Both the position numbers and the translations under genes were made by a program. This document shows positions 1 through 64,000 of a DNA stretch of 64,000 nt, piece by piece. The notes beneath the pieces were generated by a model. It was given only the letters and a program-made list of their open reading frames with translations, searched no databases and was not told the origin of the DNA. Every line of letters begins with the position of its first letter. The first letter of the stretch is position 1. The DNA is taken from NCBI RefSeq assembly GCF_028532485.1, contig NZ_CP116942.1, positions 3,782,001-3,846,000 on the forward strand. Reading direction: 5' to 3'. This DNA is from Iamia majanohamensis (GTDB taxonomy: Bacteria; Actinomycetota; Acidimicrobiia; Acidimicrobiales; Iamiaceae).

Positions 1-86
1 CCTTCTACGGGCGGACCACGCCCGACCGCTGCTACCCCACCGTCGCCGCGGCCGAGGCCGACGGCTTCCGCCCCTCCAAGCGCTGA
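1..86 (+). CDS. C-terminal end of a sunset-domain-like protein (partial)
   Basis: Only the last 27 codons are present, in the frame beginning at base 3 and ending at TGA 84-86. The tail reads FYGRTTPDRCYPTVAAAEAD followed by GFRPSKR. The pattern FYGRT, then a Cys, then AxAAGFRPSK resembles the C-terminus of the small 'sunset' domain found at the end of some bacterial secreted or nuclease proteins. The rest of the gene lies outside the window, so the function of the whole protein cannot be judged. The domain call rests on pattern memory only. Confidence 0.45.
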   Translation, partial: FYGRTTPDRCYPTVAAAEADGFRPSKR

Positions 87-110
87 TCCCCGGCCCCGTC
101 CCGGACGGCG

Positions 111-1067
111 CTAGCCGGCCTCGGGGTCGAGGGCCTGGGGCGGCGACGCCGCCTCGGGACCGCCCACCTCGCCGGCGGCGCGCTCGTGGGTGGCGAACCA
201 GAGCCCGGCCGCCGCGCCCACCAGGGGCACGAGCAGGCCGAGGGGCAGGAGCTCCACGGTGACCAGGTCGACGTCGAGGCCCACGTCGTAGGAGCCGGGC
301 ACCAGGTCCTCGGCCGGCATCAGGCCCCGGCGGGTGGACTCGCCCACCAGCAGGGCGGCCAGGGCGGCGCCGCCCCACCGCCGGGTCGCGCCGGTCGAGG
401 CCGCGACGAGCACCAGCGCGCCCACCGCCGGCACCAGGCCCACGACGCCGCCCCGCCCGGCCCAGGTCGAGAGGCCGAGGAGCCCGCCCTGGGGCGAGGT
501 GTCGAGGACGAGGCCGAAGACGCTCGGCAGGTCCACCTGGCCCTCGGTGGCGTCCACCAGGCGGTACCAGCCCACCCCCACGGTCGCCACCAGCCCGGTG
601 ACGGCGGCGGCCAGGGCCAGGCCGTCGCCCGTGGCACCCGGCCCGGCGGGGGCCCGGGCCACGCGGGCGGCCAGCACCAGGGCGGAGGTCCCTGCCGCCG
701 CCAGCACCACCACCAGCCCGGCCACGACCAGCAGGCCGGGACCGGCGTCGGGCTCCAGGGCGAGGGCCGCGGTCGAGGCCAGCCAGGGCAGCGTCAGCAG
801 CGAGGCCGCGACGGGCCCGGGGCCGACGGCCGGGCGCGCGGCCACGGCGAGGCCGAGGACGGCGACGAGCGCGCACTGCACGGCGACGGCGACGTCGTCG
901 GTGGCGAGCGACAGGTCGGCGAGCGTCGGCGACGGGATGCCGGGCAGGTCGACGACCGGCACGGTCCAGTGGGCCACCAGCACGCCGATGGCGGCGGCCG
1001 CGGCCGTCAGGCCCAGGGCGCGAGCGGTGACCACCCCGGGGGTGGTGTCCCGCTCGGGGGCGGTCAC
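111..1067 (-). CDS. polytopic membrane protein of unknown function
   Basis: 318 codons starting at a GTG that overlaps the serA stop codon by four bases (GTGA), so it is probably translationally coupled to serA. The protein is rich in Ala, Leu, Val and Gly and has about seven or eight hydrophobic segments (e.g. ALGLTAAAAAIGVLVAHW near residue 20, LLVVAGLVVVLAAAG near 125, LLPLGLLVPLVGAAAGLW near 280) and a short acidic, proline-containing C-terminal tail. No catalytic motif is recognised. The coupling to serA may be only positional; nothing in the sequence shows a role in serine synthesis. Translation in this frame continues upstream inside serA, but that part is a shadow. Confidence 0.7.
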   Translation of the reverse strand: MTAPERDTTPGVVTARALGLTAAAAAIGVLVAHWTVPVVDLPGIPSPTLADLSLATDDVAVAVQCALVAVLGLAVAARPAVGPGPVAASLLTLPWLASTAALALEPDAGPGLLVVAGLVVVLAAAGTSALVLAARVARAPAGPGATGDGLALAAAVTGLVATVGVGWYRLVDATEGQVDLPSVFGLVLDTSPQGGLLGLSTWAGRGGVVGLVPAVGALVLVAASTGATRRWGGAALAALLVGESTRRGLMPAEDLVPGSYDVGLDVDLVTVELLPLGLLVPLVGAAAGLWFATHERAAGEVGGPEAASPPQALDPEAG

Positions 1068-2632
1068 ACCCGGTCGACCACCGCCACCGACGCCACCCCG
1101 TCGGATGCCTCGAGGGCGGCCACCACCTCGCCGGGCACGGCCTGGCTGGTGGAGATCACCATGAGGGCGGAGGAGCCCTCGTCGGAGCGGCCCACGTCCA
1201 TGTCGGCGATGTTCACCCCGGCGTCGCCGAGCACGCTGCCGACCCGCCCGATGACCCCGGGCCGGTCGTCGTTGCGGACGATCACCATGTGGGCCGACGG
1301 GGGGACGTCGACGGTGTGGCCGTCGACCAGCACGAGGCGGGGGTCGGCGCGCAGGCCGACGAGGGTGCCCGACACGGTGTGGCCGCCGCCGGCCACGGTG
1401 ACCAGGTTGACCCAGTCCCGGGTGGTGACGGTGGTGGTGTCGCGCACCTCGATGCCGCGCTCGGCGGCCACCTGGGGGGCGTTCACGTAGCTCACCGGCT
1501 CCTCGGTGGTGCCGGCGAAGGCGCCCTTCAGGATCGACAGGGTGAGGATGCGGGTGTCGTAGCCGGCCAGCTCGCCCTGGTACTCGATGTCGAGCACCGG
1601 GGGGACGCCGCCGGAGAGGCCGGCGAAGATGCCGCCCAGCTGCTCGGCCACGCCGAGGAAGGGCCGCACCGTCTCGGACGCCTCGGCCGCGGCGACGTTG
1701 ACCGCGAAGGGCACGAACTCGCCGGCCAGGGCCAGGCGGACCTGCTCGGCGATGGTGTCGCCCGCCTTGTCCTGGGCCTCCCGGGTGCTGGCCCCCAGGT
1801 GGGGGGTGCCGACGAAGCCGGGCAGCCCGAGCAGGGGCGAGTCGGTGGGCGGCTCCTCGGCGTAGACGTCGAGGGCGGCGCCGCCGCAGCGGCCGTCCTC
1901 CAGGGCGGCGGCCAGCGCGGCCTCGTCGATGACGCCGCCGCGGGACACGTTCACGATCCGGATGCCGGGACGGGCCCGGTCGAAGAAGTCCTCGCCGATC
2001 ATCCCGATGGTCTCGGGCGTCTTGACCACGTGGAGGGTCACGAAGTCGGCCGTGGCCGCCAGCGTGTCGAGGTCGACCAGGTCGATGTTGAGCTGGCGGG
2101 CCCGCTCCGGGGCCACGAACGGGTCGTGGGCGACGATCCGCATGCCGAAGGCGCTGGCCCGCTGGGCGACCAGCTTGCCGATGCGGCCCAGGCCCACGAT
2201 GCCGAGGGTCTTGTCGGCCAGCTCGACGCCGACCCACTTCGAGCGCTCCCACCGGCCGTCGGCCAGGGCCGCGTGGGCCTGGGGGATGTGCCGGGCCACC
2301 GACAGCAGCATGGCCATGGTGTGCTCGGCGGTGGAGAGGATGTTCGACTGCGGGGCGTTGACGACCATCACGCCCCGCCGGGTGGCCGCCTCCACGTCGA
2401 CGTTGTCGAGGCCGATGCCGGCCCGGCCCACGACCACCAGGTCGCGACCGGCCTCCAGGACCTCGGCGGTGACCTGGGTCGAGGAGCGGATGATGAGGGC
2501 GTGGGCGCCGGGGACGGCCTCCAGGAGCTGGGCGGGCTCGAGGCCCGTCTGCACGTCGACGTCGTGGCCGGCGGCGCGCAGGGCGTCGAGGCCTCCGTCG
2601 GCGATCTTCTCGGTGACGAGGACTCGGGCCAT
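1064..2632 (-). CDS. serA: D-3-phosphoglycerate dehydrogenase
   Basis: 522 aa. Catalyses NAD-dependent oxidation of 3-phosphoglycerate to 3-phosphohydroxypyruvate, the first step of serine synthesis, in the cytosol. It begins MARVLVTEKIADGGLDALR, has the substrate-side segments expected for D-isomer 2-hydroxyacid dehydrogenases, a Rossmann motif LGIVGLGRIGKL near residues 143-154, the catalytic region VSRGGVIDEAAL near 230, an intervening (ASB) domain, and a C-terminal ACT domain (MVIVRNDDRPGVIGRVGSVL near 450). The length matches the long ACT-containing form of actinobacteria, in which serine feedback acts through the C-terminal domains. Phosphoserine aminotransferase (serC) lies about 3.6 kb away. 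The ATG is preceded 6 nt upstream by CAGACT and lacks a Shine-Dalgarno sequence, which suggests leaderless translation. Confidence 0.95.
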   Translation of the reverse strand: MARVLVTEKIADGGLDALRAAGHDVDVQTGLEPAQLLEAVPGAHALIIRSSTQVTAEVLEAGRDLVVVGRAGIGLDNVDVEAATRRGVMVVNAPQSNILSTAEHTMAMLLSVARHIPQAHAALADGRWERSKWVGVELADKTLGIVGLGRIGKLVAQRASAFGMRIVAHDPFVAPERARQLNIDLVDLDTLAATADFVTLHVVKTPETIGMIGEDFFDRARPGIRIVNVSRGGVIDEAALAAALEDGRCGGAALDVYAEEPPTDSPLLGLPGFVGTPHLGASTREAQDKAGDTIAEQVRLALAGEFVPFAVNVAAAEASETVRPFLGVAEQLGGIFAGLSGGVPPVLDIEYQGELAGYDTRILTLSILKGAFAGTTEEPVSYVNAPQVAAERGIEVRDTTTVTTRDWVNLVTVAGGGHTVSGTLVGLRADPRLVLVDGHTVDVPPSAHMVIVRNDDRPGVIGRVGSVLGDAGVNIADMDVGRSDEGSSALMVISTSQAVPGEVVAALEASDGVASVAVVDRV

Positions 2633-2638
2633 GGGGCG

Positions 2639-2644
2639 AGTCTG
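2639..2644 (-). promoter_or_regulatory. predicted -10 element of a leaderless serA transcript
   Basis: CAGACT on the minus strand ends 6 nt before the serA ATG. No purine-rich Shine-Dalgarno sequence separates them. It belongs to the set of TANNNT-like hexamers 6-9 nt before starts described in the findings. Confidence 0.4.
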
Positions 2645-2687
2645 TCGGGTGGCCCGAGCGGGCTGCCAATGCGCCGCCGGGGGCGGG

Positions 2688-4822
2688 TCAGGCCGCGTCG
2701 TCGGGGGCGGGGGTGAAGCCCAGGATGCGGCCGTAGAAGGCCAGCTCGGCCCGGAGGGCGGCGACGATGGTGGCGGCCTGGCGGAACCCGTGGCCCTCCC
2801 CCTCGAAGAGCAGGTACTCGTGGTCGAGGCCCCGCTCGGCGGCGGCGGCCACCACCGCCTCCGCCTGCGAGGGCGGGACGACGGCGTCGTCCGCGCCCTG
2901 CAGCACGAGGACCGGCGTGGACAGGCCGTCGAGGAGGTTCAGCGGGCTGCGGGCGGCGTAGACGTCGGAGGCCCCGGGCCACGGCCCCACGAGGCCGTCG
3001 AGGTAGCGGGACTCGAACTTGTGGGTGTCGGTCGCCAGGGCGCCCAGGTCGGTGACGCCGTAGAGGCTGGTGCCGACGGCGAAGGCGTCGGAGGTGCAGA
3101 GCGCGGCCAGGGTGGTGAACCCCCCGGCCGAGCCGCCCCGGATGGCGACCCGGGCCTCGTCGACCACGCCCTCGGCGGCCAGGTGGCGGGCGGCGGCGAC
3201 GCAGTCCTCGACGTCGACGATGCCCCACGCCCCGTCGAGCAGGCGCCGGTAGGGCCGGCCGTGGCCGGTGGAGCCGCCGTAGTCGACGTCGACCACGGCC
3301 ACGCCCCGGCTGGTCCAGAACTGGCGGGAGAGCTCGAGCACGGGCCGGGCCGCGCTCGTGGGCCCCCCGTGGATCATCACCAGCAGGGGCGGCCGTTCGC
3401 CGTCGGGCGCCATCGAGGAGGTGCTGGTCGGCCGGTAGAGCTGGCCGTGGGCGGTGCGGCCGCCCGCGCTCGGGAAGGAGATGGGCTCGGGCAGGGCGAT
3501 GTCGTCGGCCCCGAGCCCGACGTCGCGCGCCGGGCGGAGGGGGCGGGACCCGCCGGTGGCGGCCACGTCGAGGGCGCCGATGGTGGGCACGGCCCTCCGG
3601 CCCCGGCCCCCGTCGGAGGCGGGGGCGGCGGACCCCGGCGGCAGGTCGAGCAGCACCGGCGTGGCCTCGGCCCGTCCGGAGCCGGCCACGACCAGGCCTG
3701 GGTCGGGCCCGGACCGGCGGCCAGGTGGCTGACGAGGGTGACCGGGGCGCCGGCCAGCTCCAGCGCCAGCCGGGCCAGCGGGGACTCGGAGCCGGTGCCC
3801 GGCGGGCCCGGCGTCACCAACCCGACGCCGGTGGCTCCGTGGCCGGTCACGGTGACGAGCAGGCGGCCGTCGGCGAGGGGGGCGAACCACCGCATGCCGG
3901 CCACCCAGCGGGCCCCGCCGACCTCGGCGTCGACCGGGGCCACCACCTCGGGGGCGGCGTCGGGCCCGGCACCCCCGGCGTCGGCGATGCGGTGCAGGTT
4001 CCACCAGCCGTCGCGTGCGTCGGAGCAGAACCACAGGGTGCCGTCGGGTCCCCACTCGGGCTGGACGACGGCCTCCTCGGGGCCGCCGGCCACCACCGCG
4101 CCCTCGTCGCGCAGGACGGGGGCGCCCCGGTCGTCGCGGCCGAGCCCGGCCACGCACAGCTCGGTGCCGTCCCAGGGCATCCGGGGGTGGTCCCAGCGGA
4201 CCCAGGCGAGGCGGGCCGGGCCGGGGCGGGGGGAGGCGAGGAAGTCGGGGCCCGACACCAGCACCCGGACCCGGTCGGGGTCGTCGACGGCCGAGCCGTC
4301 GGTGGGCACGGCGACCACCTGGTGGACCGGCTCGCCGGCGTCCGCGGGTGCGCCCGCCTCGCCCGGGTGGGCCTCGCGCACGGCGAGCACCCACCCGCGG
4401 TCGAGGGCGACGAGGTCGCCGTAGCGCAGTCCCCGGGGCGAGGCCGGCTCGGGGGTCAGGGGCGTGGGCACGGCGTCGGGGTCGTCGGCCACCAGGCGGT
4501 GGAGGCGCTGGTCGTCCCACTGGGCGAAGGTGACCACCCCGCTCTCCACGCACCAGGCCCCGCCCCCGTACTCGAGCAGGGCGGTGCGGGCGTTCCAGGT
4601 GCGGTCGTCGGGTGCGGGCCGGTCGCCCAGGACCTCCTCGCGGGTGCCGTCGCGACGGCGGCGGACCAGGGCGGTGCGGCCCCCCTCGGCCGGTCGCGCC
4701 TCCGACCACCACACGTCGTCGCCGTCGACCGCGACCTCGCCCGGCGACGCCGCCCCGGTGACCAGCCGCTCGGGGCTGATGGGGGAGGGCCACGAGCCGT
4801 ACGGCCGTACCGCGCGGGTCAC
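2688..4822 (-). pseudogene. S9-family prolyl oligopeptidase/acylaminoacyl peptidase, frameshifted
   Basis: Two adjacent frames together encode one S9 serine peptidase. The N-terminal part starts at GTG 4822 (VTRAVRPYGSWPSPISPE, a typical start for this family) and carries the beta-propeller, including the SP-like WSEARPAEGGRT and LWFCSDARDGWWNLH blades. The C-terminal alpha/beta-hydrolase half lies in another frame and ends at 2688: MIHGGPTSA (oxyanion region), nucleophile elbow RGGSAGGFTT, Asp in GADDAVVPP and His in GEGHGF. The frames cross between about 3690 and 3718, in a run of G and C; one extra base there would restore a single 711-712 aa protein. This is either a real frameshift or a sequencing error; both halves look otherwise undamaged, which favours error or very recent mutation. 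Substrates would be short peptides in the cytosol. Confidence 0.8.
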
Positions 4823-4846
4823 CGGCCCTCTCCACCGCCGTGGTGA

Positions 4847-4871
4847 TCGAAGTGTGCCTGGCACACTTCGA
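4847..4871. repeat. palindrome with GTGCCTGGCAC core, copy 1
   Basis: Perfect inverted repeat with 12-bp arms around a single central T (4859); core GTGCCTGGCAC. It lies just upstream of the S9 peptidase start and downstream of the aminotransferase stop. A second palindrome with the same core but a different outer stem follows 13 bp away. It could be a REP-like element or part of a terminator for the aminotransferase gene. Confidence 0.75.
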
Positions 4872-4884
4872 ACGTCGTCGGGTG

Positions 4885-4917
4885 GGCGTCACGAGGTGCC
4901 TGGCACCTCGTGACGCC
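4885..4917. repeat. palindrome with GTGCCTGGCAC core, copy 2
   Basis: Perfect inverted repeat with 16-bp arms around a central T (4901). Its inner 11 bp (GTGCCTGGCAC) are identical to copy 1 at 4847-4871 while the outer stem is unrelated. No T-run follows on the minus strand, so it is not a classical intrinsic terminator, although strong hairpins without T-runs are often called as terminators in GC-rich actinobacteria. Confidence 0.75.
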
Positions 4918-4937
4918 GGCATGGCACCACATCGCCA

Positions 4938-6152
4938 TCAGCCGTCGAGGAGGTCGCCGATGCGGCGGATCCCCTCGCCCAGGTCGTCGTCGCCGAGGGC
5001 GAAGGAGAGCCGGGCGTAGCCCGGCGCCGAGAAGGCCTCGCCGGGGACGATGGCCACCTTGGCCTCCTCCAGGATCACCGCGGCCAGCTCGACGGTGGTC
5101 GACACCGGCCGGCCCGCCACCGTGCCCCGCTCCAGCACGTCCCGGAAGGAGGGGAAGGCGTAGAACGCCCCCTGCGGGGCCAGGGCGGTGACGCCCTCGA
5201 TGGCGTTCAGCATCTCGTGCATCTTCTTGCCCCGGCGGTCGAAGGCCTCGCGCATGCGGGCCACGTCGTCGAGGGGGCCGCTCACCGCGGCGAGGGCGGC
5301 CCGCTGGCTGACGTTGGCCACGTTGGAGGTCTGGTGGGACTGGAGGCCGGCTGCGGCCTTGGCCACGTCGGCCGGGCCGATGATCCAGCCCACCCGCCAG
5401 CCGGTCATGGCGTAGGTCTTGGCCACCCCGTTGAGCACGAGGCAGCGGTCGGCCAGCTCCGGGACCACCACGGGCAGGGAGCTGAACTCGTGGTCGTCGT
5501 AGGTGAGGTGCTCGTAGATCTCGTCGGTCACCACCCAGATGCCGTGCTCGGCCGCCCACCGCCCGATGGCCTCGACCTCGTCGCGCGGGTAGACGGCGCC
5601 GGTCGGGTTGGACGGCGAGACGAACACCAGGGCCCGGGTGGACGGGGTGCGGGCCGCCTCCAGCTGGTCGACCGACACCCGGAACCCGGAGTCGACGTCG
5701 GTCGGGATCTCGACCGGCACCCCGCCGGCGAGGCGGACGGGCTCGGGGTAGGTGGTCCAGTACGGGGTGGGAAGCAGGACCTCGTCGCCCGGGTCGAGCA
5801 GGGCGGCGAAGGCGTTGTAGACGGCGTGCTTGCCGCCGTTGGTGACGACCACCTGGGAGGGGTCGACCTGGTAGCCCGAGTCCCTCTCGGTCTTGGCCGC
5901 GATGGCCTCGCGCAGCTCCGGGAGGCCGGGGGCGGGGCTGTACCGGTGGTTGCGGGGGTCGCGGCACGCCTCGACGGCGGCCTCGACGATGTGGTCGGGC
6001 GTGGGGAAGTCCGGCTCGCCCGCCCCGAAGCCGATGACGTCCTCGCCCGCGGCCTTCAGCGCCTTGGCCGCCGCGTCCACCGCGAGGGTGGCCGAGGGGG
6101 TGATGGCGGCGACGCGACGGGAGACGCGACGGTCGGCGGGGGGCTGGGTCAT
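4938..6152 (-). CDS. class I aminotransferase (aspartate/aromatic type)
   Basis: 404 aa from ATG 6152, which has a good Shine-Dalgarno sequence (AGGAGG, 8 nt upstream on the minus strand); a longer frame upstream (to 6203) lacks that support. It is a PLP-dependent fold type I enzyme: [17 protein letters not shown] near residue 40, [20 protein letters not shown] near 100, [12 protein letters not shown] near 175, the PLP-binding lysine in [15 protein letters not shown] near 240, and the Arg-containing [12 protein letters not shown] near the C-terminus. The family covers aspartate, prephenate and related aminotransferases; the exact substrate cannot be read from the sequence. It is divergent from serC across a 77-bp gap. 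Confidence 0.88.
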
Positions 6153-6215
6153 CTCGGGGTCCTCCTGCGGGACGCGCCGGTCGGGAAGCGATTTCCCCTG
6201 CACGGGGTCGGCCGC

Positions 6216-6221
6216 GATAGT
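6216..6221 (+). promoter_or_regulatory. predicted -10 element of a leaderless serC transcript
   Basis: GATAGT ends 8 nt before the serC ATG at 6230 and no Shine-Dalgarno sequence is present between them. The same 77-bp gap must also hold the promoter of the divergent aminotransferase. Confidence 0.35.
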
Positions 6222-6229
6222 GGCACGCG

Positions 6230-7369
6230 ATGAGCACGACGACGCCCGAGATCCGCATCCCCGCCGACCTGCTCCCGGCGGACGGCCGGTTCTGCTGCGG
6301 TCCGTCGAAGGTGCGGCCCGAGGCGGTGGCGGCCCTCGCCGCCGAGGCCGACGAGTACCTGGGCACGTCCCACCGCAAGCCCACGGTGCAGTTCATGGTG
6401 TCGCGCCTGCGCAACGCGGTGGCCGAGATGTTCGCCCTCCCCGACGGCTACGAGGTGCTGCTCGGCAACGGCGGCACCACCGCCTTCTGGGACGCCCTCT
6501 CCTTCGGGGCCATCGACGACCGCAGCCACCACCTCGTCTTCGGCGAGTTCTCGGGCAAGTTCGCCGAGGTCACCCGCTCCGCCCCCCACCTGGGCGAGCC
6601 GTCGACCGCGAAGGCCGAGCCCGGTTCGGCGCCGGCGCTGGCCGCCGTGGCGGGGGCCGACGCCTACTGCCTCACCCACAACGAGACCTCCACCGGCGTC
6701 GCCGTCACCCCGTCCCGGCCCGAGGGGGCCGACGAGGGCGCCCTGGTGCTGGTCGACGCCACCTCCGCCGCCGGCGGCCTGCGCTTCGACGCGGCCGACA
6801 CCGACGTCTACTACTTCGCCCCCCAGAAGTGCTTCGCCTCCGACGGCGGCCTCTGGCTGGCCGCCTGCTCGCCCGCCGCCATCGAGCGCATCGAGCGCAT
6901 CGCCGCCTCCGACCGCTGGGCGCCGGCCAGCCTCGACCTCGGCATCGCCCTGGAGAACAGCCGCAAGGACCAGACCTACAACACCCCGGCCCTGGCGACG
7001 ATCTTCCTCGCCGTCCAGCAGGCCGAGTGGGTCAACCAGAACGGCGGCTTGGGCTTCGCCGCCGGCCGCTGCGCCGAGAGCGCCCGCACCGTCTACGAGT
7101 GGGCCGACGCCGCCGAGCACGCCACCCCGTTCGTCACCGACCCCGACCTGCGCAGCCAGGTGGTCGCCACCATCGACCTGGTCGACGACGTCGACGCCAC
7201 CCTGGTGGCTGCGGTGCTGCGGGCCAACGGCATCCTCGACACCGAGAGCTACCGCAAGCTGGGTCGCAACCAGCTGCGCTTCGCCCTCTTCCCGGCCATC
7301 GACGCCGCCGACGTGGCCGCCCTCACGCAGTGCGTCGACCACGTGGTGGCCGAGCTCCGCTCCGCCTGA
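6230..7369 (+). CDS. serC: phosphoserine aminotransferase
   Basis: 379 aa. Converts 3-phosphohydroxypyruvate plus glutamate to 3-phosphoserine, the second step of serine synthesis (it can also serve pyridoxal phosphate synthesis). It begins [20 protein letters not shown] and contains [13 protein letters not shown] near residue 22, [18 protein letters not shown] near 45, [17 protein letters not shown] near 75, [12 protein letters not shown] near 165 and the PLP lysine in [16 protein letters not shown] near 190. The N-terminal signature and length match the actinobacterial SerC subtype (mycobacterial style) rather than the E. coli one. SerA is encoded on the opposite strand 3.6 kb upstream; the phosphatase SerB is not in the window. 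Confidence 0.93.
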
Positions 7370-7426
7370 GCCGAGGCCGTCAGACCGTCCTGGGGGAGGG
7401 CGCCCACCCACCCGGTGGTGGACCCC

Positions 7427-7432
7427 TAGCCT
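7427..7432 (+). promoter_or_regulatory. predicted -10 element (TAGCCT) before the lipoprotein gene
   Basis: TAGCCT is followed by 6 nt and then ATG 7439, with no Shine-Dalgarno sequence. Confidence 0.4.
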
Positions 7433-7438
7433 CGTCGC

Positions 7439-8143
7439 ATGCTCCCTCGTCGGGCTCGGTCGGTCGCGGTCGTCCTCGTGGTGGCGCTGGCCCTGGCCGG
7501 TTGCGGTGACGGGCGCAGCGAGACGACCGAGTGCAGCGACGGCGCCGGCATGTGTGCCGGCGGGCCCACCACGACCACGGGTCCCCCCGGTGACGGGGGT
7601 GGCGAGCGGATCGCCGTCGACGGGGGTGAGGCGCTCGTCTGGGGCGACGGTCCCCAGGGCGTCCTGCTGGCCCACGGCGCCGCCTTCGATGCCGCCAGCT
7701 GGCAGGACCTGGCCACCAGGATCTCCGAGGGCGACGGCACCGCCCTGGCCGTCGAGGACATCAGCGCCGACGGCATCCGGACCGGGATCGAGGCCCTGCG
7801 CGCCCGCGACGTCGCGCAGGTCATCCTCCTGGGCGGCAGCGCGGGCGCCGACGCCATCCTCGAGGTCGCGTCGGCCGACCCGGGCGTCGCCGACGGCCTG
7901 ATCCTCCTGTCGCCCAACCGGGAGGTCGAGGGCCTGGGCGAGGAGCCGAAGCTGTTCATCGCCAGCGAGGGGGAGCCCGTGTCCGACGTGGCCGAGACCC
8001 TCGCCGAGTCGGCCCCCGGCGAGGAGAACGACACCTACCTGGTCGAGGGCGACGCGCACGCCCAGCACATCCTCGACGCTGACGGCGGCCCCGGCGTGGC
8101 CGGGGTCATCCTCGCCCGCCTGGACCGCTGGTCGCCCGCCTGA
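7439..8143 (+). CDS. lipoprotein with an alpha/beta-hydrolase-like domain
   Basis: 234 aa. It has a lipoprotein signal peptide: basic start (MLPRRARSV), hydrophobic core and lipobox LALAGC near residues 17-22, so Cys22 would be lipidated and the protein anchored outside the membrane. A Thr/Pro/Gly-rich linker follows. The folded part contains LLAHGAAFDAASW, a nucleophile-elbow-like LGGSAGADAIL near residue 125 and a late Asp/His region (EGDAHAQHILDA), as in small dienelactone-hydrolase-like proteins. An enzymatic role is therefore plausible but unproven; the elbow is GGSAG. TAGCCT 6 nt before the ATG suggests a leaderless transcript. Confidence 0.75.
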   Translation: MLPRRARSVAVVLVVALALAGCGDGRSETTECSDGAGMCAGGPTTTTGPPGDGGGERIAVDGGEALVWGDGPQGVLLAHGAAFDAASWQDLATRISEGDGTALAVEDISADGIRTGIEALRARDVAQVILLGGSAGADAILEVASADPGVADGLILLSPNREVEGLGEEPKLFIASEGEPVSDVAETLAESAPGEENDTYLVEGDAHAQHILDADGGPGVAGVILARLDRWSPA

Positions 8144-8162
8144 CGGGCCGGGCCCGGCCTCG

Positions 8163-8870
8163 TCAGGCCGGGACGTCGGGACCGCAGGTGCGGCTCGACT
8201 CGCCGTCGATCGCGGCGACCGCGACCGTCACGTCGTCGGTGCCCTCCACCGCCTCGCGCGCACCCACCGGGAGGGCGGCGTCGGCGAAGGCGTCGACGCA
8301 CAGCCGGTAGCCGGTGATCTCGACGGGTCGGCCGGCCTCGTCGATCAGGGCCTCGGGTGGCGGCGGCGCGTCGGTGACGTCCAGGTCCAGCGTGGCGCCC
8401 GGTGCGACGGGGCGGAAGGTGAGCGCCGGCGTCACGCCCTCGACCTCGCCGGGGGCCGGCGGGACGACGAGCCCGAGGTCGACGATGCCGTCCCCGGCAG
8501 CGGCGGGGACGAGCCGGGGCCGGGGCGTCCCGGCCGGTCCGATCGGCACCCAGACCTGCTCGCCACCGCCGTTGGTCACCGTCACCCGGGCGACGAGGTC
8601 GTCGCCGACCCGCTCGAGGGTGCCGCCGACGGCCACCTGCGGCACCGCCCCCGGGGGGTCCGAGGTGGAGGTCGCCGGCACCGAGGTGGGGCCCGTGGTG
8701 GCTGCCGGCCCACTCGCCGGGTCTCCTCCGTCGCCCCCGCCCCCGACCAGCGCGAGGGCCAGCACCGCGACGAGGACGGCGGCGACGACACCCACCGCGA
8801 CCCGTCGACGCGATGAGGTCGCAGGGGCGGGAGGGGACGGCACCGGCCCATGGTGGCCGCCACCACCCAC
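8163..8870 (-). CDS. membrane-anchored extracytoplasmic protein of unknown function
   Basis: 235 aa if the GTG at 8870 is used; a second in-frame GTG at 8843 (VPSPPAPATSSRRR) is equally possible. A short Pro-rich cytoplasmic start and basic RRR precede one membrane helix (VAVGVVAAVLVAVLALALVG), then a Ser/Thr/Pro linker and a domain of about 150 residues that reads as a beta-sandwich (LERVGDDLVARVTVTNGGGEQVWVP, PVAPGATLDLDV). Two Cys (YRLCVDAF and SSRTCGPD) could form a disulfide. No family is recognised. It is convergent with the lipoprotein gene (20 bp gap) and lies downstream of the SPFH gene on the same strand. Confidence 0.6.
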   Translation of the reverse strand: MGGGGHHGPVPSPPAPATSSRRRVAVGVVAAVLVAVLALALVGGGGDGGDPASGPAATTGPTSVPATSTSDPPGAVPQVAVGGTLERVGDDLVARVTVTNGGGEQVWVPIGPAGTPRPRLVPAAAGDGIVDLGLVVPPAPGEVEGVTPALTFRPVAPGATLDLDVTDAPPPPEALIDEAGRPVEITGYRLCVDAFADAALPVGAREAVEGTDDVTVAVAAIDGESSRTCGPDVPA

Positions 8871-8936
8871 GTGCGTCGGGTCGGGTGGGCCGGCGCGACG
8901 AGGGGAGGGCGCGGCCGCGGCCGCACCCTCCCCTCC

Positions 8937-9668
8937 TCAGCCTCCGCCTGCCACCGGGCCCATCGGCGGCGTGCCGATGACCACCGTGTGGCCGGAGCCG
9001 GCCCCCAGCTCCTGGATCAGCCGCAGCTGCAGCAGCGCCGGGGTGTCGGTGGCCAGCCGGGCCGTGTTGGCCAGGCTGCGCAGGGCCGCGCCCTCGCCCC
9101 GGGCCCGCTCCAGGGCCGCCTCGCCCTCGGCGCGGGCCAGCAGCACCTGGGCCCGGGCGTGGCGCAGCTCGTGGGGCAGGACGATGTCCTTCACCTCGAT
9201 CTGCGGCACCTCCAGGCCCACGCCGGACAGGTCGCCGACCTGGGCGGCCAGCGCGGTGCGCACCTCGGCGCGCGCCCGCAGCAGGTCCTCGACGGTGCGC
9301 TCGGCCACGACCTCCCGCAGGGCGACCTGCACCGTCAGGTGCAGGTCGGCCAGAGGGTCCTGGCTGGCGACGACGAAGGCCTCGGCGTCGGCCACGCGGG
9401 CGCGGACGGCTGCGGTCAGCTTGACGGTCACCCCGTCGGCCGTGGGGACCTCCTGGGAGGGCACGACGTGGACGAAGGGCCGGACGTCGACCCGGCGCAG
9501 GGCCAGGCCGCGACCGAACCAGCGGTGGGCGCCGGGACCGACGGTCCCGACGGCCACCCCGTCGCGGAACAGCACCGCGACCTGGTGGGCCCCGATCACG
9601 ACGCGCCGACCGAGGCCCAGCCCGCGGGGCGTGGCGCGGCCGGTCTCGGCAGGGGTGGGGTGGAACAT
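8937..9668 (-). CDS. SPFH/band 7 (stomatin/prohibitin-like) protein
   Basis: 243 aa from ATG 9668, which has a GGAGG Shine-Dalgarno sequence. The protein has the band-7 layout: VVIGAHQVAVLFRDGVAVG near residue 25, a beta-rich core with VDVRPFVHVVPSQEVPTADG and VTVKLTAAVRARVADAEAF near residues 60-95, then helical VAERTVEDLLRARAEVRTAL, the hallmark VGLEVPQIEVKDIVLP near 155, and an Ala/Glu-rich helix (LARAEGEAALERARGEG). Unlike membrane stomatins it has no clear N-terminal transmembrane helix. Members scaffold membrane domains or proteases; the partner here is not evident. The helicase gene is upstream on the same strand, separated by a 326-bp structured gap. Confidence 0.82.
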   Translation of the reverse strand: MFHPTPAETGRATPRGLGLGRRVVIGAHQVAVLFRDGVAVGTVGPGAHRWFGRGLALRRVDVRPFVHVVPSQEVPTADGVTVKLTAAVRARVADAEAFVVASQDPLADLHLTVQVALREVVAERTVEDLLRARAEVRTALAAQVGDLSGVGLEVPQIEVKDIVLPHELRHARAQVLLARAEGEAALERARGEGAALRSLANTARLATDTPALLQLRLIQELGAGSGHTVVIGTPPMGPVAGGG

Positions 9669-9794
9669 GGGTCTCGCCTCCTTCGTCGTCGGGGCGGTGC
9701 CGGGTCGCCGCCCCCGACCGATGCGTCCGTCCCAGCGGGGGCCCGGGGCCCGCAGGGCCGGTCCGGACGGCACCGAGGTGCGGTCGGTCGGGGG

Positions 9795-9887
9795 CGACGG
9801 GTGGGGAGTCGAACCCCGGGCTCCGCAGCCGTGCCGGGTCACGAACCCGTGGAACCGGAGCGGGAAGTCCCGTCCGGCCACTCGTCG
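9795..9887 (-). ncRNA. tRNA-like cloverleaf element (atypical or decayed)
   Basis: The minus strand can fold as a cloverleaf: 8-bp acceptor CGACGAGT/ACCCGTCG (one A-C mismatch), an extended D-type hairpin (9855-9877), a stem CGGG with a 7-nt loop TTCGTGA (9835-9849; CGT would be the anticodon), a variable-arm-like hairpin GGCTGCGGAGCC (9819-9830) and a T-arm GGGGTTCGACTCCCC (9803-9817) with an exact TTCGACT loop. The 93-nt length and 8/4 acceptor/T split resemble unusual type II or allo-tRNAs. Against a normal tRNA: no canonical D-loop GG, no encoded CCA, one acceptor mismatch. It lies in the 326-bp gap between the helicase and SPFH genes; the rest of that gap (9669-9790) is GC-rich inverted repeats without coding signal. 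Confidence 0.35.
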
Positions 9888-9938
9888 ACCCGGCGGGAGA
9901 TCAGAGCACGGGCGCGGCGGGCGCCCAAGCGGGTTTCG

Positions 9939-9957
9939 CCGGCGGCGCAGCCGCCGG
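9939..9957. terminator. hairpin downstream of the helicase gene
   Basis: Perfect 8-bp arms CCGGCGGC/GCCGCCGG around a GCA loop (TGC on the minus strand), 38 bp after the helicase stop. No T-run follows, so termination is inferred from stem strength and position only. Confidence 0.4.
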
Positions 9958-9994
9958 GCCCAGGACGGGGGCGGGCCGAGCCCGGCGGGTCCCC

Positions 9995-12850
9995 TCAGCC
10001 GAGGGTGCGCCCGGCCGAGGTGGCCAGGTCGAGGGCGGCGGCCACGGGATCGCCGTCGACCCGGGACGGGAAGGCGTCGACCACCTGCCAGCCGGCCCGG
10101 CGGAGGGCCAGGTGCCGACGGCGGTGGGCGGCCGGGCCGTCGGGGTGGACCGCCGTCTCCACCCCGACCGCAGCGGTCGACCCCCCGACGCAGAGGTCGA
10201 CCACCTCCCGGCCCACCGGGTAGGCCTCCACGACGGGCACGCCCCCGGCGCGGAGGGCGGCCGCGACGGCACCGGCCCACGGCGCCGACGTCGGACGACC
10301 GGGCTCGTCGGCCGGTGAGGGCGGCGGGCCCGCCGCCCACCGCAGGTAGTCGTGCAGCAGCCCGGCGCGGGGTGCGGCGCAGGAGGTGACGACGACCTGT
10401 CGGCGGCGGGCCCGGGTGACGAGCACGTTGAACAGGTTCGGGTCCTCCAGGAACCGCAGCCCCTCGCCGTCGGCGCCCACGCCGAGCGAGAGGACCATGA
10501 GGTCGCGCTCGTCGCCCTGGAAGGCGTGGACCGTGCCGACCCGCAGACGGGCCCGTGCGATGTCCTCGGCGCTCCAGTGGGCGCGCACCGCCTCGGTGAG
10601 GGCCTCGGCCTGGGCCCGGAACGGGGTGACGATGCCGATCGAGGTGGCCGGTCCGCCGGCGTCGCGCGCCACCGCGTCGGACAGGAGGCCCATGACCGCC
10701 TCCACCTCGGCCGGGCTGGCGCCGCCCTCGTGGCGCGGGCCGTCGACCACGGCCACCTCGATGCAGTCGGCCTGCTCGGTCGCCGGGTGGCGGGTGGCCA
10801 GGTGCAGGCGGCCGTCGTAGAACCGGCGGGCGGAGAACCCGATGAGGTGGGGCGGGCCGCGGAAGTGCTCGTCGAGCATCGTCACCGGCGTGGCCCCGGC
10901 CGCCAGGTCGAAGGCGCTGACCCGGCGCACGTCGAGGCGGTCCGCCAGGTGGCCGAGGCCGTGGCGCGCGACGGCCCGGGCCACGGCGTCGTCGGCCACG
11001 AACGACACGAAGCGCAGCTGGTGGGGATCGCCCACGACGACGGCCCGCCGGGCGCGGAGGAGGGCGACGGCCGCGGTGGGCTGGTCGATCTGGGAGGCCT
11101 CGTCCAGCACGACGAGGTCGAACATGCCGACCCGGGCGGGGAGCAGCTCCTCGATGTCGCCGAGGGTGCCGACCCACAGGGGCAGCGCCGCGGTGAGCCA
11201 GTCGGCGTCGACCCCCCGCAGGTGGCGGCGGCGCTGGGAGCGCCCGGCCCGCAGGGCGGTGGCGAGGGCGGCCACGGCCCGGGTGTGGTCGGGTCCCACC
11301 CGGGCCCGCACCTGGGCCCGCAGGGCCAGGCCGGTCGCCTCCCGGAAGGCCTGCTCGGCGGCGTCGAGCTCGTCCCACCGGGCCGACCCCACGGTGGGCG
11401 GCGGCGCGGCGGCCGCGGCGCGGACCTCGGCCACCTCGAGGGCCGCCCCGAGGGCGTCGAGGGAGACGGCGGGGGTGGCCCCGGCGTGGTCCCGGGCCCG
11501 CCCGGCGGCGCGCTCGGCCCGCCAGCGCCACCCACCGGCGCGGCGGCGCGCCGTGGCCAGCCGGGAGCGCGCCTCCCCCAGGTCGGCCCCGGGTGCGAAC
11601 CAGTGCGGGGCCACCGCCTGGTGGTGGGGGACCTCGGCCGCCAGGGCCTGGTAGCGGGACCACCCCTCCACCCCCCGCAGGACCTCGTCGACCGCGCTGC
11701 GGGCCGCCCCGGCCCGGGCCCACGCCCGCTCCTGGCGCGCGTCGGCCCCGTCGTCGGTCGGCACGGCCAGGCCCTCGCCCAGCACCCGGGCCAGGCGGGC
11801 GGCGCGGGTGCCGCCGCCGAAGAGCACGGGGTCGGGCCCGGGCATGCGCTCGAGGAGCCCGGCGAGGACGTCGGCCGCCTCCGGGCTGCGGGTCGCGAGC
11901 AGCACCCGCTCGCCCCGGTAGACCGCGTCGAGGGCCACCGCCGCGGCGGTGTGGCTCTTGCCCGTCCCCGGCGGTCCCGAGACCACCACCAGCGGCTCGG
12001 ACCGGGCCCGGCGCACCACCTGCTCCTGGGCGACGGAGAGCACGAGCGGCGACACCACCGGGTCGGTGGCCGGCGAGGACGACGTCGGCCCGGCCCCGTG
12101 GTCGGCGCCCAGGTAGGCCGCGGCGAGGGCGGTCCCCGGACCGTCGGCGAGCGAGGCCCAGCCCTCGAGGCTGGACCGGAGGTCGAGGGCCGAGGTGTCG
12201 AGGCTGGTGTGCACGCCGAAGCCGACGACGAGCCGGGCCACCGGTCCCTCGACGACGTCCCGCGGGTCGTCGGGGGCGACGACCCGGACGTCGGCGAAGC
12301 CCATGGCCCGGGCCACCTCTGCGGCCCAGCCGTTGAGCGACGACAGGCGGCCCAGCAGCGCCGGCGAGGGCGAGGGCGTGCCCAGCAGGGCGCCGCCGCC
12401 GAACTGGACCGTGCGCTCGAGGGTGTCGGCCCGGGTGACGTCGCCGACGCGGTCGCTCAGGTCCCAGGGGCCGAGGAGCGTGATCTGCGGGCCCAGGCGG
12501 AGGCCCCCGACACCGGTGCGGACCACCTGCACGGGGCGCTCGACCAGGGGGAGCACGACGCGACGGCGGGCACCGTCGCGGTCCACCTGGCCGACCAGGT
12601 AGATCCAGCCGAGGCGCAGGATCGGGAGGTCGCGGTGGAGGGCGTCGAGCTGGGCCAGGCGGGACAGGTCGGGGACGGCCAGGGGCGCACTGGTCTGGCC
12701 GATCGGGATGGCGTCGGGCGCCACGTCGACCCCGGCGGGCCAGTGCTGGGTGCCCAGCCAGGCGAAGTCGGACGCGGCCACGTCGAGGCGCTCGGCGCCC
12801 CGGGTCGACACCTCCGAGAGGCACCGCAGGATGTCCGCCACCTGGCCCAT
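9995..12850 (-). CDS. UPF1-like superfamily 1 helicase with a degenerate nuclease-like C-terminus
   Basis: 951 aa. The first ~300 residues are a family-specific N-terminal region. The helicase core has Walker A VVSGPPGTGKSHTAAA near 300, Walker B MFDLVVLDEASQID near 590, motif III VVVGDPHQLRF near 625, TMLDEHFRG near 675, motif V VGTVHAFQGDERDLM near 765 and motif VI LFNVLVTRARRRQVV near 800. The last ~90 residues (VEAYPVGREVVDLCVGG, VGVETAVHPDG, AHRRRHLALRRAGWQVVD) resemble the Vsr/MTES_1575-like nuclease fold that often follows such helicases, but the expected acidic Asp/Glu-x-Lys site is not intact. The family includes RNA/DNA helicases of unknown role and some defence proteins. TAGGCT 9 nt before ATG suggests a leaderless transcript. 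Confidence 0.82.
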   Translation of the reverse strand: MGQVADILRCLSEVSTRGAERLDVAASDFAWLGTQHWPAGVDVAPDAIPIGQTSAPLAVPDLSRLAQLDALHRDLPILRLGWIYLVGQVDRDGARRRVVLPLVERPVQVVRTGVGGLRLGPQITLLGPWDLSDRVGDVTRADTLERTVQFGGGALLGTPSPSPALLGRLSSLNGWAAEVARAMGFADVRVVAPDDPRDVVEGPVARLVVGFGVHTSLDTSALDLRSSLEGWASLADGPGTALAAAYLGADHGAGPTSSSPATDPVVSPLVLSVAQEQVVRRARSEPLVVVSGPPGTGKSHTAAAVALDAVYRGERVLLATRSPEAADVLAGLLERMPGPDPVLFGGGTRAARLARVLGEGLAVPTDDGADARQERAWARAGAARSAVDEVLRGVEGWSRYQALAAEVPHHQAVAPHWFAPGADLGEARSRLATARRRAGGWRWRAERAAGRARDHAGATPAVSLDALGAALEVAEVRAAAAAPPPTVGSARWDELDAAEQAFREATGLALRAQVRARVGPDHTRAVAALATALRAGRSQRRRHLRGVDADWLTAALPLWVGTLGDIEELLPARVGMFDLVVLDEASQIDQPTAAVALLRARRAVVVGDPHQLRFVSFVADDAVARAVARHGLGHLADRLDVRRVSAFDLAAGATPVTMLDEHFRGPPHLIGFSARRFYDGRLHLATRHPATEQADCIEVAVVDGPRHEGGASPAEVEAVMGLLSDAVARDAGGPATSIGIVTPFRAQAEALTEAVRAHWSAEDIARARLRVGTVHAFQGDERDLMVLSLGVGADGEGLRFLEDPNLFNVLVTRARRRQVVVTSCAAPRAGLLHDYLRWAAGPPPSPADEPGRPTSAPWAGAVAAALRAGGVPVVEAYPVGREVVDLCVGGSTAAVGVETAVHPDGPAAHRRRHLALRRAGWQVVDAFPSRVDGDPVAAALDLATSAGRTLG

Positions 12851-12859
12851 CGGGCCGGG

Positions 12860-12865
12860 AGCCTA
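12860..12865 (-). promoter_or_regulatory. predicted -10 element (TAGGCT) before the helicase gene
   Basis: TAGGCT on the minus strand, 9 nt before ATG 12850; no Shine-Dalgarno sequence is present. Confidence 0.4.
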
Positions 12866-12920
12866 AGCCCGGCCGGCCCGGGCCCCGTGCGGGACCCGGG
12901 ACCGTGCCGGCGGAGCGCCG

Positions 12921-14240
12921 CTAGCCGGCCGCGGCGGCGAAGCCAGCCTCGAGGTCGGCGATGATGTCGTCGATCGACTCCAGGCCGACCGACAGGCGCA
13001 CCAGGCCGGGGGCCACGCCGGTGGCGGTCTGCTCCACCTCGGTCAGCTGGGAGTGGGTGGTCGACGCCGGGTGGATGGCCAGGCTGCGCACGTCGCCGAT
13101 GTTGGCCACGTGGCTGTGGAGGGTGAGGCCCTCGACGAAGCGCTGGCCCGCCTCCTTGCCGCCCTTGATGACGAAGGCCGGCACCGAGCCGAACCCCTTG
13201 CCCCCGGTGACCTCGGCGGCCCGGTCGTGCCAGCGCGAGCTGGCGAGAGAGGAGTGCTGCACCGCCTCGACCTGGTCGTGGCCGTCGAGGAACTCGACCA
13301 CCTTGCGGGCGTTGTCGTTGTGGCGCTCCATGCGGAGGCTCAGGGTCTCGAGCCCCTGCAGGAGCAGGAAGGCGTTGAACGGGCTGATGGCGGGACCCAG
13401 GTCGCGGAGCAGCTGCACCCGCGCCTTCAGGATGTAGGCGCCGGGGCCGAGGGCGGGCCAGTACTGCAGGCCGTGGTAGCTGGGGTCGGGCTCGGTGAAC
13501 TGCGGGTAGCGCTCGGCGTGGGCCCCGAAGTCGAAGCTGCCGGCGTCGCAGATGACCCCGCCGATGGAGGTGCCGTGGCCGCCGATGAACTTGGTGGCGG
13601 AGTGCACGACGATGTCGGCCCCGTGCTCGAAGGGACGGATGAGCCACGGGGTGGCGACGGTGTTGTCGACGATGAGGGGCACGCCGACGTCGTGGGCCAC
13701 GCCCGACACCCCGGCGATGTCGAGCACGTCGTTGCGCGGGTTGCCGATGCTCTCGGCGTAGAACGCCTTGGTGTCGGGCCGGACCGCGGCGCGCCAGGCG
13801 TCGAGGTCGTCGGGGTCGTCGATGAAGGTGGCCTCGATGCCCATCTTGGGCAGCGTGTGGTGCAGCAGGTTGTAGGTGCCGCCGTAGAGGGCGGCCGAGC
13901 TGACGACGTGGCTCCCGGCCTCGGCCAGGTTGAGGATGGCCAGCGTCTCGGCCGCCTGGCCCGAGGCCACCGCCAGGGCCCCCGGGATGCCGAGGGCGGT
14001 GTCCGGCGCCCCCTCGAGGGAGGCCACCCGGGCCTCCACCACCGCCTGGGTGGGGTTCATGATCCGGGTGTAGATGTTGCCCACCTCGGTCAGGCCGAAG
14101 AGGTTGGCGGCGTGGGCCGAGTCCCGGAACTGGTACGAGGTCGTCTGGTAGATGGGCGCAGCCCGCGACCCGGTGTCGGAGTCGGGCGCCTGGCCGGCGT
14201 GGATCTGTCGGGTGTCGAAGCCCCAGCTGTCGTTGCTCAT
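12921..14240 (-). CDS. metY: O-acetylhomoserine (thiol)-lyase
   Basis: 439 aa from ATG 14240; a GTG three codons upstream is less likely because TAGGGT lies 7 nt before the ATG. This cytosolic PLP enzyme makes homocysteine from O-acetylhomoserine and sulfide in methionine synthesis. It has the Cys/Met-metabolism PLP signature: FDTRQIHAGQAPD at the start, PIYQTTSYQFRD near residue 33, NIYTRIMNPTQAVVE near 57, ASGQAAETLAILNL near 88, and the PLP lysine in VVHSATKFIGGHGTSIGG near 210. Length (~430-440) and the long insert before the C-terminal domain favour MetY over MetB/MetC. It is divergent from hsp20. Confidence 0.9.
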   Translation of the reverse strand: MSNDSWGFDTRQIHAGQAPDSDTGSRAAPIYQTTSYQFRDSAHAANLFGLTEVGNIYTRIMNPTQAVVEARVASLEGAPDTALGIPGALAVASGQAAETLAILNLAEAGSHVVSSAALYGGTYNLLHHTLPKMGIEATFIDDPDDLDAWRAAVRPDTKAFYAESIGNPRNDVLDIAGVSGVAHDVGVPLIVDNTVATPWLIRPFEHGADIVVHSATKFIGGHGTSIGGVICDAGSFDFGAHAERYPQFTEPDPSYHGLQYWPALGPGAYILKARVQLLRDLGPAISPFNAFLLLQGLETLSLRMERHNDNARKVVEFLDGHDQVEAVQHSSLASSRWHDRAAEVTGGKGFGSVPAFVIKGGKEAGQRFVEGLTLHSHVANIGDVRSLAIHPASTTHSQLTEVEQTATGVAPGLVRLSVGLESIDDIIADLEAGFAAAAG

Positions 14241-14247
14241 GGCCGGC

Positions 14248-14253
14248 ACCCTA
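14248..14253 (-). promoter_or_regulatory. predicted -10 element (TAGGGT) of metY
   Basis: TAGGGT on the minus strand with a 7-nt spacer to ATG 14240 and no Shine-Dalgarno sequence. It supports ATG 14240 as the start. Confidence 0.45.
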
Positions 14254-14332
14254 GTCCCCGAAACCCGACCTCGCGGGTCGAGAATTGCGGATCCCGCTTA
14301 CGATGTCGTGGGTACATTTCCTGCGTGCTGCA

Positions 14333-14361
14333 TTGTCAACTTTGGTGAGTGGTGGTAGAAA
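14333..14361 (+). promoter_or_regulatory. candidate hsp20 promoter
   Basis: TTGTCA (14333-14338) and TAGAAA (14356-14361) are 17 bp apart in an unusually A/T-rich patch, 45 bp before the hsp20 start. The opposite strand of the same patch reads TTGACA, so it could also act toward metY. No CIRCE or HAIR heat-shock operator was seen. Confidence 0.4.
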
Positions 14362-14405
14362 GGTCCGTGCATCCGCCCGCCGACCCCGACCCCGAGGAGG
14401 ACCCC

Positions 14406-14813
14406 ATGCTGATGCGCTTCGACCCCTTCCGTGAGGTGGACCGCCTCGCCGGCGAGGCCGCCCGCCGTCCCTCGCTCATGGCGATGGACGCCTACCGCCA
14501 GGGTGACCACGTCACCGTGCACCTCGACCTGCCCGGCGTCGACCGCGATTCCATCGACGTCACCGTGGAGAAGAACCAGCTCGCCGTCACCGCCCAGCGC
14601 TCCTGGGCCCGGTCCGAGGACCAGCAGGTGGTCGCGGCCGAGCGTCCGCAGGGCTCGTTCACCCGGTCGCTCTTCCTGGGCGACGGCCTCGACCCCGACC
14701 GCATCGACGCCGACTACGTCGACGGCGTGCTCACCCTCACCATCCCGGTGGCCGAGACGGCCAAGCCCCGGAAGATCGAGGTGGGCTCGGGCCAGGCCGC
14801 CCTCACCTCCTGA
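14406..14813 (+). CDS. small heat-shock protein, Hsp20/alpha-crystallin family
   Basis: 135 aa from ATG 14406, chosen because GAGGAGG lies 5 nt upstream; a longer in-frame start at 14349 has no such site. It begins MLMRFDPFREVDRLAGEAA, typical of actinobacterial Hsp20 (Hsp18-like). The alpha-crystallin domain spans about residues 30-125: VTVHLDLPGVDRDSIDVTVE, LAVTAQRSW, SFTRSLFLGDGLDPDRIDA, and the conserved YVDGVLTLTIPVAE; the tail AKPRKIEV carries an I-x-V oligomerisation motif (KIEV). It is an ATP-independent holdase that keeps unfolding proteins soluble. The next genes on this strand are two paralogous proteins and a YbjQ-family gene, possibly a co-regulated stress cluster (inference). 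Confidence 0.92.
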   Translation: MLMRFDPFREVDRLAGEAARRPSLMAMDAYRQGDHVTVHLDLPGVDRDSIDVTVEKNQLAVTAQRSWARSEDQQVVAAERPQGSFTRSLFLGDGLDPDRIDADYVDGVLTLTIPVAETAKPRKIEVGSGQAALTS

Positions 14814-14900
14814 TCGGCCCCCTCCCCGACGGCCCGTCCCCACCGGGGCGGGCCGTCGGCGCGCCCGGGCGTCCTCACCATCGGCGCCCGCCCGCCGACA

Positions 14901-14945
14901 GGTCTCCCGTGGCCACGGTGGCCACCACCAGACCCGGGGGAGACC
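14901..14945 (+). promoter_or_regulatory. 5'-UTR hairpin overlapping a Shine-Dalgarno sequence
   Basis: GGTCTCCC (14901-14908) pairs with GGGAGACC (14938-14945), enclosing an inner stem GTGGCC/GGCCAC. The 3' arm overlaps the Shine-Dalgarno sequence (GGGGGAG, 14936-14942) of the gene starting at 14950, so folding would hide the ribosome binding site. Confidence 0.5.
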
Positions 14946-14949
14946 ACCC

Positions 14950-15486
14950 ATGACCACGACGCTCAAGCACGCCGGTGACGAGGAGTACCTGGAGGCCGCG
15001 GCCCAGCGGGCCCTGCCCGGCGAGGACGTCCAGGCCGCCGCCATCTTCGGCCTGCAGGACGCGATCTACGGGATGATGGCCGGCGGTGCCGTCGGCAACC
15101 GGGCCGGTGAGGCCCTCCGCCACCTCGGCCCGGTCGGCGACGTGGCCGGCCTCGCCGTCGACGTGGCCGCGATCCACGAGGCCAAGAAGGTCATGGCCAA
15201 GGCCAGCGGCGACATGACCGTGGGCCTGCTCGTCGCCGTCACCACCGATCGCATCGTGGTGTTCAACTGGGACGGCGACGGCGCCACCGAGGAGAAGGCG
15301 TCGTTCGACCGGGCCACCACCGAGGTCATCGTGAAGCGCCTCGGCATCTCCAAGGTCGTCACCCTCGCCCCCACCGACGGCAGCCCCGGGCTCAAGCTGC
15401 ACGCCACCACGGCGCGCATGAAGAAGCAGTCCGGCCCCGACAAGCTGGTCCTCCACCTCCTGAGCGGCACCTCCGAGGAGGGCTGA
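14950..15486 (+). CDS. unknown protein with Gly-rich N-terminus and PH-like C-terminus, paralogue 1
   Basis: 178 aa, not recognised. It is clearly homologous to the next gene (15573-16091): both begin K.GDE.YL.AA, continue with IF.L and a Gly/Ala-rich, glycine-zipper-like helix region (YGMMAGGAVGNRAGEALRHL, residues 37-57), and share a C-terminal block: TVGLLVAVTTDRIVVFNWD near 95, FDRATTEV near 120, KLHATTARMKKQSGPDKLVL near 155. The alternation LLVAVTxDRIVVF is reminiscent of bacterial PH-like domains. There is no signal peptide. It follows hsp20 by 136 bp; a hairpin overlaps its Shine-Dalgarno sequence. Confidence 0.75.
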   Translation: MTTTLKHAGDEEYLEAAAQRALPGEDVQAAAIFGLQDAIYGMMAGGAVGNRAGEALRHLGPVGDVAGLAVDVAAIHEAKKVMAKASGDMTVGLLVAVTTDRIVVFNWDGDGATEEKASFDRATTEVIVKRLGISKVVTLAPTDGSPGLKLHATTARMKKQSGPDKLVLHLLSGTSEEG

Positions 15487-15527
15487 CCCCCGACGTCGGG
15501 CCTCACCTCCGGAGGCCGCCGACCGAT

Positions 15528-15559
15528 GGGCCCGGGTGGCCGCCCGGCCACCCGGACCC
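15528..15559 (+). promoter_or_regulatory. strong hairpin just before the second paralogue
   Basis: A 14-bp stem with one C-A mismatch and a GCCC loop (15542-15545), containing GGTGGCC/GGCCACC. It ends one base before the Shine-Dalgarno sequence (GAGGGGG, 15560-15566) of the gene at 15573. The GTGGCC/GGCCAC core is shared with the hairpin before the first paralogue. Confidence 0.5.
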
Positions 15560-15572
15560 GAGGGGGACCACG

Positions 15573-16091
15573 ATGAAGACGAGCCACAAGGGCGACGAGG
15601 CGTACCTCACCCGCGCGGCCGAGGAGGTGCTGGGCACCGAGGTCCTGGGGGCGGGCATCTTCGCGTCGCTCGAGGCCGACATGGTCGGCCTGGCCGGTGG
15701 CGGGGCGCTCGGCGGCGCCGCCACCGGGCGGCTGGCCGACCTCGGCGTCGGCGGCGCCCTCGTCGGGGCCGTCGGCACCATGGCCGCCATCAAGGGGGGC
15801 CAAGAGGCCACCGCGGAGGCCCAGGGCACGACCTTCAACCTGCTCGTCGCCGTCACCGCCGACCGGGTCGTGGTCATGGACTGGCGGCGGGGCGAGGCCG
15901 GCGAGGTGGTGCGTGACATGGACCGGGCGACCACCGAGGTCCACGCCCACAAGCTGGGCCTGGCCCTGTTCCTCACGCTCCACCCGGGCGACGGTGGCCC
16001 GAGCGTGAACCTCAAGGGCAGCGTGTCCCACGGCTTCGCGCAGTCCGGGCCCGACAGGGTCGTCCTGCACCTGCTGACCGACGGCGCCTGA
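15573..16091 (+). CDS. unknown protein, paralogue 2 of the preceding gene
   Basis: 172 aa, starting at ATG with GAGGGGG upstream. The architecture equals that of the gene at 14950: MKTSHKGDEAYLTRAAEEVL, then a Gly-rich low-polarity region (GLAGGGALGGAATGRLADLG, residues 37-57; GALVGAVGTMAAI near 65), then TFNLLVAVTADRVVVMDWR near 90, MDRATTEVHAHKLG near 115 and SHGFAQSGPDRVVLHLL at the end. The Gly-rich segment could associate with membranes or self-assemble; the C-terminal part looks PH-like. The function is unknown. Gene duplication in tandem with retained 5' hairpins suggests the two products work together or have diverged in regulation. Confidence 0.75.
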   Translation: MKTSHKGDEAYLTRAAEEVLGTEVLGAGIFASLEADMVGLAGGGALGGAATGRLADLGVGGALVGAVGTMAAIKGGQEATAEAQGTTFNLLVAVTADRVVVMDWRRGEAGEVVRDMDRATTEVHAHKLGLALFLTLHPGDGGPSVNLKGSVSHGFAQSGPDRVVLHLLTDGA

Positions 16092-16151
16092 GCCTGGCAG
16101 GCTCCTGCGGTCGGCCCGCCCGGGCCGTGCCGCACGACCAGGGAGGCCCCC

Positions 16152-16499
16152 GTGCCGATCGAGACCACCGCGCCCACCGACCCGCTGCCCATCCCGGTCA
16201 GCACCACCTTCGACGTCGACGGGGAGCGGGGCCGCCACGTCGGGCCCACCTTCGGGGTGATCGTCCGGTCGGTCGGCTTCTCCCGCAACCTCGTGGGCGG
16301 CATCAAGTCGCTGAAGCGGGGCGACATCACCGAGTACTCGGGGACCCTCGAGGAGGCGCGCCGCCACGCCGTGGAGCGCATGGTCGAGCACGCCCAGGCG
16401 ATCGGGGGCAACGCCGTCATCGGCGTGCGGTTCGACTCCTCCGACGTGGGCGACGGCCTCGTCGAGGTCGTCGCCTACGGCACCGCCGTCACCCTCTGA
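16152..16499 (+). CDS. YbjQ/UPF0145 family protein
   Basis: 115 aa from GTG 16152, with GGGAGG upstream. It matches the YbjQ (UPF0145) family: PIPVSTTFDVDGERGRHVG at the start, FGVIVRSVGFSRNLVGGIK near residue 35, ITEYSGTLEEARRHAVERM near 58, and the family hallmark IGGNAVIGVRFDSSDVG near 85. Family members are small pentamer-forming proteins of unknown biochemical role, often beside membrane or stress genes. Here it closes the hsp20-paralogue cluster. A CGGCCC-GCCC-GGGCCG hairpin (16112-16127) lies upstream; it might be a terminator of the previous gene or a 5'-UTR element. Confidence 0.85.
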   Translation: MPIETTAPTDPLPIPVSTTFDVDGERGRHVGPTFGVIVRSVGFSRNLVGGIKSLKRGDITEYSGTLEEARRHAVERMVEHAQAIGGNAVIGVRFDSSDVGDGLVEVVAYGTAVTL

Positions 16500-16589
16500 G
16501 CCTCACCCTCGCGCCGCAGACCCGGAGGTGACGGGTCCGTCGGACCGGTCTCCACCGAGCGCGTCCGCGCCGGCGCAGCCGCTGGGGGG

Positions 16590-16610
16590 TGCGGGGGGTC
16601 TCCCCCCGCA
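16590..16610. terminator. hairpin 1 of a convergent terminator region
   Basis: Perfect 9-bp arms TGCGGGGGG/CCCCCCGCA around TCT, between the convergent YbjQ and ilvC genes. A second hairpin follows at once; neither has a T-run. Confidence 0.5.
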
Positions 16611-16612
16611 GA

Positions 16613-16647
16613 GGCAGGGGGCTGCGAGGGACGAGCCGCCCCCTGCC
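16613..16647. terminator. hairpin 2 of a convergent terminator region
   Basis: Perfect 10-bp arms GGCAGGGGGC/GCCCCCTGCC with a 15-nt loop. The stretch after it (16650-16715) holds repeated GCGAGCG/CAGCGAGC-type motifs and nothing coding. Confidence 0.5.
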
Positions 16648-16727
16648 GGGATCCCTCGGCGCGAGCGCAGCGAGCACCCTCAGCTCGAGGGAACGGAGCG
16701 AGCGCCAGCGAGCAAGTGACCTCGAAA

Positions 16728-17756
<1,029 letters not shown>

Positions 17757-17835
17757 CGGTGTGGTGCCTTTCGTCGGTGGGAGCGCGCTCCCGGGTCGGG
17801 GCCGGCCGGCCCCGGGGATCTCGTGGGGGTCTGTT

Positions 17836-18372
17836 CTAGGGCGCGTCGAGCGCCCGGTCGCGATCGAGCCGGGGCAGGGCCACCCGGCCCGTGCGCTGGA
17901 TCTCGCGGATGCCGAAGGGTCGCAGCATCTCCTCGAAGTCGTCCACCTTCGTCGGGTGGCCCTCGAGCGACACGGTGAGCTCCTCCTGGGTCACGGCCAG
18001 GATGCGGCCCTCGAAGATCTGCACCAGCTCCACCACCTGGCCGCGGGTCGCGGCGGGGGCGGTGACGCTGGCCAGCAGCAGCTCGCGCTCCACCGAGTGG
18101 CGGGGGTCGAGCTCGGTGATCTCGACCACGTTCACGAGCTTGTCGAGCTGCTTGACGATCTGCTCCAGGGGCGCCGACTCCACGTCGACCACGACGGTGA
18201 TGCGGCTGAAGTCGGTGTCCTCGGTCGGGGCCACGGCGAGCGAGACGATGTTGTAGGCCCGGCGGGAGAAGAGGTTGGCCACCCGGGCGAGCACACCCGA
18301 GCGGTTCTCCACCAGCACCGACAGCACGTGGTGGCGGACCTCCTGGCCCGGGACGGCGTCGCGCCGGGTCAT
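17836..18372 (-). CDS. ilvN: acetolactate synthase small (regulatory) subunit
   Basis: 178 aa. It is the regulatory subunit that binds valine and stimulates the IlvB catalytic subunit. The N-terminal ACT domain starts [19 protein letters not shown] near residue 13 and continues [18 protein letters not shown]; a C-terminal domain includes [20 protein letters not shown] and [14 protein letters not shown]-like sequence, ending [15 protein letters not shown], a conserved IlvN tail. Its ATG overlaps the ilvB stop by one base (TGATG), so translation is coupled and the subunits are produced in proportion. Confidence 0.95.
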
Positions 18373-20147
18373 CAGTGCCCCCCGTCGCCGGTGCCGACGC
18401 CGTCGCCGGCCTGGAAGGGCGGGACCTGGATCTCGTCGTTGGTCTTGCCCGACGGGACCATGGGGAAGACCTTCTCCCGGCTGTCGGTGCGGAACTCGAC
18501 CACCACGGGCCGGTCGTCGACCTCGTTGGCCTTGTCGATGGTGGGCTGGATCTCGTCGGGCGACTCGACCCGGAAGGCGACGCAGCCCATGGACTCGGCC
18601 CAGCGCACGTAGTCGGGCAGGTCGGGCGAGAGGTAGACCTCGGAGTAGCGCTCCTCGTAGAACATCTCCTGCCACTGGCGGACCATGCCGAGGTAGGCGT
18701 TGTTGAGGATGGCGACCTTCACCGGGATGCGCTCGGCCGAGGCCGTCACCAGCTCCTGGGCGGTCATCTGGAAGCAGCCGTCGCCGTCGACGGCCCAGAC
18801 CATGCGGTCGGGGCGGCCGACCTTGGCCCCGATGGCGGCCGGGACCGAGAAGCCCATGGTGCCCAGGCCGCCGGAGTTCACCCAGGTGTAGGGGTGGCGG
18901 AAGGTCCAGTACTGGCTGGCCCACATCTGGTGCTGGCCCACGCCGCTGGCGAGGATCGTGTCCTCGGGCACCGAGTCGCGCAGGTGCTCGAGGACCATCT
19001 GGGGCTTCAGGTGCTCGCCCTGCTGCGGGGCCTCGTAGGCGAGGGGGTAGCGCTCCTGCCAGCCGCTGATGGCCTGGTGCCACGGCGCCCGGTCGGGCGT
19101 GGTGGCCCCGTCGGCCTGGCGGCGGCGGACCGCGGCGACCAGCTCCTCGATGATGAGGCGGCAGTCGCCGTGGATGGGGACGTCGGGGCGGCGGACCTTG
19201 CCCAGCTCGGCCGCGTCGATGTCGACGTGGATGACCTTGGCGTCCGGGGCGAAGCCGTCGACCTTGCCCGTGACCCGGTCGTCGAAGCGGGCCCCGAGGG
19301 CGACCAGCAGGTCCGAGCGCTGGATGGCGGTGACCGCGGTGTAGTTGCCGTGCATGCCCGGCATGCCCAGGCAGAGCGGGTGGTCGTCGGGGAACGCGCC
19401 CCGGGCCATCAGGGTGGTGACCACCCGGATGTCGGTGAGCTCGGCCAGCTCCCGCAGGGCCTCGGCGGCGCGGGCCTTGAGCACGCCGCCGCCGACGTAG
19501 AGCACCGGTCGGCGGGCCGAGAGCAGCAGGTCGGCCGCGGCCTCCACCGCCTCGGGGTCACCCCCGGTGGCCGGGTGGTAGCCGGGCAGCGAGCGGGCCA
19601 CCTCCTCGTCGGTGGGCCACTGCCACCCGGTGGCGGAGCGGGGGTTGACCGGGTCGACGATGTCCTTGGGGATGTCGACGAGGACGGGCCCGGGCCGGCC
19701 GCTGGTGGCGAGGTGGAAGGCCTGGCGGATGACGAGGGGGATCTCGTCGGGGTCGGTGACGAGGAAGTTGTGCTTGGTCACCGACTGGGTGATGCCGGTG
19801 ATGTCGCACTCCTGGAAGGCGTCGGTGCCGATGGCCGCGGTCGGCACCTGGCCGGTGATGCAGACCATCGGGACCGAGTCCATGTAGGCGTCGGCCAGCG
19901 GCGTGACGATGTTGGTGGCGCCGGGCCCCGAGGTCACCATGGCCACGCCGGGGCGCCCGGTGGCGTGGGCGTAGCCCTCGGCCATGTGCCCCGCGCCCTG
20001 CTCGTGGCGGACGAGGATGTGGCGCATGGGCGAGTCGAGCACCGGGTCGTAGACCGGCAGGATGGCGCCGCCGGGCAGGCCGAACACCACCTCCACCCCC
20101 TCCATCTCGAGGGCGCGGATCAGCGACTGGCCTCCGTTCATCTCCAT
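18372..20147 (-). CDS. ilvB: acetolactate synthase large (catalytic) subunit
   Basis: 591 aa. This ThDP- and FAD-dependent enzyme condenses pyruvate with pyruvate or 2-oxobutyrate, the first common step of branched-chain amino acid synthesis. It begins MEMNGGQSLIRALEMEGVEV; the ThDP glutamate is in the RHEQGAGHMAEGYA motif near residue 50, GPGATNIVTPLADAYMDSVP near 75, the central FAD-binding domain includes MLGMPGMHGNYTAV-type sequence near 260, and the ThDP/Mg motif is GDGCFQMTAQELVTA with the downstream NNAYLGMVRQWQ near 485-500. ilvN follows with overlap. A leader peptide and an intrinsic-terminator-like hairpin lie 60-150 bp upstream. Confidence 0.95.
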   Translation of the reverse strand: MEMNGGQSLIRALEMEGVEVVFGLPGGAILPVYDPVLDSPMRHILVRHEQGAGHMAEGYAHATGRPGVAMVTSGPGATNIVTPLADAYMDSVPMVCITGQVPTAAIGTDAFQECDITGITQSVTKHNFLVTDPDEIPLVIRQAFHLATSGRPGPVLVDIPKDIVDPVNPRSATGWQWPTDEEVARSLPGYHPATGGDPEAVEAAADLLLSARRPVLYVGGGVLKARAAEALRELAELTDIRVVTTLMARGAFPDDHPLCLGMPGMHGNYTAVTAIQRSDLLVALGARFDDRVTGKVDGFAPDAKVIHVDIDAAELGKVRRPDVPIHGDCRLIIEELVAAVRRRQADGATTPDRAPWHQAISGWQERYPLAYEAPQQGEHLKPQMVLEHLRDSVPEDTILASGVGQHQMWASQYWTFRHPYTWVNSGGLGTMGFSVPAAIGAKVGRPDRMVWAVDGDGCFQMTAQELVTASAERIPVKVAILNNAYLGMVRQWQEMFYEERYSEVYLSPDLPDYVRWAESMGCVAFRVESPDEIQPTIDKANEVDDRPVVVEFRTDSREKVFPMVPSGKTNDEIQVPPFQAGDGVGTGDGGH

Positions 20148-20196
20148 GGCGTCTCGTGCTCCTGGTCTCGGGCGGGTCGGGTGGGTGGCGCGTGCG

Positions 20197-20265
20197 AAAA
20201 CGACGACGACCTCCCCGTGGGGAGGTCGTGGGAGCGCACGCGTGGGATGCCGGCGGCGTGCGCTC
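20197..20265 (-). promoter_or_regulatory. ilvB transcription attenuator: two hairpins and a short U-run
   Basis: On the minus strand the leader-peptide stop is followed by hairpin 1 (GAGCGCACG/CGTGCGCTC, 20232-20240 with 20257-20265), then a terminator-like hairpin with 11-bp perfect arms ACGACCTCCCC/GGGGAGGTCGT (20206-20229), then CGTCG and TTTT (20197-20200). This is the order expected of a ribosome-mediated attenuator: leader peptide, alternative hairpin, terminator. The U-run is short, as usual at this GC content. Confidence 0.7.
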
Positions 20266-20300
20266 TAGGGCCCGAGTACGAGGAGGGTGCCGGCGGTCAT
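20265..20300 (-). CDS. ilvB leader peptide (attenuation)
   Basis: An 11-codon frame on the minus strand, MTAGTLLVLGP then TAG. Four of eleven residues are branched-chain amino acids in a block (LLVL), encoded CTC CTC GTA CTC. It resembles the 'LVLG' leader peptides known before ilvB in other actinobacteria. The ribosome would stall in this block when charged Leu or Val tRNA is scarce, favouring an antiterminator. The stop codon overlaps the base of hairpin 1. No Shine-Dalgarno sequence precedes the ATG, but GACACT lies 8 nt upstream, so the RNA may be leaderless. An upstream in-frame GTG (20339) would give a 23-residue version. Confidence 0.7.
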   Translation of the reverse strand: MTAGTLLVLGP

Positions 20301-20308
20301 CGACGGGA

Positions 20309-20314
20309 AGTGTC
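20309..20314 (-). promoter_or_regulatory. predicted -10 element of the ilvBNC operon
   Basis: GACACT on the minus strand, 8 nt before the leader-peptide ATG, matching the NANNNT pattern and spacing seen before other leaderless starts. The rest of the 20148-20478 gap, between divergent ilvB and the membrane gene at 20479, shows TAGGGT near 20430 as a possible promoter for the latter and nothing coding. Confidence 0.35.
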
Positions 20315-20478
20315 GCGCGGCGGCGACGGGGCCGTCCACCCGGCTCGGCGCCCACCCCTGGTCAGGGGGCGGCGCGAGGGGCGTGGGACCCCTCCCCGGT
20401 CCCGCCCACGACGACCGGGGGCAGGGCTAGGGTCCGCCCCGGTCAGAGGTCGTCCACCAGTCACCCCGAGGTTGCCCG

Positions 20479-20997
20479 ATGACGCCCGTGTTCCTGGGTC
20501 GCATCCAGACCCGCATCTTCGTCGCCTTCACCGTCGGCGCCCTGTGGACGCTGCTCATCACGCCGTTCCTGCTCATCAACGCGCCGGGGCAGGGCGGCTA
20601 CAAGCTGGCCTTCACCCTCGACGACATCAACGGCAACAGCGGCCTGCTCGAGGCCTACAAGCTCGCCTTCGCCGCCCTGGTCATCGTCACCGTGTTCGGC
20701 TGCCTCGTCTGGGAGCCGATCTACCACGGGCTCATGCAGTTCCGGTGGGAGAAGGACTGGCCCGCGTTCTTCAACTTCTGGCAGGTCGTCCCCGAGGGGA
20801 TCACCACGTTCCTGCTGCTCCACGTCAGCTGGCTCAACCCGCTGCCGGACCTCGACGGCGACAAGAGCCAGTTCGTGCCCGTCCTGGCCTACATCTTCCT
20901 CTTCACGTCCACCTGGATCGTCACCTGGCTCTTCGCGAACGGCCCGATGAAGATCTTCTTCCTGCGCTGGCGCTTCAACGGCGGCCAGCTCGTCTGA
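20479..20997 (+). CDS. four-helix integral membrane protein of unknown function
   Basis: 172 aa, not recognised. Predicted membrane segments: FVAFTVGALWTLLITPFLL (near residues 14-32), LAFAALVIVTVFGCLVWEPI (62-81), FWQVVPEGITTFLLLHVSWL (100-119) and VLAYIFLFTSTWIVTWLFAN (134-153). Between the first two is a polar loop (YKLAFTLDDINGNSGLLEAY), and the C-terminus is basic and aromatic (KIFFLRWRFNGGQLV), probably cytoplasmic. It sits 11 bp before the pseudokinase gene on the same strand, so the two plus the FHA gene look like one operon; this suggests, without proof, that it is a membrane anchor or client of that module. Confidence 0.75.
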   Translation: MTPVFLGRIQTRIFVAFTVGALWTLLITPFLLINAPGQGGYKLAFTLDDINGNSGLLEAYKLAFAALVIVTVFGCLVWEPIYHGLMQFRWEKDWPAFFNFWQVVPEGITTFLLLHVSWLNPLPDLDGDKSQFVPVLAYIFLFTSTWIVTWLFANGPMKIFFLRWRFNGGQLV

Positions 20998-21008
20998 CCG
21001 GGGGCCCC

Positions 21009-21812
21009 ATGGACCGCATCGCCGACTACCAGCTGATCCGCCCCCTCGGTGAGGGGAGCAACGGGAGCTACCACCTGGCCACCACGCCGCGCCGTCTCGG
21101 CATCGCCGCCGACCAGGTGGCGGTGAAGGTGCTCGAGGTCGCCGCCGGCGACGAGGCCTTCCACCGCCTCACCCGGGAGCTGCGGACCTTCGCCAAGGTG
21201 CGCAGCGCCCACCTCGTCACCCTCTACGACGCGGGTCAGGAGGCGGGCCGCTGCTACTACGCCATGGAGTACTGCCCCCTCGGGTCCCTCGCCCACCCGG
21301 CCCAGGAGATGTCCCGGGAGGAGAAGGTGGCGGCGGTGGCCGACGCGGCCCGGGCCGCCCACGACCTCCACGAGGCCGGCATCGCCCACCGGGCCATCAA
21401 GCCCTCCAACATCCTGCTCACCGAGGAGGGCGCCAAGCTCTCGGACCTCGGGCTCGTGCAGCTCCTCGCCCCGGGCCAGACCATCACCGGGCTCGGCGCG
21501 GTGGGGTCGGTCGAGTACCTCGACCCGGCCATCATGCGGGGCGAGCGGGCGTCGCGGTCCACCGACATCTGGGCCCTGGGGGTCACCCTCCACCGTGCCC
21601 TCACCGGCACCAGCGTGTACGGCGAGCTGCCCGACCGCGACCCGCTGCTCGCGGTCCGCCGGGTGCTGTCCTCGCCACCGACCCTCGACCCCGGCCTGAG
21701 CGACGCCGAGGCCGAGATCATCCGTCGCTGCTTCGACAAGGACCTGACCGCCCGCTACGGCACCGCCGCCGAGCTGGCCGATGCCCTCGACGCCCTCGGG
21801 AGCGCCTCATGA
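21009..21812 (+). CDS. Ser/Thr protein kinase homologue lacking the catalytic Asp (pseudokinase)
   Basis: 267 aa, kinase domain only. The glycine loop is GEGSNGSYHLA (residues 14-24), the ATP-binding lysine is VAVK (K40), and the magnesium motif is SDLGL (D146). The catalytic loop, normally HRDxKxxN, reads HRAIKPSN (127-134): the catalytic aspartate is alanine (codon 21393-21395, GCC). The activation segment keeps an AVGSVEYLDPAIMRGERAS region and later DIWALGVTLHRALTG. There is no membrane helix or sensor domain. It probably binds nucleotide and acts as a scaffold or switch rather than an enzyme (inference). Its stop overlaps the start of the FHA gene by four bases (ATGA), a sign of tight coupling. 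Confidence 0.88.
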   Translation: MDRIADYQLIRPLGEGSNGSYHLATTPRRLGIAADQVAVKVLEVAAGDEAFHRLTRELRTFAKVRSAHLVTLYDAGQEAGRCYYAMEYCPLGSLAHPAQEMSREEKVAAVADAARAAHDLHEAGIAHRAIKPSNILLTEEGAKLSDLGLVQLLAPGQTITGLGAVGSVEYLDPAIMRGERASRSTDIWALGVTLHRALTGTSVYGELPDRDPLLAVRRVLSSPPTLDPGLSDAEAEIIRRCFDKDLTARYGTAAELADALDALGSAS

Positions 21813-23476
21813 ACCTGGCCGACGCCCGCCTCGCCCCCTCGCCCGGGGCCGACGGCCTCGTCACCCGCACCGGGGGCGCCGTCCTCTTCGTCGCCGGTCG
21901 CACGCCGGTCACCGAGGTGGCCCGCCTGGTCGAGGCGGTGGAGTCCGCGGCCGACGCCCCCGCGCCGGGCCGCCAGTTGGCCCGGGCCATGGCCACGCTC
22001 GTCGGCTCCGACTCCGGTGCCCTGCCCGGCTTCGCCCTGGTGGCCACCTCCACCGGCGGGATCTACGTCAAGGCCTACGGGCCCGTCGAGGTCCGCGTCC
22101 AGGGCGAGGGCGGCGAGGAGGTCATCAGCGCCGTCGGGTCCTTCACCGGCTTCGACCGGGAGCTCACCGGGACCTTCCACACCATCGTCGCCCACCGGGC
22201 CGGCGAGCCCGTCCCGGTGCCCGCCTTCGACGTCGACGTCCGGGCCGGCACCACCCCGGGCACGGGCTTCGCCCTCACCACCCTGACCGGCCCGGTCGAC
22301 GCGCCGGCCGCCGAGGTGCCCGCCTCGGCCCCCGAGGCCGCGCCGGAGCCGGACCCGGCGGCGACCGAGCCGCCGGCCGCCCCCGTGGCCGACGGGGTGC
22401 CGCTCGACCCCCCCACCCAGGCCTGGACCCCCGAGGAGGAGGCGGCCGCCACCGCGGCGGCCGAGGAGCGCGCCGCAGCGCCGCCGCCGGTGGCCGACGG
22501 GCCCGAGGTGGAGGCGGCCGCACCCCCGGTCGCCGAGCCCCCGACCGCACCGCCCGTCGACGAGCCCCCCGCCGCACCCCCGGTGGCGGAGGAGCCCCCG
22601 ACCGCACCGCCGGTCGCCGAGCCCCCTGCGGCGCCGCCGGCGACCGAGCCGCCCCCGTCGGCCCCTCCTGCCGTCGAGGCCCCGGTGTCGGCGGCGCCGC
22701 CCTCGGCCGAGCCCCCCGGGTTCGCGGCCCCCCCGTCGGCCGAGCCGCCGGGGTTCGCGCCGCCGTCGGCGGAGGCCGCCGCCCCCCACCCGGCCGAGCC
22801 GCCGGCCTTCTCCCCGCCGGCCGACGAGCCCGCGCCGGAGCCGCCGCCGTACGAGGCGGCGACCATGCCGCCCACCGCCCTCCCCGACTTCGAGTCCCAC
22901 CTGCTCGGCGCCCTCGACGACGACGAGGTCGACGCGCGCGAGCCGCTCCCGGTCGAGCTCGACCCCGGCGAGGTGCGGGCCCCCGACCAGGACGACGCCC
23001 AGGAGGTCATCGTCCAGGGGGTGCTCTGCTCCCGGGGCCACTTCAACGACCCCCGGTCGCGGTTCTGCTCGTCGTGCGGCATCTCCATGGTGCAGAACAC
23101 CCAGGTGCTCACCCCGGGGCCCCGGCCGCCGCTCGGCGTCCTCGTCTTCGAGGACGGGGCCACCTTCTCGCTCTCCCAGGACTACGTGGTCGGGCGCCAG
23201 CCCGAGGTCAGCGAGGCGGTGCAGCAGGGCCTGGCCCTGCCCATCCCCGTCGACGACCCCGAGCGCTCCATCTCGCGGGCCCACGCCGAGCTGCGGCTCG
23301 TCGACTGGGAGGTCCACCTCATCAACCTCTCGGCCACCAACGGCTCCTTCGTCTGGGACGAGACCCAGCAGCAGTGGGTGCCGATCCCCACCGGCCAGTC
23401 GGTGGTGCTGTCGGCCGGCATGCGGGTGGCCCTGGGCCGCCGCTCCGCCGTCTTCGAGTCCAGCCTCGTCCGCTGA
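21809..23476 (+). CDS. FHA-domain protein with Pro/Ala-rich linker and zinc ribbon
   Basis: 555 aa. The N-terminal ~150 residues form an unrecognised beta-rich domain (LVTRTGGAVLFVAG, GFALVATSTGGIYVKAYGPV). Residues ~165-350 are a disordered Pro/Ala/Glu linker with repeated EPP-APPV units. A zinc-ribbon-like motif follows (LCSRGHFNDPRSRFCSSCG: C-x3-H ... C-x2-C, near 405-425), then a C-terminal FHA domain with VGRQPEVS, the hallmark SISRAHAEL and INLSATNGSFV near 490-525. FHA domains bind phosphothreonine. Directly coupled to a pseudokinase, it could read phosphorylation by another kinase in the cell; two active kinases are encoded elsewhere in this window. Confidence 0.9.
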   Translation: MNLADARLAPSPGADGLVTRTGGAVLFVAGRTPVTEVARLVEAVESAADAPAPGRQLARAMATLVGSDSGALPGFALVATSTGGIYVKAYGPVEVRVQGEGGEEVISAVGSFTGFDRELTGTFHTIVAHRAGEPVPVPAFDVDVRAGTTPGTGFALTTLTGPVDAPAAEVPASAPEAAPEPDPAATEPPAAPVADGVPLDPPTQAWTPEEEAAATAAAEERAAAPPPVADGPEVEAAAPPVAEPPTAPPVDEPPAAPPVAEEPPTAPPVAEPPAAPPATEPPPSAPPAVEAPVSAAPPSAEPPGFAAPPSAEPPGFAPPSAEAAAPHPAEPPAFSPPADEPAPEPPPYEAATMPPTALPDFESHLLGALDDDEVDAREPLPVELDPGEVRAPDQDDAQEVIVQGVLCSRGHFNDPRSRFCSSCGISMVQNTQVLTPGPRPPLGVLVFEDGATFSLSQDYVVGRQPEVSEAVQQGLALPIPVDDPERSISRAHAELRLVDWEVHLINLSATNGSFVWDETQQQWVPIPTGQSVVLSAGMRVALGRRSAVFESSLVR

Positions 23477-23551
23477 GCCCCGTGGCCCCCTCGGGCCCGG
23501 CCCACCGGTGAGGGGCGGCGCGCTCGGACCGGCGACGCCCCCCGGCCCCCT

Positions 23552-25777
23552 CTAGGTGGGGGCGGGCTCGGGGCTGGTGGGCGGGGTCGGCTCGGCCTCG
23601 TCGAGGAGCGTGTCGAGGCCGCTGCGCTCGATCTGGTTCGGGTCGGGCGCCACCAGCAGGACGGGGCAGCCGAGGCGCTCGGCGTCGGGACGGGCCCGCT
23701 CGACCGGCTCCAGGCCCTCGGGTCCGGCGAAGGGGCGCACCACGGCGCGCGCCCCGGCGGCGGCCCGGGCCCCGTCGACGGTGTCGAGGCCGGCGGCCTC
23801 GGACCGGCCGGGGTGGCCCAGGGCCGCCAGCCGGTCGAGCACCGCCTGGTGCCGCCGCGTGCCCCGGCCGGGGCTGATGCCGACGAGGGTGGGGGCGGCG
23901 CCGGAGGGCAGGCCCAGGCGCACGCCGTACTCGAGGGCCGCCAGGCCGCCCGGGCCCTCCCGGACCTCCACGACCGGCGGGTCGTCGGGGGCGGGGGTGC
24001 CGGGGCGGGGCAGGGGGGCCACGACCACGCCGACGTCGGCGGGGCCGGCGGCGACCAGGGCGGCGACGGTGGCCACCCAGTCGGGGTCGTCGCGGCGGTC
24101 ACCCACCAGCACCAGGCGGGCGCCCAGACGGGCCGTCTGGGCCGCGATGTCCTCGGCCATCGACTCGGTGCGCTGCGAGAAGGACTGCACCGACAGGCCC
24201 CGGTCGCGCACGCGCGCCTCGAGGCGGCCCAGGGCGTCGAGCTCGGTGGCGATGGTGTCGAGGAAGCTCGACAGCTCCCGGCCCTCCCCGGACTCCTGCT
24301 GCTCGAAGCTGGTGAGGACGACCTCGGCCGGCTGCTGGGAGAGGGCGATGCCGCACGCCAGGTCGACGAGCGGCTCGGCCCGCTCGGGCTCGTCGATGGC
24401 GACGAGCACGCGGAAGGCGATCTGGTCCCCCAGCGCGGCCCGCTCCGCCTCGGCGATGTCGTGCTGGACCATGCGGTCCGGGTAGATCCGCTTGAGCAGC
24501 GGCGAGGTCATGACCGTGGTGATGATGGCCATGAGCACGAGGGCGGTGAACAGGGTGTCGTCGAGCACGCCCTTGTCCCGCCCGATCGACAGCAGCACCA
24601 GCTCGGTGAGGCCGCGCGTGTTCATCAGGGTGCCGATGGCGGCCGAGCGCCGCCACGACATCCCCTGGATCCGCCCGGCCACGGTGGCCCCCACGAACTT
24701 GCCGACGCAGGCGACCACGACCACCGCCGCCAGCACCCCGAGGAAGCTGAGGATCGACACCTGCCCGACCCGCGCGTCGAGGCCGGTGACGATGAAGAAG
24801 AGGGGCAGGAGGAGCAGCACGGCCACGCTCTCGATGCGCTCCAGCACGGCGTGGGTGAAGGCCTCGGCCCCCTCCCGGGGGAAGATGGCGCCGAGCACGA
24901 AGGCCCCGAAGATCGAGTGGATCCCGATCAGCGAGGTGGCCCAGGCGCTGGCGAGCAGGAGGGCGAGCACGGCGCCGAGCACGTCGGGGGTCAGCTGGCC
25001 GGCAGCCCGGAAGCGGGCGTTGAGGCGCACCAGCAGGGGCCGGACGGCCACGGTCATGAACGCCCCGAACCCCATCGTCAGCAGGAGCACCCGACCCAGC
25101 TCCAGCGCCGGGTTGCCGCCCCCTCCCCCGGTGCTGGCCTCGACCACGGCGATGACCAGGGCGAGGAGCGACCAGGCGAGGATGTCGTCGATCGCGGCGC
25201 AGGCGAGGGTGACGGCACCCACGGGCGTCCGCTGCATGCGACGGTCGGTCAGGATGCGGGCCAGCACCGGGAAGGCGGTGACCGACATCGACGCCCCCAC
25301 GAAGAGCCCGAAGGGCAGGAAGTCGATGCCCTCGGGCAGGTAGGTCTCGTGCAGGGTCCAGGCGAGGCCGAAGCCGAGGGCGAAGGGGAGCACCACCGAG
25401 GTGACCGACACCCCCGCGGCGAGGCGCTCCTTGCCCCGGATGAGCTTGAGGTCGAGCTCGAGGCCGACCACGAACATGAAGATGACCAGGCCCAGCTCGG
25501 CCAGCACCTTCAGGAAGGGGCGGGCGTCGGTCGGGAACAGGGTGTCGCTGAGAGGCTGGCCCAGGCCGAGCAGGTCCGTGACCGTCCCCGAGCCGAGCAG
25601 CAGCGGCCCGAGCATCAGCCCGGCGAGGATCTCGCCCACGACCGGCGGCTGGCCGATGCGGCGGAACAGCGCCCCCACCAGGCGGGCGACGACCAGGATG
25701 ATGGCGACGTCGATCAGCACCCACGCGACGGTCGACTCCTCGACGCCGCTCCCGGCGGCCACGATCCAGCCCGACAT
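23552..25777 (-). CDS. CPA2-family cation/proton antiporter with a C-terminal USP-like domain
   Basis: 741 aa from ATG 25777, which has GAGGGAT upstream. About 12-13 transmembrane helices fill residues 15-410: GQPPVVGEILAGLMLGPLLL near 45, LGLVIFMFVVGLELDLKLI near 95, the ion-binding pair in LACAAIDDILAWSLLAL near 190 (two aspartates), LPLFFIVTGLDARVG near 330, and NTRGLTELVLLSIGRDKG near 390. The C-terminal ~300 residues are soluble and read as two universal-stress-protein-like halves (FRVLVAIDEPERAEPLVDLA; LVLVGDRRDDPDWV). It exchanges Na+ or K+ for H+ at the cytoplasmic membrane; the cation cannot be told from sequence. It is divergent from the XRE gene. Confidence 0.88.
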   Translation of the reverse strand: MSGWIVAAGSGVEESTVAWVLIDVAIILVVARLVGALFRRIGQPPVVGEILAGLMLGPLLLGSGTVTDLLGLGQPLSDTLFPTDARPFLKVLAELGLVIFMFVVGLELDLKLIRGKERLAAGVSVTSVVLPFALGFGLAWTLHETYLPEGIDFLPFGLFVGASMSVTAFPVLARILTDRRMQRTPVGAVTLACAAIDDILAWSLLALVIAVVEASTGGGGGNPALELGRVLLLTMGFGAFMTVAVRPLLVRLNARFRAAGQLTPDVLGAVLALLLASAWATSLIGIHSIFGAFVLGAIFPREGAEAFTHAVLERIESVAVLLLLPLFFIVTGLDARVGQVSILSFLGVLAAVVVVACVGKFVGATVAGRIQGMSWRRSAAIGTLMNTRGLTELVLLSIGRDKGVLDDTLFTALVLMAIITTVMTSPLLKRIYPDRMVQHDIAEAERAALGDQIAFRVLVAIDEPERAEPLVDLACGIALSQQPAEVVLTSFEQQESGEGRELSSFLDTIATELDALGRLEARVRDRGLSVQSFSQRTESMAEDIAAQTARLGARLVLVGDRRDDPDWVATVAALVAAGPADVGVVVAPLPRPGTPAPDDPPVVEVREGPGGLAALEYGVRLGLPSGAAPTLVGISPGRGTRRHQAVLDRLAALGHPGRSEAAGLDTVDGARAAAGARAVVRPFAGPEGLEPVERARPDAERLGCPVLLVAPDPNQIERSGLDTLLDEAEPTPPTSPEPAPT

Positions 25778-25834
25778 GTGCGATCCCTCGATCCTCGGGG
25801 GCCCGGTGGCCCGGCGATGCCCAGCGGCAGGGGA

Positions 25835-25840
25835 AATGTA
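25835..25840 (-). promoter_or_regulatory. candidate -10 element (TACATT) of the antiporter gene
   Basis: TACATT on the minus strand, 58 bp before ATG 25777, in the only A/T-rich patch of the divergent gap. That gap shows nothing else. Confidence 0.3.
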
Positions 25841-25917
25841 CGACGCCCGGGGCCGGGTGGCGATGGGTCCGCGGGGGGGACGGTTCACCCTCGCGCCGAG
25901 CGGGGACGCTCCCTCTC

Positions 25918-26277
25918 ATGACCTCATCGCCCGACAGCGCGTTCTCGACCCGTCTCCGCGGTGAGCTGGCCGCCTCCGGCCTGAGCCAGGCCGAGCTGGC
26001 CCGACGGGTCGGCGTGAGCCAGCAGACGGTGTCGAAGTGGCTGGCGGCCGAGACCCAGCCCCGGATCAAGGTCGTCCCCCTCCTGGCCGAGGCCCTCGAC
26101 CTGTCGCCCACCGAGCTGTCGGCCACCCTGGTCTCGGCCAACGGGGCCGGCGCCTTCGTCGCCAGCACCGACGACGCCCGGGTGGCCGCCCTCGTCCACC
26201 GGATCCGCAGCCTGGCCCCGGCCCAGCTGGCCCGGGTGGAGGCCTACGTGCACGGCCTGCGCGACGCCGCGCCCTGA
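25918..26277 (+). CDS. XRE-family helix-turn-helix regulator
   Basis: 119 aa. The N-terminal Cro/C1-type HTH spans residues ~10-65: FSTRLRGELAASGLSQAELA, RRVGVSQQTVSKWLAAETQP, then [16 protein letters not shown]. The recognition helix is around SQQTVSKWL. The C-terminal ~50 residues (VAALVHRIRSLAPAQLARVE, YVHGL) are helical and could dimerise. There is no ligand-binding domain. It lies 29 bp before the ABC exporter operon on the same strand and divergent from the antiporter, so either could be its target; no operator was identified. Confidence 0.85.
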   Translation: MTSSPDSAFSTRLRGELAASGLSQAELARRVGVSQQTVSKWLAAETQPRIKVVPLLAEALDLSPTELSATLVSANGAGAFVASTDDARVAALVHRIRSLAPAQLARVEAYVHGLRDAAP

Positions 26278-26293
26278 CCTCCCGGGCCCGTCC

Positions 26294-26299
26294 TAGGGT
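26294..26299 (+). promoter_or_regulatory. predicted -10 element (TAGGGT) of the ABC exporter operon
   Basis: TAGGGT, 7-nt spacer, then GTG 26307, with no Shine-Dalgarno sequence. It supports the GTG start and a transcript separate from the XRE gene. Confidence 0.45.
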
Positions 26300-26306
26300 C
26301 CCGGCC

Positions 26307-27278
26307 GTGCCCGCGCCCGCCACCGTCGTCGACGAGGGCCGGGTGCTGGTGGCGTCCGGGGTGGTCAAGCGGTGGGGCTCGACCCTCGCCCTGGCCGGCG
26401 CCGACCTGGACGTGGGCCCCGGCGTCACCGGGCTCCTCGGGGCCAACGGCTCGGGCAAGACCACCCTGCTGGGGCTGCTCCTCGGCCTGCACCGGCCCGA
26501 CCAGGGCCACATCCGGGTGCTCGGCCTCGACCCCACCACCGCCGGCCCCGAGGTGCGGGCCCGGGTGGGCTACGCGCCCGAGCACCACTCGCTGCCCCCG
26601 GACGTGAAGGCCGTCGACCTCGTCCGCCACGTGGCCGAGCTCCACGGCCTGCCCCGCCGGGAGGCCACCGGGCGGGCGTCCGACGTGCTCTGGCAGGTGG
26701 GCCTGGGCGAGGAGCGGGTGCGCCCGCTCGGCACCATGTCCACCGGCCAGCGCCAGCGGGTGAAGCTGGCCCAGGCCATCGTCCACGACCCGGTGCTGGT
26801 GCTGCTGGACGAGCCCACCGAGGGCCTCGACCCGGTCCAGCGCGACGACATGCTCGCCCTCATCCGCCGCGTGGGCCACGACTTCGGCATCCACGTGCTG
26901 CTCTCCAGCCACGTCCTCGACGAGGTCGAGCGGGTGGCCGACGGGGCCGTGATCCTCCACGCCGGGCGGGTGGTGAGCAGCGGGGCCCTGGCCGACCTCC
27001 AGGCCTCCAGCACCGGTGGCGTGGTGGTGGAGGTGGTGGGCGACCCCGCCCCCCTCGCCACCGAGCTGGCCGCCCGGGGGCTCCCCGCCGAGGTGGCCGG
27101 ACCCCGCCTGGTCGTGGGCGGGGGCGAGGAGGTCTTCGACGTGGTGCGCGACCTGCTGGCCGCCCGCGGGGTGGCCGTGCGACGCCTCGAGCCCCGGCGC
27201 CGGAGCCTGGAGGAGGTCTTCCTCTCCTCGGGGCTGACCGGCGGCCAGGCCGACCCCACGGGGGCGGCCGGTGGCTGA
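26307..27278 (+). CDS. ABC transporter ATP-binding protein (first of two)
   Basis: 323 aa from GTG 26307. Walker A is LLGANGSGKTTLLGL near residue 50, the Q-loop region includes VGYAPEHHSLPPD, the signature is GTMSTGQRQRVKLAQAI near 148 (STGQR instead of LSGGQ, common in this subfamily), Walker B is VLVLLDEPTEGLDP near 170, and the H-loop is VLLSSHVLDEVERV near 207. A C-terminal ~90-residue extension is typical of CcmA/NatA-type exporters. It energises the membrane protein encoded next, whose GTG start overlaps this gene by 8 bp. The substrate is unknown. Confidence 0.92.
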   Translation: MPAPATVVDEGRVLVASGVVKRWGSTLALAGADLDVGPGVTGLLGANGSGKTTLLGLLLGLHRPDQGHIRVLGLDPTTAGPEVRARVGYAPEHHSLPPDVKAVDLVRHVAELHGLPRREATGRASDVLWQVGLGEERVRPLGTMSTGQRQRVKLAQAIVHDPVLVLLDEPTEGLDPVQRDDMLALIRRVGHDFGIHVLLSSHVLDEVERVADGAVILHAGRVVSSGALADLQASSTGGVVVEVVGDPAPLATELAARGLPAEVAGPRLVVGGGEEVFDVVRDLLAARGVAVRRLEPRRRSLEEVFLSSGLTGGQADPTGAAGG

Positions 27279-28158
27279 CACCACGCCCCCCGGGCGCCCG
27301 GCCCGGATCCTCGACCGCGGCTACCGCACCTACGCCGGGCCCCGCAGCGGCGTCGGCGGTGCCGTCGGCACCCTGGTCCGCCACAGCGCCCAGCGGGCCC
27401 TCGGCCTGCGCCGCTCGGGCTGGGCCAAGATCCTGCCCGTCGCCTCGGTGGCCATCGCCTACGTCCCGGCCATCGTCTTCATCGGCCTGGTGGCGCTCCT
27501 CCCCGAGGGCGACGTGGCCGAGATCGACCTGCCGTCCTACGGCGACTACTTCTCCTTCATCGCCGCCGCCCTCACCCTGTTCGTGGCCTTCGTGAGCCCC
27601 GAGGTCCTCTGCCCCGACCGCCGCACCGGGATGCTGGGGGTCTACCTGGCCTCGCCCCTCACGCGCGACACCTACCTGGCGGCCAAGGCCACCGCCACCT
27701 TCGCCATCCTCAGCCTGGTGACGATCGGACCACCCCTGCTCATGCTCGTCGCCTACGTGATCCAGGGCGTGGGCCCCGACGGCCCCGCGGGGGTGGCCGG
27801 CACCCTGGCCCGCATCCTGGTGGCCGGCGCCGTCCTCAGCCTGCTCTACACGGCCGTGTCGATGGGCGTGTCGGCGCTCACCGATCGCAAGGCCTTCGCC
27901 ACCGCGGCCCTGCTGCTGGTCATCGTCGTGCCCTCGCTGTTCATCAGCGTCCTGGTCGAGGCGGGCGGTGCGCCCGAGGGGCTCTACTCGCTCACCCTCG
28001 TGGCCGGGCCCTTCAGCCTGGTGCAGCTGATCCACGGCGAGGCGACCGACATCGCCGGGCTCACCCTGCCCGTCAGCCTGGCCGGCACCTTCGCCCTGGT
28101 CGCGCTGGGGGCGGTCGTCTGCCGCACCCGCTACCAGCTGCTGCAGGTGACCCGGTGA
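27271..28158 (+). CDS. ABC exporter membrane protein (ABC-2 type)
   Basis: 295 aa from GTG 27271, overlapping the ATPase gene. The N-terminus (RILDRGYRTYAGPRSGVGG) is a recurrent start for ABC-2 permeases paired with CcmA-like ATPases. About six transmembrane segments: VASVAIAYVPAIVFIGLVAL near 55, FIAAALTLFVAFVSPEVL near 95, FAILSLVTIGPPLLMLVAYV near 142, ILVAGAVLSLLYTAVSMGVS near 180, AALLLVIVVPSLFISVLVE near 208 and the last near 275. The fragment CPDRRTGMLGVYLASPLTRD is the conserved cytoplasmic coupling loop. It forms a heteromeric exporter with the ATPases of this operon. Confidence 0.88.
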   Translation: MADTTPPGRPARILDRGYRTYAGPRSGVGGAVGTLVRHSAQRALGLRRSGWAKILPVASVAIAYVPAIVFIGLVALLPEGDVAEIDLPSYGDYFSFIAAALTLFVAFVSPEVLCPDRRTGMLGVYLASPLTRDTYLAAKATATFAILSLVTIGPPLLMLVAYVIQGVGPDGPAGVAGTLARILVAGAVLSLLYTAVSMGVSALTDRKAFATAALLLVIVVPSLFISVLVEAGGAPEGLYSLTLVAGPFSLVQLIHGEATDIAGLTLPVSLAGTFALVALGAVVCRTRYQLLQVTR

Positions 28159-29111
28159 CGGCCCCGACGACCGCTCCCCCGCCCGGGCCCGCCTCGACGG
28201 CCATGGTCGAGGTGGAGGCGTGCAGCCGGTGGTTCGGCGACGTGGTGGCCGTGTCCGAGGTCAGCTTCACCCTCCAGGCCGGGGTGACCGCCCTGCTCGG
28301 CCCCAACGGGGCGGGGAAGTCCACCCTGCTGCGCCTCCTCTGCGGGCTGGTGGCCCCGGCCCGGGGGACGGTGCGGGTGCTCGGCCGGGACCCCCGGCGC
28401 GACATCGAGGTCCACCGCGACCTCGGCCTCGTGCCCCAGCAGGAGACGGTGTTCGACCGCCTCACCGCCCTGGAGCTGGTCGAGACCTGCGCCCTCCTGC
28501 GCGGCGTGGCCGACCCCCGCGACGCTGCGGCCGCCGCCCTCGCCGCGGTGGAGCTCGACCCCGGCGACCGGCGCCACCTCCCCACCTACTCCCGGGGCAT
28601 GCGCCAGCGGGTGAAGGTGGCCCAGGCCATCGTGCACGACCCCGCCGTGCTCGTCCTCGACGAGCCCCTGACCGGGCTCGACCCCCGCCAGCGCCGCCAC
28701 ATGACCGACCTCTTCCACCACCTGGGCGACCGGGGTCGCTGCGTCGTCGTGTCCAGCCACGTCCTGGAGGAGGTGGAGCGCTTCGGCTCCGACGTCCTGG
28801 TCATCGTCCAGGGCCGCCTGGCCGCCGAGGGCGACTACCGGGCCATCCGGGACCTCATGGACGACCGGCCCCACCGCATCCGCATCCGCACCGACCGGCC
28901 CCACGAGGTGGCCGGCCGGCTCCTCGCCGCCGGCACCGTGCTCGGCCTGGAGGTGACCGGCCCCGACGCCGTGGTGGTCGAGACCGACCGGGTCCACGAC
29001 CTCCGGCGCACCGTCGCCGTGGTGGCCCGCGACGCCGAGGCCCACCTGTGGGAGGTCGCCCCGCTCGACGACGACCTCGACTCGGTGTTCCGCTACCTGG
29101 TGGGCCGGTGA
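28155..29111 (+). CDS. ABC transporter ATP-binding protein (second of two)
   Basis: 318 aa from GTG 28155, overlapping the permease stop by four bases (GTGA). Walker A is LLGPNGAGKSTLLRL near residue 50, the signature is TYSRGMRQRVKVAQAI near 150, Walker B is VLVLDEPLTGLDPRQ near 172, and the H-loop is VVVSSHVLEEVERF near 208. It is similar in layout to the first ATPase (both end the signature with RQRVK.AQAIVHDP), so the pair probably arose by duplication. The C-terminal domain (HRIRIRTDRPHEVAGRLL) is regulatory-like. With two ATPases and two permeases the operon could encode one heterotetramer or two related pumps. Confidence 0.92.
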   Translation: MTAPTTAPPPGPASTAMVEVEACSRWFGDVVAVSEVSFTLQAGVTALLGPNGAGKSTLLRLLCGLVAPARGTVRVLGRDPRRDIEVHRDLGLVPQQETVFDRLTALELVETCALLRGVADPRDAAAAALAAVELDPGDRRHLPTYSRGMRQRVKVAQAIVHDPAVLVLDEPLTGLDPRQRRHMTDLFHHLGDRGRCVVVSSHVLEEVERFGSDVLVIVQGRLAAEGDYRAIRDLMDDRPHRIRIRTDRPHEVAGRLLAAGTVLGLEVTGPDAVVVETDRVHDLRRTVAVVARDAEAHLWEVAPLDDDLDSVFRYLVGR

Positions 29112-29863
29112 CCGCCGCCGCCCCCCGGGCCCGGGCCCGCGGCGGTCCGCCGTCCGGGTCGTTCCGCCGCCTCTACGCGGTGTTCCTGCGCCACCAGCTC
29201 ACGTGGGGGCGGGCCGCGGTGATCCTCGCCCTCGGGGCCCTGGCGATCCTCGTCGGGGTGGCCATCCGGGCCGGGGCCGACGACCAGGTGACGGCCGGGA
29301 CCGAGTTCATCAACGGCTTCGCCTTCACCACGGTGGTCCCGGTCTGCGCCCTGGTGTTCTCCAGCTCGGCCCTGGGCGACACGGTCGACGACCGCACCCT
29401 GGTCTACCTGTGGCTCACGCCGGTGCCCCGGTGGCGCATCGCCGGCGCCGCCACCCTGGCCTCGATCACCGTCGCCCTCCCGCTCGTGTCGATCCCCCTC
29501 GTCGCCGCCGCCGCGGCCACCGGGGCGGGCCGGGCCCTGGTGGGCGCCACCGCGGTGGCGTGCATCGTCGGGACCGTGGGCTACGCCGGGGTGTTCGCCG
29601 CGCTCGGGCTGCGGGTGCGGCGCGCCCTGCTCTGGGGGATCGCCTACATCCTCCTCTGGGAGGGCTTCGTGGCCACCGCCAGCGAGACCGCGGCCCGGCT
29701 CTCGCTGCGCGCCTACACGGCCTCGATCCTCTCCCAGTACACCGGGGTGGGCCTGCGCCTCGGGTCGCTCACCCTGGTGTCGGGGATCGTCGTGCCCCTC
29801 CTCGTCGGCGCCGCCTTCGTCGGGGTCACCACGTGGCTGCTGACCCGGGTCACGGTCGACTGA
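29108..29863 (+). CDS. ABC exporter membrane protein (second permease)
   Basis: 251 aa from GTG 29108, overlapping the ATPase stop (GTGA). The N-terminal RRLYAVFLRHQLTWGRAAVI leads into about six hydrophobic segments (VILALGALAILVGVAIRAG, FAFTTVVPVCALVFSSSALG, ASITVALPLVSIPLVAAAAA, ACIVGTVGYAGVFAALGL, LWGIAYILLWEGFVATASE, SGIVVPLLVGAAFVGVTTWL). The loop GDTVDDRTLVYLWLTPVPRW is the ABC-2 coupling region. It follows the paired order ATPase-permease-ATPase-permease. Confidence 0.87.
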   Translation: MTAAAPRARARGGPPSGSFRRLYAVFLRHQLTWGRAAVILALGALAILVGVAIRAGADDQVTAGTEFINGFAFTTVVPVCALVFSSSALGDTVDDRTLVYLWLTPVPRWRIAGAATLASITVALPLVSIPLVAAAAATGAGRALVGATAVACIVGTVGYAGVFAALGLRVRRALLWGIAYILLWEGFVATASETAARLSLRAYTASILSQYTGVGLRLGSLTLVSGIVVPLLVGAAFVGVTTWLLTRVTVD

Positions 29864-31185
29864 TCCCCCCGCCGGGGGAGCCGGCGTCCCGGCGGGCGGT
29901 GCTCGCCCTGGCGGTGCCGTCGCTCGGCGCCCTGGCCGCGGAGCCGCTCTACGTCCTGGCCGACACCGCCATCGTCGGCCACCTGGGCACACCCCAGCTG
30001 GGCGGGCTCGGGGTGGCCTCCACCGTGCTGCTCACCGCAGCCACCATCTTCATCTTCCTGGCCTACGGGACGACCGGGGCGGTCGGGCGCCGCACCGGCG
30101 CCGGCGACCCCCGGGGCGCGGCCCACGTGGCGGTGCAGGGCCTGTGGCTGGCCCTGGGCCTGGGGGTGGCGGCGGCCGCCGTGCTCGCCGTCTCCGGCCC
30201 CGCGCTGATCCGCCTCCTCGGCGGCGAGGGCGAGGTGGCGGCCAACGCCGAGGTGTACCTGCGCATCTCCCTGCTCGGGCTGCCCGCCCTGCTCGTGACC
30301 ATGGCCGGCACCGGCTACCTGCGCGGCATCCAGGACGCCCGCACGCCCCTCGTCGTGGCCGGGGCGACGGCGGTGGGCAACCTGGTGCTGCAGGTGGCCC
30401 TCATCGAGGGGCTGGGCTACGGCATCGGGGCCTCGGCCCTGTCCACCGTCGTCGCCCAGGTCGCCGGGGCCGCGGTGTACCTCGTGAAGGTGGGCGGGGC
30501 GGCCCGGCGCCTGGGCGCGTCGCTGGCACCGGACCGGGAGGTGCTGGTGCGCCTGGCGCGCATCGGGCGCGACCTGCTGGTGCGGACGGCCACGCTGCGC
30601 CTCGCCTTCGGCGCCGCCACCGCCGTGGCCGCCCGCCTGGGCGAGGTGCCCCTCGCCGCCCACCAGGTGGCCTTCGAGATCATGACGTCGCTGTCGCTGG
30701 TGCTCGACGCCCTCGCCATCGCCGGCCAGTCGCTGGTGTCGACCGCGCTGGGGGCGGGCGACGGCGGCTCGGCCCGGGCCACCGGGGCACGCATCCTGGG
30801 GTGGGGCGTGCTGGCCGGCGTGGTCGCGGGCGCAGGCCTCCTCGCGCTGCGGGTGCCCCTCGCCGGGGTCTTCAGCGACGACCCTGCGGTGGAGGCCCTC
30901 ACCGCAGAGCTGCTCCTGTGGGTCGCCGTGCTCCAGCCCGTCGCCGGGGCCGTCTTCGCCCTCGACGGGATCCTCATCGGGGCCGGGGACCTCCGCTACC
31001 TGGCCCGAGCCATGGCCGGCGCCGCCGCCCTGTTCGTGGTCCTGGCCCTCGGCGTGCTCGGCGCCGACCTCGGGGTGGCGTGGCTGTGGGCCGCCCTCGG
31101 CGTCATGCTGCTGGCCCGGCTCCTGCCCCTCCTCGTCCGCTTCCGGCGGGGGCGGTGGGCCGTCGCCGGGGCCGAGCACCCCTGA
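29833..31185 (+). CDS. MATE-family multidrug/toxin exporter (DinF-like)
   Basis: About 450 aa with 12 predicted transmembrane helices. It begins the MATE fold with AVLALAVPSLGALAAEPLYV and LADTAIVGHLGTPQLGGLG, contains LLGLPALLVTMAGTGYLRGI near residue 150 and PLAAHQVAFEIMTSLSLVLD near 270 of the second half, all typical of DinF-type MATE antiporters that export cationic compounds using Na+ or H+. The start is uncertain: GTG 29833 overlaps the permease by 31 bp, while CTG 29860 would give a CTGA overlap like the GTGA overlaps of the preceding genes. It probably belongs to the ABC operon. Confidence 0.88.
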   Translation: MAADPGHGRLIPPPGEPASRRAVLALAVPSLGALAAEPLYVLADTAIVGHLGTPQLGGLGVASTVLLTAATIFIFLAYGTTGAVGRRTGAGDPRGAAHVAVQGLWLALGLGVAAAAVLAVSGPALIRLLGGEGEVAANAEVYLRISLLGLPALLVTMAGTGYLRGIQDARTPLVVAGATAVGNLVLQVALIEGLGYGIGASALSTVVAQVAGAAVYLVKVGGAARRLGASLAPDREVLVRLARIGRDLLVRTATLRLAFGAATAVAARLGEVPLAAHQVAFEIMTSLSLVLDALAIAGQSLVSTALGAGDGGSARATGARILGWGVLAGVVAGAGLLALRVPLAGVFSDDPAVEALTAELLLWVAVLQPVAGAVFALDGILIGAGDLRYLARAMAGAAALFVVLALGVLGADLGVAWLWAALGVMLLARLLPLLVRFRRGRWAVAGAEHP

Positions 31186-31230
31186 GGCGACCGGGGCCAC
31201 GGGCCACCTCGCGACGGGGTGGGGCGCGGC

Positions 31231-32475
31231 TCAGAACATGGTGGCGCAGTGGGGGGCGACCGGGCTGGCGAACAGGGCGTCGGCGGTGGCCAGCGCACCG
31301 GGCCGGTGCTCGACGGCCCGGCCCACCCGGGCCAGGGCGGAGGGGGCCACGCCGCCGAGGGCGACGGTGCCCAGCTCCTCGGCCCCGAGGGTCAGGTCCG
31401 GCGCGGCGTCGGTGGCGTCGACGGTGCCCGTCCCGTCCGCGTCGGCCTCGATGCGGAACCGCCCGCCCGAGGCGGGCCGGAACCCGTCGACCACCTCGAC
31501 CACGAGGTCGCCGCCGGCGCCCCACCGCCGGGGCCCGAGGGCGCGGGGGACGTCGAGGATCCGCAGCCACAGCCAGTCCGACAGGGCCGAGGCCCGCACC
31601 CGGCGGGCGTCGCGCACCGCCAGCAGCAGGGGGTCGTCGATCGCGGCGTGGAGGACGTCGACCTCGGCGTAGAGGTCGTGGGCCAGCAGGCCCCGCCACA
31701 GCTCCAGGTGGACGAGGTCGTCGGCCCCGAGGAGGTCCTCGACCCGCAGCGTGCTCTCGGGCAGGCGGTCCGGCCACCACCGCTCGAGGGCGCGGTAGGT
31801 GGCCCACCCGTCGACGGTGCCGGCCTCGTCCTCGTGCACGAGCACCATGAGCGCGGTGCCGCCCTCGCGCCCGTCGGGCCGGTCGCGGAAGACGTGGGTC
31901 TCCCACCAGGCCTCGGACCGGCCCACGGCCCCCGGCCGGCGGGACCGGATGCGCTCGTAGGCCGCAGGGAGCACGGCGCGGGCCTGGGCCACCGTGACCT
32001 GGCGCAGCCGTCCGGCCGGCGACGGGACCTCGGGGCGCAGCCGCGCCCACTCGGGGGCCACCCGCAGGCGCACGCCCCGGGTGGCGACGCCGTACCCGAA
32101 GCGCCCGTAGATGGCCGCCTCCGAGGCGGTCAGCACCGCCACCGGCTCGGGCCCGGCGGCCACGTCGTCGAGCTGGCGGCGCATGAGCTCGCTGAGCACG
32201 CCCCGGCGGCGGTGCGTGGGCGCCACCCCGACCATGGTCACACCGGCGGCGGGCACCACGGCGCCGCCGGGGAGGGTGAGGTCCATGGTGAAGGCGCCCG
32301 CGCCGCCCACCCACTCGTCGCCGTCGAGGACGCCGATGCTGCGCGCCGGCTCCCAGAGGTCACGCTCGTCCTCGACCAGCTCGGGCGACGGCGCCGGGAC
32401 GGCGAAGCCGCGCCACACCGGCAGCATGAAGGCCTCGAGCTCGTCGGGGCGGGGGACTCGGTAGGTGAGCTCCAT
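31231..32475 (-). CDS. Eis-like GNAT acetyltransferase
   Basis: 414 aa from ATG 32475. Three-part Eis architecture: an N-terminal GNAT domain with MVGVAPTHRRRGVLSELMRR near residue 85 (acetyl-CoA loop RRRGVL), then ASEAAIYGRFGYGVA near 118, matching the Eis motif with its proposed catalytic tyrosine, a second GNAT-like domain (LLGADDLVHLELWRGLLAHD near 250), and a C-terminal SCP2-like domain. The chain ends CATMF; in Eis the terminal carboxylate takes part in catalysis. Eis acetylates amines at several positions, including aminoglycosides; the natural substrate here is unknown. CAGGAT 7 nt before ATG suggests a leaderless transcript. Confidence 0.85.
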   Translation of the reverse strand: MELTYRVPRPDELEAFMLPVWRGFAVPAPSPELVEDERDLWEPARSIGVLDGDEWVGGAGAFTMDLTLPGGAVVPAAGVTMVGVAPTHRRRGVLSELMRRQLDDVAAGPEPVAVLTASEAAIYGRFGYGVATRGVRLRVAPEWARLRPEVPSPAGRLRQVTVAQARAVLPAAYERIRSRRPGAVGRSEAWWETHVFRDRPDGREGGTALMVLVHEDEAGTVDGWATYRALERWWPDRLPESTLRVEDLLGADDLVHLELWRGLLAHDLYAEVDVLHAAIDDPLLLAVRDARRVRASALSDWLWLRILDVPRALGPRRWGAGGDLVVEVVDGFRPASGGRFRIEADADGTGTVDATDAAPDLTLGAEELGTVALGGVAPSALARVGRAVEHRPGALATADALFASPVAPHCATMF

Positions 32476-32564
32476 GGCCCCGATCCTGACCCACGGGACG
32501 GGCGCCGGCCCACCGGGTTGGCGCCCCGGCGGCGGGGCCCGGCGGCGGTGCGGCCGGGCCCGGC

Positions 32565-34286
32565 TCAGGCGCAGCCGGTGATGATGTCCTGGATGTCGCT
32601 CGGGAGGGTGCCGCCGTTGCGGACCTCCTCGTCGAGGGCGGTGAACTCGTCGAAGCTGTAGCGCTGCTCGATCTGCTCGAGGGCGCAGGTGCAGGACTCG
32701 GTGGTCCCGCCGGAGGTGGTGCACGAATTGATGAACTGCGTGCGGGCCGTCGCCGGGTAGTCGTCGCCCCCGGGCGTCGGCGCCTCCGTGGTGGTGGGCT
32801 CCTCGGTGGTGGTGGGCTCCTCGGTGGTCGTGCCCTCCGTCGACGGCGCCGGCTCGGTGGTGGCCTCGGTCGTGGTGGTGGTGTCGGTCGAGGACGACTC
32901 GCTGCCGCCGGAGATGAAGGCGAACAGGGCGATGATGAGGATGACCACCACGACGGCCACCACCGCGACGATGGCGACCACCTTCCCGCCCCCGGAGCCC
33001 CCGCTCGAGGGGGCCGGGGCGCTGTAGCCGTGGGTCCCGGTGGGGTAGGCCCCGGAGGGGGCGGCGCTCCAGGTCGCGCCGGAGGGCGTGGCCGTCGGCG
33101 GGCCGCCGGTGCCACCCCCGTAGGAGGCGGGCGCGGGCGTGCCCGGGTACGACGGCGGCGCGGGCGTCCCGCCGTAGGGGGCGGGGGTGCCGTAGGCGGT
33201 GGCCGGCGCCGGCGTGCCCGTCGCCGGCGGCGCCGCGGGCTGGCCGTAGGGGGTCGCCGGGCCGGCGGGCGGCGGGGCGGGCGTGCCGGGCGAGACCGTC
33301 GGCGCCGCGGACGGGGCGGCCCCGGTGTCCGCCGCGGCGGCGGCCGCACCTCCGGCCGCGGCCGCACCGGCGGCGAGGGCGGCCGGCGGCAGGCCGGGGA
33401 GCAGGTCGGGGTCGGTGTGGAGGGGCACCGAGGCGATGCCCCGCTGCTCCTGGAGGTGCTGGGCCCACTGGGCCGCCTCCAGCGCGGACTGGGGCCGGTT
33501 GGCCGGGTCCTTGTCCATCAGGGTGTGGATCAGCTGGGCCACGTCGTCGGGGACGCCGACGTCGGTCAGCGCCGGCGGGTCCTCGGTGTTGACCCGGTAC
33601 ATGATGGCCACGACGGACTCGTCGACGTCCTTGACGAAGGGGGTGCGGCCGCTCGCCACTGCGCAGAGCATGGCGCCGAGGGCGTAGAGGTCGCTGGCGG
33701 ACGACGCCCGCTCGCCCCGGAGCACCTCGGGGGCGGTGTAGGCGACGGTGCCGGTGATGACCCCGGTGGCGGTGCGCTGGCTGTCGCCGAAGCGGGCGAT
33801 GCCGAAGTCCGCCAGCTTGTAGTCGCCGATCCGGGAGGTGAGGACGTTCGCGGGCTTGATGTCGCGGTGGAGGATCCCCGCCTTGTGGGCCGCGCCCAGC
33901 GCGTCGCACATCTGCACCGCGATGCGCAGCACCTCCTCGAGGGGGGCGGGGCCGTGGTCGGCCAGCTTGGCCTGGAGGGACCCGGAGGGCAGGTGCTCCA
34001 TGGCGAGGAACGGCAACCCGTCCTCGGTGGCCCCGGCGTCGTAGACGGTGACCACGTGGGGGTGCCACGACAGCGAGCCGATGGCCTGGCACTCGGCCTC
34101 GAAGCGGCGCTTGGCGTCGTCGTCGGTGGGGTCGACGTTGGTCAGCACCTTGAGGGCCACCGTGCGCCGCAGCTTCGGCTGGTGGGAGCGGTAGACGACG
34201 GCGAAGCCGCCCCGTCCCAGCTCGCGCTCGATGTCGTAGCCCGGGACCGCGACGCCCCCCGACAGCCGGTCGCCCCCGTCGCTCAT
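32565..34286 (-). CDS. receptor-type Ser/Thr protein kinase
   Basis: 573 aa. The N-terminal kinase domain (residues ~15-275) is complete: GRGGFAVVY, VALKVL (Lys), HRDIKPANVL (catalytic Asp), LADFGIARF and an activation segment TGTVAYTAPEVLRG. Residues ~295-410 are a Pro/Ala/Gly/Thr/Tyr-rich juxtamembrane linker. One helix VVAIVAVVAVVVVILIIALF (near 425) crosses the membrane. Outside is a Thr/Glu/Pro stalk with tandem TTTEEP repeats, then a ~65-residue domain with cysteines in FINSCTTSGG, ESCTCALEQ and the final ITGCA, suited to two disulfides. Topology is PknB-like but without PASTA repeats; the signal is unknown. A GAGGGG Shine-Dalgarno-like sequence precedes the ATG. The 185-bp gap upstream (34287-34471) shows no gene. 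Confidence 0.92.
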   Translation of the reverse strand: MSDGGDRLSGGVAVPGYDIERELGRGGFAVVYRSHQPKLRRTVALKVLTNVDPTDDDAKRRFEAECQAIGSLSWHPHVVTVYDAGATEDGLPFLAMEHLPSGSLQAKLADHGPAPLEEVLRIAVQMCDALGAAHKAGILHRDIKPANVLTSRIGDYKLADFGIARFGDSQRTATGVITGTVAYTAPEVLRGERASSASDLYALGAMLCAVASGRTPFVKDVDESVVAIMYRVNTEDPPALTDVGVPDDVAQLIHTLMDKDPANRPQSALEAAQWAQHLQEQRGIASVPLHTDPDLLPGLPPAALAAGAAAAGGAAAAAADTGAAPSAAPTVSPGTPAPPPAGPATPYGQPAAPPATGTPAPATAYGTPAPYGGTPAPPSYPGTPAPASYGGGTGGPPTATPSGATWSAAPSGAYPTGTHGYSAPAPSSGGSGGGKVVAIVAVVAVVVVILIIALFAFISGGSESSSTDTTTTTEATTEPAPSTEGTTTEEPTTTEEPTTTEAPTPGGDDYPATARTQFINSCTTSGGTTESCTCALEQIEQRYSFDEFTALDEEVRNGGTLPSDIQDIITGCA

Positions 34287-34471
34287 CGGTCGCCCCTCGC
34301 CGGGTGGCCGGCACCACGCCGACCCCGCACTCGCTCGCTGCGCACGCTCATCGTCTCAACCCGGCCTCCGTCGGAACAGGGCCCGATGCTACGCCGCCCC
34401 GGGGCCGCGACCGGCGGTCTGCGGGCGGGGAGGGCTCCCACCGTCGACGGGTGCCGGACGGGGCCGCGGGC

Positions 34472-35698
34472 TCAGGCCTGCAGGCCGAAGCGCTCCAGGC
34501 CGTAGGCCGCCACCGCGTTGCCCCGCAGGACGGCCCGGCACTCCTCGGCGTCCATCCCCGCCGCCGCGAACAGGTCGTGGGCCACCTTCCGCGAGTGGGG
34601 GAAGGTGCCGTCGGAGTGGGGGTAGTCCGTCTCGAAGAGGATCTGCGAGAGGCCCACGTCGTGGCGGCAGCGCAGCCCGTGCAGGTCGTCGAACACGCAC
34701 CCGAAGACCCGGCCCGCCACCTGCTCGCTCGGCAGCACCGGGCCGCCCACCCCGCCCCGGCCCTCGGCCCACACCGCGTCCATGCGCTCGAGCTGGAACG
34801 GCATCCACCCGACCTGGCTCTCGGCGTAGGCCACCTTGATGTCCGGGAAGCGCTCCAGGGTCCCGGAGAAGACCCAGTCGGCCAGCGAGCCCTGGGCGTT
34901 CTGGGCGTACAGCGACATCGAGGTGGCGAGCGGGGCGTCGGGCGCCGTCGACGGCATCGACGAGGACGACCCGATGTGCATGGACACCGTGGTCTCGGTG
35001 TCGACCGCGGCCTGCCACAGCACGTCCCAGTCCCCCGTGTAGAGCGAGGGCAGCCCCAGCTTGGACGGGTTCTCGGTGAAGGCGATGGCGTGGCTCCCCT
35101 TCGCCGCGCACCGCCGCACCTCCTCGGCCGCCAGGGCCGGGTCCCACAGCGGGACCAGCGTGAGGGGGATGAGCCGCCGGGGCACCTCGGTGCCCGACCA
35201 CTCGTCGACCATCCAGTCGTTGTAGATGCACAGGCAGGTGAGGGCGAGGTCCTTGTCGTCGCGCTCGAGGAAGCCCTGGCCCGCGAAGCGGGGGAACACG
35301 TTGGGGTAGTTGATGGCGGCCTCGACGTGGTTGCGGTCCATGTCGGCCAGGCGCTCGGTGCGGTCCCAGGTGCCGGGACGGAGGTCCTCGTAGCGGGCGG
35401 GCACGTTGCGCTGCTCGTCCCGGGGGAGCCCGGCGGGGCCGTGGAGCAGGCCGGTGGGGACCACCAGGTCGTCGAACAGCCAGAGGTCGCACCACTCGCC
35501 GTCCTCGACGTCGCGGGTGAAGCCGTAGTGCCCGCCGGAGAACTCCAGGCGGACCCGCTCGGTGACCACCCGGGGCCCGCGGTCGCGCAGGTGGGCCGGC
35601 AGCTCGCGCTGCCACAGGTCCTTGGGCTCCATCACGTGGTCGTCGACCGAGATGATGAGGGGGAGGTCCCCCTCGGCGGGGGTGACGTCGGCGGTCAT
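34472..35698 (-). CDS. amidohydrolase-family (TIM-barrel) metal-dependent hydrolase
   Basis: 408 aa from ATG 35698, whose start overlaps the stop of the upstream cupin gene (ATGA). It belongs to the amidohydrolase-2/ACMSD-like group: SVDDHVMEPKDLW near residue 17 (metal-binding DxH-type start), LADMDRNHVEAAINYPNVFP near 115, VSMHIGSSSSMPS near 240 with a metal-site His, and LFETDYPHSDGTFPHS near 355, the conserved Asp/His end of the barrel. Many actinobacterial members have no assigned substrate; decarboxylation or hydrolysis of cyclic or aromatic compounds is possible. Coupling to a cupin gene suggests a small catabolic operon (inference). Confidence 0.85.
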   Translation of the reverse strand: MTADVTPAEGDLPLIISVDDHVMEPKDLWQRELPAHLRDRGPRVVTERVRLEFSGGHYGFTRDVEDGEWCDLWLFDDLVVPTGLLHGPAGLPRDEQRNVPARYEDLRPGTWDRTERLADMDRNHVEAAINYPNVFPRFAGQGFLERDDKDLALTCLCIYNDWMVDEWSGTEVPRRLIPLTLVPLWDPALAAEEVRRCAAKGSHAIAFTENPSKLGLPSLYTGDWDVLWQAAVDTETTVSMHIGSSSSMPSTAPDAPLATSMSLYAQNAQGSLADWVFSGTLERFPDIKVAYAESQVGWMPFQLERMDAVWAEGRGGVGGPVLPSEQVAGRVFGCVFDDLHGLRCRHDVGLSQILFETDYPHSDGTFPHSRKVAHDLFAAAGMDAEECRAVLRGNAVAAYGLERFGLQA

Positions 35699-36231
35699 CG
35701 GGGCTCCTCGGGGACGGGGCGGGGGGCGGAGAACACGGCCCGGAGGTCCTCCAGGCCGGCGGGCAGCTCGATGGGCGGGTCGGGCAGGGGCTCGACCCCG
35801 CGCTCGGCCAGCACCGCGGCCATGGCCTCGGGCTCGTCGCTCCACGAGCGGGGGTCGCCCATCATCACCTCGTAGCAGTGGACGCCCTCGGGGCCGGCGA
35901 CGAAGGGGCCGAAGGCGGCACCGAGGGGCAGCTCGATGTGGGCGCCGGGGCCGAGCTCCCGGCCCTCGCAGGTGAGCGAGCCCTCCAGCACGGTGAGGGT
36001 GTGGGGGCTGTGGTGGCCGTGGCGGCGCACCACCATGCCCGGGTCCCAGCGGGCGAAGAGGGCGAGGTAGAGCGGGTCGACGGAGAACGCCACCCACTGC
36101 TCCCACACGTGGGACTCGGTGCCGTCCGCGTTGCGCTGGCTGCGCACCGCGAACCACGGCGGGTCGTCGTCGTGGCGGGAGGTGAAGGCGGGGGCCCGGC
36201 CGGGCACCCGGGGGCTGTCCGGGGCGGTCAC
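35695..36231 (-). CDS. cupin-domain protein
   Basis: 178 aa from GTG 36231; TACGGT 7 nt upstream supports this start. A single cupin fold is visible: motif 1 in VVRRHGHHSPHTLTVLEGS near residue 68 (several His as metal ligands), then LTCEGRELGPGAHIELPLG, and the motif 2 region GPEGVHCYEVMMGD near 112 with a His. The N-terminal WFAVRSQRNADGTESHVWEQW is not diagnostic. It may be a small dioxygenase or isomerase or a sugar/ring-binding accessory of the following amidohydrolase, with which it is translationally coupled. Confidence 0.82.
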   Translation of the reverse strand: MTAPDSPRVPGRAPAFTSRHDDDPPWFAVRSQRNADGTESHVWEQWVAFSVDPLYLALFARWDPGMVVRRHGHHSPHTLTVLEGSLTCEGRELGPGAHIELPLGAAFGPFVAGPEGVHCYEVMMGDPRSWSDEPEAMAAVLAERGVEPLPDPPIELPAGLEDLRAVFSAPRPVPEEPR

Positions 36232-36238
36232 GGGCGGG

Positions 36239-36244
36239 ACCGTA
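36239..36244 (-). promoter_or_regulatory. predicted -10 element (TACGGT) of the cupin-amidohydrolase operon
   Basis: TACGGT on the minus strand with a 7-nt spacer to GTG 36231; no Shine-Dalgarno sequence. Confidence 0.4.
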
Positions 36245-36256
36245 CCCCTGTGCGGG

Positions 36257-36835
36257 TCAGGAGGGGGCGGCCACCGCGAGCCCGGCGAGCACGGCGTCGA
36301 CGGTGCGGACCATGAGGTCGGCGTCCACCGGGCGGTGGGAGAGGAAGCTGCGGTAGATGGCCGGTCCGACCACCAGGTCGAGGACGAGGTCGGCGTCGAC
36401 GTCGGCCGGCACCTCGCCCCGGTCGACGGCCCGGCGGAGGATCGCCCGCCCCGACGCCCGGCGCCGCTCCACGAACGCCCGCTGGACCTCCCGCAGGGCG
36501 TCGTCCTGGGCCGCGGCGGCGGCCATCTCCACCATGACCCGACCCTGGTGGGGGTCGGCCAGCTTCTCGCCGAGGGGCACAGAGAGCGCCAGCAGGTCGT
36601 CGCGGAGGGACCCGGTGTCGGGCGACGGCGGCTCCTCGGCCACGGTGGCCACGGCCTCGAAGAGGAGGGCCTCCTTGGACGACCAGCGCCGGTAGATGGT
36701 GGCCTTGCCGACGCCGGCCCGGGCCGCCACCGCGTCGACGGTGAGCCCGGACAGGCCGACCTCGGCCACCAGGTCGAGCGTCGCCCGCAGGATGGCCTCC
36801 TCGGCGTGGGGGTCCCGGGGCCGCCCGCCGGCCAT
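36257..36835 (-). CDS. TetR-family regulator linked to a DHA2 exporter
   Basis: 192 aa from ATG 36835. The N-terminal HTH is GGRPRDPHAEEAILRATLDL, VAEVGLSGLTVDAVAARAGV, GKATIYRRWSSKEALLFEAV (recognition helix around GKATIYRRW). The C-terminal ligand domain (TetR_C-like) contains FVERRRASGRAILRRAVDRG and VVGPAIYRSFLSHRPVD, typical of the AcrR/'YRRWSSK' branch. Its start overlaps the stop of the exporter gene upstream by one base (TGATG), so exporter and repressor are one transcript: the expected arrangement for autoregulated drug efflux. Confidence 0.9.
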   Translation of the reverse strand: MAGGRPRDPHAEEAILRATLDLVAEVGLSGLTVDAVAARAGVGKATIYRRWSSKEALLFEAVATVAEEPPSPDTGSLRDDLLALSVPLGEKLADPHQGRVMVEMAAAAAQDDALREVQRAFVERRRASGRAILRRAVDRGEVPADVDADLVLDLVVGPAIYRSFLSHRPVDADLMVRTVDAVLAGLAVAAPS

Positions 36836-38541
36836 CAGTCGACCACCTGTCCGCCGGCGCCGGCCAGCGCCCCGGCGCCGCCGTCGCCGGTGACCACGGG
36901 GACGGGGAGCACGTCGGCGTCGCCGTCGAGGGCGGTGTCGGGGGCGTCGACGGGGCCGCCGTCGTCCTCGCCGACCAGCGGGTCGGCGGCCCGGGCGGGC
37001 AGGAAGAGCAGGGCGATGAGGGCGCCGAGGAGGGCGAAGCCGGCACCGATCAGGAGGCTGCGGCCCATGGAGGCGGCGAAGGCGTCCTGGGCGGCCTGGG
37101 CGATCTGGCGGCCCGCCTCGGTGTCGATGGCCGTGGGGCTGCCACCGGCCCGGGCCGCCACCGCGAAGGCCCCGGTGATGGAGTCCGACACCGAGGCCGC
37201 GGCCTCGGCCCCGCCCCCGGGCGCCCCGGCGATGCTCGTGAACGTCGGGCCCAGCCGGTCCTGCACGCCGGGGCCGTAGCTGCCGGCCAGGACGCTGCCG
37301 ATGATGGCCACGCCGAGGGCGCCGCCCACCTGGCGGGTGGTGTCGTTCACGGCCGAGCCCACGCCGGCCTTGTCGCGGGGCAGCGAGCCCATGATCGACT
37401 CGGTGGCCGGGGCCATGGCCATGGCGATGCCGGCGCCCATGAGCAGCTGGGCCGGGAAGATGCGGGGCAGGTAGCCCAGCTCGGGGGTGGCGGTGGCGGC
37501 CAGGGCGAGGCCCCCGGCGACCAGGGCCATCCCGAAGGCGACGACGGCCTTGGTGCCCACCTTCTCGGCGACCCGGGCCGAGATCGGGGCCCCGACCATC
37601 ATCATCAGGGCCAGGGGCATGGAGCGCACCCCGGCCTGGAGGGGCGAGTAGCCCAGCACGTACTGCATGAACTGGGTGATGACGAACATGGAGCCGAACA
37701 GGGCGAAGAACACCATGGTCACGGCCATGCTGGCGGCGGTGAAGCGGCGGTTCTGGAAGAAGCGGACGTCGAGCATCGGGTGGTCGGACCGCAGCTGCCA
37801 CCAGACGAAGGCGGACAGGACGACGAGTGCGACCACGCCGGCGCCGGCGACCTCGGGGTCGGACCAGCCCACGACGGGCGCCTCGATGATGGCGTAGACG
37901 AGGGCGACCAGGCCGACGATCGACAGCACGGCGCCGACGGGGTCGAGCCGCTGGGGCGTCTCGCTGCGGCTGTTGGGCAGGAGGAAGTAGCCGGCGGGCA
38001 GGGCCACCAGGGTGACGGGGATGTTCACCAGGAACACCGAGTGCCAGGAGTAGTGCTCGAGGAGCCAGCCGCCGAGCAGGGGGCCCACGGCGATGCCCAT
38101 GCCCGACACGCCGGCCCACACGCCGATGGCCCGGCCCCGCTCCTTGGGGTCGGTGAACAGGTTGGTGAGCAGCGACAGGGTGGCCGGCATGATCAGCGCC
38201 CCGCCGACGCCCATGAGCGAGCGGGTGGCGATCAGGTGGGCGGGCTCGGTGGCGAAGGCCGACAGGACCGAGCCGGTGCAGAAGACGACCAGGCCGAGGG
38301 AGAGGGCCGAGCGGCGACCGAAGCGGTCGCCCAGGCTGCCGGCGGTGAGCAGCAGGCCGGCGAAGACGAGCGTGTAGCCGTCGACGATCCACTGCAGCTG
38401 GCCGGTGGTGGCGCCGAGGTCGTCGGCCAGGGTCCGGAGGGCGACGTTGAGGATCGTGTTGTCGAGCCCGATGACGAGCAGGCTCAGGCAGCACACCCCG
38501 AGGCCGACCCAGCGGCGGCGGTGGATGGTGGCAGCGTCCAT
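36835..38541 (-). CDS. MFS exporter, DHA2 (EmrB/QacA-like) family
   Basis: 568 aa from ATG 38541 (a TTG at 38553 is also in frame). About 14 transmembrane segments. Signatures: LSLLVIGLDNTILNVALRTL near residue 20, LQWIVDGYTLVFAGLLLTAG near 47, GSLGDRFGRRSALSLGLVVF near 65 (MFS motif A, GxLaDrxGrr), GVSGMGIAVGPLLGGWLLEH near 140 (motif C of proton-coupled drug exporters). The last ~50 residues are an acidic cytoplasmic tail. It would export hydrophobic or cationic compounds using the proton gradient, repressed by the co-transcribed TetR protein. Confidence 0.92.
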   Translation of the reverse strand: MDAATIHRRRWVGLGVCCLSLLVIGLDNTILNVALRTLADDLGATTGQLQWIVDGYTLVFAGLLLTAGSLGDRFGRRSALSLGLVVFCTGSVLSAFATEPAHLIATRSLMGVGGALIMPATLSLLTNLFTDPKERGRAIGVWAGVSGMGIAVGPLLGGWLLEHYSWHSVFLVNIPVTLVALPAGYFLLPNSRSETPQRLDPVGAVLSIVGLVALVYAIIEAPVVGWSDPEVAGAGVVALVVLSAFVWWQLRSDHPMLDVRFFQNRRFTAASMAVTMVFFALFGSMFVITQFMQYVLGYSPLQAGVRSMPLALMMMVGAPISARVAEKVGTKAVVAFGMALVAGGLALAATATPELGYLPRIFPAQLLMGAGIAMAMAPATESIMGSLPRDKAGVGSAVNDTTRQVGGALGVAIIGSVLAGSYGPGVQDRLGPTFTSIAGAPGGGAEAAASVSDSITGAFAVAARAGGSPTAIDTEAGRQIAQAAQDAFAASMGRSLLIGAGFALLGALIALLFLPARAADPLVGEDDGGPVDAPDTALDGDADVLPVPVVTGDGGAGALAGAGGQVVD

Positions 38542-38547
38542 GCCCCC

Positions 38548-38584
38548 ATCCAAGACCCTTCAGTTCCGAAACTCAACCGTTCCG
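38548..38584 (-). promoter_or_regulatory. candidate promoter/operator of the DHA2 exporter-TetR operon
   Basis: On the minus strand TTGAGT (38571-38576) and TTGGAT (38548-38553) are separated by 17 bp, close to the ATG at 38541. Two direct copies of CGGAAC (38563-38568 and 38579-38584; 16-bp period) flank the -35 element and could be bound by the TetR protein. Weak evidence. Confidence 0.35.
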
Positions 38585-38640
38585 TAAGTGGCATCGGTCA
38601 CCGGACCGCGCCGCGCCAGCTCCCCCACCCGTCCCGACCT

Positions 38641-38692
38641 CGTACTGGCACGCGAACACGACGGTTCCCGGTGCCGAACGCGTGCCACCTCG
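38641..38692. repeat. 52-nt palindromic repeat family A, copy 1
   Basis: A 52-nt unit starting CGTACTGGCACGCG and ending CGCGTGCCACCTCG; TGGCACGCG and CGCGTGCCA form 9-bp arms around a 26-nt middle with GTTC/GAAC-type inner pairing. A second copy with three differences begins 72 bp later. Together they fill most of the gap between the exporter and gatB. Confidence 0.8.
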
Positions 38693-38712
38693 CGGACCGG
38701 GGCCGGGTGACC

Positions 38713-38764
38713 CGTACTGGCACGCGAACACGACCGTTCCTGGCGCCGAACGCGTGCCACCTCG
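38713..38764. repeat. 52-nt palindromic repeat family A, copy 2
   Basis: 49 of 52 positions match copy 1; the differences (G/C, C/T, T/C) lie in the middle, and the 9-bp arms are intact. It ends 28 bp before the gatB stop codon, so on the minus strand it would lie in the 3' end region of the gat operon transcript. Confidence 0.8.
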
Positions 38765-38792
38765 GGGTCGCGGGGCCCGGCGCCTCGTCGCG

Positions 38793-40283
38793 TCAGGAGG
38801 CGGCGTCGGCCCGGGCGTGCAGGAGGGCGGTGACGGCCCTGCCGTCGGCCTGGCCCCGGCTCGCCTTCATGACCTGGCCCACGAAGAAGCCGGTGAGCTT
38901 GCCCCGGGCCTTGGCGTCGCCGTCGACCATCTGCTGCCACTCGTCGGGGTGGCCGGCGATCACCTCGTCGACCATGGCCTCCAGGGCCCCGGTGTCCATG
39001 GCCTCGAAGCCCTTGGCCGCGGCGATGTCCTGGGGAGAGGCGTCGGAGGTGACCATCTCGGCCAGCACCTGCTTGGCCTGGGTGGCGGTGAGCTCACCGC
39101 CGGTCTCCATGGCGACCAGCGCCGCCACCCGCTCGGGGGCGACCGCGGCGCCGCCGTCGCCCGAGAGGTTCTGGCTCACGTGGACCAGCACCCGGGCGGG
39201 GTCGGCCCCGGCCTCGATGGCGCCGAGGGCCTGGGCGTCCTGGTCGCGCTCGACGAGGAGGGCCACCGTCTCGTCGGGGAGGGCGACCCCGGCCGCCGCG
39301 GCCAGGGCGTGGCGCCGGGCCGCAGGCATCGGCGGCAGGGCCGCGACCACGGCCGAGACCCACGCCGGGTCCGGGTCGACGGGCAGGAGGTCGGGCTCGG
39401 GGAAGTACCGGTAGTCGTCGGCCTCCTCCTTGGAGCGCATCTTGGAGGTGCGCCCGCTCTCCTCGTCCCAGTGGCGGGTCTGCTGCTCGACGGGCTCACC
39501 GGCCGACAGCAGGTCGGCCTGGCGCTGGGCCTCGTGCTCGATGGCCCGGCCCAGGCTGCGCAGGGAGTTGAGGTTCTTGATCTCGCACCGGGTGCCCAGG
39601 CCGTCGGAGCCGACGGGACGGACCGAGACGTTGGCGTCGACCCGCAGCGAGCCCTCCTCCATCTTCCCGTCGCTCACGCCGGCGGCGACGAGGATCGACC
39701 GCAGCTCGGCCACGTACTGGCGGGCCTGCTCGGGTGTGCGCACGTGGGGCCGGGAGACGATCTCCAGCAGCGGGACGCCGGCCCGGTTGTAGTCGACGAG
39801 GGAGTGGTCGGCGCCGGCGATGCGGCCCGCGCCCCCGACGTGGGTGGACTTGCCGGTGTCCTCCTCCAGGTGGGCCCGCTCCAGGCCGACGACGTGGCCG
39901 CCGGGGAGCTCGATGGTGCCCTCGCTGACGATGGGGAGGTCGTACTGCGAGATCTGGAAGTCCTTCGGCATGTCCGGGTAGAAGTAGTTCTTCCGGGCGA
40001 AGACCGAGCGGCGGACCTCGCCGCCCACCGCGCCGGCGAAGCGGATGGCCAGCTCGACCGCCCGCTCGTTCACCACCGGCAGGGACCCGGGGAGGCCGAG
40101 GGTGACGGGGTCGACGTTGGTGTTGGGCTCGTCGCCGAAGCGGTTGGGCGCGCCCGAGAACATCTTGGTGGCGGTGGCCAGCTCGGCGTGGACCTCGAGG
40201 CCGCACACCAGCTCGTAGGTCGTCCCGCCCGAGGTCACGGTGTGGACCTCGTCGGAGTCGACGGTGCTGAACACGATGGTCAT
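38793..40283 (-). CDS. gatB: Asp-tRNA(Asn)/Glu-tRNA(Gln) amidotransferase subunit B
   Basis: 496 aa. GatB binds and phosphorylates the misacylated tRNA and receives ammonia from GatA, forming Gln-tRNA(Gln) and Asn-tRNA(Asn). Signatures: VCGLEVHAELATATKMFSG near residue 26, NVDPVTLGLPGSLPVVN near 55, ARKNYFYPDMPKDFQISQYD near 95 (kinase active site), HLEEDTGKSTH near 142, LVDYNRAGVPLLEIVSRPH near 165, KMEEGSLRVDANVS near 207 and RSKEEADDYRYFPEPDL near 285; the helical and YqeY-like tail ends GFFVGQVMKASRGQADGRAV. It is the last gene of gatC-gatA-gatB. Confidence 0.96.
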   Translation of the reverse strand: MTIVFSTVDSDEVHTVTSGGTTYELVCGLEVHAELATATKMFSGAPNRFGDEPNTNVDPVTLGLPGSLPVVNERAVELAIRFAGAVGGEVRRSVFARKNYFYPDMPKDFQISQYDLPIVSEGTIELPGGHVVGLERAHLEEDTGKSTHVGGAGRIAGADHSLVDYNRAGVPLLEIVSRPHVRTPEQARQYVAELRSILVAAGVSDGKMEEGSLRVDANVSVRPVGSDGLGTRCEIKNLNSLRSLGRAIEHEAQRQADLLSAGEPVEQQTRHWDEESGRTSKMRSKEEADDYRYFPEPDLLPVDPDPAWVSAVVAALPPMPAARRHALAAAAGVALPDETVALLVERDQDAQALGAIEAGADPARVLVHVSQNLSGDGGAAVAPERVAALVAMETGGELTATQAKQVLAEMVTSDASPQDIAAAKGFEAMDTGALEAMVDEVIAGHPDEWQQMVDGDAKARGKLTGFFVGQVMKASRGQADGRAVTALLHARADAAS

Positions 40284-40374
40284 CGGGGCGTCACCTCGGG
40301 GAGGGGAGACCGAAGGGGGGCCCTGGTGGGCGCATGGCGCTCGCCAGGGCTGCGGTCTGCGGAGGGGGTCGGGG

Positions 40375-41814
40375 TCACGGGGCGGCGGCCTCCAGGGCCT
40401 GGGCGGCGCGGAGGAGGTCCTCCTCGCCCAGGGCCGGGGCCATCACCTGCACGCCGATGGGGAGGCCGTCGGCGCCGGTGCCGAAGGGGACCGAGATCGC
40501 CGGGTCGCCCGACAGGTTCGACGGGATGGTGCACACGTCGTTCAGGTACATGGTGAGGGGGTCGGCGACCTTGGCCCCGAGGGCGAAGGCCGTGGTCGGC
40601 GAGGTGGGCGACACCAGCACGTCGACCTGTTCGTAGGCGGCGGCGAAGTCGCGGCAGATGAGGGTCCGGACCCGCTGGGCCTGGCCGTAGAAGGCGTCGT
40701 AGTAGCCGGCCGAGAGGGCGTAGGTGCCGAGCATGATGCGGCGCTTCACCTCGGCGCCGAAGCCCTGGGTGCGGGTGGCGACCATCATCTCGTCGGTGGT
40801 GGGGGCGTCGACCCGGAGCCCGTAGCGGACGCCGTCGAAGCGGGCCAGGTTGCTCGACGCCTCGGCCGGGGCGATGAGGTAGTAGGCCGACAGGCCGTAG
40901 GTGACCGCCGGGACCGAGACCTCCTGCACCGACGCGCCGGCGGCCTCCAGGGCCTCGGCCGCGGCCCGGGCCTGGTCGGCCACCTCGGGCGCCACGCCCT
41001 CCATGGACAGCAGCTCGGAGACGACCCCGACCCGCAGGCCCTCGACGCCGCGGTCGAGGGCGGCCAGGTAGTCGGGCTGGGTGCCGGGGGCGGAGGTGGC
41101 GTCGCGGGCGTCGGGCCCGCCCACCACCTGGAGGGCGAGGGCGGCGTCGGCCACGGTGCGGGTGAAGGGGCCGATCTGGTCGAGGCTCGAGGCGAAGGCG
41201 ATGAGCCCGTAGCGACTGACCCGCCCGTAGGTGGGCTTCAGGCCGACCACGCCGCAGAGGGCGGCGGGCTGGCGGATCGAGCCACCGGTGTCGGAGCCGA
41301 AGGCGAGGGGCGCGAAGCCCGCGGCCACGGCCGCAGCACTGCCGCCGGACGACCCGCCCGGCACCTTGGAGTGGTCGTGGGGGTTCCGGGTGGGGCCGAA
41401 GGCCGAGTTCTCGGTGGAGCTCCCCATGGCGAACTCGTCGAGGTTGGTCTTGCCCACCACGACCGCCCCGGCGGCGGCGAGGCGCTCGACGACGGTGGCG
41501 TCGTAGGGCGGCACCCAGCCCTCGAGGATGCGCGACGAGCAGGTGGTGGGGACCCCCCGCGTGCACATGTTGTCCTTGAGGGCCACGGGCACGCCGGCCA
41601 GCGGGCCGGGGTCGTCGCCGGCGGCGACGGTCGCGTCGACGGCGTCGGCGGCGGCGCGGGCCCCGTCGACGTCGACGTGGAGGAAGGCGTGGACGTCGCC
41701 GTCGCCGACCTCGATGGCGGCCAGGTGCTCGTCGACCAGCTCGCGGGCGGTCCACTCGCCGGCGCGGACGCCGGCGGCGACCTCGCGGGCGGAGATGAAG
41801 GAGGCCTCGGGCAT
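40375..41814 (-). CDS. gatA: Asp-tRNA(Asn)/Glu-tRNA(Gln) amidotransferase subunit A
   Basis: 479 aa. Glutaminase subunit of GatCAB; it releases ammonia from glutamine for GatB. It has the amidase-signature triad: lysine in [13 protein letters not shown] near residue 75, the Ser-rich loop [18 protein letters not shown] near 150 and [20 protein letters not shown] near 168 (nucleophilic serine). Later [20 protein letters not shown] and the C-terminal [20 protein letters not shown] are standard for GatA. It lies between gatC (31-bp gap) and gatB (91-bp gap). GatCAB implies that this organism makes Gln-tRNA and/or Asn-tRNA indirectly. Confidence 0.96.
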
Positions 41815-41845
41815 CAGCGCCGTCCCCCGGGGGCGGTGGGGACGG

Positions 41846-42148
41846 TCACGGGGCCTCGCCCAGGATCGTCGGCACCCGGAAGCGGTCGGCCTCGGCCCGG
41901 GGCGCGGCGGCCAGGACCTCGTCGCGGTCGAGGGTCGGGCCCTCGACGTCGGGCCGCAGGACGGTGCCGAGGGCCAGCGGGTGGGCGGTCGGGGGGACGT
42001 CGGCCAGGTCGAGGGCCTCCACGTCGGCGGCGTGGTCGAGCACGTCGCGCAGCTGCCCGGTGAAGGTGCCCAGCTCCTCGTCGGTCAGCTCCAGGCGGGC
42101 CAGGCGGGCCACGTGGGCCACGTCGTCTCGGGTGATCCTCTCGGACAT
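41846..42148 (-). CDS. gatC: Asp-tRNA(Asn)/Glu-tRNA(Gln) amidotransferase subunit C
   Basis: 100 aa from ATG 42148. GatC is the small belt subunit that wraps and stabilises GatA-GatB. It shows the family start [20 protein letters not shown] and continues [35 protein letters not shown] near residue 47 and ends [13 protein letters not shown] (the usual 'F-V-P-ILG' end). It is the first gene of the gat operon; TACGAT lies 7 nt before the ATG with no Shine-Dalgarno sequence, so it is probably a leaderless message. An ATG three codons upstream is less well placed. Confidence 0.94.
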
Positions 42149-42155
42149 GGGCCGC

Positions 42156-42161
42156 ATCGTA
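42156..42161 (-). promoter_or_regulatory. predicted -10 element (TACGAT) of the gatCAB operon
   Basis: TACGAT on the minus strand, 7-nt spacer to the gatC ATG, no Shine-Dalgarno sequence. Confidence 0.45.
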
Positions 42162-42233
42162 GGTCCGCCCCCCGCCGGGCCCCTCCCTCGATCCGACGTC
42201 GCGGTGCCGCGAAGCGGCGGCCGGCCGACCGGG

Positions 42234-43280
42234 TCAGCCGGTGAAGAGGGCGGCGGTGCTGATGGGCGCGGCCGCGGGGGCGGGCCCGGTGACGCCCGCA
42301 GGGGCCTCGTCGCTCGCGGCCCGCACCACGACCTCCACGTCCGCGGTGCCGTAGCAGGTGAGGTCGTCGCCCTCCGCCCGTTCGAGGGAGCGCGCCAGGG
42401 CCTCCCGTCCGGCACGGCGGACCCGGTCCTCGGTCCCGCGGCCGTCCACCACGTGGATCCCGGACGCCGCCCGGAAGGCGGACAGGTCCTCGCAGAGGCG
42501 CACCTGGAAGGGGTAGGTCCCGGGGGTGGTGGCCGCACCGGTCCAGGTGTCGTCGGCGTAGGCCAGCCCCGGCGGGAGGGCGCCGACGGTCGGCGTCTCC
42601 AGCACGGCGAAGAGCTCGGCCGCGGCCTCCTGCGAGTCCGGACCGACGCACGTCCCGAACCCGCCGGTGCCGTCGGTGTAGGCGACCTCGAAGCCGAAGC
42701 AGGGGAAACCGGCGTCGCCCACCTGCTCGATCGGGAAGAAGCCCTCGGGCCGCTCTCCCACCTCGATCACCTGGTCGGCCGACCCGGGGACCGTGATCGG
42801 AGCGTTGCAGTCCTGCCCGAGGAAGGCCTCGTCGACGACGGCGTCGAACGTGGCCGGGTCGCCCACGCTGGTCCCGTCACGGGGGACGATGGTGATGGTC
42901 AGGCCTCCGGCGCGCGGGACGACCAGGTCCAGGTGGAGGAACGAGAGGTCCTGGCCGTCGCCGAAGACGACCTCCGTCGGGGGCTCGACCAGGTTGTCGG
43001 CCTGGGGCCCGTCGTACTCCAGCCCCACCGCAGCGTCCCCGACGAGAGGTCCGCTGCGCCGCAGGATCGCCTCGACGAACCCCGGGAACGTCTCCTCGGA
43101 TCCGTCGCAGTCGCGCACGACGAAGCCGGCCACGCCGAAGCCGTCCTCGATCGTCACCAGGTCGGTGGCGGGCGGGTCCTGCGCCCCGGCCGGGCCGGCC
43201 AGGCCGACCGCCAGGACGAGGGCCAGCACCACCCCCGCCGCCCGCGTCGATCCGCACCGTGCAACCCCACCCCGTGTCAT
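42234..43280 (-). CDS. secreted protein with Ig-like (He_PIG-like) segment, paralogue 1
   Basis: 348 aa. Signal peptide: basic start MTRGGVARCGSTR, hydrophobic GVVLALVLAVGLAGP and cleavage near AGAQD (residue ~33). The mature part has VRDCDGSEETFPGF near 55, VEPPTEVVFGDGQDLSFLHL near 98, and a putative Ig-type segment with LPPGLAYADDTW and TGAATTPGTYPFQVRLCED near 240-270, like the He_PIG motif. Several cysteines suggest disulfides. The extreme C-terminus is Pro/Ala-rich and ends AALFTG. The neighbour at 43370-44359 is a clear paralogue with the same blocks and the same FTG end. CATGAT lies 8 nt before the ATG. Function unknown. Confidence 0.75.
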   Translation of the reverse strand: MTRGGVARCGSTRAAGVVLALVLAVGLAGPAGAQDPPATDLVTIEDGFGVAGFVVRDCDGSEETFPGFVEAILRRSGPLVGDAAVGLEYDGPQADNLVEPPTEVVFGDGQDLSFLHLDLVVPRAGGLTITIVPRDGTSVGDPATFDAVVDEAFLGQDCNAPITVPGSADQVIEVGERPEGFFPIEQVGDAGFPCFGFEVAYTDGTGGFGTCVGPDSQEAAAELFAVLETPTVGALPPGLAYADDTWTGAATTPGTYPFQVRLCEDLSAFRAASGIHVVDGRGTEDRVRRAGREALARSLERAEGDDLTCYGTADVEVVVRAASDEAPAGVTGPAPAAAPISTAALFTG

Positions 43281-43369
43281 GGCGGGTGATCATGGCACAG
43301 ACCGACAGCGAAGGGTGGCGGTCGCGCCCACCCGGTGGGGTCAAGGCCGGCCCGGCCGGAGGGGTCGGG

Positions 43370-44359
43370 TCAGCCGGTGAAGCGGGCTGCGCCCGGGACG
43401 GGGACGGCCGCCGGCGCGACGGCGCCTGCGCCGGAGGCTCCCCCACCGGGGCCGCCTGCGCCCGGCGCGCCGTCGGTGGCGAGCACGGTGACCTCGGCGT
43501 CGAGGGTGCCGAAGCACAGGGGCACGGCCGGCGCGGCCCGCCGCCCGACCTCGGGCGCGGGCCCCGACGGCAGGGGCGCCGGCTCCGCCCCGCCGGGGTC
43601 GGCCTCGGCGCAGAGGTGGACGCGGAAGCGGTAGGTCCCGGGGGTCGTCGCCGCCCCCGCCCACCGGTCGTCGACGTAGGCGAGCCCGGGAGGGAGGCCA
43701 CCGGCGACGGGCGTGTCGAAGGCGTCGTCGACCGGACCGCCGTCGACGCCGCCCAGCTGCACGCTCGACCCGTAGGAGGCGACCGCCCCGCCCGGGTCGA
43801 GCACGGCGCCCGCGGTGGCCGCGCCCCCGCCCGCCAGGTCGTAGGGCGCCGGCACCTCGCCCACCCGCACCGTCTGGCGGGCGTGGCCCGACGCCAGCGG
43901 CGCGGTGCAGTCGACGGCGACCTCGGGCGGCCCGAAGACGACCTCGACGACGCTCTGGTCGAGGACGTAGCCCGCCCCGGCGCCGAGGGTCACGGTGACG
44001 GTGCCCTCCTGCACCCGGTCGAGGTGCAGGTCGACGAAGGCCACGCCGCTGCCGTCGAGGACGACCTCGGTCGGGGGGTCGACGAGGGCGGCGACCGGGG
44101 GCCCGGCGAGGGCGACGGGGATGACGACCGGACGGGGGACGTCGGCCGCGGCGAGGAGGACGACCTCGCCGTAGCCGGGCCGCACGGTGTCACGCCCGTC
44201 GCAGTCCCGGACGGTGAGCCCCGCCGTGGCGTACGCGTCCATGATGCCGACGGGCACCGGATCGGCGGCCCCGGCCGGCGCCACGCCGAGGGCGAGCGCG
44301 GCGAGGAGCGCGCTCGCCGTCACCGCTGCGACCCTGCGGGTCCCGCCGAACCTCGTCAC
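43370..44359 (-). CDS. secreted protein with Ig-like (He_PIG-like) segment, paralogue 2
   Basis: 329 aa from GTG 44359, chosen because CAGGGT ends 6 nt upstream; GTG 44365 is also in frame. Signal peptide: TRFGGTRR, AAVTASALLAALALGVAP, cleavage near AGAAD. Blocks shared with the next gene on this strand: VRDCDGRDTVRPGYGEVV, VDPPTEVVLDGSGVAFVDLH, then LPPGLAYVDDRW and AGAATTPGTYRFRVHLC, and the C-terminal Pro/Ala tail ending AARFTG. It is 89 bp upstream of paralogue 1. The strongly conserved last residues after a disordered linker suggest a localisation or processing signal, but no sortase motif (LPxTG) or C-terminal membrane helix is present. Confidence 0.75.
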   Translation of the reverse strand: MTRFGGTRRVAAVTASALLAALALGVAPAGAADPVPVGIMDAYATAGLTVRDCDGRDTVRPGYGEVVLLAAADVPRPVVIPVALAGPPVAALVDPPTEVVLDGSGVAFVDLHLDRVQEGTVTVTLGAGAGYVLDQSVVEVVFGPPEVAVDCTAPLASGHARQTVRVGEVPAPYDLAGGGAATAGAVLDPGGAVASYGSSVQLGGVDGGPVDDAFDTPVAGGLPPGLAYVDDRWAGAATTPGTYRFRVHLCAEADPGGAEPAPLPSGPAPEVGRRAAPAVPLCFGTLDAEVTVLATDGAPGAGGPGGGASGAGAVAPAAVPVPGAARFTG

Positions 44360-44403
44360 CGGCACACCCTGCCACGACCCCGTGGGCGCAGCGCGGACCG
44401 CCG

Positions 44404-45162
44404 TCAGGGCGACGTGGTGGAGACCCGGGTGCAGAAGTCGACGATCGCGGCGACCACGGCGGGGCCGTCGTGGTCGAGGGTCACGACGTGGAAGCTGTCG
44501 GGGGCGGTGACCCGCTCGACCGGGCCGGCCACCGAGGCCGCGAGGACGTCGCTGTTCGCAGGGTCGACGACGTGGTCCTGGGGGCTGTTGACCACCAGCA
44601 CCGGGCAGGAGATGCGGCCCAGCCGACCCTCCAGCTCGGCTGCCGCGTCGAACAGCGTGAGCAGCGGCCGCAGGGGCGTCTCGGGGTAGGCGGACTCGGC
44701 CACGCCCTCCTTGGCGATGTCCGAGCCGATGCCGTCCATCGTCTCCTGGCCCGCCGCCAGCATCTCCTCCAGGCCCTCCCGCATGCCCTCGGGCGGGGTG
44801 ACCACGGCGTTGAGGCAGGCGATCCCGGAGATCTCGGCGTGCTCGGAGGCGAGCCAGGCGGTGAGGGCCCCGCCCATCGACAGGCCCACCACGGCCACGG
44901 TCCGGCAGGTCGCGGCCAGCGCCCCGTAGGCCCGCTCGGCCTCGGCGAGCCAGTCGTCGAAGCCGGTCTCGAGCATGTCCGCCACCGCGGTGCCGTGGCC
45001 GGGCAGGAGGGGCAGGTCGACGGTGAAGCCGGCCCCGGCCAGGGCCTCGGCGACGGGGCGCATCGAGTGGGGGTTGCCGGTGAACCCGTGGACCACGAGC
45101 ACCCCCCGGTCGTCGCCGTCGGCGTGGAAGGGCTCGGCGCCCTCGATGATCGGTGCGGTCAC
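44404..45162 (-). CDS. alpha/beta hydrolase (carboxylesterase/monoacylglycerol lipase-like)
   Basis: 252 aa from GTG 45162, which has GAGGAGG 6 nt upstream; an earlier in-frame ATG (45228) lacks such a site. Classical hydrolase features: VLVVHGFTGNPHSMRPVAEA near residue 25 (oxyanion HGFTG), LPGHGTAVADM near 55, nucleophile elbow VVGLSMGGALTAWLA near 95 (Ser in GLSMG), Asp in VVNSPQDHVVDPANS near 200 and His in PDSFHVVTLDHDG near 228. It matches the Est30/carboxylesterase group that hydrolyses short esters or monoglycerides in the cytosol. It is divergent from the TetR gene, so the operator at 45266-45281 may also affect it. Confidence 0.85.
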   Translation of the reverse strand: MTAPIIEGAEPFHADGDDRGVLVVHGFTGNPHSMRPVAEALAGAGFTVDLPLLPGHGTAVADMLETGFDDWLAEAERAYGALAATCRTVAVVGLSMGGALTAWLASEHAEISGIACLNAVVTPPEGMREGLEEMLAAGQETMDGIGSDIAKEGVAESAYPETPLRPLLTLFDAAAELEGRLGRISCPVLVVNSPQDHVVDPANSDVLAASVAGPVERVTAPDSFHVVTLDHDGPAVVAAIVDFCTRVSTTSP

Positions 45163-45265
45163 GTCGGCCTCCTCGTCGCCCCCGGTGGGCGCCCCATGGT
45201 GGCCGATCGCGGCGTCGGCCACGGCCATGCCCGGTCGGGCCCGACCCCGCCGCCGACGTGGTCGA

Positions 45266-45281
45266 TTGACCCGTGGGTCAA
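45266..45281. promoter_or_regulatory. palindromic operator TTGACCCGTGGGTCAA (site 1)
   Basis: Perfect 7-bp arms TTGACCC/GGGTCAA around GT, followed by G and TAGGCT (45283-45288). An almost identical site (GC centre) lies at 49526-49541, also followed by G and TANNNT. Because it sits where the -35 and spacer would be, binding should block transcription. The TetR protein encoded next is the obvious candidate to bind it. Confidence 0.75.
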
Positions 45282-45296
45282 GTAGGCTCGACCCCC

Positions 45297-45326
45297 ATGT
45301 CCGGCAGGCCCCCGACCCGTGTCTGA
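45297..45326 (+). CDS. possible 9-residue upstream ORF overlapping the TetR start
   Basis: MSGRPPTRV then TGA. Its ATG lies 8 nt after TAGGCT, the position expected of a leaderless start, and its stop overlaps the GTG start of the TetR gene by 8 bases. It could couple TetR translation to leaderless initiation. It may equally be chance. Confidence 0.3.
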   Translation: MSGRPPTRV

Positions 45327-45951
45327 GGCGCGCCAGCTCACCACGCAGGGGCGGGAGCGCAAGGTCCAGCTCATCGAGGCCGCCTCCGAGCTCTTCGCCG
45401 AGCGCGGCTACGACGAGACCCGCATCGTCGACATCGTCGAGCGCGCCGGGGTGGCCAAGGGCCTCTTCTACTGGTACTTCGAGAACAAGGAGGCCCTGTT
45501 CCGGGACCTGGTGGAGGAGAACCGCCACCGCCTCCGCCGGGCCCAGGCCGCGGCCATCGACCCCGAGGCCGAGCCCCTTCGCCGCATCCGCCAGGGCGCC
45601 GAGGCCTCGGTCGAGCACATGTCCCAGCAGACCCGCTTCTTCTCGCTCATCGAGGTCGAGAACCTCGACAAGCAGTTCGCCGACGTGCTCCGCCAGGGCA
45701 CCGAGGTCCACGCCCGCGACGTGGCCGCCATCGTGACCGAGGGCATCGCCGGGGGCACCGTCCGCGACGAGGACCCCCTGCTGCTCGCCTACGGCGTGGT
45801 CGGGGCGGTCGGCTACTACGGCCACTTCCACCGCACCGGCCGGGTCGAGCTCCCCCCGGGCGACCTGGCCGCCTTCGTGGGCCGCTTCGTCGTGTGCTCC
45901 CTCGCCGCCGACGAGGAGATCGCCCGACGCGCCCTGTCCGACGAGGCCTGA
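45319..45951 (+). CDS. TetR-family transcriptional regulator (operator TTGACCC-N2-GGGTCAA)
   Basis: 210 aa from GTG 45319. The HTH region is RERKVQLIEAASELFAERGY, DETRIVDIVERAGVAKGLFY, WYFENKEALFRDLVEENRHR; the recognition helix is around AKGLFYWYF. The C-terminal domain (SVEHMSQQTRFFSLIEVENL; LLLAYGVVGAVGYYGHFHRT) is a ligand-binding TetR fold. The MFS gene follows with a single-base gap, so they share a transcript. A perfect palindrome just upstream and its twin before a second, minus-strand MFS gene 4.3 kb away suggest that this repressor controls both exporters. Confidence 0.92.
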   Translation: MSEARQLTTQGRERKVQLIEAASELFAERGYDETRIVDIVERAGVAKGLFYWYFENKEALFRDLVEENRHRLRRAQAAAIDPEAEPLRRIRQGAEASVEHMSQQTRFFSLIEVENLDKQFADVLRQGTEVHARDVAAIVTEGIAGGTVRDEDPLLLAYGVVGAVGYYGHFHRTGRVELPPGDLAAFVGRFVVCSLAADEEIARRALSDEA

Positions 45952-45952
45952 C

Positions 45953-47443
45953 GTGGTCGCGCTCGGAGCCCTCCGGGGGCGCGTCGGCGCCCGTCTCGAC
46001 GCCCGCGACCGCTACCCGCGGGCCGTGCTGCTCACCGGCCTGGCCGGACTCTTCGCCACGACCTTCCCGGTCACGATCCTCACCCTGGCCCTGCCCACCA
46101 TCGCCGAGGACTTCGGCGTCGACGAGGCCGGGCTGGCCTGGCTCATCACCCTGCCCATGCTCGGCTCGGCCCTCGCCCTGCCGGTGCTGGGGAAGCTGGG
46201 CGACCTCCACGGCCACCGCCGGGTGTTCATCGGCGGGTTCGCCCTGGCCGTGGTGGCCACCGCCCTGAGCGCCACCGCCCCCAACCCCGCCGCCCTCATC
46301 GCCTGGCGCACCTTCAGCCAGGTGGCGGGCAGCAGCACGATGCCCAGCTCGCTGGCGCTCATCAACGCCGTGCACCACGGGAAGGCCCGGGCCAAGGCCA
46401 TGGGGTGGTGGTCGATGATCGCCGCCGTCGGCCCGGTCATCGGCCTCATCATCGGCGCCCCGGCCATCGACGCCGTGGGCTGGCCCATGCTCTTCGTCCT
46501 CCAGGCCGGGGTGATGACCGTGCCCCTGGCTGCGTCGTGGACCGTGCTGCGGGAGACCCCGAGCGTCAAGGCCCGCTTCGACGTGCCCGGCGCCGCCGCC
46601 CTCGCCCTCGGCATCGGCCCGCTGCTCCTCGCCGTCGACCAGGCGCCCGACTGGGGCTTCGCCAGTCCCCTGACCGTCGCCTGCCTGGTGGTGGCCGTGG
46701 TCGCGCTGGTGGCCTTCAGCACCATCGAGCGTCGCGCCGTCGCGCCCCTCGTCCCCCTCGACCTGGTGCGCACCGCCGCGCCCCGCGCCGCCCTGGCCGC
46801 CAGCCTCATGACCGGCGCGGCGTACATGGGCGGCTTCTTCCTCGCCTCGCTCATGCTGGTCGAGCAGTTCGGGTACTCGCTCACCAGCGCGGTGCCCATC
46901 CTCGTCATCCGCCCCGCCATCTTCGCCGCCTCCTCCCCCCTCGGAGGCCGGGTGACGGCCCGGGCGGGGGTGCGGGTCGCGGCCGTGGCCGGTGGGCTCA
47001 GCCTGGCCGCGGGGCTCACCGGGCTGGCGGTGGGCTCCGCCCTCGACTCGCTGGCCGTGGTGGTCGGCGCCGGGCTGGTGCTGCAGGGCATCGGCTACGG
47101 GCTCCTCCGGCCCGCCCTCACCACCGCCCTGGCCGACTCGGTGGCCGAGCACGACCTGGGCATGGCGGGGGCCTCGGAGCGCCTGGCCAACCAGCTCGGG
47201 ATCGTGTTCGGCATCACCACCATGGCCTCGGTGTACGCCAGCGACGTGGCCCACCTCCCCCCGGCGTTCCTGGTCGGCACCGGCTTCGCCGCCGCGGGCA
47301 CGGTCGTCGCCCTGCGCATGCACCCGCGCCACCGCCACCCCGCCCCCGAGGAGGAGGTGGAGCCGGCGCCGGCCGAGGCGGTGCTGCCGCCGACCCCGCC
47401 CGCACCCGGGGCCCGCGTGGGGCGGGGCGGCCCCCCGCCCTGA
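45953..47443 (+). CDS. MFS exporter (DHA2-like), co-transcribed with TetR
   Basis: 496 aa from GTG 45953, one base after the TetR stop. The protein has about 14 hydrophobic helices: FPVTILTLALPTIAEDFGVD near residue 38, VLGKLGDLHGHRRVFIGGFA near 80 (MFS motif A variant), IAAVGPVIGLIIGAPAIDAV near 155 (motif C-like GP), LVPLDLVRTAAPRAALAASL near 270 and the last helix near 455, then an acidic/Pro tail. It is a proton-driven drug exporter by family. It resembles the other exporter of this region (47975-49510) in layout (DFGVDEAGLAW versus LGASQSTLTW), consistent with one regulator handling both. Confidence 0.88.
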   Translation: MVALGALRGRVGARLDARDRYPRAVLLTGLAGLFATTFPVTILTLALPTIAEDFGVDEAGLAWLITLPMLGSALALPVLGKLGDLHGHRRVFIGGFALAVVATALSATAPNPAALIAWRTFSQVAGSSTMPSSLALINAVHHGKARAKAMGWWSMIAAVGPVIGLIIGAPAIDAVGWPMLFVLQAGVMTVPLAASWTVLRETPSVKARFDVPGAAALALGIGPLLLAVDQAPDWGFASPLTVACLVVAVVALVAFSTIERRAVAPLVPLDLVRTAAPRAALAASLMTGAAYMGGFFLASLMLVEQFGYSLTSAVPILVIRPAIFAASSPLGGRVTARAGVRVAAVAGGLSLAAGLTGLAVGSALDSLAVVVGAGLVLQGIGYGLLRPALTTALADSVAEHDLGMAGASERLANQLGIVFGITTMASVYASDVAHLPPAFLVGTGFAAAGTVVALRMHPRHRHPAPEEEVEPAPAEAVLPPTPPAPGARVGRGGPPP

Positions 47444-47545
47444 CCCCCGGCGGGACGGCCCCTGGCTCCGAGCCCTCCGGGGTCGGCCCCCGCCGCCCGG
47501 ACCGCGGGTAACGTGCGGCCCCCGACCACCGACCGAGGAGGCTCC

Positions 47546-47959
47546 GTGGCGCAGTTCCTGAGCGAGGACTGGATCGAGCAGGCCAAGGCGATCCGCGAGG
47601 AGTACCGCGGCAAGGCCGGCGACCCGCCCCACGCCATGAAGATGAACCTGAACGTCAAGGAGTGCCCCGACGGGGTGGGCGACGGCGGCGTCGTCGAGGC
47701 CCACATCGACTCCACCGGCGAGGAGATGGAGATGGAGCTCGGGCACCTCGACAGCCCCGAGCTCACCGTCACCCTCCCCTACGACGTGGCCCGCTCGATC
47801 CTGGTCGAGGGCAACCCCCAGGCCGGGATGCAGGCGTTCATGTCCGGCAAGATCGTCGTCACCGGCGACATGACCAAGCTGATGGCCATGCAGAACGGTG
47901 CCGTCGACCCCGTGCAGCTCGAGATCGCCGGGAAGATCAAGGACATCACCGACGCCTGA
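47546..47959 (+). CDS. SCP2-type sterol/lipid-carrier domain protein
   Basis: 137 aa from GTG 47546 with GAGGAGG upstream (47535-47541). Small soluble SCP2-fold protein: AQFLSEDWIEQAKAIREEY at the start, MKMNLNVKECPDGVGDGGVV near residue 32, HLDSPELTVTLPYDVARSIL near 70, and the typical end AGMQAFMSGKIVVTGDMTKL, then MAMQNGA near 110. SCP2 domains bind fatty-acyl or sterol-like ligands, or serve as accessory domains to lipid enzymes. It has a single 15-bp gap to the convergent MFS gene stop and no clear operon partner. Confidence 0.87.
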   Translation: MAQFLSEDWIEQAKAIREEYRGKAGDPPHAMKMNLNVKECPDGVGDGGVVEAHIDSTGEEMEMELGHLDSPELTVTLPYDVARSILVEGNPQAGMQAFMSGKIVVTGDMTKLMAMQNGAVDPVQLEIAGKIKDITDA

Positions 47960-47974
47960 GGGCCCGGCCCCGGG

Positions 47975-49510
47975 TCAGTCGCTGAGCGTGGGCTGGGGCG
48001 CGGCCAGGCCCCCCGAGGGCACGGGCACGCCGGCCAGCTCGGCGTCGACCACGTCGGCCCCCTCGACCGGGTCGGGGTGGCGGCTGCCCGGGGCCGTGCT
48101 GCGGTGCACGCCCGCGGCCACCACCACGCAGAGGCCGGCCAGCACCGCGGCCGCCAGGTACGCCTGGGCGTAGCTGCCCTCCAGCCCGACGGCGCCCTCC
48201 CGGGCCTGCTGGACGGTCTGGAGCAGCTGGATCCCGAAGGTCACCCCGACCTGCACCACCATCTGCTGGGCCGCGCCGGCGACGCCGAGGTCGGCCTCGT
48301 CCACGGAGTGGGCGACGGTGGAGGACATGGCCGGGTTGCTGATGCCCATGGCCACGCCGGCCAGGGCCAGGCCCACGACGATGACCCCGGTCGCGGTCCC
48401 CGCCCCGATGGTGGCCATCACCCCCATGGAGGCCACCAGGGCGACGGCGCCGAGCACCCCGGTGCTGCGCTCGCCCAGGCGGGCCACCACCACGGCCGCC
48501 AGGGGCCCGGTGACGGCGAAGGCCAGGGGCCGGGCCGTGGACACCAGGCCCGTGCGCGTCTCGTCGAAGCCGAGCACGTTCTGCATGAGGAGGGGGGTGA
48601 GCACGAAGCTGCCCATGTAGGCCGCGTTCATGAGCCCGAGCATCAGGATCGGCAGGGCGAAGCCCCGCCGGCGCAGGTACCGCGGCGGCAGCAGGGGCGC
48701 TGGGGTGCGGCCCTCGTGGACGAGGAACCCCACCGTGGCGAGGGGGGCGACGACGAGGAGGGCCACGACCCACGGGTCGGACCAGCCCCGGCCGGGGGCC
48801 AGGTTGAGGGCGACGAGCAGGGGCGTGGCCGACAGGGCGAGCAGGCCGGCCCCGCCCCAGTCGAAGGCCCCGACGCGCCGCCGGGGCGTCTCGGGCAGGA
48901 CCTTGGCCGCCACGACCAGGGCGGCGAGGACGAGGGGGACCTGCCCGGCGAAGATGGCCCGCCACCCGAGGGTGGCCACCAGCGGCCCGCCGATCACGAC
49001 GCCGACCACCGGCCCGCCCGCCGCGACCATCGACCACCAGCCGAGGGCGCGGACGCGGCGCGACGCCGGGAAGACCAGGGCGATGAGGGCGAAGGAGGCC
49101 GGGCCGGTGGCCGCGCCCTGCGCTGCGGCCAGGACCCGGAAGGCGATGAGCGACCCCGCGCTCCAGGCCACCGCGCTGGCGGCGGCGCTGACGGCGGCGC
49201 CGGCGAGCCCGAGCAGGAACACCTTGCGCTGGCCCCACAGGTCGCCGAGCTTGCCCACCGCGGGGCCGATGATGCCGAAGGCCAGGATCGGCCCGCTCAC
49301 CACCCAGGTCAGGGTGCTCTGGCTGGCCCCGAGGTCGCCCGAGATGCGGGGGATGGAGACGGCCAGGATGGTGACGGTCACGTTGACCGTGAACAGGCCC
49401 AGCAGCAGGGTGACGAGGATCGTCCGGGGGGACCGCTCGGTGGGCAGGGCGGCCTCGTCGGGGTCCCGTCCCGCCGGGGCCGGCACGCCGTCCTCCCGTG
49501 CACCGGCCAC
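47975..49510 (-). CDS. MFS exporter (DHA2-like), second target of the shared operator
   Basis: 511 aa from GTG 49510, supported by TACCGT 8 nt upstream. About 14 transmembrane segments: LFTVNVTVTILAVSIPRISG near residue 40, AFGIIGPAVGKLGDLWGQRK near 75 (MFS motif A variant GKLGDLWGQRK), VVGVVIGGPLVATLGWRAIF near 160 and MGISNPAMSSTVAHSVDEAD near 400. A charged N-terminal ~25 residues precede the first helix, and the C-terminal tail is polar. The palindrome TTGACCCGCGGGTCAA lies 16 bp upstream, next to the -10 element, so this gene is probably repressed by the TetR protein encoded at 45319-45951. Confidence 0.88.
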   Translation of the reverse strand: MAGAREDGVPAPAGRDPDEAALPTERSPRTILVTLLLGLFTVNVTVTILAVSIPRISGDLGASQSTLTWVVSGPILAFGIIGPAVGKLGDLWGQRKVFLLGLAGAAVSAAASAVAWSAGSLIAFRVLAAAQGAATGPASFALIALVFPASRRVRALGWWSMVAAGGPVVGVVIGGPLVATLGWRAIFAGQVPLVLAALVVAAKVLPETPRRRVGAFDWGGAGLLALSATPLLVALNLAPGRGWSDPWVVALLVVAPLATVGFLVHEGRTPAPLLPPRYLRRRGFALPILMLGLMNAAYMGSFVLTPLLMQNVLGFDETRTGLVSTARPLAFAVTGPLAAVVVARLGERSTGVLGAVALVASMGVMATIGAGTATGVIVVGLALAGVAMGISNPAMSSTVAHSVDEADLGVAGAAQQMVVQVGVTFGIQLLQTVQQAREGAVGLEGSYAQAYLAAAVLAGLCVVVAAGVHRSTAPGSRHPDPVEGADVVDAELAGVPVPSGGLAAPQPTLSD

Positions 49511-49525
49511 GGCTCCGCACGGTAC

Positions 49526-49541
49526 TTGACCCGCGGGTCAA
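49526..49541. promoter_or_regulatory. palindromic operator TTGACCCGCGGGTCAA (site 2)
   Basis: Fully palindromic 16-mer. On the minus strand it is followed by G, TACCGT (49519-49524), an 8-nt spacer and GTG 49510. The spacing to the -10 element and start is the same as at site 1 (45266-45281). Confidence 0.75.
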
Positions 49542-49651
49542 CCCACCCCCCGACCCGGTGTGGACGTGGTCACGTCGCGGGCCCGCCACACCCGGCCGGC
49601 CGTCGCCAGCTCGTGGGTGGTGGCGGCCTCGGCGCCCCGCCGGGTCGTCCG

Positions 49652-51994
49652 CTACTCGAGGGTGATGTCGACCCTGGAGCCCCGCCGGACCTCCTGGCCC
49701 ACGCCCGGCGTGGTGCCCGACGGCGTGCCGGTGGCCGGCCCCTCCACGTCGCCCGCCACCAGCCCGGCGGCCTCCAGGGCGTCGACCGCGGCGGCGAGCG
49801 AGCCGGCGCCGCTGACGTCGGGCACCGTGACCAGGTCGGGGCCCTGGGAGACCACGACCTCGACGGTGCTGTCGCGGTCCACCTCGGCCCCGGCCCCGGG
49901 GGCGGTGCCGATGACGAGCCCGGCGTCGACGTCGTCGCTGAACTCGCCCTGCACGTCGGTGGCCAGGCCCAGCTCGGTGAGGGCACCGACGACCGCGTCC
50001 TGGGGCTGGCCCGCCAGGTCGCCCGGGATGGTGCGGGGCTCGGGCCCGTCGGAGACCACCAGGCCCACGGGGGTGCCCCTCTCGACGGGGTCGGGCAGGT
50101 CGTCGGCGACGGAGATGACCACGTCGGCGGGCACCTCCTCGTCGAAGCGGCGGGTGACGTCGGGCTCCAGGCCGGAGAAGGTGAGCAGGTCGGTGGCCTC
50201 CTCGAGGTCCATGCCCGCGGCCACCGCGGGCAGGTCGACCAGCGTGGCCCCCTCCGACACCAGGAGGGTGACCGCCTCCCCCTCGGCCAGGTCGGTGCCG
50301 GCGTCGGGGCGGGTGCCGAGGACGTCGCCGGCGGTGGTGCCGTCGCGCCGCACCTCCTCGACGACGACCTCCCACCCCAGCTCGGAGAGGTCGGCGCGGG
50401 CCGAGCCCACCGACTGGTCGGCCACCGTCGGCACCGCGTGGACCGGCGTGGCCTCGGTGAGGTCGGCCACGACCAGGGCGACCACGGCCCCCACGGCGAG
50501 GGCGAACACGAGGGCGGCGAGGCGGCCGGGCCAGCGGCGACGCCGGCCGGTGGGCGAGCGGGGGTCCCAGGGCTCCTCGTCGTCCAGCTCGTCCGGGTCG
50601 TCCGGGTCGTCCCCCCAGCCCTCGGGGCCGTCGCCGAGCGCACCGCCGTCGGACGGCGGGGCCGGCGGCGGGACGTCGACGACCCGGGTGCGGTCGTCGT
50701 CGCGCGGCGGCGCCGGCGGCGGGACGTCGACGACCCGGGTGCGGTCGTCGTCGACCGGGGCGAAGGCCACGGCCCGCCGCGGCCCGGTCGGGCCCGTCGG
50801 CGGCGCACCCACGGTGGTGGCGTCGTCGGGGCCGTCCCCCCGAGCCTCGCCCGGGCCGGTGCCCTCGGCGTCGGGCCGCCAGGCCAGCGTCCCGTCGGCG
50901 GGATCCGGGGCGCCGGCGAGCCCGGCCCCGCGAGCGTCGGTGAGCACGGTGCCGTCGTGGTCGCCCACTGCCGGCGCGTCCCCGTCGTCGGCGCCGACGG
51001 CGTCCCCGCCGGCCACCACGGCGCCGGAGCGGACGAAGGCGGGCACCTCGAGGTCGTCGCGGCTCGGGGTCACCGGCCCGGACCCGGGCAGCTCGGTGGG
51101 GTGGGGGTCGTCGGCCAGGTCGACGTCGACGGCCCCGGCCAGGGGCACCGGCGCGGGCCGGGGCAGCTCGGTCGCCACCCGGGTCAGGGCTGCGGCCAGG
51201 GCCCGGCCGTCGAGGCGCTCGTCGGGGTCGGGCGCCCCGGCCTCGGCCAGGGGGGCGGCCAGGGCGCCCAGGGCCTCGGGGACCTCGAGGGGCTTGCCGA
51301 CCCGGGCCATGAGGGTGCCGAGGGTGGTGTCGGTGGCGAAGGGGACCTCGCCGGTGACCGCCTCCACCAGCACCAGGGCGAGGGAGTACACGTCGGCGTG
51401 GCCGGTGAGGGCCAGGCCCTGGGCCTGCTCCGGCGAGGCGTAGCGGGCGGTGCCCACCACCGCTCCCTGGGGCTCGGTCCACGCCGCCTCGGCCAGGGCC
51501 CGGGCCAGGCCGAAGTCGGCGATGCGGAGGCGGCCCTCGTCGCCGAAGAGGAGGTTGGCCGGCTTCACGTCCCGGTGCACGAAGCCCCGGCGGTGGGCGT
51601 AGTCGAGCCCCCGGGCCGCCTGCAGCCCTACCACCAGGGCCTGGGAGGGCGTGAGGCGGTGGCCCCGGTCGAGCAGGGCCCGCAGGCTCCCGCCGCCGAG
51701 GTACTCGGTGACGATCCAGGGCGACTCGTCGCCGTCCTGGCCCCAGTCGTAGACGGCCATGACGTGGGGGTGGTTGAGCGCGGCGGCGGCCTGCGCCTCG
51801 GTGCGGAACCGGCGCAGGAACTCCTGGTCGTCGGCCAGGGCGTCGTGGAGGACCTTCACCGCCACCTGCCGCCGCAGGCGGACGTCGTCGGCCACGAAGA
51901 CCTGGGCCGACGCGCCGCGCCCGACGGGGGCCACCAGGCGGTAGCGGCCCCCCAGCACCCGGCCGATCTGCTCGGCCATCCGGGACGTCGCCAC
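49652..51994 (-). CDS. PASTA-domain Ser/Thr protein kinase (PknB-like)
   Basis: 780 aa from GTG 51994; TACCCT 6 nt upstream supports this start over ATG 51979. The kinase domain (residues ~15-270) is complete: GRGASAQVFVADD, VAVKVLHD, HRDVKPANLLF (catalytic Asp), IADFGLARAL and ARYASPEQAQG. Then comes a ~200-residue disordered acidic linker with a 17-residue tandem duplication (DDDRTRVVDVPPPAPP twice), one membrane helix (LAALVFALAVGAVVALVVAD), and outside three or four PASTA repeats (e.g. VDLPAVAAGMDLEEATDLL, VTVPDVSGAGSLAAAVDAL). PASTA domains sense peptidoglycan or lipid II; family members control cell-wall growth. It is not next to pbpA/rodA as in mycobacteria. Confidence 0.93.
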   Translation of the reverse strand: MATSRMAEQIGRVLGGRYRLVAPVGRGASAQVFVADDVRLRRQVAVKVLHDALADDQEFLRRFRTEAQAAAALNHPHVMAVYDWGQDGDESPWIVTEYLGGGSLRALLDRGHRLTPSQALVVGLQAARGLDYAHRRGFVHRDVKPANLLFGDEGRLRIADFGLARALAEAAWTEPQGAVVGTARYASPEQAQGLALTGHADVYSLALVLVEAVTGEVPFATDTTLGTLMARVGKPLEVPEALGALAAPLAEAGAPDPDERLDGRALAAALTRVATELPRPAPVPLAGAVDVDLADDPHPTELPGSGPVTPSRDDLEVPAFVRSGAVVAGGDAVGADDGDAPAVGDHDGTVLTDARGAGLAGAPDPADGTLAWRPDAEGTGPGEARGDGPDDATTVGAPPTGPTGPRRAVAFAPVDDDRTRVVDVPPPAPPRDDDRTRVVDVPPPAPPSDGGALGDGPEGWGDDPDDPDELDDEEPWDPRSPTGRRRRWPGRLAALVFALAVGAVVALVVADLTEATPVHAVPTVADQSVGSARADLSELGWEVVVEEVRRDGTTAGDVLGTRPDAGTDLAEGEAVTLLVSEGATLVDLPAVAAGMDLEEATDLLTFSGLEPDVTRRFDEEVPADVVISVADDLPDPVERGTPVGLVVSDGPEPRTIPGDLAGQPQDAVVGALTELGLATDVQGEFSDDVDAGLVIGTAPGAGAEVDRDSTVEVVVSQGPDLVTVPDVSGAGSLAAAVDALEAAGLVAGDVEGPATGTPSGTTPGVGQEVRRGSRVDITLE
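50661..50753. repeat. 51-nt tandem duplication inside the PASTA kinase gene
   Basis: A 42-nt block is repeated exactly at 50661-50702 and 50712-50753 (period 51 bp, 17 codons), encoding the duplicated DDDRTRVVDVPPPAPP linker segment. The exact identity suggests a recent duplication. Confidence 0.85.
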
Positions 51995-52000
51995 GGGACG

Positions 52001-52006
52001 AGGGTA
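52001..52006 (-). promoter_or_regulatory. predicted -10 element (TACCCT) of the PASTA kinase gene
   Basis: TACCCT on the minus strand, 6 nt before GTG 51994, with no Shine-Dalgarno sequence. Confidence 0.4.
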
Positions 52007-52112
52007 ACGGTCACCTCCCCGCCGACGGTGCACGCCCGGGGCAGCCCTCACCCGTCGGGATGACCGTCGCGATGTCCCCCCGCACCCGACCTGCTGGCAC
52101 GATGGACGGGCC

Positions 52113-52706
52113 ATGAGCGACGACCCCACCGCCCCGCCCCCCGGCGACGACCCGGGCTCGGCCGAGGTCGTCCTCCGGGACCCGGACGACGGTGGCCCCA
52201 CCGACCCCATGCTCATCCGCGACCCCCCGCCGCAGCCCCTCTTCTCCCTGCGGCGCCTCTTCGTCGTCCTCGCCCTCGCCGTGGCCGTCGGCGCCGTCGT
52301 GGTGGCCGTGCGGTCTGGCGGCGGCAGCGAGGGGGGCGAGACCGACGCCGCGGTGGTCGCCTACGACCCGGCCCCCGGCGGCCAGGTGACCCGCCAAGCC
52401 CCCGTCGGGGTGGAGCTGGAGCAGGGCTACGACGGACGCCTCACCATCGACGGCGTCGACATCCCCGAGGAGCAGATGGTCGGCGCCATCGTCCCGGGCA
52501 GCGAGGCCTACGCCGCCCTCTCCGAGGAGCAGCGCAGCCAGGGCCCGCGGCCCAACAACAAGAACCTGGTGAAGTTCCAGCCCGGGCCGGGCCAGGCCAT
52601 CACCGAGTACGACACCGGCTCGGTCGACATCACCGTCGAGTACTGGCCCATCGCCGAGGGCCGGGACGCCTCCCGGAGCACCACCTACACGATCCGGGTC
52701 TTCTGA
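52113..52706 (+). CDS. single-pass membrane protein with an extracytoplasmic beta-rich domain, unknown
   Basis: 197 aa. A disordered acidic/Pro N-terminus (~45 residues, MSDDPTAPPPGDD) precedes one membrane helix, LRRLFVVLALAVAVGAVVVA (near 45-65), so the rest is outside. The external ~125 residues begin VVAYDPAPGGQVTRQAPVGV, ELEQGYDGRLTIDGVDIPEE and end KNLVKFQPGPGQAITEY, VDITVEYWPI, YTIRVF; the alternation reads as a beta-sandwich. It is a single gene between the kinase (divergent, 118-bp gap) and ligA (convergent). The placement next to a PASTA kinase is suggestive of a cell-envelope role but not evidence of one. Confidence 0.72.
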   Translation: MSDDPTAPPPGDDPGSAEVVLRDPDDGGPTDPMLIRDPPPQPLFSLRRLFVVLALAVAVGAVVVAVRSGGGSEGGETDAAVVAYDPAPGGQVTRQAPVGVELEQGYDGRLTIDGVDIPEEQMVGAIVPGSEAYAALSEEQRSQGPRPNNKNLVKFQPGPGQAITEYDTGSVDITVEYWPIAEGRDASRSTTYTIRVF

Positions 52707-52746
52707 CCGGCGGGGCTCGCCCCCGCCCTCCCGCGTCCCGGCAGGC

Positions 52747-55116
<2,370 letters not shown>

Positions 55117-55197
55117 TCAAGGGACGCCGTCGCCGGCCGATCAGGGAGGGGTCGGCATCCCCCCGCCCGCCCCCCGATCGCACCGGACGCAGCGCAC

Positions 55198-56502
55198 ATG
55201 GCCCTGAACGGATCTCTGGACGACTACTCCCCCGCAGGCGCCCTGCGGGTCCTCTCCTCCGACGGCCGCACCGGCGCCGTCCGCTTCGCCGGCAGCGGTG
55301 GCTGCACCGTCTACCTCCACGAGGGCCAGCTCTACTTCGCCCGGGGCGCCGACACCGACGACGCCCTGGCCTCGGCCCTGGTGCGCCCGGGCCGGCTGAC
55401 CGCCGACATGTGGACGCGGGCCGTCGAGGAGGCCGGCGACGCGCCGCGGGTGGGCGAGCTGCTCATCGAGCACGGCTCCATCGACCCCGACCTGCTGGCC
55501 TCGGTGGTCCTCTCGGTGATCTACGACCCGCTGATCACCCTCTTCCGCGAGGGCGACGGGCAGTTCGAGTTCGAGCCCGACACCATGCACTGGACCGGGC
55601 CCTACCGCGGGTTCAACGTCGAGGCCATCGTCAACGAGGTGCGCCGCCGGGTGCGGGGCGTGGACGAGATGAGCGACGTCGTCCCCTCGGTGTCGGCGTG
55701 GGTGTCGCCCCGGCGCACCCTCCCCGACGGTGCCGCCCAGGTCACCCTCCTGCGGGAGGACTGGGAGCTGGTCACCTCCCTGTCGGGGCCGCGCACCATC
55801 GTCGAGCTGGCCGCCTCCATGGGGCGGGGCCAGTACTCCACCGCCGCGATCGTGCACCGTCTGGCCCGGGCCGGGCTCCTCGAGGTCGTGGCCGAGCCCT
55901 TCAGCCCCGGCGAGGGCCTCCACGAGCCGTCCGCGGCCGAGCGCCTGGCCGGCGGCGACCACGACCCGGGGCCCGCCGACGACGACCTCGTCGACGTGGC
56001 CGACGGCCCGACCGAGGCCGAGGAGGCGGCCTGGGAGCAGTGGGCCCAGGGCAACCCCTTCGACCACGACCCGGTGGGCGGCGGCGAGGACCGGGGCGAC
56101 GCGGTCGCCTTCGGGCCGTCGGTGGCCGGCTCCGGCCCCGAGCTCGCCCCCGACGACGTCTCCCTGCCCCGCCGGGCGGCCGTCCGCGAGGCGGAGCGCG
56201 AGGAGGCCGAGGACGGCTCGGCCGGCCTGGCCGGCATCGCCGGGTTCCACGACCCCGTCGCCGGCATGGGTCGGGAGAGCGCCGCCCTGGCCGAGGCCAT
56301 GGACGCCCCCGACGACGGCCAGGACCCCAACGCGGCCTGGCTGGAGAACCTCTACGCCCAGTTCATCGACGAGGCGAGCGACGGCGGCAAGGCCACCAAG
56401 AAGAAGGAGGCCCTCGACGTGGCTTTCCAGGCGCCCGAGCAGGGCGAGACCGAGAAGGTCGGCACCCTCCGCCGCCTCGTCGACGCGCTGCGCCGGGTCT
56501 GA
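55198..56502 (+). CDS. DUF4388-domain protein
   Basis: 434 aa. The N-terminal ~200 residues match the DUF4388/PatA-N-like fold: MALNGSLDDYSPAGALRVLS, GRTGAVRFAGSGGCTVYLHE, GQLYFARGADTDDALASALV, then VGELLIEHGSIDPDLLASVV near 85 and GDGQFEFEPDTMHWTGPYRG near 120. A winged-helix-like segment follows (LSGPRTIVELAASMGRGQYS, TAAIVHRLARAGLLEVV near 200-235). The last ~200 residues are acidic and probably disordered, ending in a basic TLRRLVDALRRV. Such proteins occur in signalling pathways of actinobacteria and myxobacteria, often with small GTPases; no such partner is adjacent here. Divergent from ligA. Confidence 0.82.
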   Translation: MALNGSLDDYSPAGALRVLSSDGRTGAVRFAGSGGCTVYLHEGQLYFARGADTDDALASALVRPGRLTADMWTRAVEEAGDAPRVGELLIEHGSIDPDLLASVVLSVIYDPLITLFREGDGQFEFEPDTMHWTGPYRGFNVEAIVNEVRRRVRGVDEMSDVVPSVSAWVSPRRTLPDGAAQVTLLREDWELVTSLSGPRTIVELAASMGRGQYSTAAIVHRLARAGLLEVVAEPFSPGEGLHEPSAAERLAGGDHDPGPADDDLVDVADGPTEAEEAAWEQWAQGNPFDHDPVGGGEDRGDAVAFGPSVAGSGPELAPDDVSLPRRAAVREAEREEAEDGSAGLAGIAGFHDPVAGMGRESAALAEAMDAPDDGQDPNAAWLENLYAQFIDEASDGGKATKKKEALDVAFQAPEQGETEKVGTLRRLVDALRRV

Positions 56503-56606
56503 CCGGCCCGACGCCGGCCGTCCCTCCCCGACCGCTGCGCCCAGTGGCGACCGGCTGCTGACGGCGGCCCGCACCCGACGGCCTCCCGGCCGGCGGGCCC
56601 CGGCGC

Positions 56607-57665
56607 TCAGGCGCCGACGGAGAGGCGCACCCCGGCCAGCTGGTCGTGGATGCGCAGGCCCACGGCCCGGGTCAGGTCGAGCACCCGCTCGGCCTGGGGC
56701 AGGTGGTGGAGGGCGAGGCCGCAGGCCGGGGTGACCAGCGCCTGGCGCCGGATCCGCACCGGGTCGCAGCCGGCCTGGACCAGCTCGCACCACTGGGCCG
56801 AGAGGGCCCGCCACCAGTGCGACGCGGAGTCCCCGAGGGGACGGTCGGTGGGCACGGCCCCCCAGGCGACCCAGCCGCCCCGCTCGAGGAACCCGGCGAG
56901 GGCCCCGGCCCCGGGCAGGAGGTCGGCCCCGACGGGGGCCGAGAGGATGCGCGGCCCCGCCTGCAGCAGGGTCTTCCAGTCGGTCGGGCCGCAGCAGTGG
57001 ATGCCGGTGACGGCCCGGTCCTCCCAGACGGCCAGGGCGCTGGAGACGAGGTCGACCACGGCGTCGGGGTGGCCCAGCTCCTCGGGCGGGCCCCCGACCA
57101 GGCCGGGCTCGTCGAGGACGGCCACGAGCGGGGCCTCGGGGGCGACCACCGTGACCGCGTCGACCAGCGCCGCGGCGCGGGCCCGCACCGCGGGTCCGGC
57201 CACGGCCACGGCCAGCACCGGGTCGGTGCCGGCGGCGACGAGAGCGCGGGCCAGGGTGACCGGGCCGGTGGCCTGGACCTTGACCGCCGCGGTGCGCCCG
57301 GCGATGGCCGAGAGGAAGGTCTGCAGCGTGGCGAACGGGGCGCCGGTGAGCCCCGGGTCGCCCAGCGGGGCCTCGGGGTCGAGGCGGGCCGGGTCGACCG
57401 CGAGGGTGCCGTCGGCGCGCACGTCGACGCCGACGAGGCCCCAGGCGGCCTGGCCGAGCATGGCCTCCCGCGGGTCGCGGCGGGGCAGGCTCGGCGCGGC
57501 CGGGAGCTCGGGCAGGGCCCGCAGGACGAAGTCCACCGCGGCGGCGGGGTCGTCGTGGGGCAGGCTGCCCACCCCGGTCGGGGTGCCGATGCCCGCCGGC
57601 ACCTCGGGGGGCGCGCCCGAGGGCCGCTCGTCACGCCCCCTGGGTCTCACGTCTCCGCTGCGCAC
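56607..57665 (-). CDS. cobalamin-independent methionine synthase (MetE C-terminal)-like protein
   Basis: 352 aa from GTG 57665. It resembles the short MetE-like proteins that contain only the catalytic barrel: GTPTGVGSLPHDDPAAAVDF near residue 27, VKVQATGPVTLARALVAAGT near 125, LDEPGLVGGPPEELGHPDAV near 185, the zinc-ligand region VTGIHCCGPTDWKTLL near 218 (His and Cys) and VTPACGLALHHLPQAERVLD near 315 (second Cys). These residues suggest methyl transfer to a thiol, possibly methionine synthesis from a methyl donor other than folate. True MetE is about twice as long; the real substrate is unknown. Confidence 0.75.
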   Translation of the reverse strand: MRSGDVRPRGRDERPSGAPPEVPAGIGTPTGVGSLPHDDPAAAVDFVLRALPELPAAPSLPRRDPREAMLGQAAWGLVGVDVRADGTLAVDPARLDPEAPLGDPGLTGAPFATLQTFLSAIAGRTAAVKVQATGPVTLARALVAAGTDPVLAVAVAGPAVRARAAALVDAVTVVAPEAPLVAVLDEPGLVGGPPEELGHPDAVVDLVSSALAVWEDRAVTGIHCCGPTDWKTLLQAGPRILSAPVGADLLPGAGALAGFLERGGWVAWGAVPTDRPLGDSASHWWRALSAQWCELVQAGCDPVRIRRQALVTPACGLALHHLPQAERVLDLTRAVGLRIHDQLAGVRLSVGA

Positions 57666-57761
57666 GGAAGTCCCCTTGCGGTGCGCCGATCCCGTCCACC
57701 GGGGTCGGTGTGTGCGACCAAGAGTGGTCACGGGGGCACCGCGTGGGCAAATCTCCGGGGC

Positions 57762-58655
57762 GTGCCCGCGCCGTCGTCGACCGCCCTCGTCGTGGGCGTC
57801 CTGCGCGCCGTGTGGCTGGTCCTGCCCCTCGCGGTGGGGCCGGTGCTGGCCGCGGCCCTCGACGACCGCTCCGCCCCGGTGCGCGACGTGGCCTCGGTCC
57901 TGGCCTGGGCGACCTGGGTCGTGGTGCTGGTCGCGCTGCTGGTGCCCCGGGCCACGAGCCTCACCGTGGCCCGGATCGGGGTGCCCGCCGCCCTCGTGGC
58001 CGCCGGGTGGGCGGCCGGCCCGGGCCAGGCCGACCCCGACGTCCTCGGCGGCGCCCTGGCCGTCGTCGCCGCCGCGGTGGCCACCGCGCTCTGCCTCGCC
58101 CCGGTGGTGGGCGACGCCTTCGTGACCGGGTCGGCCTACGGGACCGAGCGGCGCTTCGCCCTGCGGTGCCCGCCCGCCCTCGCCGCCCTCGCCGTGGCCA
58201 CCTGGGCGGTGGTGGTGGCCGGCATCGCCGCCGGACCGCTGCTGCTGGCCGCCCGCCAGTGGGTCCTCGGCGGGGTGGCCCTCGTCCTCGGGCTGGCGGT
58301 GGCGGCGGTGGGGGCCCGCTCGCTCCACCAGCTGTCCCGGCGCTGGCTGGTGTTCGTGCCCTCCGGCGTGGTGGTCCACGACCCGGTGGGCCGGCCCGAC
58401 GCGGTGATGGCCCCCCGCCCGCTCATCGAGGGCCTGGGGCCCGAGCCGGCCGACGACGAGGCCCTCGACCTCACCCTCGGCGCCAGCGGGCTGTCGCTCG
58501 TGCTGGTGACCTCCGAGACCCTCCCGGTGACGGTCCGCCGGGGTCGCCAGGACCTGGGCACCGAGGCCGCCCACCGGGTGGCCTTCACCCCGGGACGCCC
58601 CGGCGCGGTCCTGGCCGAGGCCGACGCCCGGCGCATCCCGCTCCCCCCGGCCTGA
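57762..58655 (+). CDS. membrane protein of unknown function
   Basis: 297 aa from GTG 57762. The first ~190 residues contain about six hydrophobic segments (VVGVLRAVWLVLPLAVGPVL, VASVLAWATWVVVLVALLVP, ALAVVAAAVATALCLAPVVG, ALAALAVATWAVVVAGIAAG, WVLGGVALVLGLAVAAVGAR). The C-terminal ~110 residues are soluble and beta-rich: RRWLVFVPSGVVVHDPVGRP, LTLGASGLSLVLVTSETLPV, ending AVLAEADARRIPLPPA. The architecture (membrane region plus a PH/GRAM-like tail) recurs in actinobacteria. It is 96 bp from the divergent MetE-like gene and upstream of the hydrolase gene on the same strand. Confidence 0.72.
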   Translation: MPAPSSTALVVGVLRAVWLVLPLAVGPVLAAALDDRSAPVRDVASVLAWATWVVVLVALLVPRATSLTVARIGVPAALVAAGWAAGPGQADPDVLGGALAVVAAAVATALCLAPVVGDAFVTGSAYGTERRFALRCPPALAALAVATWAVVVAGIAAGPLLLAARQWVLGGVALVLGLAVAAVGARSLHQLSRRWLVFVPSGVVVHDPVGRPDAVMAPRPLIEGLGPEPADDEALDLTLGASGLSLVLVTSETLPVTVRRGRQDLGTEAAHRVAFTPGRPGAVLAEADARRIPLPPA

Positions 58656-58724
58656 CACCCGGCCGGCCGGGCGTCGCCGGTCCCGGTCCTGGACGGGGCC
58701 GGGGCGGGGTGGCACGGTCGGGCG

Positions 58725-59846
58725 GTGCTCGACGACGACAAGGTCTCCGCCCTCCTCGCCCGCGCCCGCCGGGAGGTGGACGACGGGCTCCTGCCCGCGG
58801 TGCAGCTCGCCATCGGCCTCGACGGCGAGGTGGTGGTGGACGAGACCTTCGGGGCCGACCCCGCCACCCGCTTCGTCCCCTTCTCCTGCACCAAGGCCCT
58901 GGTCGGGGCGGCCCTCTGGCGCCTCGTGGGTGACGGCGACCTCGACCTCACCGCACCGGTCGCCACCTACGTGCCGGCGTTCGCCACCAACGACAAGGAG
59001 GGGGTGACCGTCGAGCAGGTGCTCATGCACGTGGGCGGCTTCCCCACCGCGCCGCTCGGGCCCGGCCGGTGGGAGACCCGCGAGGGGCGGCTGGAGGCCT
59101 TCGCCCGCTGGCGGCTCACCCTCACGCCGGGCGAGACGTTCATGTACCACCCCACCGCCGGGCACTGGGTGCTGGCCGAGATCATCGAGACCCTGGCCGG
59201 CGAGCCCTACGCCGACGCGGTGGAGCGGCTCGTCACCGCGCCGCTGGGGCTCCCCCGCCTGCTCGGCATCCCGCGCGACCAGCAGGACGGGATCCTCGAC
59301 GCCGTCGCCGTCGGGGAGCCGCCCACCGCCGACGAGATGGAGGAGGCCTTCGGCGTGCGCGTCGACCTGGCCGCGCTGGTGCCGCCGGACGTGGCCGTGG
59401 GGGCCCTGCTCACCCTGAACGCGCCGGAGGCCCGCGAGCTCGGCGTCCCCGGCGGCGGGGCGGTGGTGCGCGCTGCGGACCTGGCCCGCCTCTACCAGGC
59501 CTTCCTCCACGACCCCGAGGGCCTCTGGGACCCCGAGGTGCTGGCCGACGCCACCGGCACGGTGCGCAACCAGCTGCCCGACCTGTGGGGCACGCCGGCC
59601 AGCCGCACCCGGGGCGGCCTGGTGGTGGCGGGCGACGACGGCCTGGCCCACCGCCGCGGCTTCGGGCGCACGGTGTCACCCCGGGCCTTCGGCCACGACG
59701 GCGCCGGGGGCCAGCTGGCCTTCGCCGACCCCGAGACCGGCCTCAGCGTGGCCTACCTCACCAACGGCCTCGACCAGCACCTCATCCGCCAGCAGCGCCG
59801 CGACACCGCCATCGCCAGCCTGGCCGCCGACCTCCTCCCCACCTGA
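58725..59846 (+). CDS. serine hydrolase of the beta-lactamase/DD-peptidase fold (class C-like)
   Basis: 373 aa from GTG 58725. Motif 1 is SCTK in FVPFSCTKALVGAALWRLVG near residue 52 (SxxK nucleophile and base); motif 2 is YHP in GETFMYHPTAGHWVLAEIIE near 140, where the usual YxN asparagine is replaced; motif 3 is the HDG-type FGHDGAGGQLAFADPETGLS near 325. HVGGFPTAPLGPGR near 105 is also typical of esterase-type family members (EstB, DUF-like serine hydrolases). There is no signal peptide, so the enzyme is probably an intracellular esterase rather than a penicillin-binding protein. Confidence 0.85.
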   Translation: MLDDDKVSALLARARREVDDGLLPAVQLAIGLDGEVVVDETFGADPATRFVPFSCTKALVGAALWRLVGDGDLDLTAPVATYVPAFATNDKEGVTVEQVLMHVGGFPTAPLGPGRWETREGRLEAFARWRLTLTPGETFMYHPTAGHWVLAEIIETLAGEPYADAVERLVTAPLGLPRLLGIPRDQQDGILDAVAVGEPPTADEMEEAFGVRVDLAALVPPDVAVGALLTLNAPEARELGVPGGGAVVRAADLARLYQAFLHDPEGLWDPEVLADATGTVRNQLPDLWGTPASRTRGGLVVAGDDGLAHRRGFGRTVSPRAFGHDGAGGQLAFADPETGLSVAYLTNGLDQHLIRQQRRDTAIASLAADLLPT

Positions 59847-59854
59847 CGTCCCAT

Positions 59855-59906
59855 CCGTTCTGGTCTGGAGGTGCGCCCCGGAGGGCCGGATCGCAGACCA
59901 GAAGCG
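59855..59906. repeat. 52-nt palindromic repeat family B, copy 1
   Basis: A 52-nt unit starting CCGTTCTGGTCTGGAG and ending AGACCAGAAGCG; TTCTGGTCTG/CAGACCAGAA form 10-bp arms around a GC-rich middle. A second copy starts 71 bp later. The pair fills the gap between the convergent hydrolase and mnmA genes. Confidence 0.82.
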
Positions 59907-59925
59907 CCGTTCCTGTGCGTCGTGA

Positions 59926-59977
59926 CCGTTCTGGTCTGGAGATGCGCCCCGGAGGGCCGGATCCAAGACCAGAAGCG
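59926..59977. repeat. 52-nt palindromic repeat family B, copy 2
   Basis: 49 of 52 positions match copy 1. The arms TTCTGGTCT/AGACCAGAA (9 bp) are intact. It ends 12 bp before the mnmA stop codon. Being palindromic and between convergent genes, the pair may act as a bidirectional terminator. Confidence 0.82.
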
Positions 59978-59989
59978 GTTGGACGCCGG

Positions 59990-61039
59990 TCAGGCCCGGG
60001 CCGCGGTGGCCCAGGCGACGACCTGGTCGCCCTCGTAGGCCACGAGCGCCTGGCCGGGGGCGACCCGGCGCTCGGGCCGACGCCACCACACCTCCCCCGC
60101 CTCGCCGTCGGCGGCGGTGACGAGGCACCCGGGGCGAGGCGCGCCGTGGGCGCTGACCTGCCAGGCGACCTCGCCGTCGACCGGGCCGGCGGCGACGCCC
60201 GCCCCGGTGACGGCCTGGGCGTCGGTGCGCAGGGCGTCCTCGGCCCCGACGGTGACCGTGGCCGCAGCCACGTCGACGTCCACGGCGTAGCGGGGGGCGG
60301 TGCCGCCCTGGAGGCCCAGGCCCCGCCGCTGACCGACGGTCACCGCCTCCACCGCGGGGACGGCGCCGACCTCGGCGCCGTCGACGTCGACCACCCGACC
60401 CGGCGACAGCGCCAGGCGGTCGCCGAGGAAGCGGTGGCGGCCCTCGGCCCGGGTGATGAAGCACACGTCCTGGCTGTCCGGCTTGGTCGCGGTGCGCAGG
60501 TCGAGGTCCCGGGCCCGGGCCCGCACCGCGTCCTTGGTGAGGTCACCGACGGGGAAGAGGACCCGGCCCAGGCGGTCGTGGTCGAGGCCGGCGAGCACGT
60601 AGGACTGGTCCTTCGCCCGGTCCGCGCCCCGCGCCACCCGGCGCACGCCGTCGGGGCCGACGGCGACGCGGGCGTGGTGGCCGGTCGCCACCGCGTCGAA
60701 GCCGAGGCGGTCGGCCCGCTCCAGCAGGGCCCCGAACTTGATGTGGCGGTTGCAGGCCATGCAGGGGTTGGGCGTGGCCCCGGTGGCGTGGGCGGCCACG
60801 TAGGGCCCGACCACGTCGGCCTCGAACTCCTCGGCGTAGCCGAAGGTGTGGTGGGCGATGCCGAGGGCGTCGGCGACCCGCCGGGCGTCGTCGACGTCGG
60901 CCACCGAGCAGCAGCCCGTGTCCGACGCCCCGCCCCACAGCTTGAGGGTGGCGCCGGTGACCTCGTGGCCGTCGGCCACGAGGCGGGCCGAGGCCACCGA
61001 GGAGTCGACCCCGCCGGACATGGCGACCAGGACCCTCAC
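59990..61039 (-). CDS. mnmA: tRNA 2-thiouridylase
   Basis: 349 aa from GTG 61039, which overlaps the stop of the cysteine desulfurase gene (GTGA). MnmA adds sulfur to U34 of Lys, Glu and Gln tRNAs using ATP. Signatures: PP-loop VAMSGGVDSSVASARLVADG near residue 5, then CCSVADVDDARRVADALGIA, catalytic NPCMACNRHIKFGALL near 93 (first active Cys), GHHARV, SYVLAGL, KPDSQDVCFI near 192 (second Cys) and VGQRRGLGLQGG near 238. The C-terminal barrel domain ends LVAYEGDQVVAWATAARA, shorter than in E. coli. The coupled desulfurase is the natural sulfur donor. Confidence 0.95.
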   Translation of the reverse strand: MRVLVAMSGGVDSSVASARLVADGHEVTGATLKLWGGASDTGCCSVADVDDARRVADALGIAHHTFGYAEEFEADVVGPYVAAHATGATPNPCMACNRHIKFGALLERADRLGFDAVATGHHARVAVGPDGVRRVARGADRAKDQSYVLAGLDHDRLGRVLFPVGDLTKDAVRARARDLDLRTATKPDSQDVCFITRAEGRHRFLGDRLALSPGRVVDVDGAEVGAVPAVEAVTVGQRRGLGLQGGTAPRYAVDVDVAAATVTVGAEDALRTDAQAVTGAGVAAGPVDGEVAWQVSAHGAPRPGCLVTAADGEAGEVWWRRPERRVAPGQALVAYEGDQVVAWATAARA

Positions 61040-62235
61040 GTCGGCACCGCCGGGCGTCCGGCCGCCGCCGCGACGGCCCGGGGGACGGCCGCCAGGGCGT
61101 GGTCGACCTCGGCGTCGGTGGTGCACCACCCGAGGGTGAGCCGCAGGGAGCCGCGGGCGGCCTGGTCGTCGACGCCGAGGCCGCGCAGCACGTGGGACGC
61201 CTCGGTGGCACCCGACGCGCAGGACGAGGCGGCCGAGGCCGCCACCCCCTCCTGGTCGAGCATGAACAGCACCTCGTCGGCGGCCACCCCGGGCAGGAGG
61301 AGGTGGAGGTGGCCCGGGAGCACGGCGTCCCGGTCGGCGCCGGGGCCGAGGAGGGTGGCCCGGGCCTCGGGCACCAGGGCCGAGAGGGCGGGCAGGAGGC
61401 CGGCCGCCAGGCGGTCGCGGCGTGTCGCCACGGCGGCGGCGAGGTCGGCCCGCTGCGCGGCGACCAGGCGGGCGGCCACCCCCAGCCCGACGATGCCGGC
61501 CACGTTCTGGGTGCCGCTGCGGCGGTCGCGCTCCTGGCCCCCACCCCGCAGCAGCGGGGCGAAGGGGGTGGCGTTGCGCACCACGAGGGCGCCCACGCCC
61601 TTGGGGCCGCCCATCTTGTGGGCGCTGAGGGAGACCAGGTCGGCCCGGGCCGCCTCGACGGGAAGGTCGCGCCACGGTGCCGCCTGCACCGCGTCGGTGT
61701 GGAGCACGGCGGCAGGGGCCACCTCGGCCAGCACGTCGGCCACCGCCCGCAGGTCCTCGACGGTCCCCACCTCGTTGTTGGCCAGGGCGACGGAGACGAC
61801 CGTGGGCGCCGCCGAGCCGGCCACGGCGCGGAGGGCATCGAGGTCGAGGCGACCGGCGCCGTCGACCGCCAGCTCGTGGACCGTGCCGCCCAGGCGGGCG
61901 GCGGCGCGCGCCCCGTCGACCACGGCGTGGTGGTCGATCGCCCCCACCAGCACGGCACCGGGCCGGGCCCCGACCACGCCGGCCAGGGCGGTGGCGTCGG
62001 ACTCGGTGCCGCCGGAGGTGAACACCACCTCGCCGGGCCGGCACCCGACGAGGGTGGCCACCGCGTCGCGGGCGTCGTCGACGGCCCGGCGGGCGTGGCG
62101 GGCGGCCGCGTGGGCCCCGGAGGGGTTGCCGTGGTGCAGGCCGAGGAACGGCAGCATGGCCTCGACGGCCTCGGGCCGCACCGGCGTGCTGGCCGCGTGG
62201 TCGAGGTAGGCGACGGGGAGGGGGTCGACGGCCAC
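61036..62235 (-). CDS. cysteine desulfurase (NifS/IscS-type)
   Basis: 399 aa from GTG 62235; TACGGT 6 nt upstream supports this start rather than the longer frame (to 62307). This PLP enzyme converts cysteine to alanine and a persulfide. Signatures: VAYLDHAASTPVRPEAVEAM near residue 8, GNPSGAHAAARHARRAVDDA near 33, VVFTSGGTESDATALAGVV near 67, ALANNEVGTVEDLRAVADVL near 145, DAVQAA near 178, PLP lysine in SLSAHKMGGPKGVGALVV near 205 and the sulfur-carrying cysteine loop SSCASGATEASHVLRGLG near 335. It is translationally coupled to mnmA, so its main role is likely tRNA thiolation, as in other mnmA-nifS pairs. Confidence 0.93.
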   Translation of the reverse strand: MAVDPLPVAYLDHAASTPVRPEAVEAMLPFLGLHHGNPSGAHAAARHARRAVDDARDAVATLVGCRPGEVVFTSGGTESDATALAGVVGARPGAVLVGAIDHHAVVDGARAAARLGGTVHELAVDGAGRLDLDALRAVAGSAAPTVVSVALANNEVGTVEDLRAVADVLAEVAPAAVLHTDAVQAAPWRDLPVEAARADLVSLSAHKMGGPKGVGALVVRNATPFAPLLRGGGQERDRRSGTQNVAGIVGLGVAARLVAAQRADLAAAVATRRDRLAAGLLPALSALVPEARATLLGPGADRDAVLPGHLHLLLPGVAADEVLFMLDQEGVAASAASSCASGATEASHVLRGLGVDDQAARGSLRLTLGWCTTDAEVDHALAAVPRAVAAAAGRPAVPT

Positions 62236-62241
62236 CGATCC

Positions 62242-62247
62242 ACCGTA
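62242..62247 (-). promoter_or_regulatory. predicted -10 element (TACGGT) of the desulfurase-mnmA operon
   Basis: TACGGT on the minus strand with a 6-nt spacer to GTG 62235; no Shine-Dalgarno sequence. Confidence 0.4.
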
Positions 62248-62359
62248 CCGACCACCCGGTCCCGCATCCCCGGCGGACGGCGACCGCGGTGCGGATCCAC
62301 CGACCACAGGCGCGCCTCCACACCGTCGGTCGGCGGCCGGGCCGTCGCCGGGCGCGACC

Positions 62360-63112
62360 TCAGGCGTGGCGGTAGGTGGAGACGTGGTGGGCGGCGGACT
62401 CGTCGAAGGGGGTGCCGGACCAGTCGGCGTGGCGCTCGGCCGGGGCGAGGCCGGCGTCGGCGGCGAGGGCGTCGAGGGCGGCGGGCCGCAGGTAGCGCAC
62501 GTGGGTGGGGCGGAAGCGCACCCCGTCGGGGCGGATGTCGACGAAGGAGCTCCACGACTCGCCGGCCGCGGAGTCGTGGCGGTCGACGAACAGCAGGACG
62601 CCGTCGGCGTGGATGCGGCGGACCTCGACCGAGGAGGTGGGTCCGTCCTCGTCGGAGGGCACGAAGGCCTCCACCACGAGGAGGCCGTCGGGCGCCAGCA
62701 CGCGGGCCACCTCGGCCAGGCACGACCGCTGAGCCGCCTCGGTGGTCAGGTTGAACAGCGTGTTGCGGGCCACCAGGACGACGTCGAAGGGGCCGTCGGG
62801 CAGCGGCCCGGCCATGTCGCCGGTGACGACCTCCACCGCGCCCGCCCCCTCCTTGGCGGCCAGGCGGTCGAGCATGGCGGTCGACGCGTCGAGCCCGGTG
62901 ACCGCCACGCCGGCGGCGGCGAGGGGCAGGGCCAGGCGCCCGGTGCCGACGCCCAGCTCCAGGAGGGCGGGGGGCCGCTCGCCCCCGGCGGACGCGGCGG
63001 CCAGGGCGCGCACCCGCTCGACCGCGGCCGCGGTGGCCGCGGGGTCGTCGTACCACTCGTCGTAGACGTCGGCGAAGCGGTCGCCGTAGGTGGCGGCGTC
63101 GTAGCGCTCCAT
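62360..63112 (-). CDS. SAM-dependent methyltransferase (class I)
   Basis: 250 aa from ATG 63112 (GGGAGG upstream). Typical Methyltransf_25 fold: MERYDAATYGDRFADVYDEW at the start (the YDxxY start is common), motif I PALLELGVGTGRLALPLAAA near residue 48, acidic post-I residue in VAVTGLDASTAMLDRLAAKE near 72, motif II VVTGDMAGPLPDGPFDVVLV near 95, then FNLTTEAAQRSCLAEVARVL and LAPDGLLVVEAFVPSDEDGP. The methyl acceptor is unknown. Downstream on the minus strand is the desulfurase; the 124-bp gap suggests separate transcription. Confidence 0.87.
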   Translation of the reverse strand: MERYDAATYGDRFADVYDEWYDDPAATAAAVERVRALAAASAGGERPPALLELGVGTGRLALPLAAAGVAVTGLDASTAMLDRLAAKEGAGAVEVVTGDMAGPLPDGPFDVVLVARNTLFNLTTEAAQRSCLAEVARVLAPDGLLVVEAFVPSDEDGPTSSVEVRRIHADGVLLFVDRHDSAAGESWSSFVDIRPDGVRFRPTHVRYLRPAALDALAADAGLAPAERHADWSGTPFDESAAHHVSTYRHA

Positions 63113-63187
63113 GGCCAGAGCCTCCCACCCCGCCGCGCCGCACCGCACCCCGAGCCCCCCGCGCTGACCCACGGCAGCACCCGCCGT

Positions 63188-63276
63188 GGTCCGCCCTGAC
63201 GGTGCCGGAGCACCAGGCTCCCGGACCGGGGCGCACAGGCACCCGCTCCGGTCCGCCCCTGCGGTGCCCGAGCACC
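63188..63276. repeat. imperfect direct repeats in the methyltransferase-SRPBCC gap
   Basis: A 27-nt block (63188-63214, starting GGTCCGCCC and ending GAGCACC) recurs at 63250-63276 with four differences, 62 bp apart; GGTCCGCC occurs a third time near 63290. The 244-bp divergent gap (63113-63356) is otherwise hairpin-forming GC-rich DNA; CAGACT (63344-63349), 7 nt before the next ATG, is the only promoter-like signal. Confidence 0.55.
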
Positions 63277-63356
63277 GGGGATCCGCACCGGTCCGCCAGG
63301 GGAGCGACCGGGCTCCGACCCGTGGCGGGGCCCGGGGGCGGGCCAGACTGCGGGCC

Positions 63357-63800
63357 ATGGGCAAGGTCAAGGTCAGCACCACCATCGATGCCCCGCCCCG
63401 CCGGGTGTGGGCCGAGGTGCGCCAGCTGGGCCGCCACGTCGACTGGATGGACGACGCGGTGGCGATCCGCTTCACCTCCGACCGCACCGAGGGGGTCGGC
63501 ACCACCTTCGAGTGCGACACCAAGGTCGGGCCCGCCCGCCTCACCGACCTCATGGAGGTCACCGAGTGGAAGGAGGGCAAGGCCATCGGCGTCCGCCACG
63601 TGGGCGTGGTGACCGGGACGGGTCGCTTCACCCTCCGCCGGGCCCGGGGCGGGCGCACCCGCTTCACGTGGGAGGAGCGCCTGACCTACCCGCTCTGGAT
63701 GGGCGGGCGCCTCGGCGGGGTGGTCGGCGACCGCATCATGGGCCACATCTGGCGCGGGAACCTGGAGTCCCTGCGGGAGCTGGTCGAGCAGGGACGCTGA
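63357..63800 (+). CDS. SRPBCC (START-like) ligand-binding protein
   Basis: 147 aa from ATG 63357; CAGACT 7 nt upstream suggests a leaderless transcript. The protein matches the polyketide-cyclase/SRPBCC fold: MGKVKVSTTIDAPPRRVWAE, VRQLGRHVDWMDDAVAIRFT near residue 22, a beta-rich middle (FECDTKVGPARLTDLMEVTE, VTGTGRFTLRRARGGRTRFT) and the long C-terminal helix WRGNLESLRELVEQG. These domains hold hydrophobic ligands in a deep cavity; similar small actinobacterial proteins are unassigned. Divergent from the methyltransferase. Confidence 0.83.
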   Translation: MGKVKVSTTIDAPPRRVWAEVRQLGRHVDWMDDAVAIRFTSDRTEGVGTTFECDTKVGPARLTDLMEVTEWKEGKAIGVRHVGVVTGTGRFTLRRARGGRTRFTWEERLTYPLWMGGRLGGVVGDRIMGHIWRGNLESLRELVEQGR

Positions 63801-63827
63801 CGTCCCGCCGCCCCCGGAGGGCGGGGC

Positions 63828-64000
63828 TCAGGCCGGGAAGCCGTAGCGGCCCGCCATCAGGGCGTAGGCGACCACGGCGAAGACCACGCCCAGGGCGAGG
63901 GTGAGGCCGGCGGCGAACAGGTCGCCCCGCCGGCCCATGCGCCGGGCCCCCTCGGTGAGGACGAACGCGGCGGCCACGCCCCCGAGGAGGCCGCCGATGT
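63828..64000 (-). CDS. C-terminal end of a rhomboid-family-like membrane protein (partial)
   Basis: The window edge cuts this minus-strand gene; about 56 codons remain before TGA 63828-63830. The fragment reads IGGLLGGVAAAFVLTEGARR, a polar turn MGRRGDLF, and a last helix LTLALGVVFAVVAYALMAGR. GG-x-L-x-GG followed by a hydrophobic stretch is how the last core helix of rhomboid intramembrane serine proteases looks, where the catalytic His directly precedes IGG; the two bases at the edge (AC) fit a His codon. The call rests on this fragment only. Confidence 0.5.
   Translation of the reverse strand, partial: IGGLLGGVAAAFVLTEGARRMGRRGDLFAAGLTLALGVVFAVVAYALMAGRYGFPA

Follow-up and report, generated by a model that had tools for sequence, protein, structure and literature searches.

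Leader peptides with codons for branched-chain amino acids (BCAA), leaderless or nearly so and followed by a terminator, are known ahead of ilvB in Streptomyces and Corynebacterium (PMC1262725, PMC8079986, PMC10272879, PMC11857589), and a BCAA leader with a terminator is known in Mycobacterium (PMC13236596). Experimental precedents come from Mtb ilvB1 (PMC13236596) and C. glutamicum (PMC11857589). Changing the codons to alanine abolished induction of Mtb ilvB1NC (PMC13236596). In C. glutamicum, transcription starts 1 nt away from the start codon of the leader, and CUU and GUA serve as control codons (PMC11857589, PMC10272879). A first-pass annotation of the locus described here had pointed to LVLG-containing leaders in other actinobacteria; one such peptide is the S. 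lividans ilvL product, MRTRILVLGKRVG, which is leaderless (PMC8079986).

We describe a related element in Iamia majanohamensis and other Acidimicrobiia, a class for which the literature that we searched gave no earlier report of it. The window analysed is a 64,000-nt stretch of the I. majanohamensis genome (NZ_CP116942.1, 3,782,001 to 3,846,000), and positions are counted from its first letter.

Layout of the ilvBNC leader

Direct reading of the minus strand from 20338 to 20196 shows a promoter and an 11-codon leader, then a first hairpin that begins at the leader's stop codon, then a terminator hairpin trailed by UUUU, with ilvBNC next:

20338-20333, minus: -35-like TGGACG, 18-nt spacer to the -10
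20314-20309, minus: -10-like GACACT, with the ATG 8 nt further on, at 20300
20300-20265, minus: leader ORF MTAGTLLVLGP, from ATG to TAG (TAG at 20267-20265)
20285-20274, minus: control codons CTC CTC GTA CTC, encoding LLVL (GTA at 20279-20277)
20265-20256, minus: 5' arm of hairpin 1 (H1), GAGCGCACGC, its first base being the G of the TAG stop
20241-20232, minus: 3' arm of H1, GCGTGCGCTC, covarying with the 5' arm
20229-20206, minus: terminator hairpin ACGACCTCCC-CACG-GGGAGGTCGT, 10 bp with a 4-nt loop, 2 nt past H1
20200-20197, minus: terminator UUUU, inside CGTCGTTTTC, which trails the terminator stem
18372-20147, minus: ilvB, acetolactate synthase large subunit, first gene of the operon (NF005860 and TIGR00118 above cut-off)
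17836-18375, minus: ilvN, acetolactate synthase small subunit (NF008864 above cut-off; start approximate)
16728-17756, minus: ilvC, ketol-acid reductoisomerase (NF004017 above cut-off)

The Leu/Val-rich peptide of 11 residues that the first-pass annotation had placed before ilvBNC is read directly here, and its BCAA codons are kept in relatives. The core of H1 is AGCGCACGC/GCGTGCGCT (20264-20256 / 20241-20233), and inclusion of the stop-codon G brings it to 10 bp. The terminator arms had been read as an 11-bp perfect stem (ACGACCTCCCC/GGGGAGGTCGT, 20229-20219 / 20216-20206); the hairpin is present, but 11 bp would leave a loop of 2 nt, and the foldable stem is the shorter one listed above. The U-run does consist of four U only, several nt beyond the stem, which counts against the attenuator reading; a run this short is normal for Acidimicrobiia and not a defect.

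The attenuator-like region itself is borne out by direct reading of the minus strand, by tests against chance and by its conservation in relatives. The 153-nt leader folds with z = -3.7 relative to shuffled sequences, the genome of 4.58 Mb contains the terminator motif a single time, and between 16 and 24 kb in the window the ilvB-leader site is the sole terminator-like site on the minus strand. Known RNA families (riboswitches, T-box, ilvB-associated Rfam motifs) were rejected, as no Rfam covariance model matched the window at gathering score and none matched positions 20100-20400 up to E = 5. Beside the ilvBNC promoter, a divergent gene (20479-20997, plus strand) encodes a protein of 172 aa with hydrophobic stretches and without an NCBIfam match. 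Because this upstream gene is divergent, the terminator at 20229-20206 is not that of an upstream gene.

Conservation among Acidimicrobiia

Loci containing ilvB were taken as the best 30 from 61 related genomes searched (61/61 matched), together with 80 from named genome contigs. These relatives are Acidimicrobiales and other Acidimicrobiia, and their sequences are related by descent, so that counts are not independent. The complete architecture was found in 88 of the 97 distinct ilvB upstream regions, all parsing as the same element with BCAA codons and both stems conserved, the comparison having been proposed at first pass; 11 codons is the commonest leader length among the 88. A covariance model built from the element (R2) matched 44/47 sampled genomes of the same order, many of them outside its building set, and 99/396 of the phylum. 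Some weak phylum-level matches lack a leader ORF and are likely to be chance or plain terminators.

No attenuator was detected before ilvB at four loci (L026, L063, L082, L106). At L026 and L082 the sequence before ilvB resembles the closing part of a different coding gene (perhaps ilvD), which suggests that ilvB there lies inside a longer operon. One clade (L069, L070, L078, L079, L094, L100, L102, L108) keeps the leader and both hairpins, with TTTT replaced by GTTTCGCGTGCGG or a close variant. Across the flanks of loci L001-L110, 64 hairpins of at least 8 bp are followed by TTTT; 61 have the ilvB-leader core and the other three are also ilvB-leader-like. The possibility that this is an ordinary terminator of these genomes was rejected, since the motif is unique in its own genome and the rest of each locus has almost no hairpin-TTTT combinations.

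Promoter and predicted leaderless start

A -10 hexamer (NANNNT) stands 5-11 nt ahead of the start codon in 87/88 relatives, at 7-8 nt in 63 of those 87; such a hexamer occurred in 61/435 control windows. The class-wide -35 profile is TTGCC, 17-18 nt upstream of the -10. From this spacing, in the window and in relatives alike, transcription is predicted to start at the ATG or 1 nt before it, as the earlier suggestion of a leaderless start implied; at 7-8 nt the distance from promoter to start codon fits that expected of leaderless mRNA.

Control codons

In 68/88 leaders read in frame, positions -5 to -3 relative to the stop hold nothing but Leu, Val or Ile; the two other frames gave no such case. 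The leaders are also strongly biased in their choice of valine codon: GTA accounts for 139 of 193 (72%) leader Val codons, whereas the ilvB genes at these loci use it for 0.8% of their valines, and at least one GTA is present in 87/88 leaders. Seven genes of the window contain 288 Val codons, none of them GTA. Genes for tRNA-Val with the anticodons UAC, GAC and CAC occur once each in the genome. Theory, as outlined in PMC1183508, holds that attenuators use sensitive codons, and a rare GTA at the sensing position is consistent with this. Changes of ilvB leader codons in S. coelicolor were reported to be without effect, according to a citation in PMC1262725, and this counts against the attenuator reading.

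An isoleucine sister copy before leuB-ilvE-cimA

The I. majanohamensis genome contains exactly one further R2 match, at C1:3768937-3769022 on the minus strand, 13 kb outside the window (positions 2538-2623, minus, of locus L142, which spans C1:3766400-3770000). It precedes leuB-ilvE-cimA, and its leader reads MRPSAPVAIIA, or is one codon longer if begun from a GTG 8 nt past TATGCT. CimA makes citramalate in the first step of a route to isoleucine. At least two Ile residues occur among the last seven leader residues in 13/17 leuB/cimA copies versus 2/56 ilvB leaders; the leuB/cimA genes were identified by tblastn, with reference sequences excised from the loci themselves. Because the leuB/cimA leaders carry Ile codons instead, the leader codons track the pathway product on the same RNA frame, as expected if they sense that product. 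We found no paper on a leader-peptide attenuator for cimA, and the putative isoleucine attenuator before leuB/cimA appears to be new as far as the literature was searched.

Covariation and geometry of the hairpins

Both hairpins are supported by comparison of duplex energies between true and permuted partners (z = -12.3 for H1, -6.8 for the terminator). When all segment pairs were scanned against permutations, with segments H1_3 and H1_3gap overlapping in sequence, no third pair reached the level of these two, and pairing of H1_5 with the terminator 5' arm was weak (z = -2.3). In a model-based alignment, which is fitted to the structure, 12/17 pairs changed on both sides compared with 7.7 in shuffles; RNAalifold on a plain MAFFT alignment, where H1 is misaligned, recovered the terminator alone.

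Almost every copy has the start of the H1 5' arm at the stop codon. The gap between H1 and the terminator is 0-4 nt in 74/76 (mean 1.5, s.d. 1.4 nt), whereas the distance from terminator to ilvB has an s.d. of 27.5; gaps of 0-4 were also found in 24 ilvB copies from other lineages and 15 leuB/cimA copies, and of 0-5 in Actinomycetes. When stems were extended maximally, zero nucleotides were shared between the hairpins in 81/88 Acidimicrobiia copies and the remaining seven shared 1-3. The window hairpins shared none, with their gap staying at 2 nt. Lack of sharing extends to the 15 leuB/cimA copies and, largely, to the 24 ilvB copies of other lineages and to 38 Actinomycetes loci, including ones encoding the exact Streptomyces peptide. 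This general absence of base sharing is, within the literature that we searched, newly described.

The locus had first been read as showing the classical order of an attenuator. Leader, hairpin, terminator and ilvBNC do follow in that order, but mutually exclusive structures are not part of it: the proposed search for them found H1 and the terminator hairpin together in the minimum-energy fold and no third covarying pairing. An overlapping antiterminator was sought by ribosome-masked partial-transcript folds, the permuted duplex scan and maximal stem extension, and by each of these none was found. We also set aside a terminator lengthened by the H1 3' arm together with the tail that precedes the U-run (single folds only, no covariation, z = -0.6), pairing of a leader GCCGGC with the H1 loop (within the genus only, absent class-wide) and a role of the CCTCC/GGAGG core in mimicking a Shine-Dalgarno sequence (wrongly spaced for ilvB, and replaced by a different core in the leuB copy). 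In the window fold, inspection by eye shows that CTCGGGC in the leader (20300-20265) could pair with a GCCCGAG immediately ahead of ilvB, a match confined to the genus (window, L002, L003).

A candidate mechanism and its alternatives

Classical attenuation relies on an antiterminator that captures bases of the terminator. The element has an ORF of product codons, whose translation is predicted, a terminator before the first gene, evident from sequence and covariation, and in H1 a structure so placed that it would be melted by a ribosome standing on the stop codon, though not by one at the control codons. An antiterminator sharing terminator bases was found neither in the window nor in 81/88 relatives, and there is no third helix. 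On these sequence features, the element is very probably a ribosome-mediated transcription attenuator of ilvBNC; that termination occurs in vivo, and in which direction the operon responds, we infer.

The following sequence of events would account for the arrangement. A ribosome would initiate on the leaderless mRNA, transcription having started at or next to the ATG. With ample charged Leu- and Val-tRNA it would reach the stop codon, where its footprint, which extends about 10-12 nt downstream of the stop, would cover the 5' arm of H1; with H1 melted, the adjacent terminator hairpin could form and transcription would end before ilvB. With these tRNAs short, above all the one reading GUA, the ribosome would stall 3-5 codons earlier and H1 would stay folded. 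A folded H1 abutting the terminator (usually 0-4 nt away) may then hinder its complete closure into the RNA exit channel: with a helix standing 0-4 nt before its base, the terminator would have no single strand left to thread from the channel. Read-through would follow. H1 should carry the signal because a stop-codon ribosome covers its 5' arm and a ribosome stalled at the control codons does not, and it should oppose termination because the direction of response is known from Mtb and C. glutamicum. Physical adjacency would be the simplest route because no bases are shared. We know of no experiment in which an abutting hairpin blocks an intrinsic terminator, and the adjacency step, drawn from geometry, is put forward as a plausible proposal rather than a probable one. 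Equally tentative, and if anything slightly more so, is its generalization to a phylum-wide attenuator in which an abutting, non-sharing hairpin antiterminates, one device being recoded with Leu/Val or Ile codons for ilvBNC and leuB-ilvE-cimA.

The element might instead be an attenuator whose hairpins compete, through branch migration, for a few overlapping boundary nucleotides, as proposed for C. glutamicum, where mutations support the role of a GCC trinucleotide shared by the adjacent hairpins (PMC11857589). Exactly one nucleotide is shared on extension in 9/38 Actinomycetes loci and 7/24 ilvB copies from other lineages, which favours such competition. Its absence from the window, from most Acidimicrobiia copies (81/88) and from all 15 leuB/cimA copies argues against it, as does the terminator 5' arm, which is predicted to be free before the 3' arm is made (mean pairing 0.11, above 0.5 in 0/88), and we consider boundary competition rather unlikely. 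Pause hairpins synchronize ribosome and polymerase in the trp and his leaders, and on that model H1 might do no more than hold RNA polymerase for the ribosome, making the switch one of timing and not of antitermination by H1. The position of H1, where a stop-codon ribosome would melt it, suits such a role, but pausing gives no means of preventing the terminator when the ribosome stalls and leaves the constancy of the H1-terminator gap unexplained; we regard this as unlikely, and a little more so than boundary competition.

Two further readings were considered. Groups of neighbouring hairpins have been described as terminators, as outlined in PMC8355165, so H1 could aid termination and a ribosome at the stop could favour read-through; ilvBNC would then be on under ample Leu and Val, the reverse of what was measured in Mtb and C. 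glutamicum (PMC13236596, PMC11857589), which makes this very improbable. We give least credence to a constitutive terminator behind GTA and CTC codons kept for low RNA structure or as a nucleotide signal and not for tRNA sensing. Preservation of the string TCGTA at the nucleotide level, even in Actinomycetes, would fit that reading, but the frame control (68/88 versus 0) and the exchange for Ile codons at the same place in leuB/cimA leaders speak for the codons being read as codons.

Comparison with known systems

The ribosome-mediated attenuator that we favour would extend this form of BCAA control to Acidimicrobiia, which are largely uncultured; it comes with a small, searchable RNA model and adds a matching candidate isoleucine attenuator on leuB-ilvE-cimA. 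Among BCAA-gene leaders of Actinobacteria, the LEU element and the leuA leaders, such as the Leu-rich peptide before S. lividans leuA, are comparable as leaders (PMC1262725, PMC8079986); they differ in preceding leuA, in a proposed pseudoknot and in lacking a typical intrinsic terminator, and we claim no structural relation. The ilvL leader of S. lividans and S. coelicolor ilvBHC resembles our element in its LVLG motif, downstream hairpins and U-run terminator and, if the start predicted here is right, in being leaderless (PMC8079986, PMC1262725). In Streptomyces-type loci (L232, L236 and L250 encode the identical peptide) the last codons contain the H1 5' arm and the H1 loop contains the stop. 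The H1 of Acidimicrobiia does not begin until the stop codon, and the terminator sequence is different.

Mtb ilvB1NC likewise has a terminator before ilvB and singles out GUA, with L-V-V-I control codons in its uORF; its terminator and antiterminator are described as mutually exclusive (PMC13236596), unlike the hairpins here, which share no bases. The 'fast' attenuator of C. glutamicum ilvBNC, or ilvB-II motif, resembles our element in its adjacent antiterminator and terminator hairpins, in its CUU and GUA control codons and in a start site of the kind predicted here (PMC11857589, PMC10272879), but there GCC is common to both hairpins and a third, antiantiterminator hairpin has been proposed, while our element has neither the sharing nor a third conserved helix. 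If adjacency suffices, the textbook need for base sharing between antiterminator and terminator would not be general, and the switching step of actinobacterial ilvB leaders, on which the C. glutamicum and Mtb models differ, would become testable.

Follow-up and report, generated by a model that had tools for sequence, protein, structure and literature searches.

The HRA kinase gene and its FHA partner

Within the window analysed here, a 64,000-nucleotide stretch of the Iamia majanohamensis chromosome, three consecutive plus-strand genes encode a transmembrane (TM) protein of 172 aa (positions 20479..20997), a kinase-fold protein of 267 aa (21009..21812), and an FHA protein of 555 aa (21809..23476). 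A gene for a CPA2 cation:proton antiporter with a weak C-terminal Usp match lies convergently downstream on the minus strand (23552..25888). The stop codon of the kinase gene and the start codon of the FHA gene overlap by four bases as ATGA (21809-21812). The TM protein yielded no convincing match in Pfam or NCBIfam; it was originally predicted as a four-helix membrane protein, and its membrane nature holds, with three clear hydrophobic helices and possibly a fourth. No sigma-70-type promoter, plus-strand terminator, or Rfam match was found around the operon. In the gap separating the operon from ilvB, a short ORF on the ilvB strand (20206-20299, minus) reads MTAGTLLVLGP-stop and is followed by a 10-bp hairpin and a T-rich tail just before ilvB; in sequence this element looks like a branched-chain amino-acid attenuator, although it has no Rfam match.

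The kinase fold is clearly recognized by PF00069 (E 1.8e-33, 116.5 bits against the Pfam cut-off of 31.7). Re-reading of the ORF confirmed its coordinates and the residues named in the original prediction, namely the ATP lysine in VAVK (K40), the aspartate of SDLG (D146, the DLG counterpart of DFG), and alanine in place of the HRD aspartate (H127-R128-A129, codon GCC). The catalytic loop, AHRAIKPSN (21384..21410), otherwise keeps K131 and the asparagine N134, and E57 and the activation-loop TITG segment are also retained. All 13 other kinases of the same genome that score above the Pfam cut-off retain this aspartate in an HRD or HGD motif, which makes HRA unique in this kinome; the two kinases encoded at 32565 and 49652 of the window, originally described as active, have both HRD and DFG. 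These retained residues (K40, E57, K131, N134, D146, and TITG) favor the idea that the kinase is still active at a lower rate and that the module works as it does in its HRD-bearing relatives. Alanine, however, cannot serve as a catalytic base. The HRD aspartate is moreover listed among the residues needed for catalysis (PMC4718504), and we consider residual activity of this kind distinctly unlikely.

In the FHA protein, a long Pro/Ala linker separates the N-terminal domain (aa 1-165, 21809..22303) from a zinc ribbon, and the FHA domain lies at the C-terminus. PF00498 matches aa 460-543 (E 2.9e-6, 28.0 bits against the Pfam cut-off of 20.7), and the phosphothreonine-binding residues of the GR...SRxH...NG pattern (R, S, R, H, N, and G) are all present in the FHA domain (23186..23437). 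The zinc ribbon directly precedes this domain and has the ligands C407, H411, C420, and C423 (23027..23080), a C-H-C-C set that is kept in nearly all ribbon-bearing loci.

The N-terminal domain had been described as unique. It is indeed a separate domain, followed by the linker, ribbon, and FHA domain as predicted, and it had no convincing match in Pfam or NCBIfam, but its fold is not unique. The AlphaFold model (pLDDT 94.6) superimposes on the PP2C phosphatase PstP (1txo_A) with a Z score of 12.5 and an rmsd of 3.5 over 150 of 165 residues, and PP2C-fold proteins make up nearly all Foldseek top matches and all of the best 50 VIA-align rows. Judged from the model, the domain is thus a degenerate PP2C fold. 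The conserved metal-binding aspartates were not found, as no acidic column is conserved above 58% in 67 homologues; therefore, the domain looks like a pseudophosphatase throughout the phylum. Among the structural matches is the C-terminal domain of RssB, a PP2C fold that acts as an adaptor.

Gene neighbourhood and distribution

The gene order is not peculiar to this genome. In the three other Iamia species compared, the TM, kinase, and FHA genes follow in identical order with the CPA2 antiporter gene convergent downstream (in one of them, G003, the C-terminus of the FHA protein lies on a separate contig), and, within the order, about 30 genomes carry a homologous kinase gene that directly adjoins an FHA gene, bearing out the conserved neighbourhood that had been anticipated. 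Tabulation of the wider cluster over about 130 loci gave a recurring set across the Actinomycetota: a flavin monooxygenase-like protein, the TM protein, in many cases a TauE/SafE permease, the kinase, the FHA protein, and the CPA2 antiporter. Among 55 loci with full flanks that were picked by the FHA protein, the flavoprotein was present in 41, the TM protein in 40, a kinase with a good score against the family profile in 34, and the CPA2 antiporter in 18. A scan of named genomes with a zinc-ribbon/FHA profile located the FHA protein in Nocardia, Nocardioides, Pseudonocardia, Streptosporangiales, and Micromonosporaceae, as well as in Nitriliruptor-like and Thermoleophilia genomes. Its distribution is patchy, with 16 of 396 sampled genomes of the phylum encoding it.

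The flavoprotein and TM genes are also paired in some loci without the kinase or FHA gene, and the TM protein is therefore not simply an anchor of the kinase. It stands as a conserved member of the triad, but the anchor role once suggested for it is weakened, its primary partner being the flavoprotein gene. The flavoprotein has no sequence relative in the PDB, and its predicted fold matches N-hydroxylating monooxygenases. In I. majanohamensis this gene lies outside the window cluster, elsewhere on the chromosome (49193-50659 of G000:C1). There, it is one gene away from another CPA2-like antiporter gene (locus L241, G000:C1:49193-53168), and a kinase at 54138 and two FHA domains at 59672-60454 are encoded nearby.

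Two variant arrangements were observed. In one family, comprising L103, L104, and L105 (genomes G134, G050, and G099), the order of the FHA and kinase genes is reversed, the kinase has an intact HRD, and the FHA protein has no zinc ribbon. In L133 and L151 (G051 and G135), clusters of flavoprotein, TM, FHA, and CPA2 genes are kinase-free, and the FHA domain has tyrosine in place of asparagine and an altered S-R motif; phosphothreonine binding seems to have been lost in these two proteins.

The HRD aspartate in the genus and in the kinase family

Conservation of the HRA alanine, proposed as a check on the original prediction, failed. Orthologues with intact HRD had been named beforehand as a refutation, and their existence refutes a conserved HRA pseudokinase but leaves the module standing. 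The kinases of all three other Iamia species, which are 82-84% identical to the window kinase, have HRD, and a single base (GAC -> GCC) separates them from HRA; we thus rejected HRA as a conserved trait of this orthologue group, and HRA is a one-off, since every congener has HRD. A second change in the same loop, A133S, is likewise private to the I. majanohamensis genome within the genus. In a tree of 71 family kinases and four outgroup kinases, from which the catalytic columns were excluded, the window kinase is sister (100/100) to the three HRD congeners, and its terminal branch (0.098) compares with 0.06-0.10 for theirs. Pairwise dN/dS is 0.20-0.24 for the window kinase versus 0.19-0.20 among the congeners. 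Accelerated evolution or decay of the kinase gene, as far as branch length and dN/dS would reveal it, was rejected on these unremarkable values. From these sequence comparisons, the loss of HRD is very recent and confined to one species, and the gene has remained under purifying selection after it.

Loss of catalytic residues recurs in the family as a whole. At least one of K40, D129, N134, and D146 is missing in 30 of the 71 sampled family kinases, a fraction that describes a sample picked by similarity to the window kinase and the FHA profile and not the phylum. The tree calls for about 10 changes in the state of the HRD aspartate, and well-supported branches force at least seven of them. 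An Acidimicrobiia clade of 11 kinases (HR[A/S]-I-R-P-G-N) has HRA or HRS with K40, N134, and the DxG/DxS aspartate kept and with intact FHA partners, which indicates that the HRA/HRS state can be stable; its alpha-C glutamate is replaced by histidine or tyrosine. Clade f15 contains the most degraded kinases, in which the lysine, HRD (now HGA or HGS), and DFG are all gone and which pair with an altered FHA site. A convergence from HRD to HGX has been noted in other pseudokinases (PMC4718504), and clade f15 matches it. In most lineages of the module, the kinase looks catalytically able by its residues.

Single HRD losses include the window kinase and a kinase from a Trebonia MAG (L218, 6509-7174), where HRA arose independently as a one-off among Streptosporangiales-like relatives and the FHA serine is changed to glycine. 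Within the HR[A/S] clade, the kinase of L122 (G334, 3810-4580) has HND, and QVG in the place of DFG; here, the aspartate may have been regained and the metal-binding aspartate lost.

An assembly base-call error at the HRA codon would mimic a private change, since a single base distinguishes it from the congeners and the comparison covered a single assembly of the species. We regard such an error as very improbable: the genome is a single contig with an estimated completeness of 99.4%, the neighbouring A133S would require a separate substitution, and HRA or HRS arises elsewhere in the family, including the one-off in the Trebonia MAG.

Kinase state was also compared with features of the FHA partner. 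All 38 FHA proteins that pair with a fully competent kinase have intact phosphothreonine-binding residues, as do 24 of the 29 whose kinase is degenerate; the resulting contrast in altered sites (0/38 versus 5/29, Fisher p 0.012) reflects three origins and falls short of significance on independent pairs. The table hints that FHA sites may erode only beside a dead kinase. In the linker before the zinc ribbon, the motif FESHLL (22889..22906; F-x-S-x-x-L) is conserved where the kinase is present. The pattern, which was fitted post hoc, occurs in 23 of 37 FHA proteins with a competent kinase, 15 of 29 with a degenerate kinase, and 4 of 31 where the kinase is absent, as against 1.8% in shuffles, and it is a candidate docking site.

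The private HRA could also mark a newly dead kinase gene on its way out, in a species where the module is unused or unregulated. HRA occurs in only one of four species, A133S has accumulated in the same loop, and the flavoprotein gene is absent from the cluster of this genome; in addition, related genomes that have no kinase keep the FHA protein alone (e.g., G006), and the changed FHA site of clade f15 accompanies its degraded kinases. Against such decay, the kinase ORF has no frameshift or stop, and the ATP lysine, the asparagine, DLG, the FHA site of the partner, and the ATGA overlap are all kept. The ordinary branch length and dN/dS also speak against it, yet a single recent change looks alike either way. 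On balance we find decay unlikely, though less so than the other alternatives discussed above.

Related systems and a proposed role for the module

The nearest functional analogue, as far as the likeness goes, is the MviN/FhaA pair, in which an actinobacterial dead kinase fold is likewise coupled to an FHA protein. The tail of Mycobacterium tuberculosis MviN (ActPs3) is phosphorylated by PknB and recruits FhaA, according to a 2025 review (PMC12599244), and the profile matches of the window FHA domain include FhaA (TB39.8, 3oun). The two are built differently. According to the same source, none of the catalytic motifs survives in the ActPs3 family and the activation loop is partly lost, and the MviN domain is part of a membrane protein; the window kinase, in contrast, is a stand-alone protein of 267 aa that retains K40, N134, D146, and its activation loop, and the ActPs3 combination of degraded motifs and activation-loop deletion does not describe it. 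Its FHA partner, the product of the adjacent gene, differs in being fused to a pseudo-PP2C domain and a zinc ribbon.

The best solved relative of the zinc-ribbon/FHA part is ArnA of Sulfolobus acidocaldarius (5a8i, profile E 6e-9). This zinc-ribbon/FHA protein belongs to the archaellum network and has links to Hanks-type kinases (PMC6509490), and the placement of the ribbon directly before the FHA domain is shared with the window protein. ArnA differs in having a vWA partner (ArnB), in belonging to another domain of life, and in that the text consulted mentions no pseudo-PP2C domain in it. The full definition of neither the MviN/FhaA nor the ArnA family applies to the window module.

A kinase, a PP2C fold, and an FHA domain also come together in PknB/PstP and in the T6SS set PpkA-PppA-Fha, and the nearest folds of the N-terminal domain are PstP and PppA. 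These sets differ from the window module, whose PP2C domain is part of the FHA protein and shows no conservation of the metal-binding acids; the T6SS TagH model TIGR03354 gave the FHA protein 17.7 bits against a cut-off of 120.25, well short of a TagH assignment.

Other bacterial kinase folds with lost catalytic residues, several of them actinobacterial, are ActPs1, ActPs2, GLW, CP1, DYD, and DLHK. As described in the accessible part of PMC12599244, ActPs1 has lost all three motifs, DYD has arginine in place of the lysine, and ActPs2 combines the same lysine replacement with HRN, a DFG deletion, and a C-terminal TM segment; none of the bacterial pseudokinase families described there matches a K-HRA-DLG protein without a TM segment. 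A search of the open-access literature found no description of this gene cluster. The original statement that no described system has this exact arrangement is upheld to that extent, with the qualification that MviN/FhaA is a known functional analogue of different build.

The sequences are best read as a signalling module of a kinase and a pseudophosphatase-FHA protein that can dispense with catalysis and has lost it repeatedly, very recently so in I. majanohamensis. The original idea of a pseudokinase paired with a phosphothreonine reader survives in part: the triad is conserved, the kinase stays under purifying selection, and degenerate kinases recur, but HRA itself is not conserved. In competent relatives, the kinase would phosphorylate itself or a protein of the cluster, giving a phosphothreonine for the FHA domain. 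The window kinase has lost its catalytic base while keeping the ATP-binding residues, the activation-loop threonines, and the partner, with no excess of change; it would dock on the FHA protein, with the phosphate supplied by other cellular kinases. We give about an even chance to the reading that, inside a phylum-wide module, it binds nucleotide and docks on the FHA protein with no catalysis or almost none. Since CPA2 antiporters and a flavin monooxygenase-like enzyme are regularly encoded beside the module, its output would probably be an adjustment of membrane transport or of redox chemistry. The kinase-FHA pair may thus form a switch that relies on binding and not on catalysis.

More tentatively, and as a possibility short of a probable one, the cluster could represent an undescribed phylum-wide module that joins a PP2C fold, dead-looking in all homologues, to a phosphothreonine reader and to a kinase that has died some ten times. 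Both halves could then be pseudoenzymes, the kinase fold would serve mainly as a ligand sensor or docking subunit with catalysis optional, and the module would control CPA2 antiport, the flavin monooxygenase-like enzyme, or both.

The analysis assigns a fold to the N-terminal domain of the FHA protein, which is matched by no Pfam model. Pseudokinases are usually studied long after their formation. In this family, HRD enzymes exist alongside a one-step HRA form whose active-looking HRD sisters are 82-84% identical, an HR[A/S] clade that is stable, and forms that are fully eroded. The partner is the same throughout, and with these natural proteins the role of a kinase fold after catalysis is lost is directly testable.
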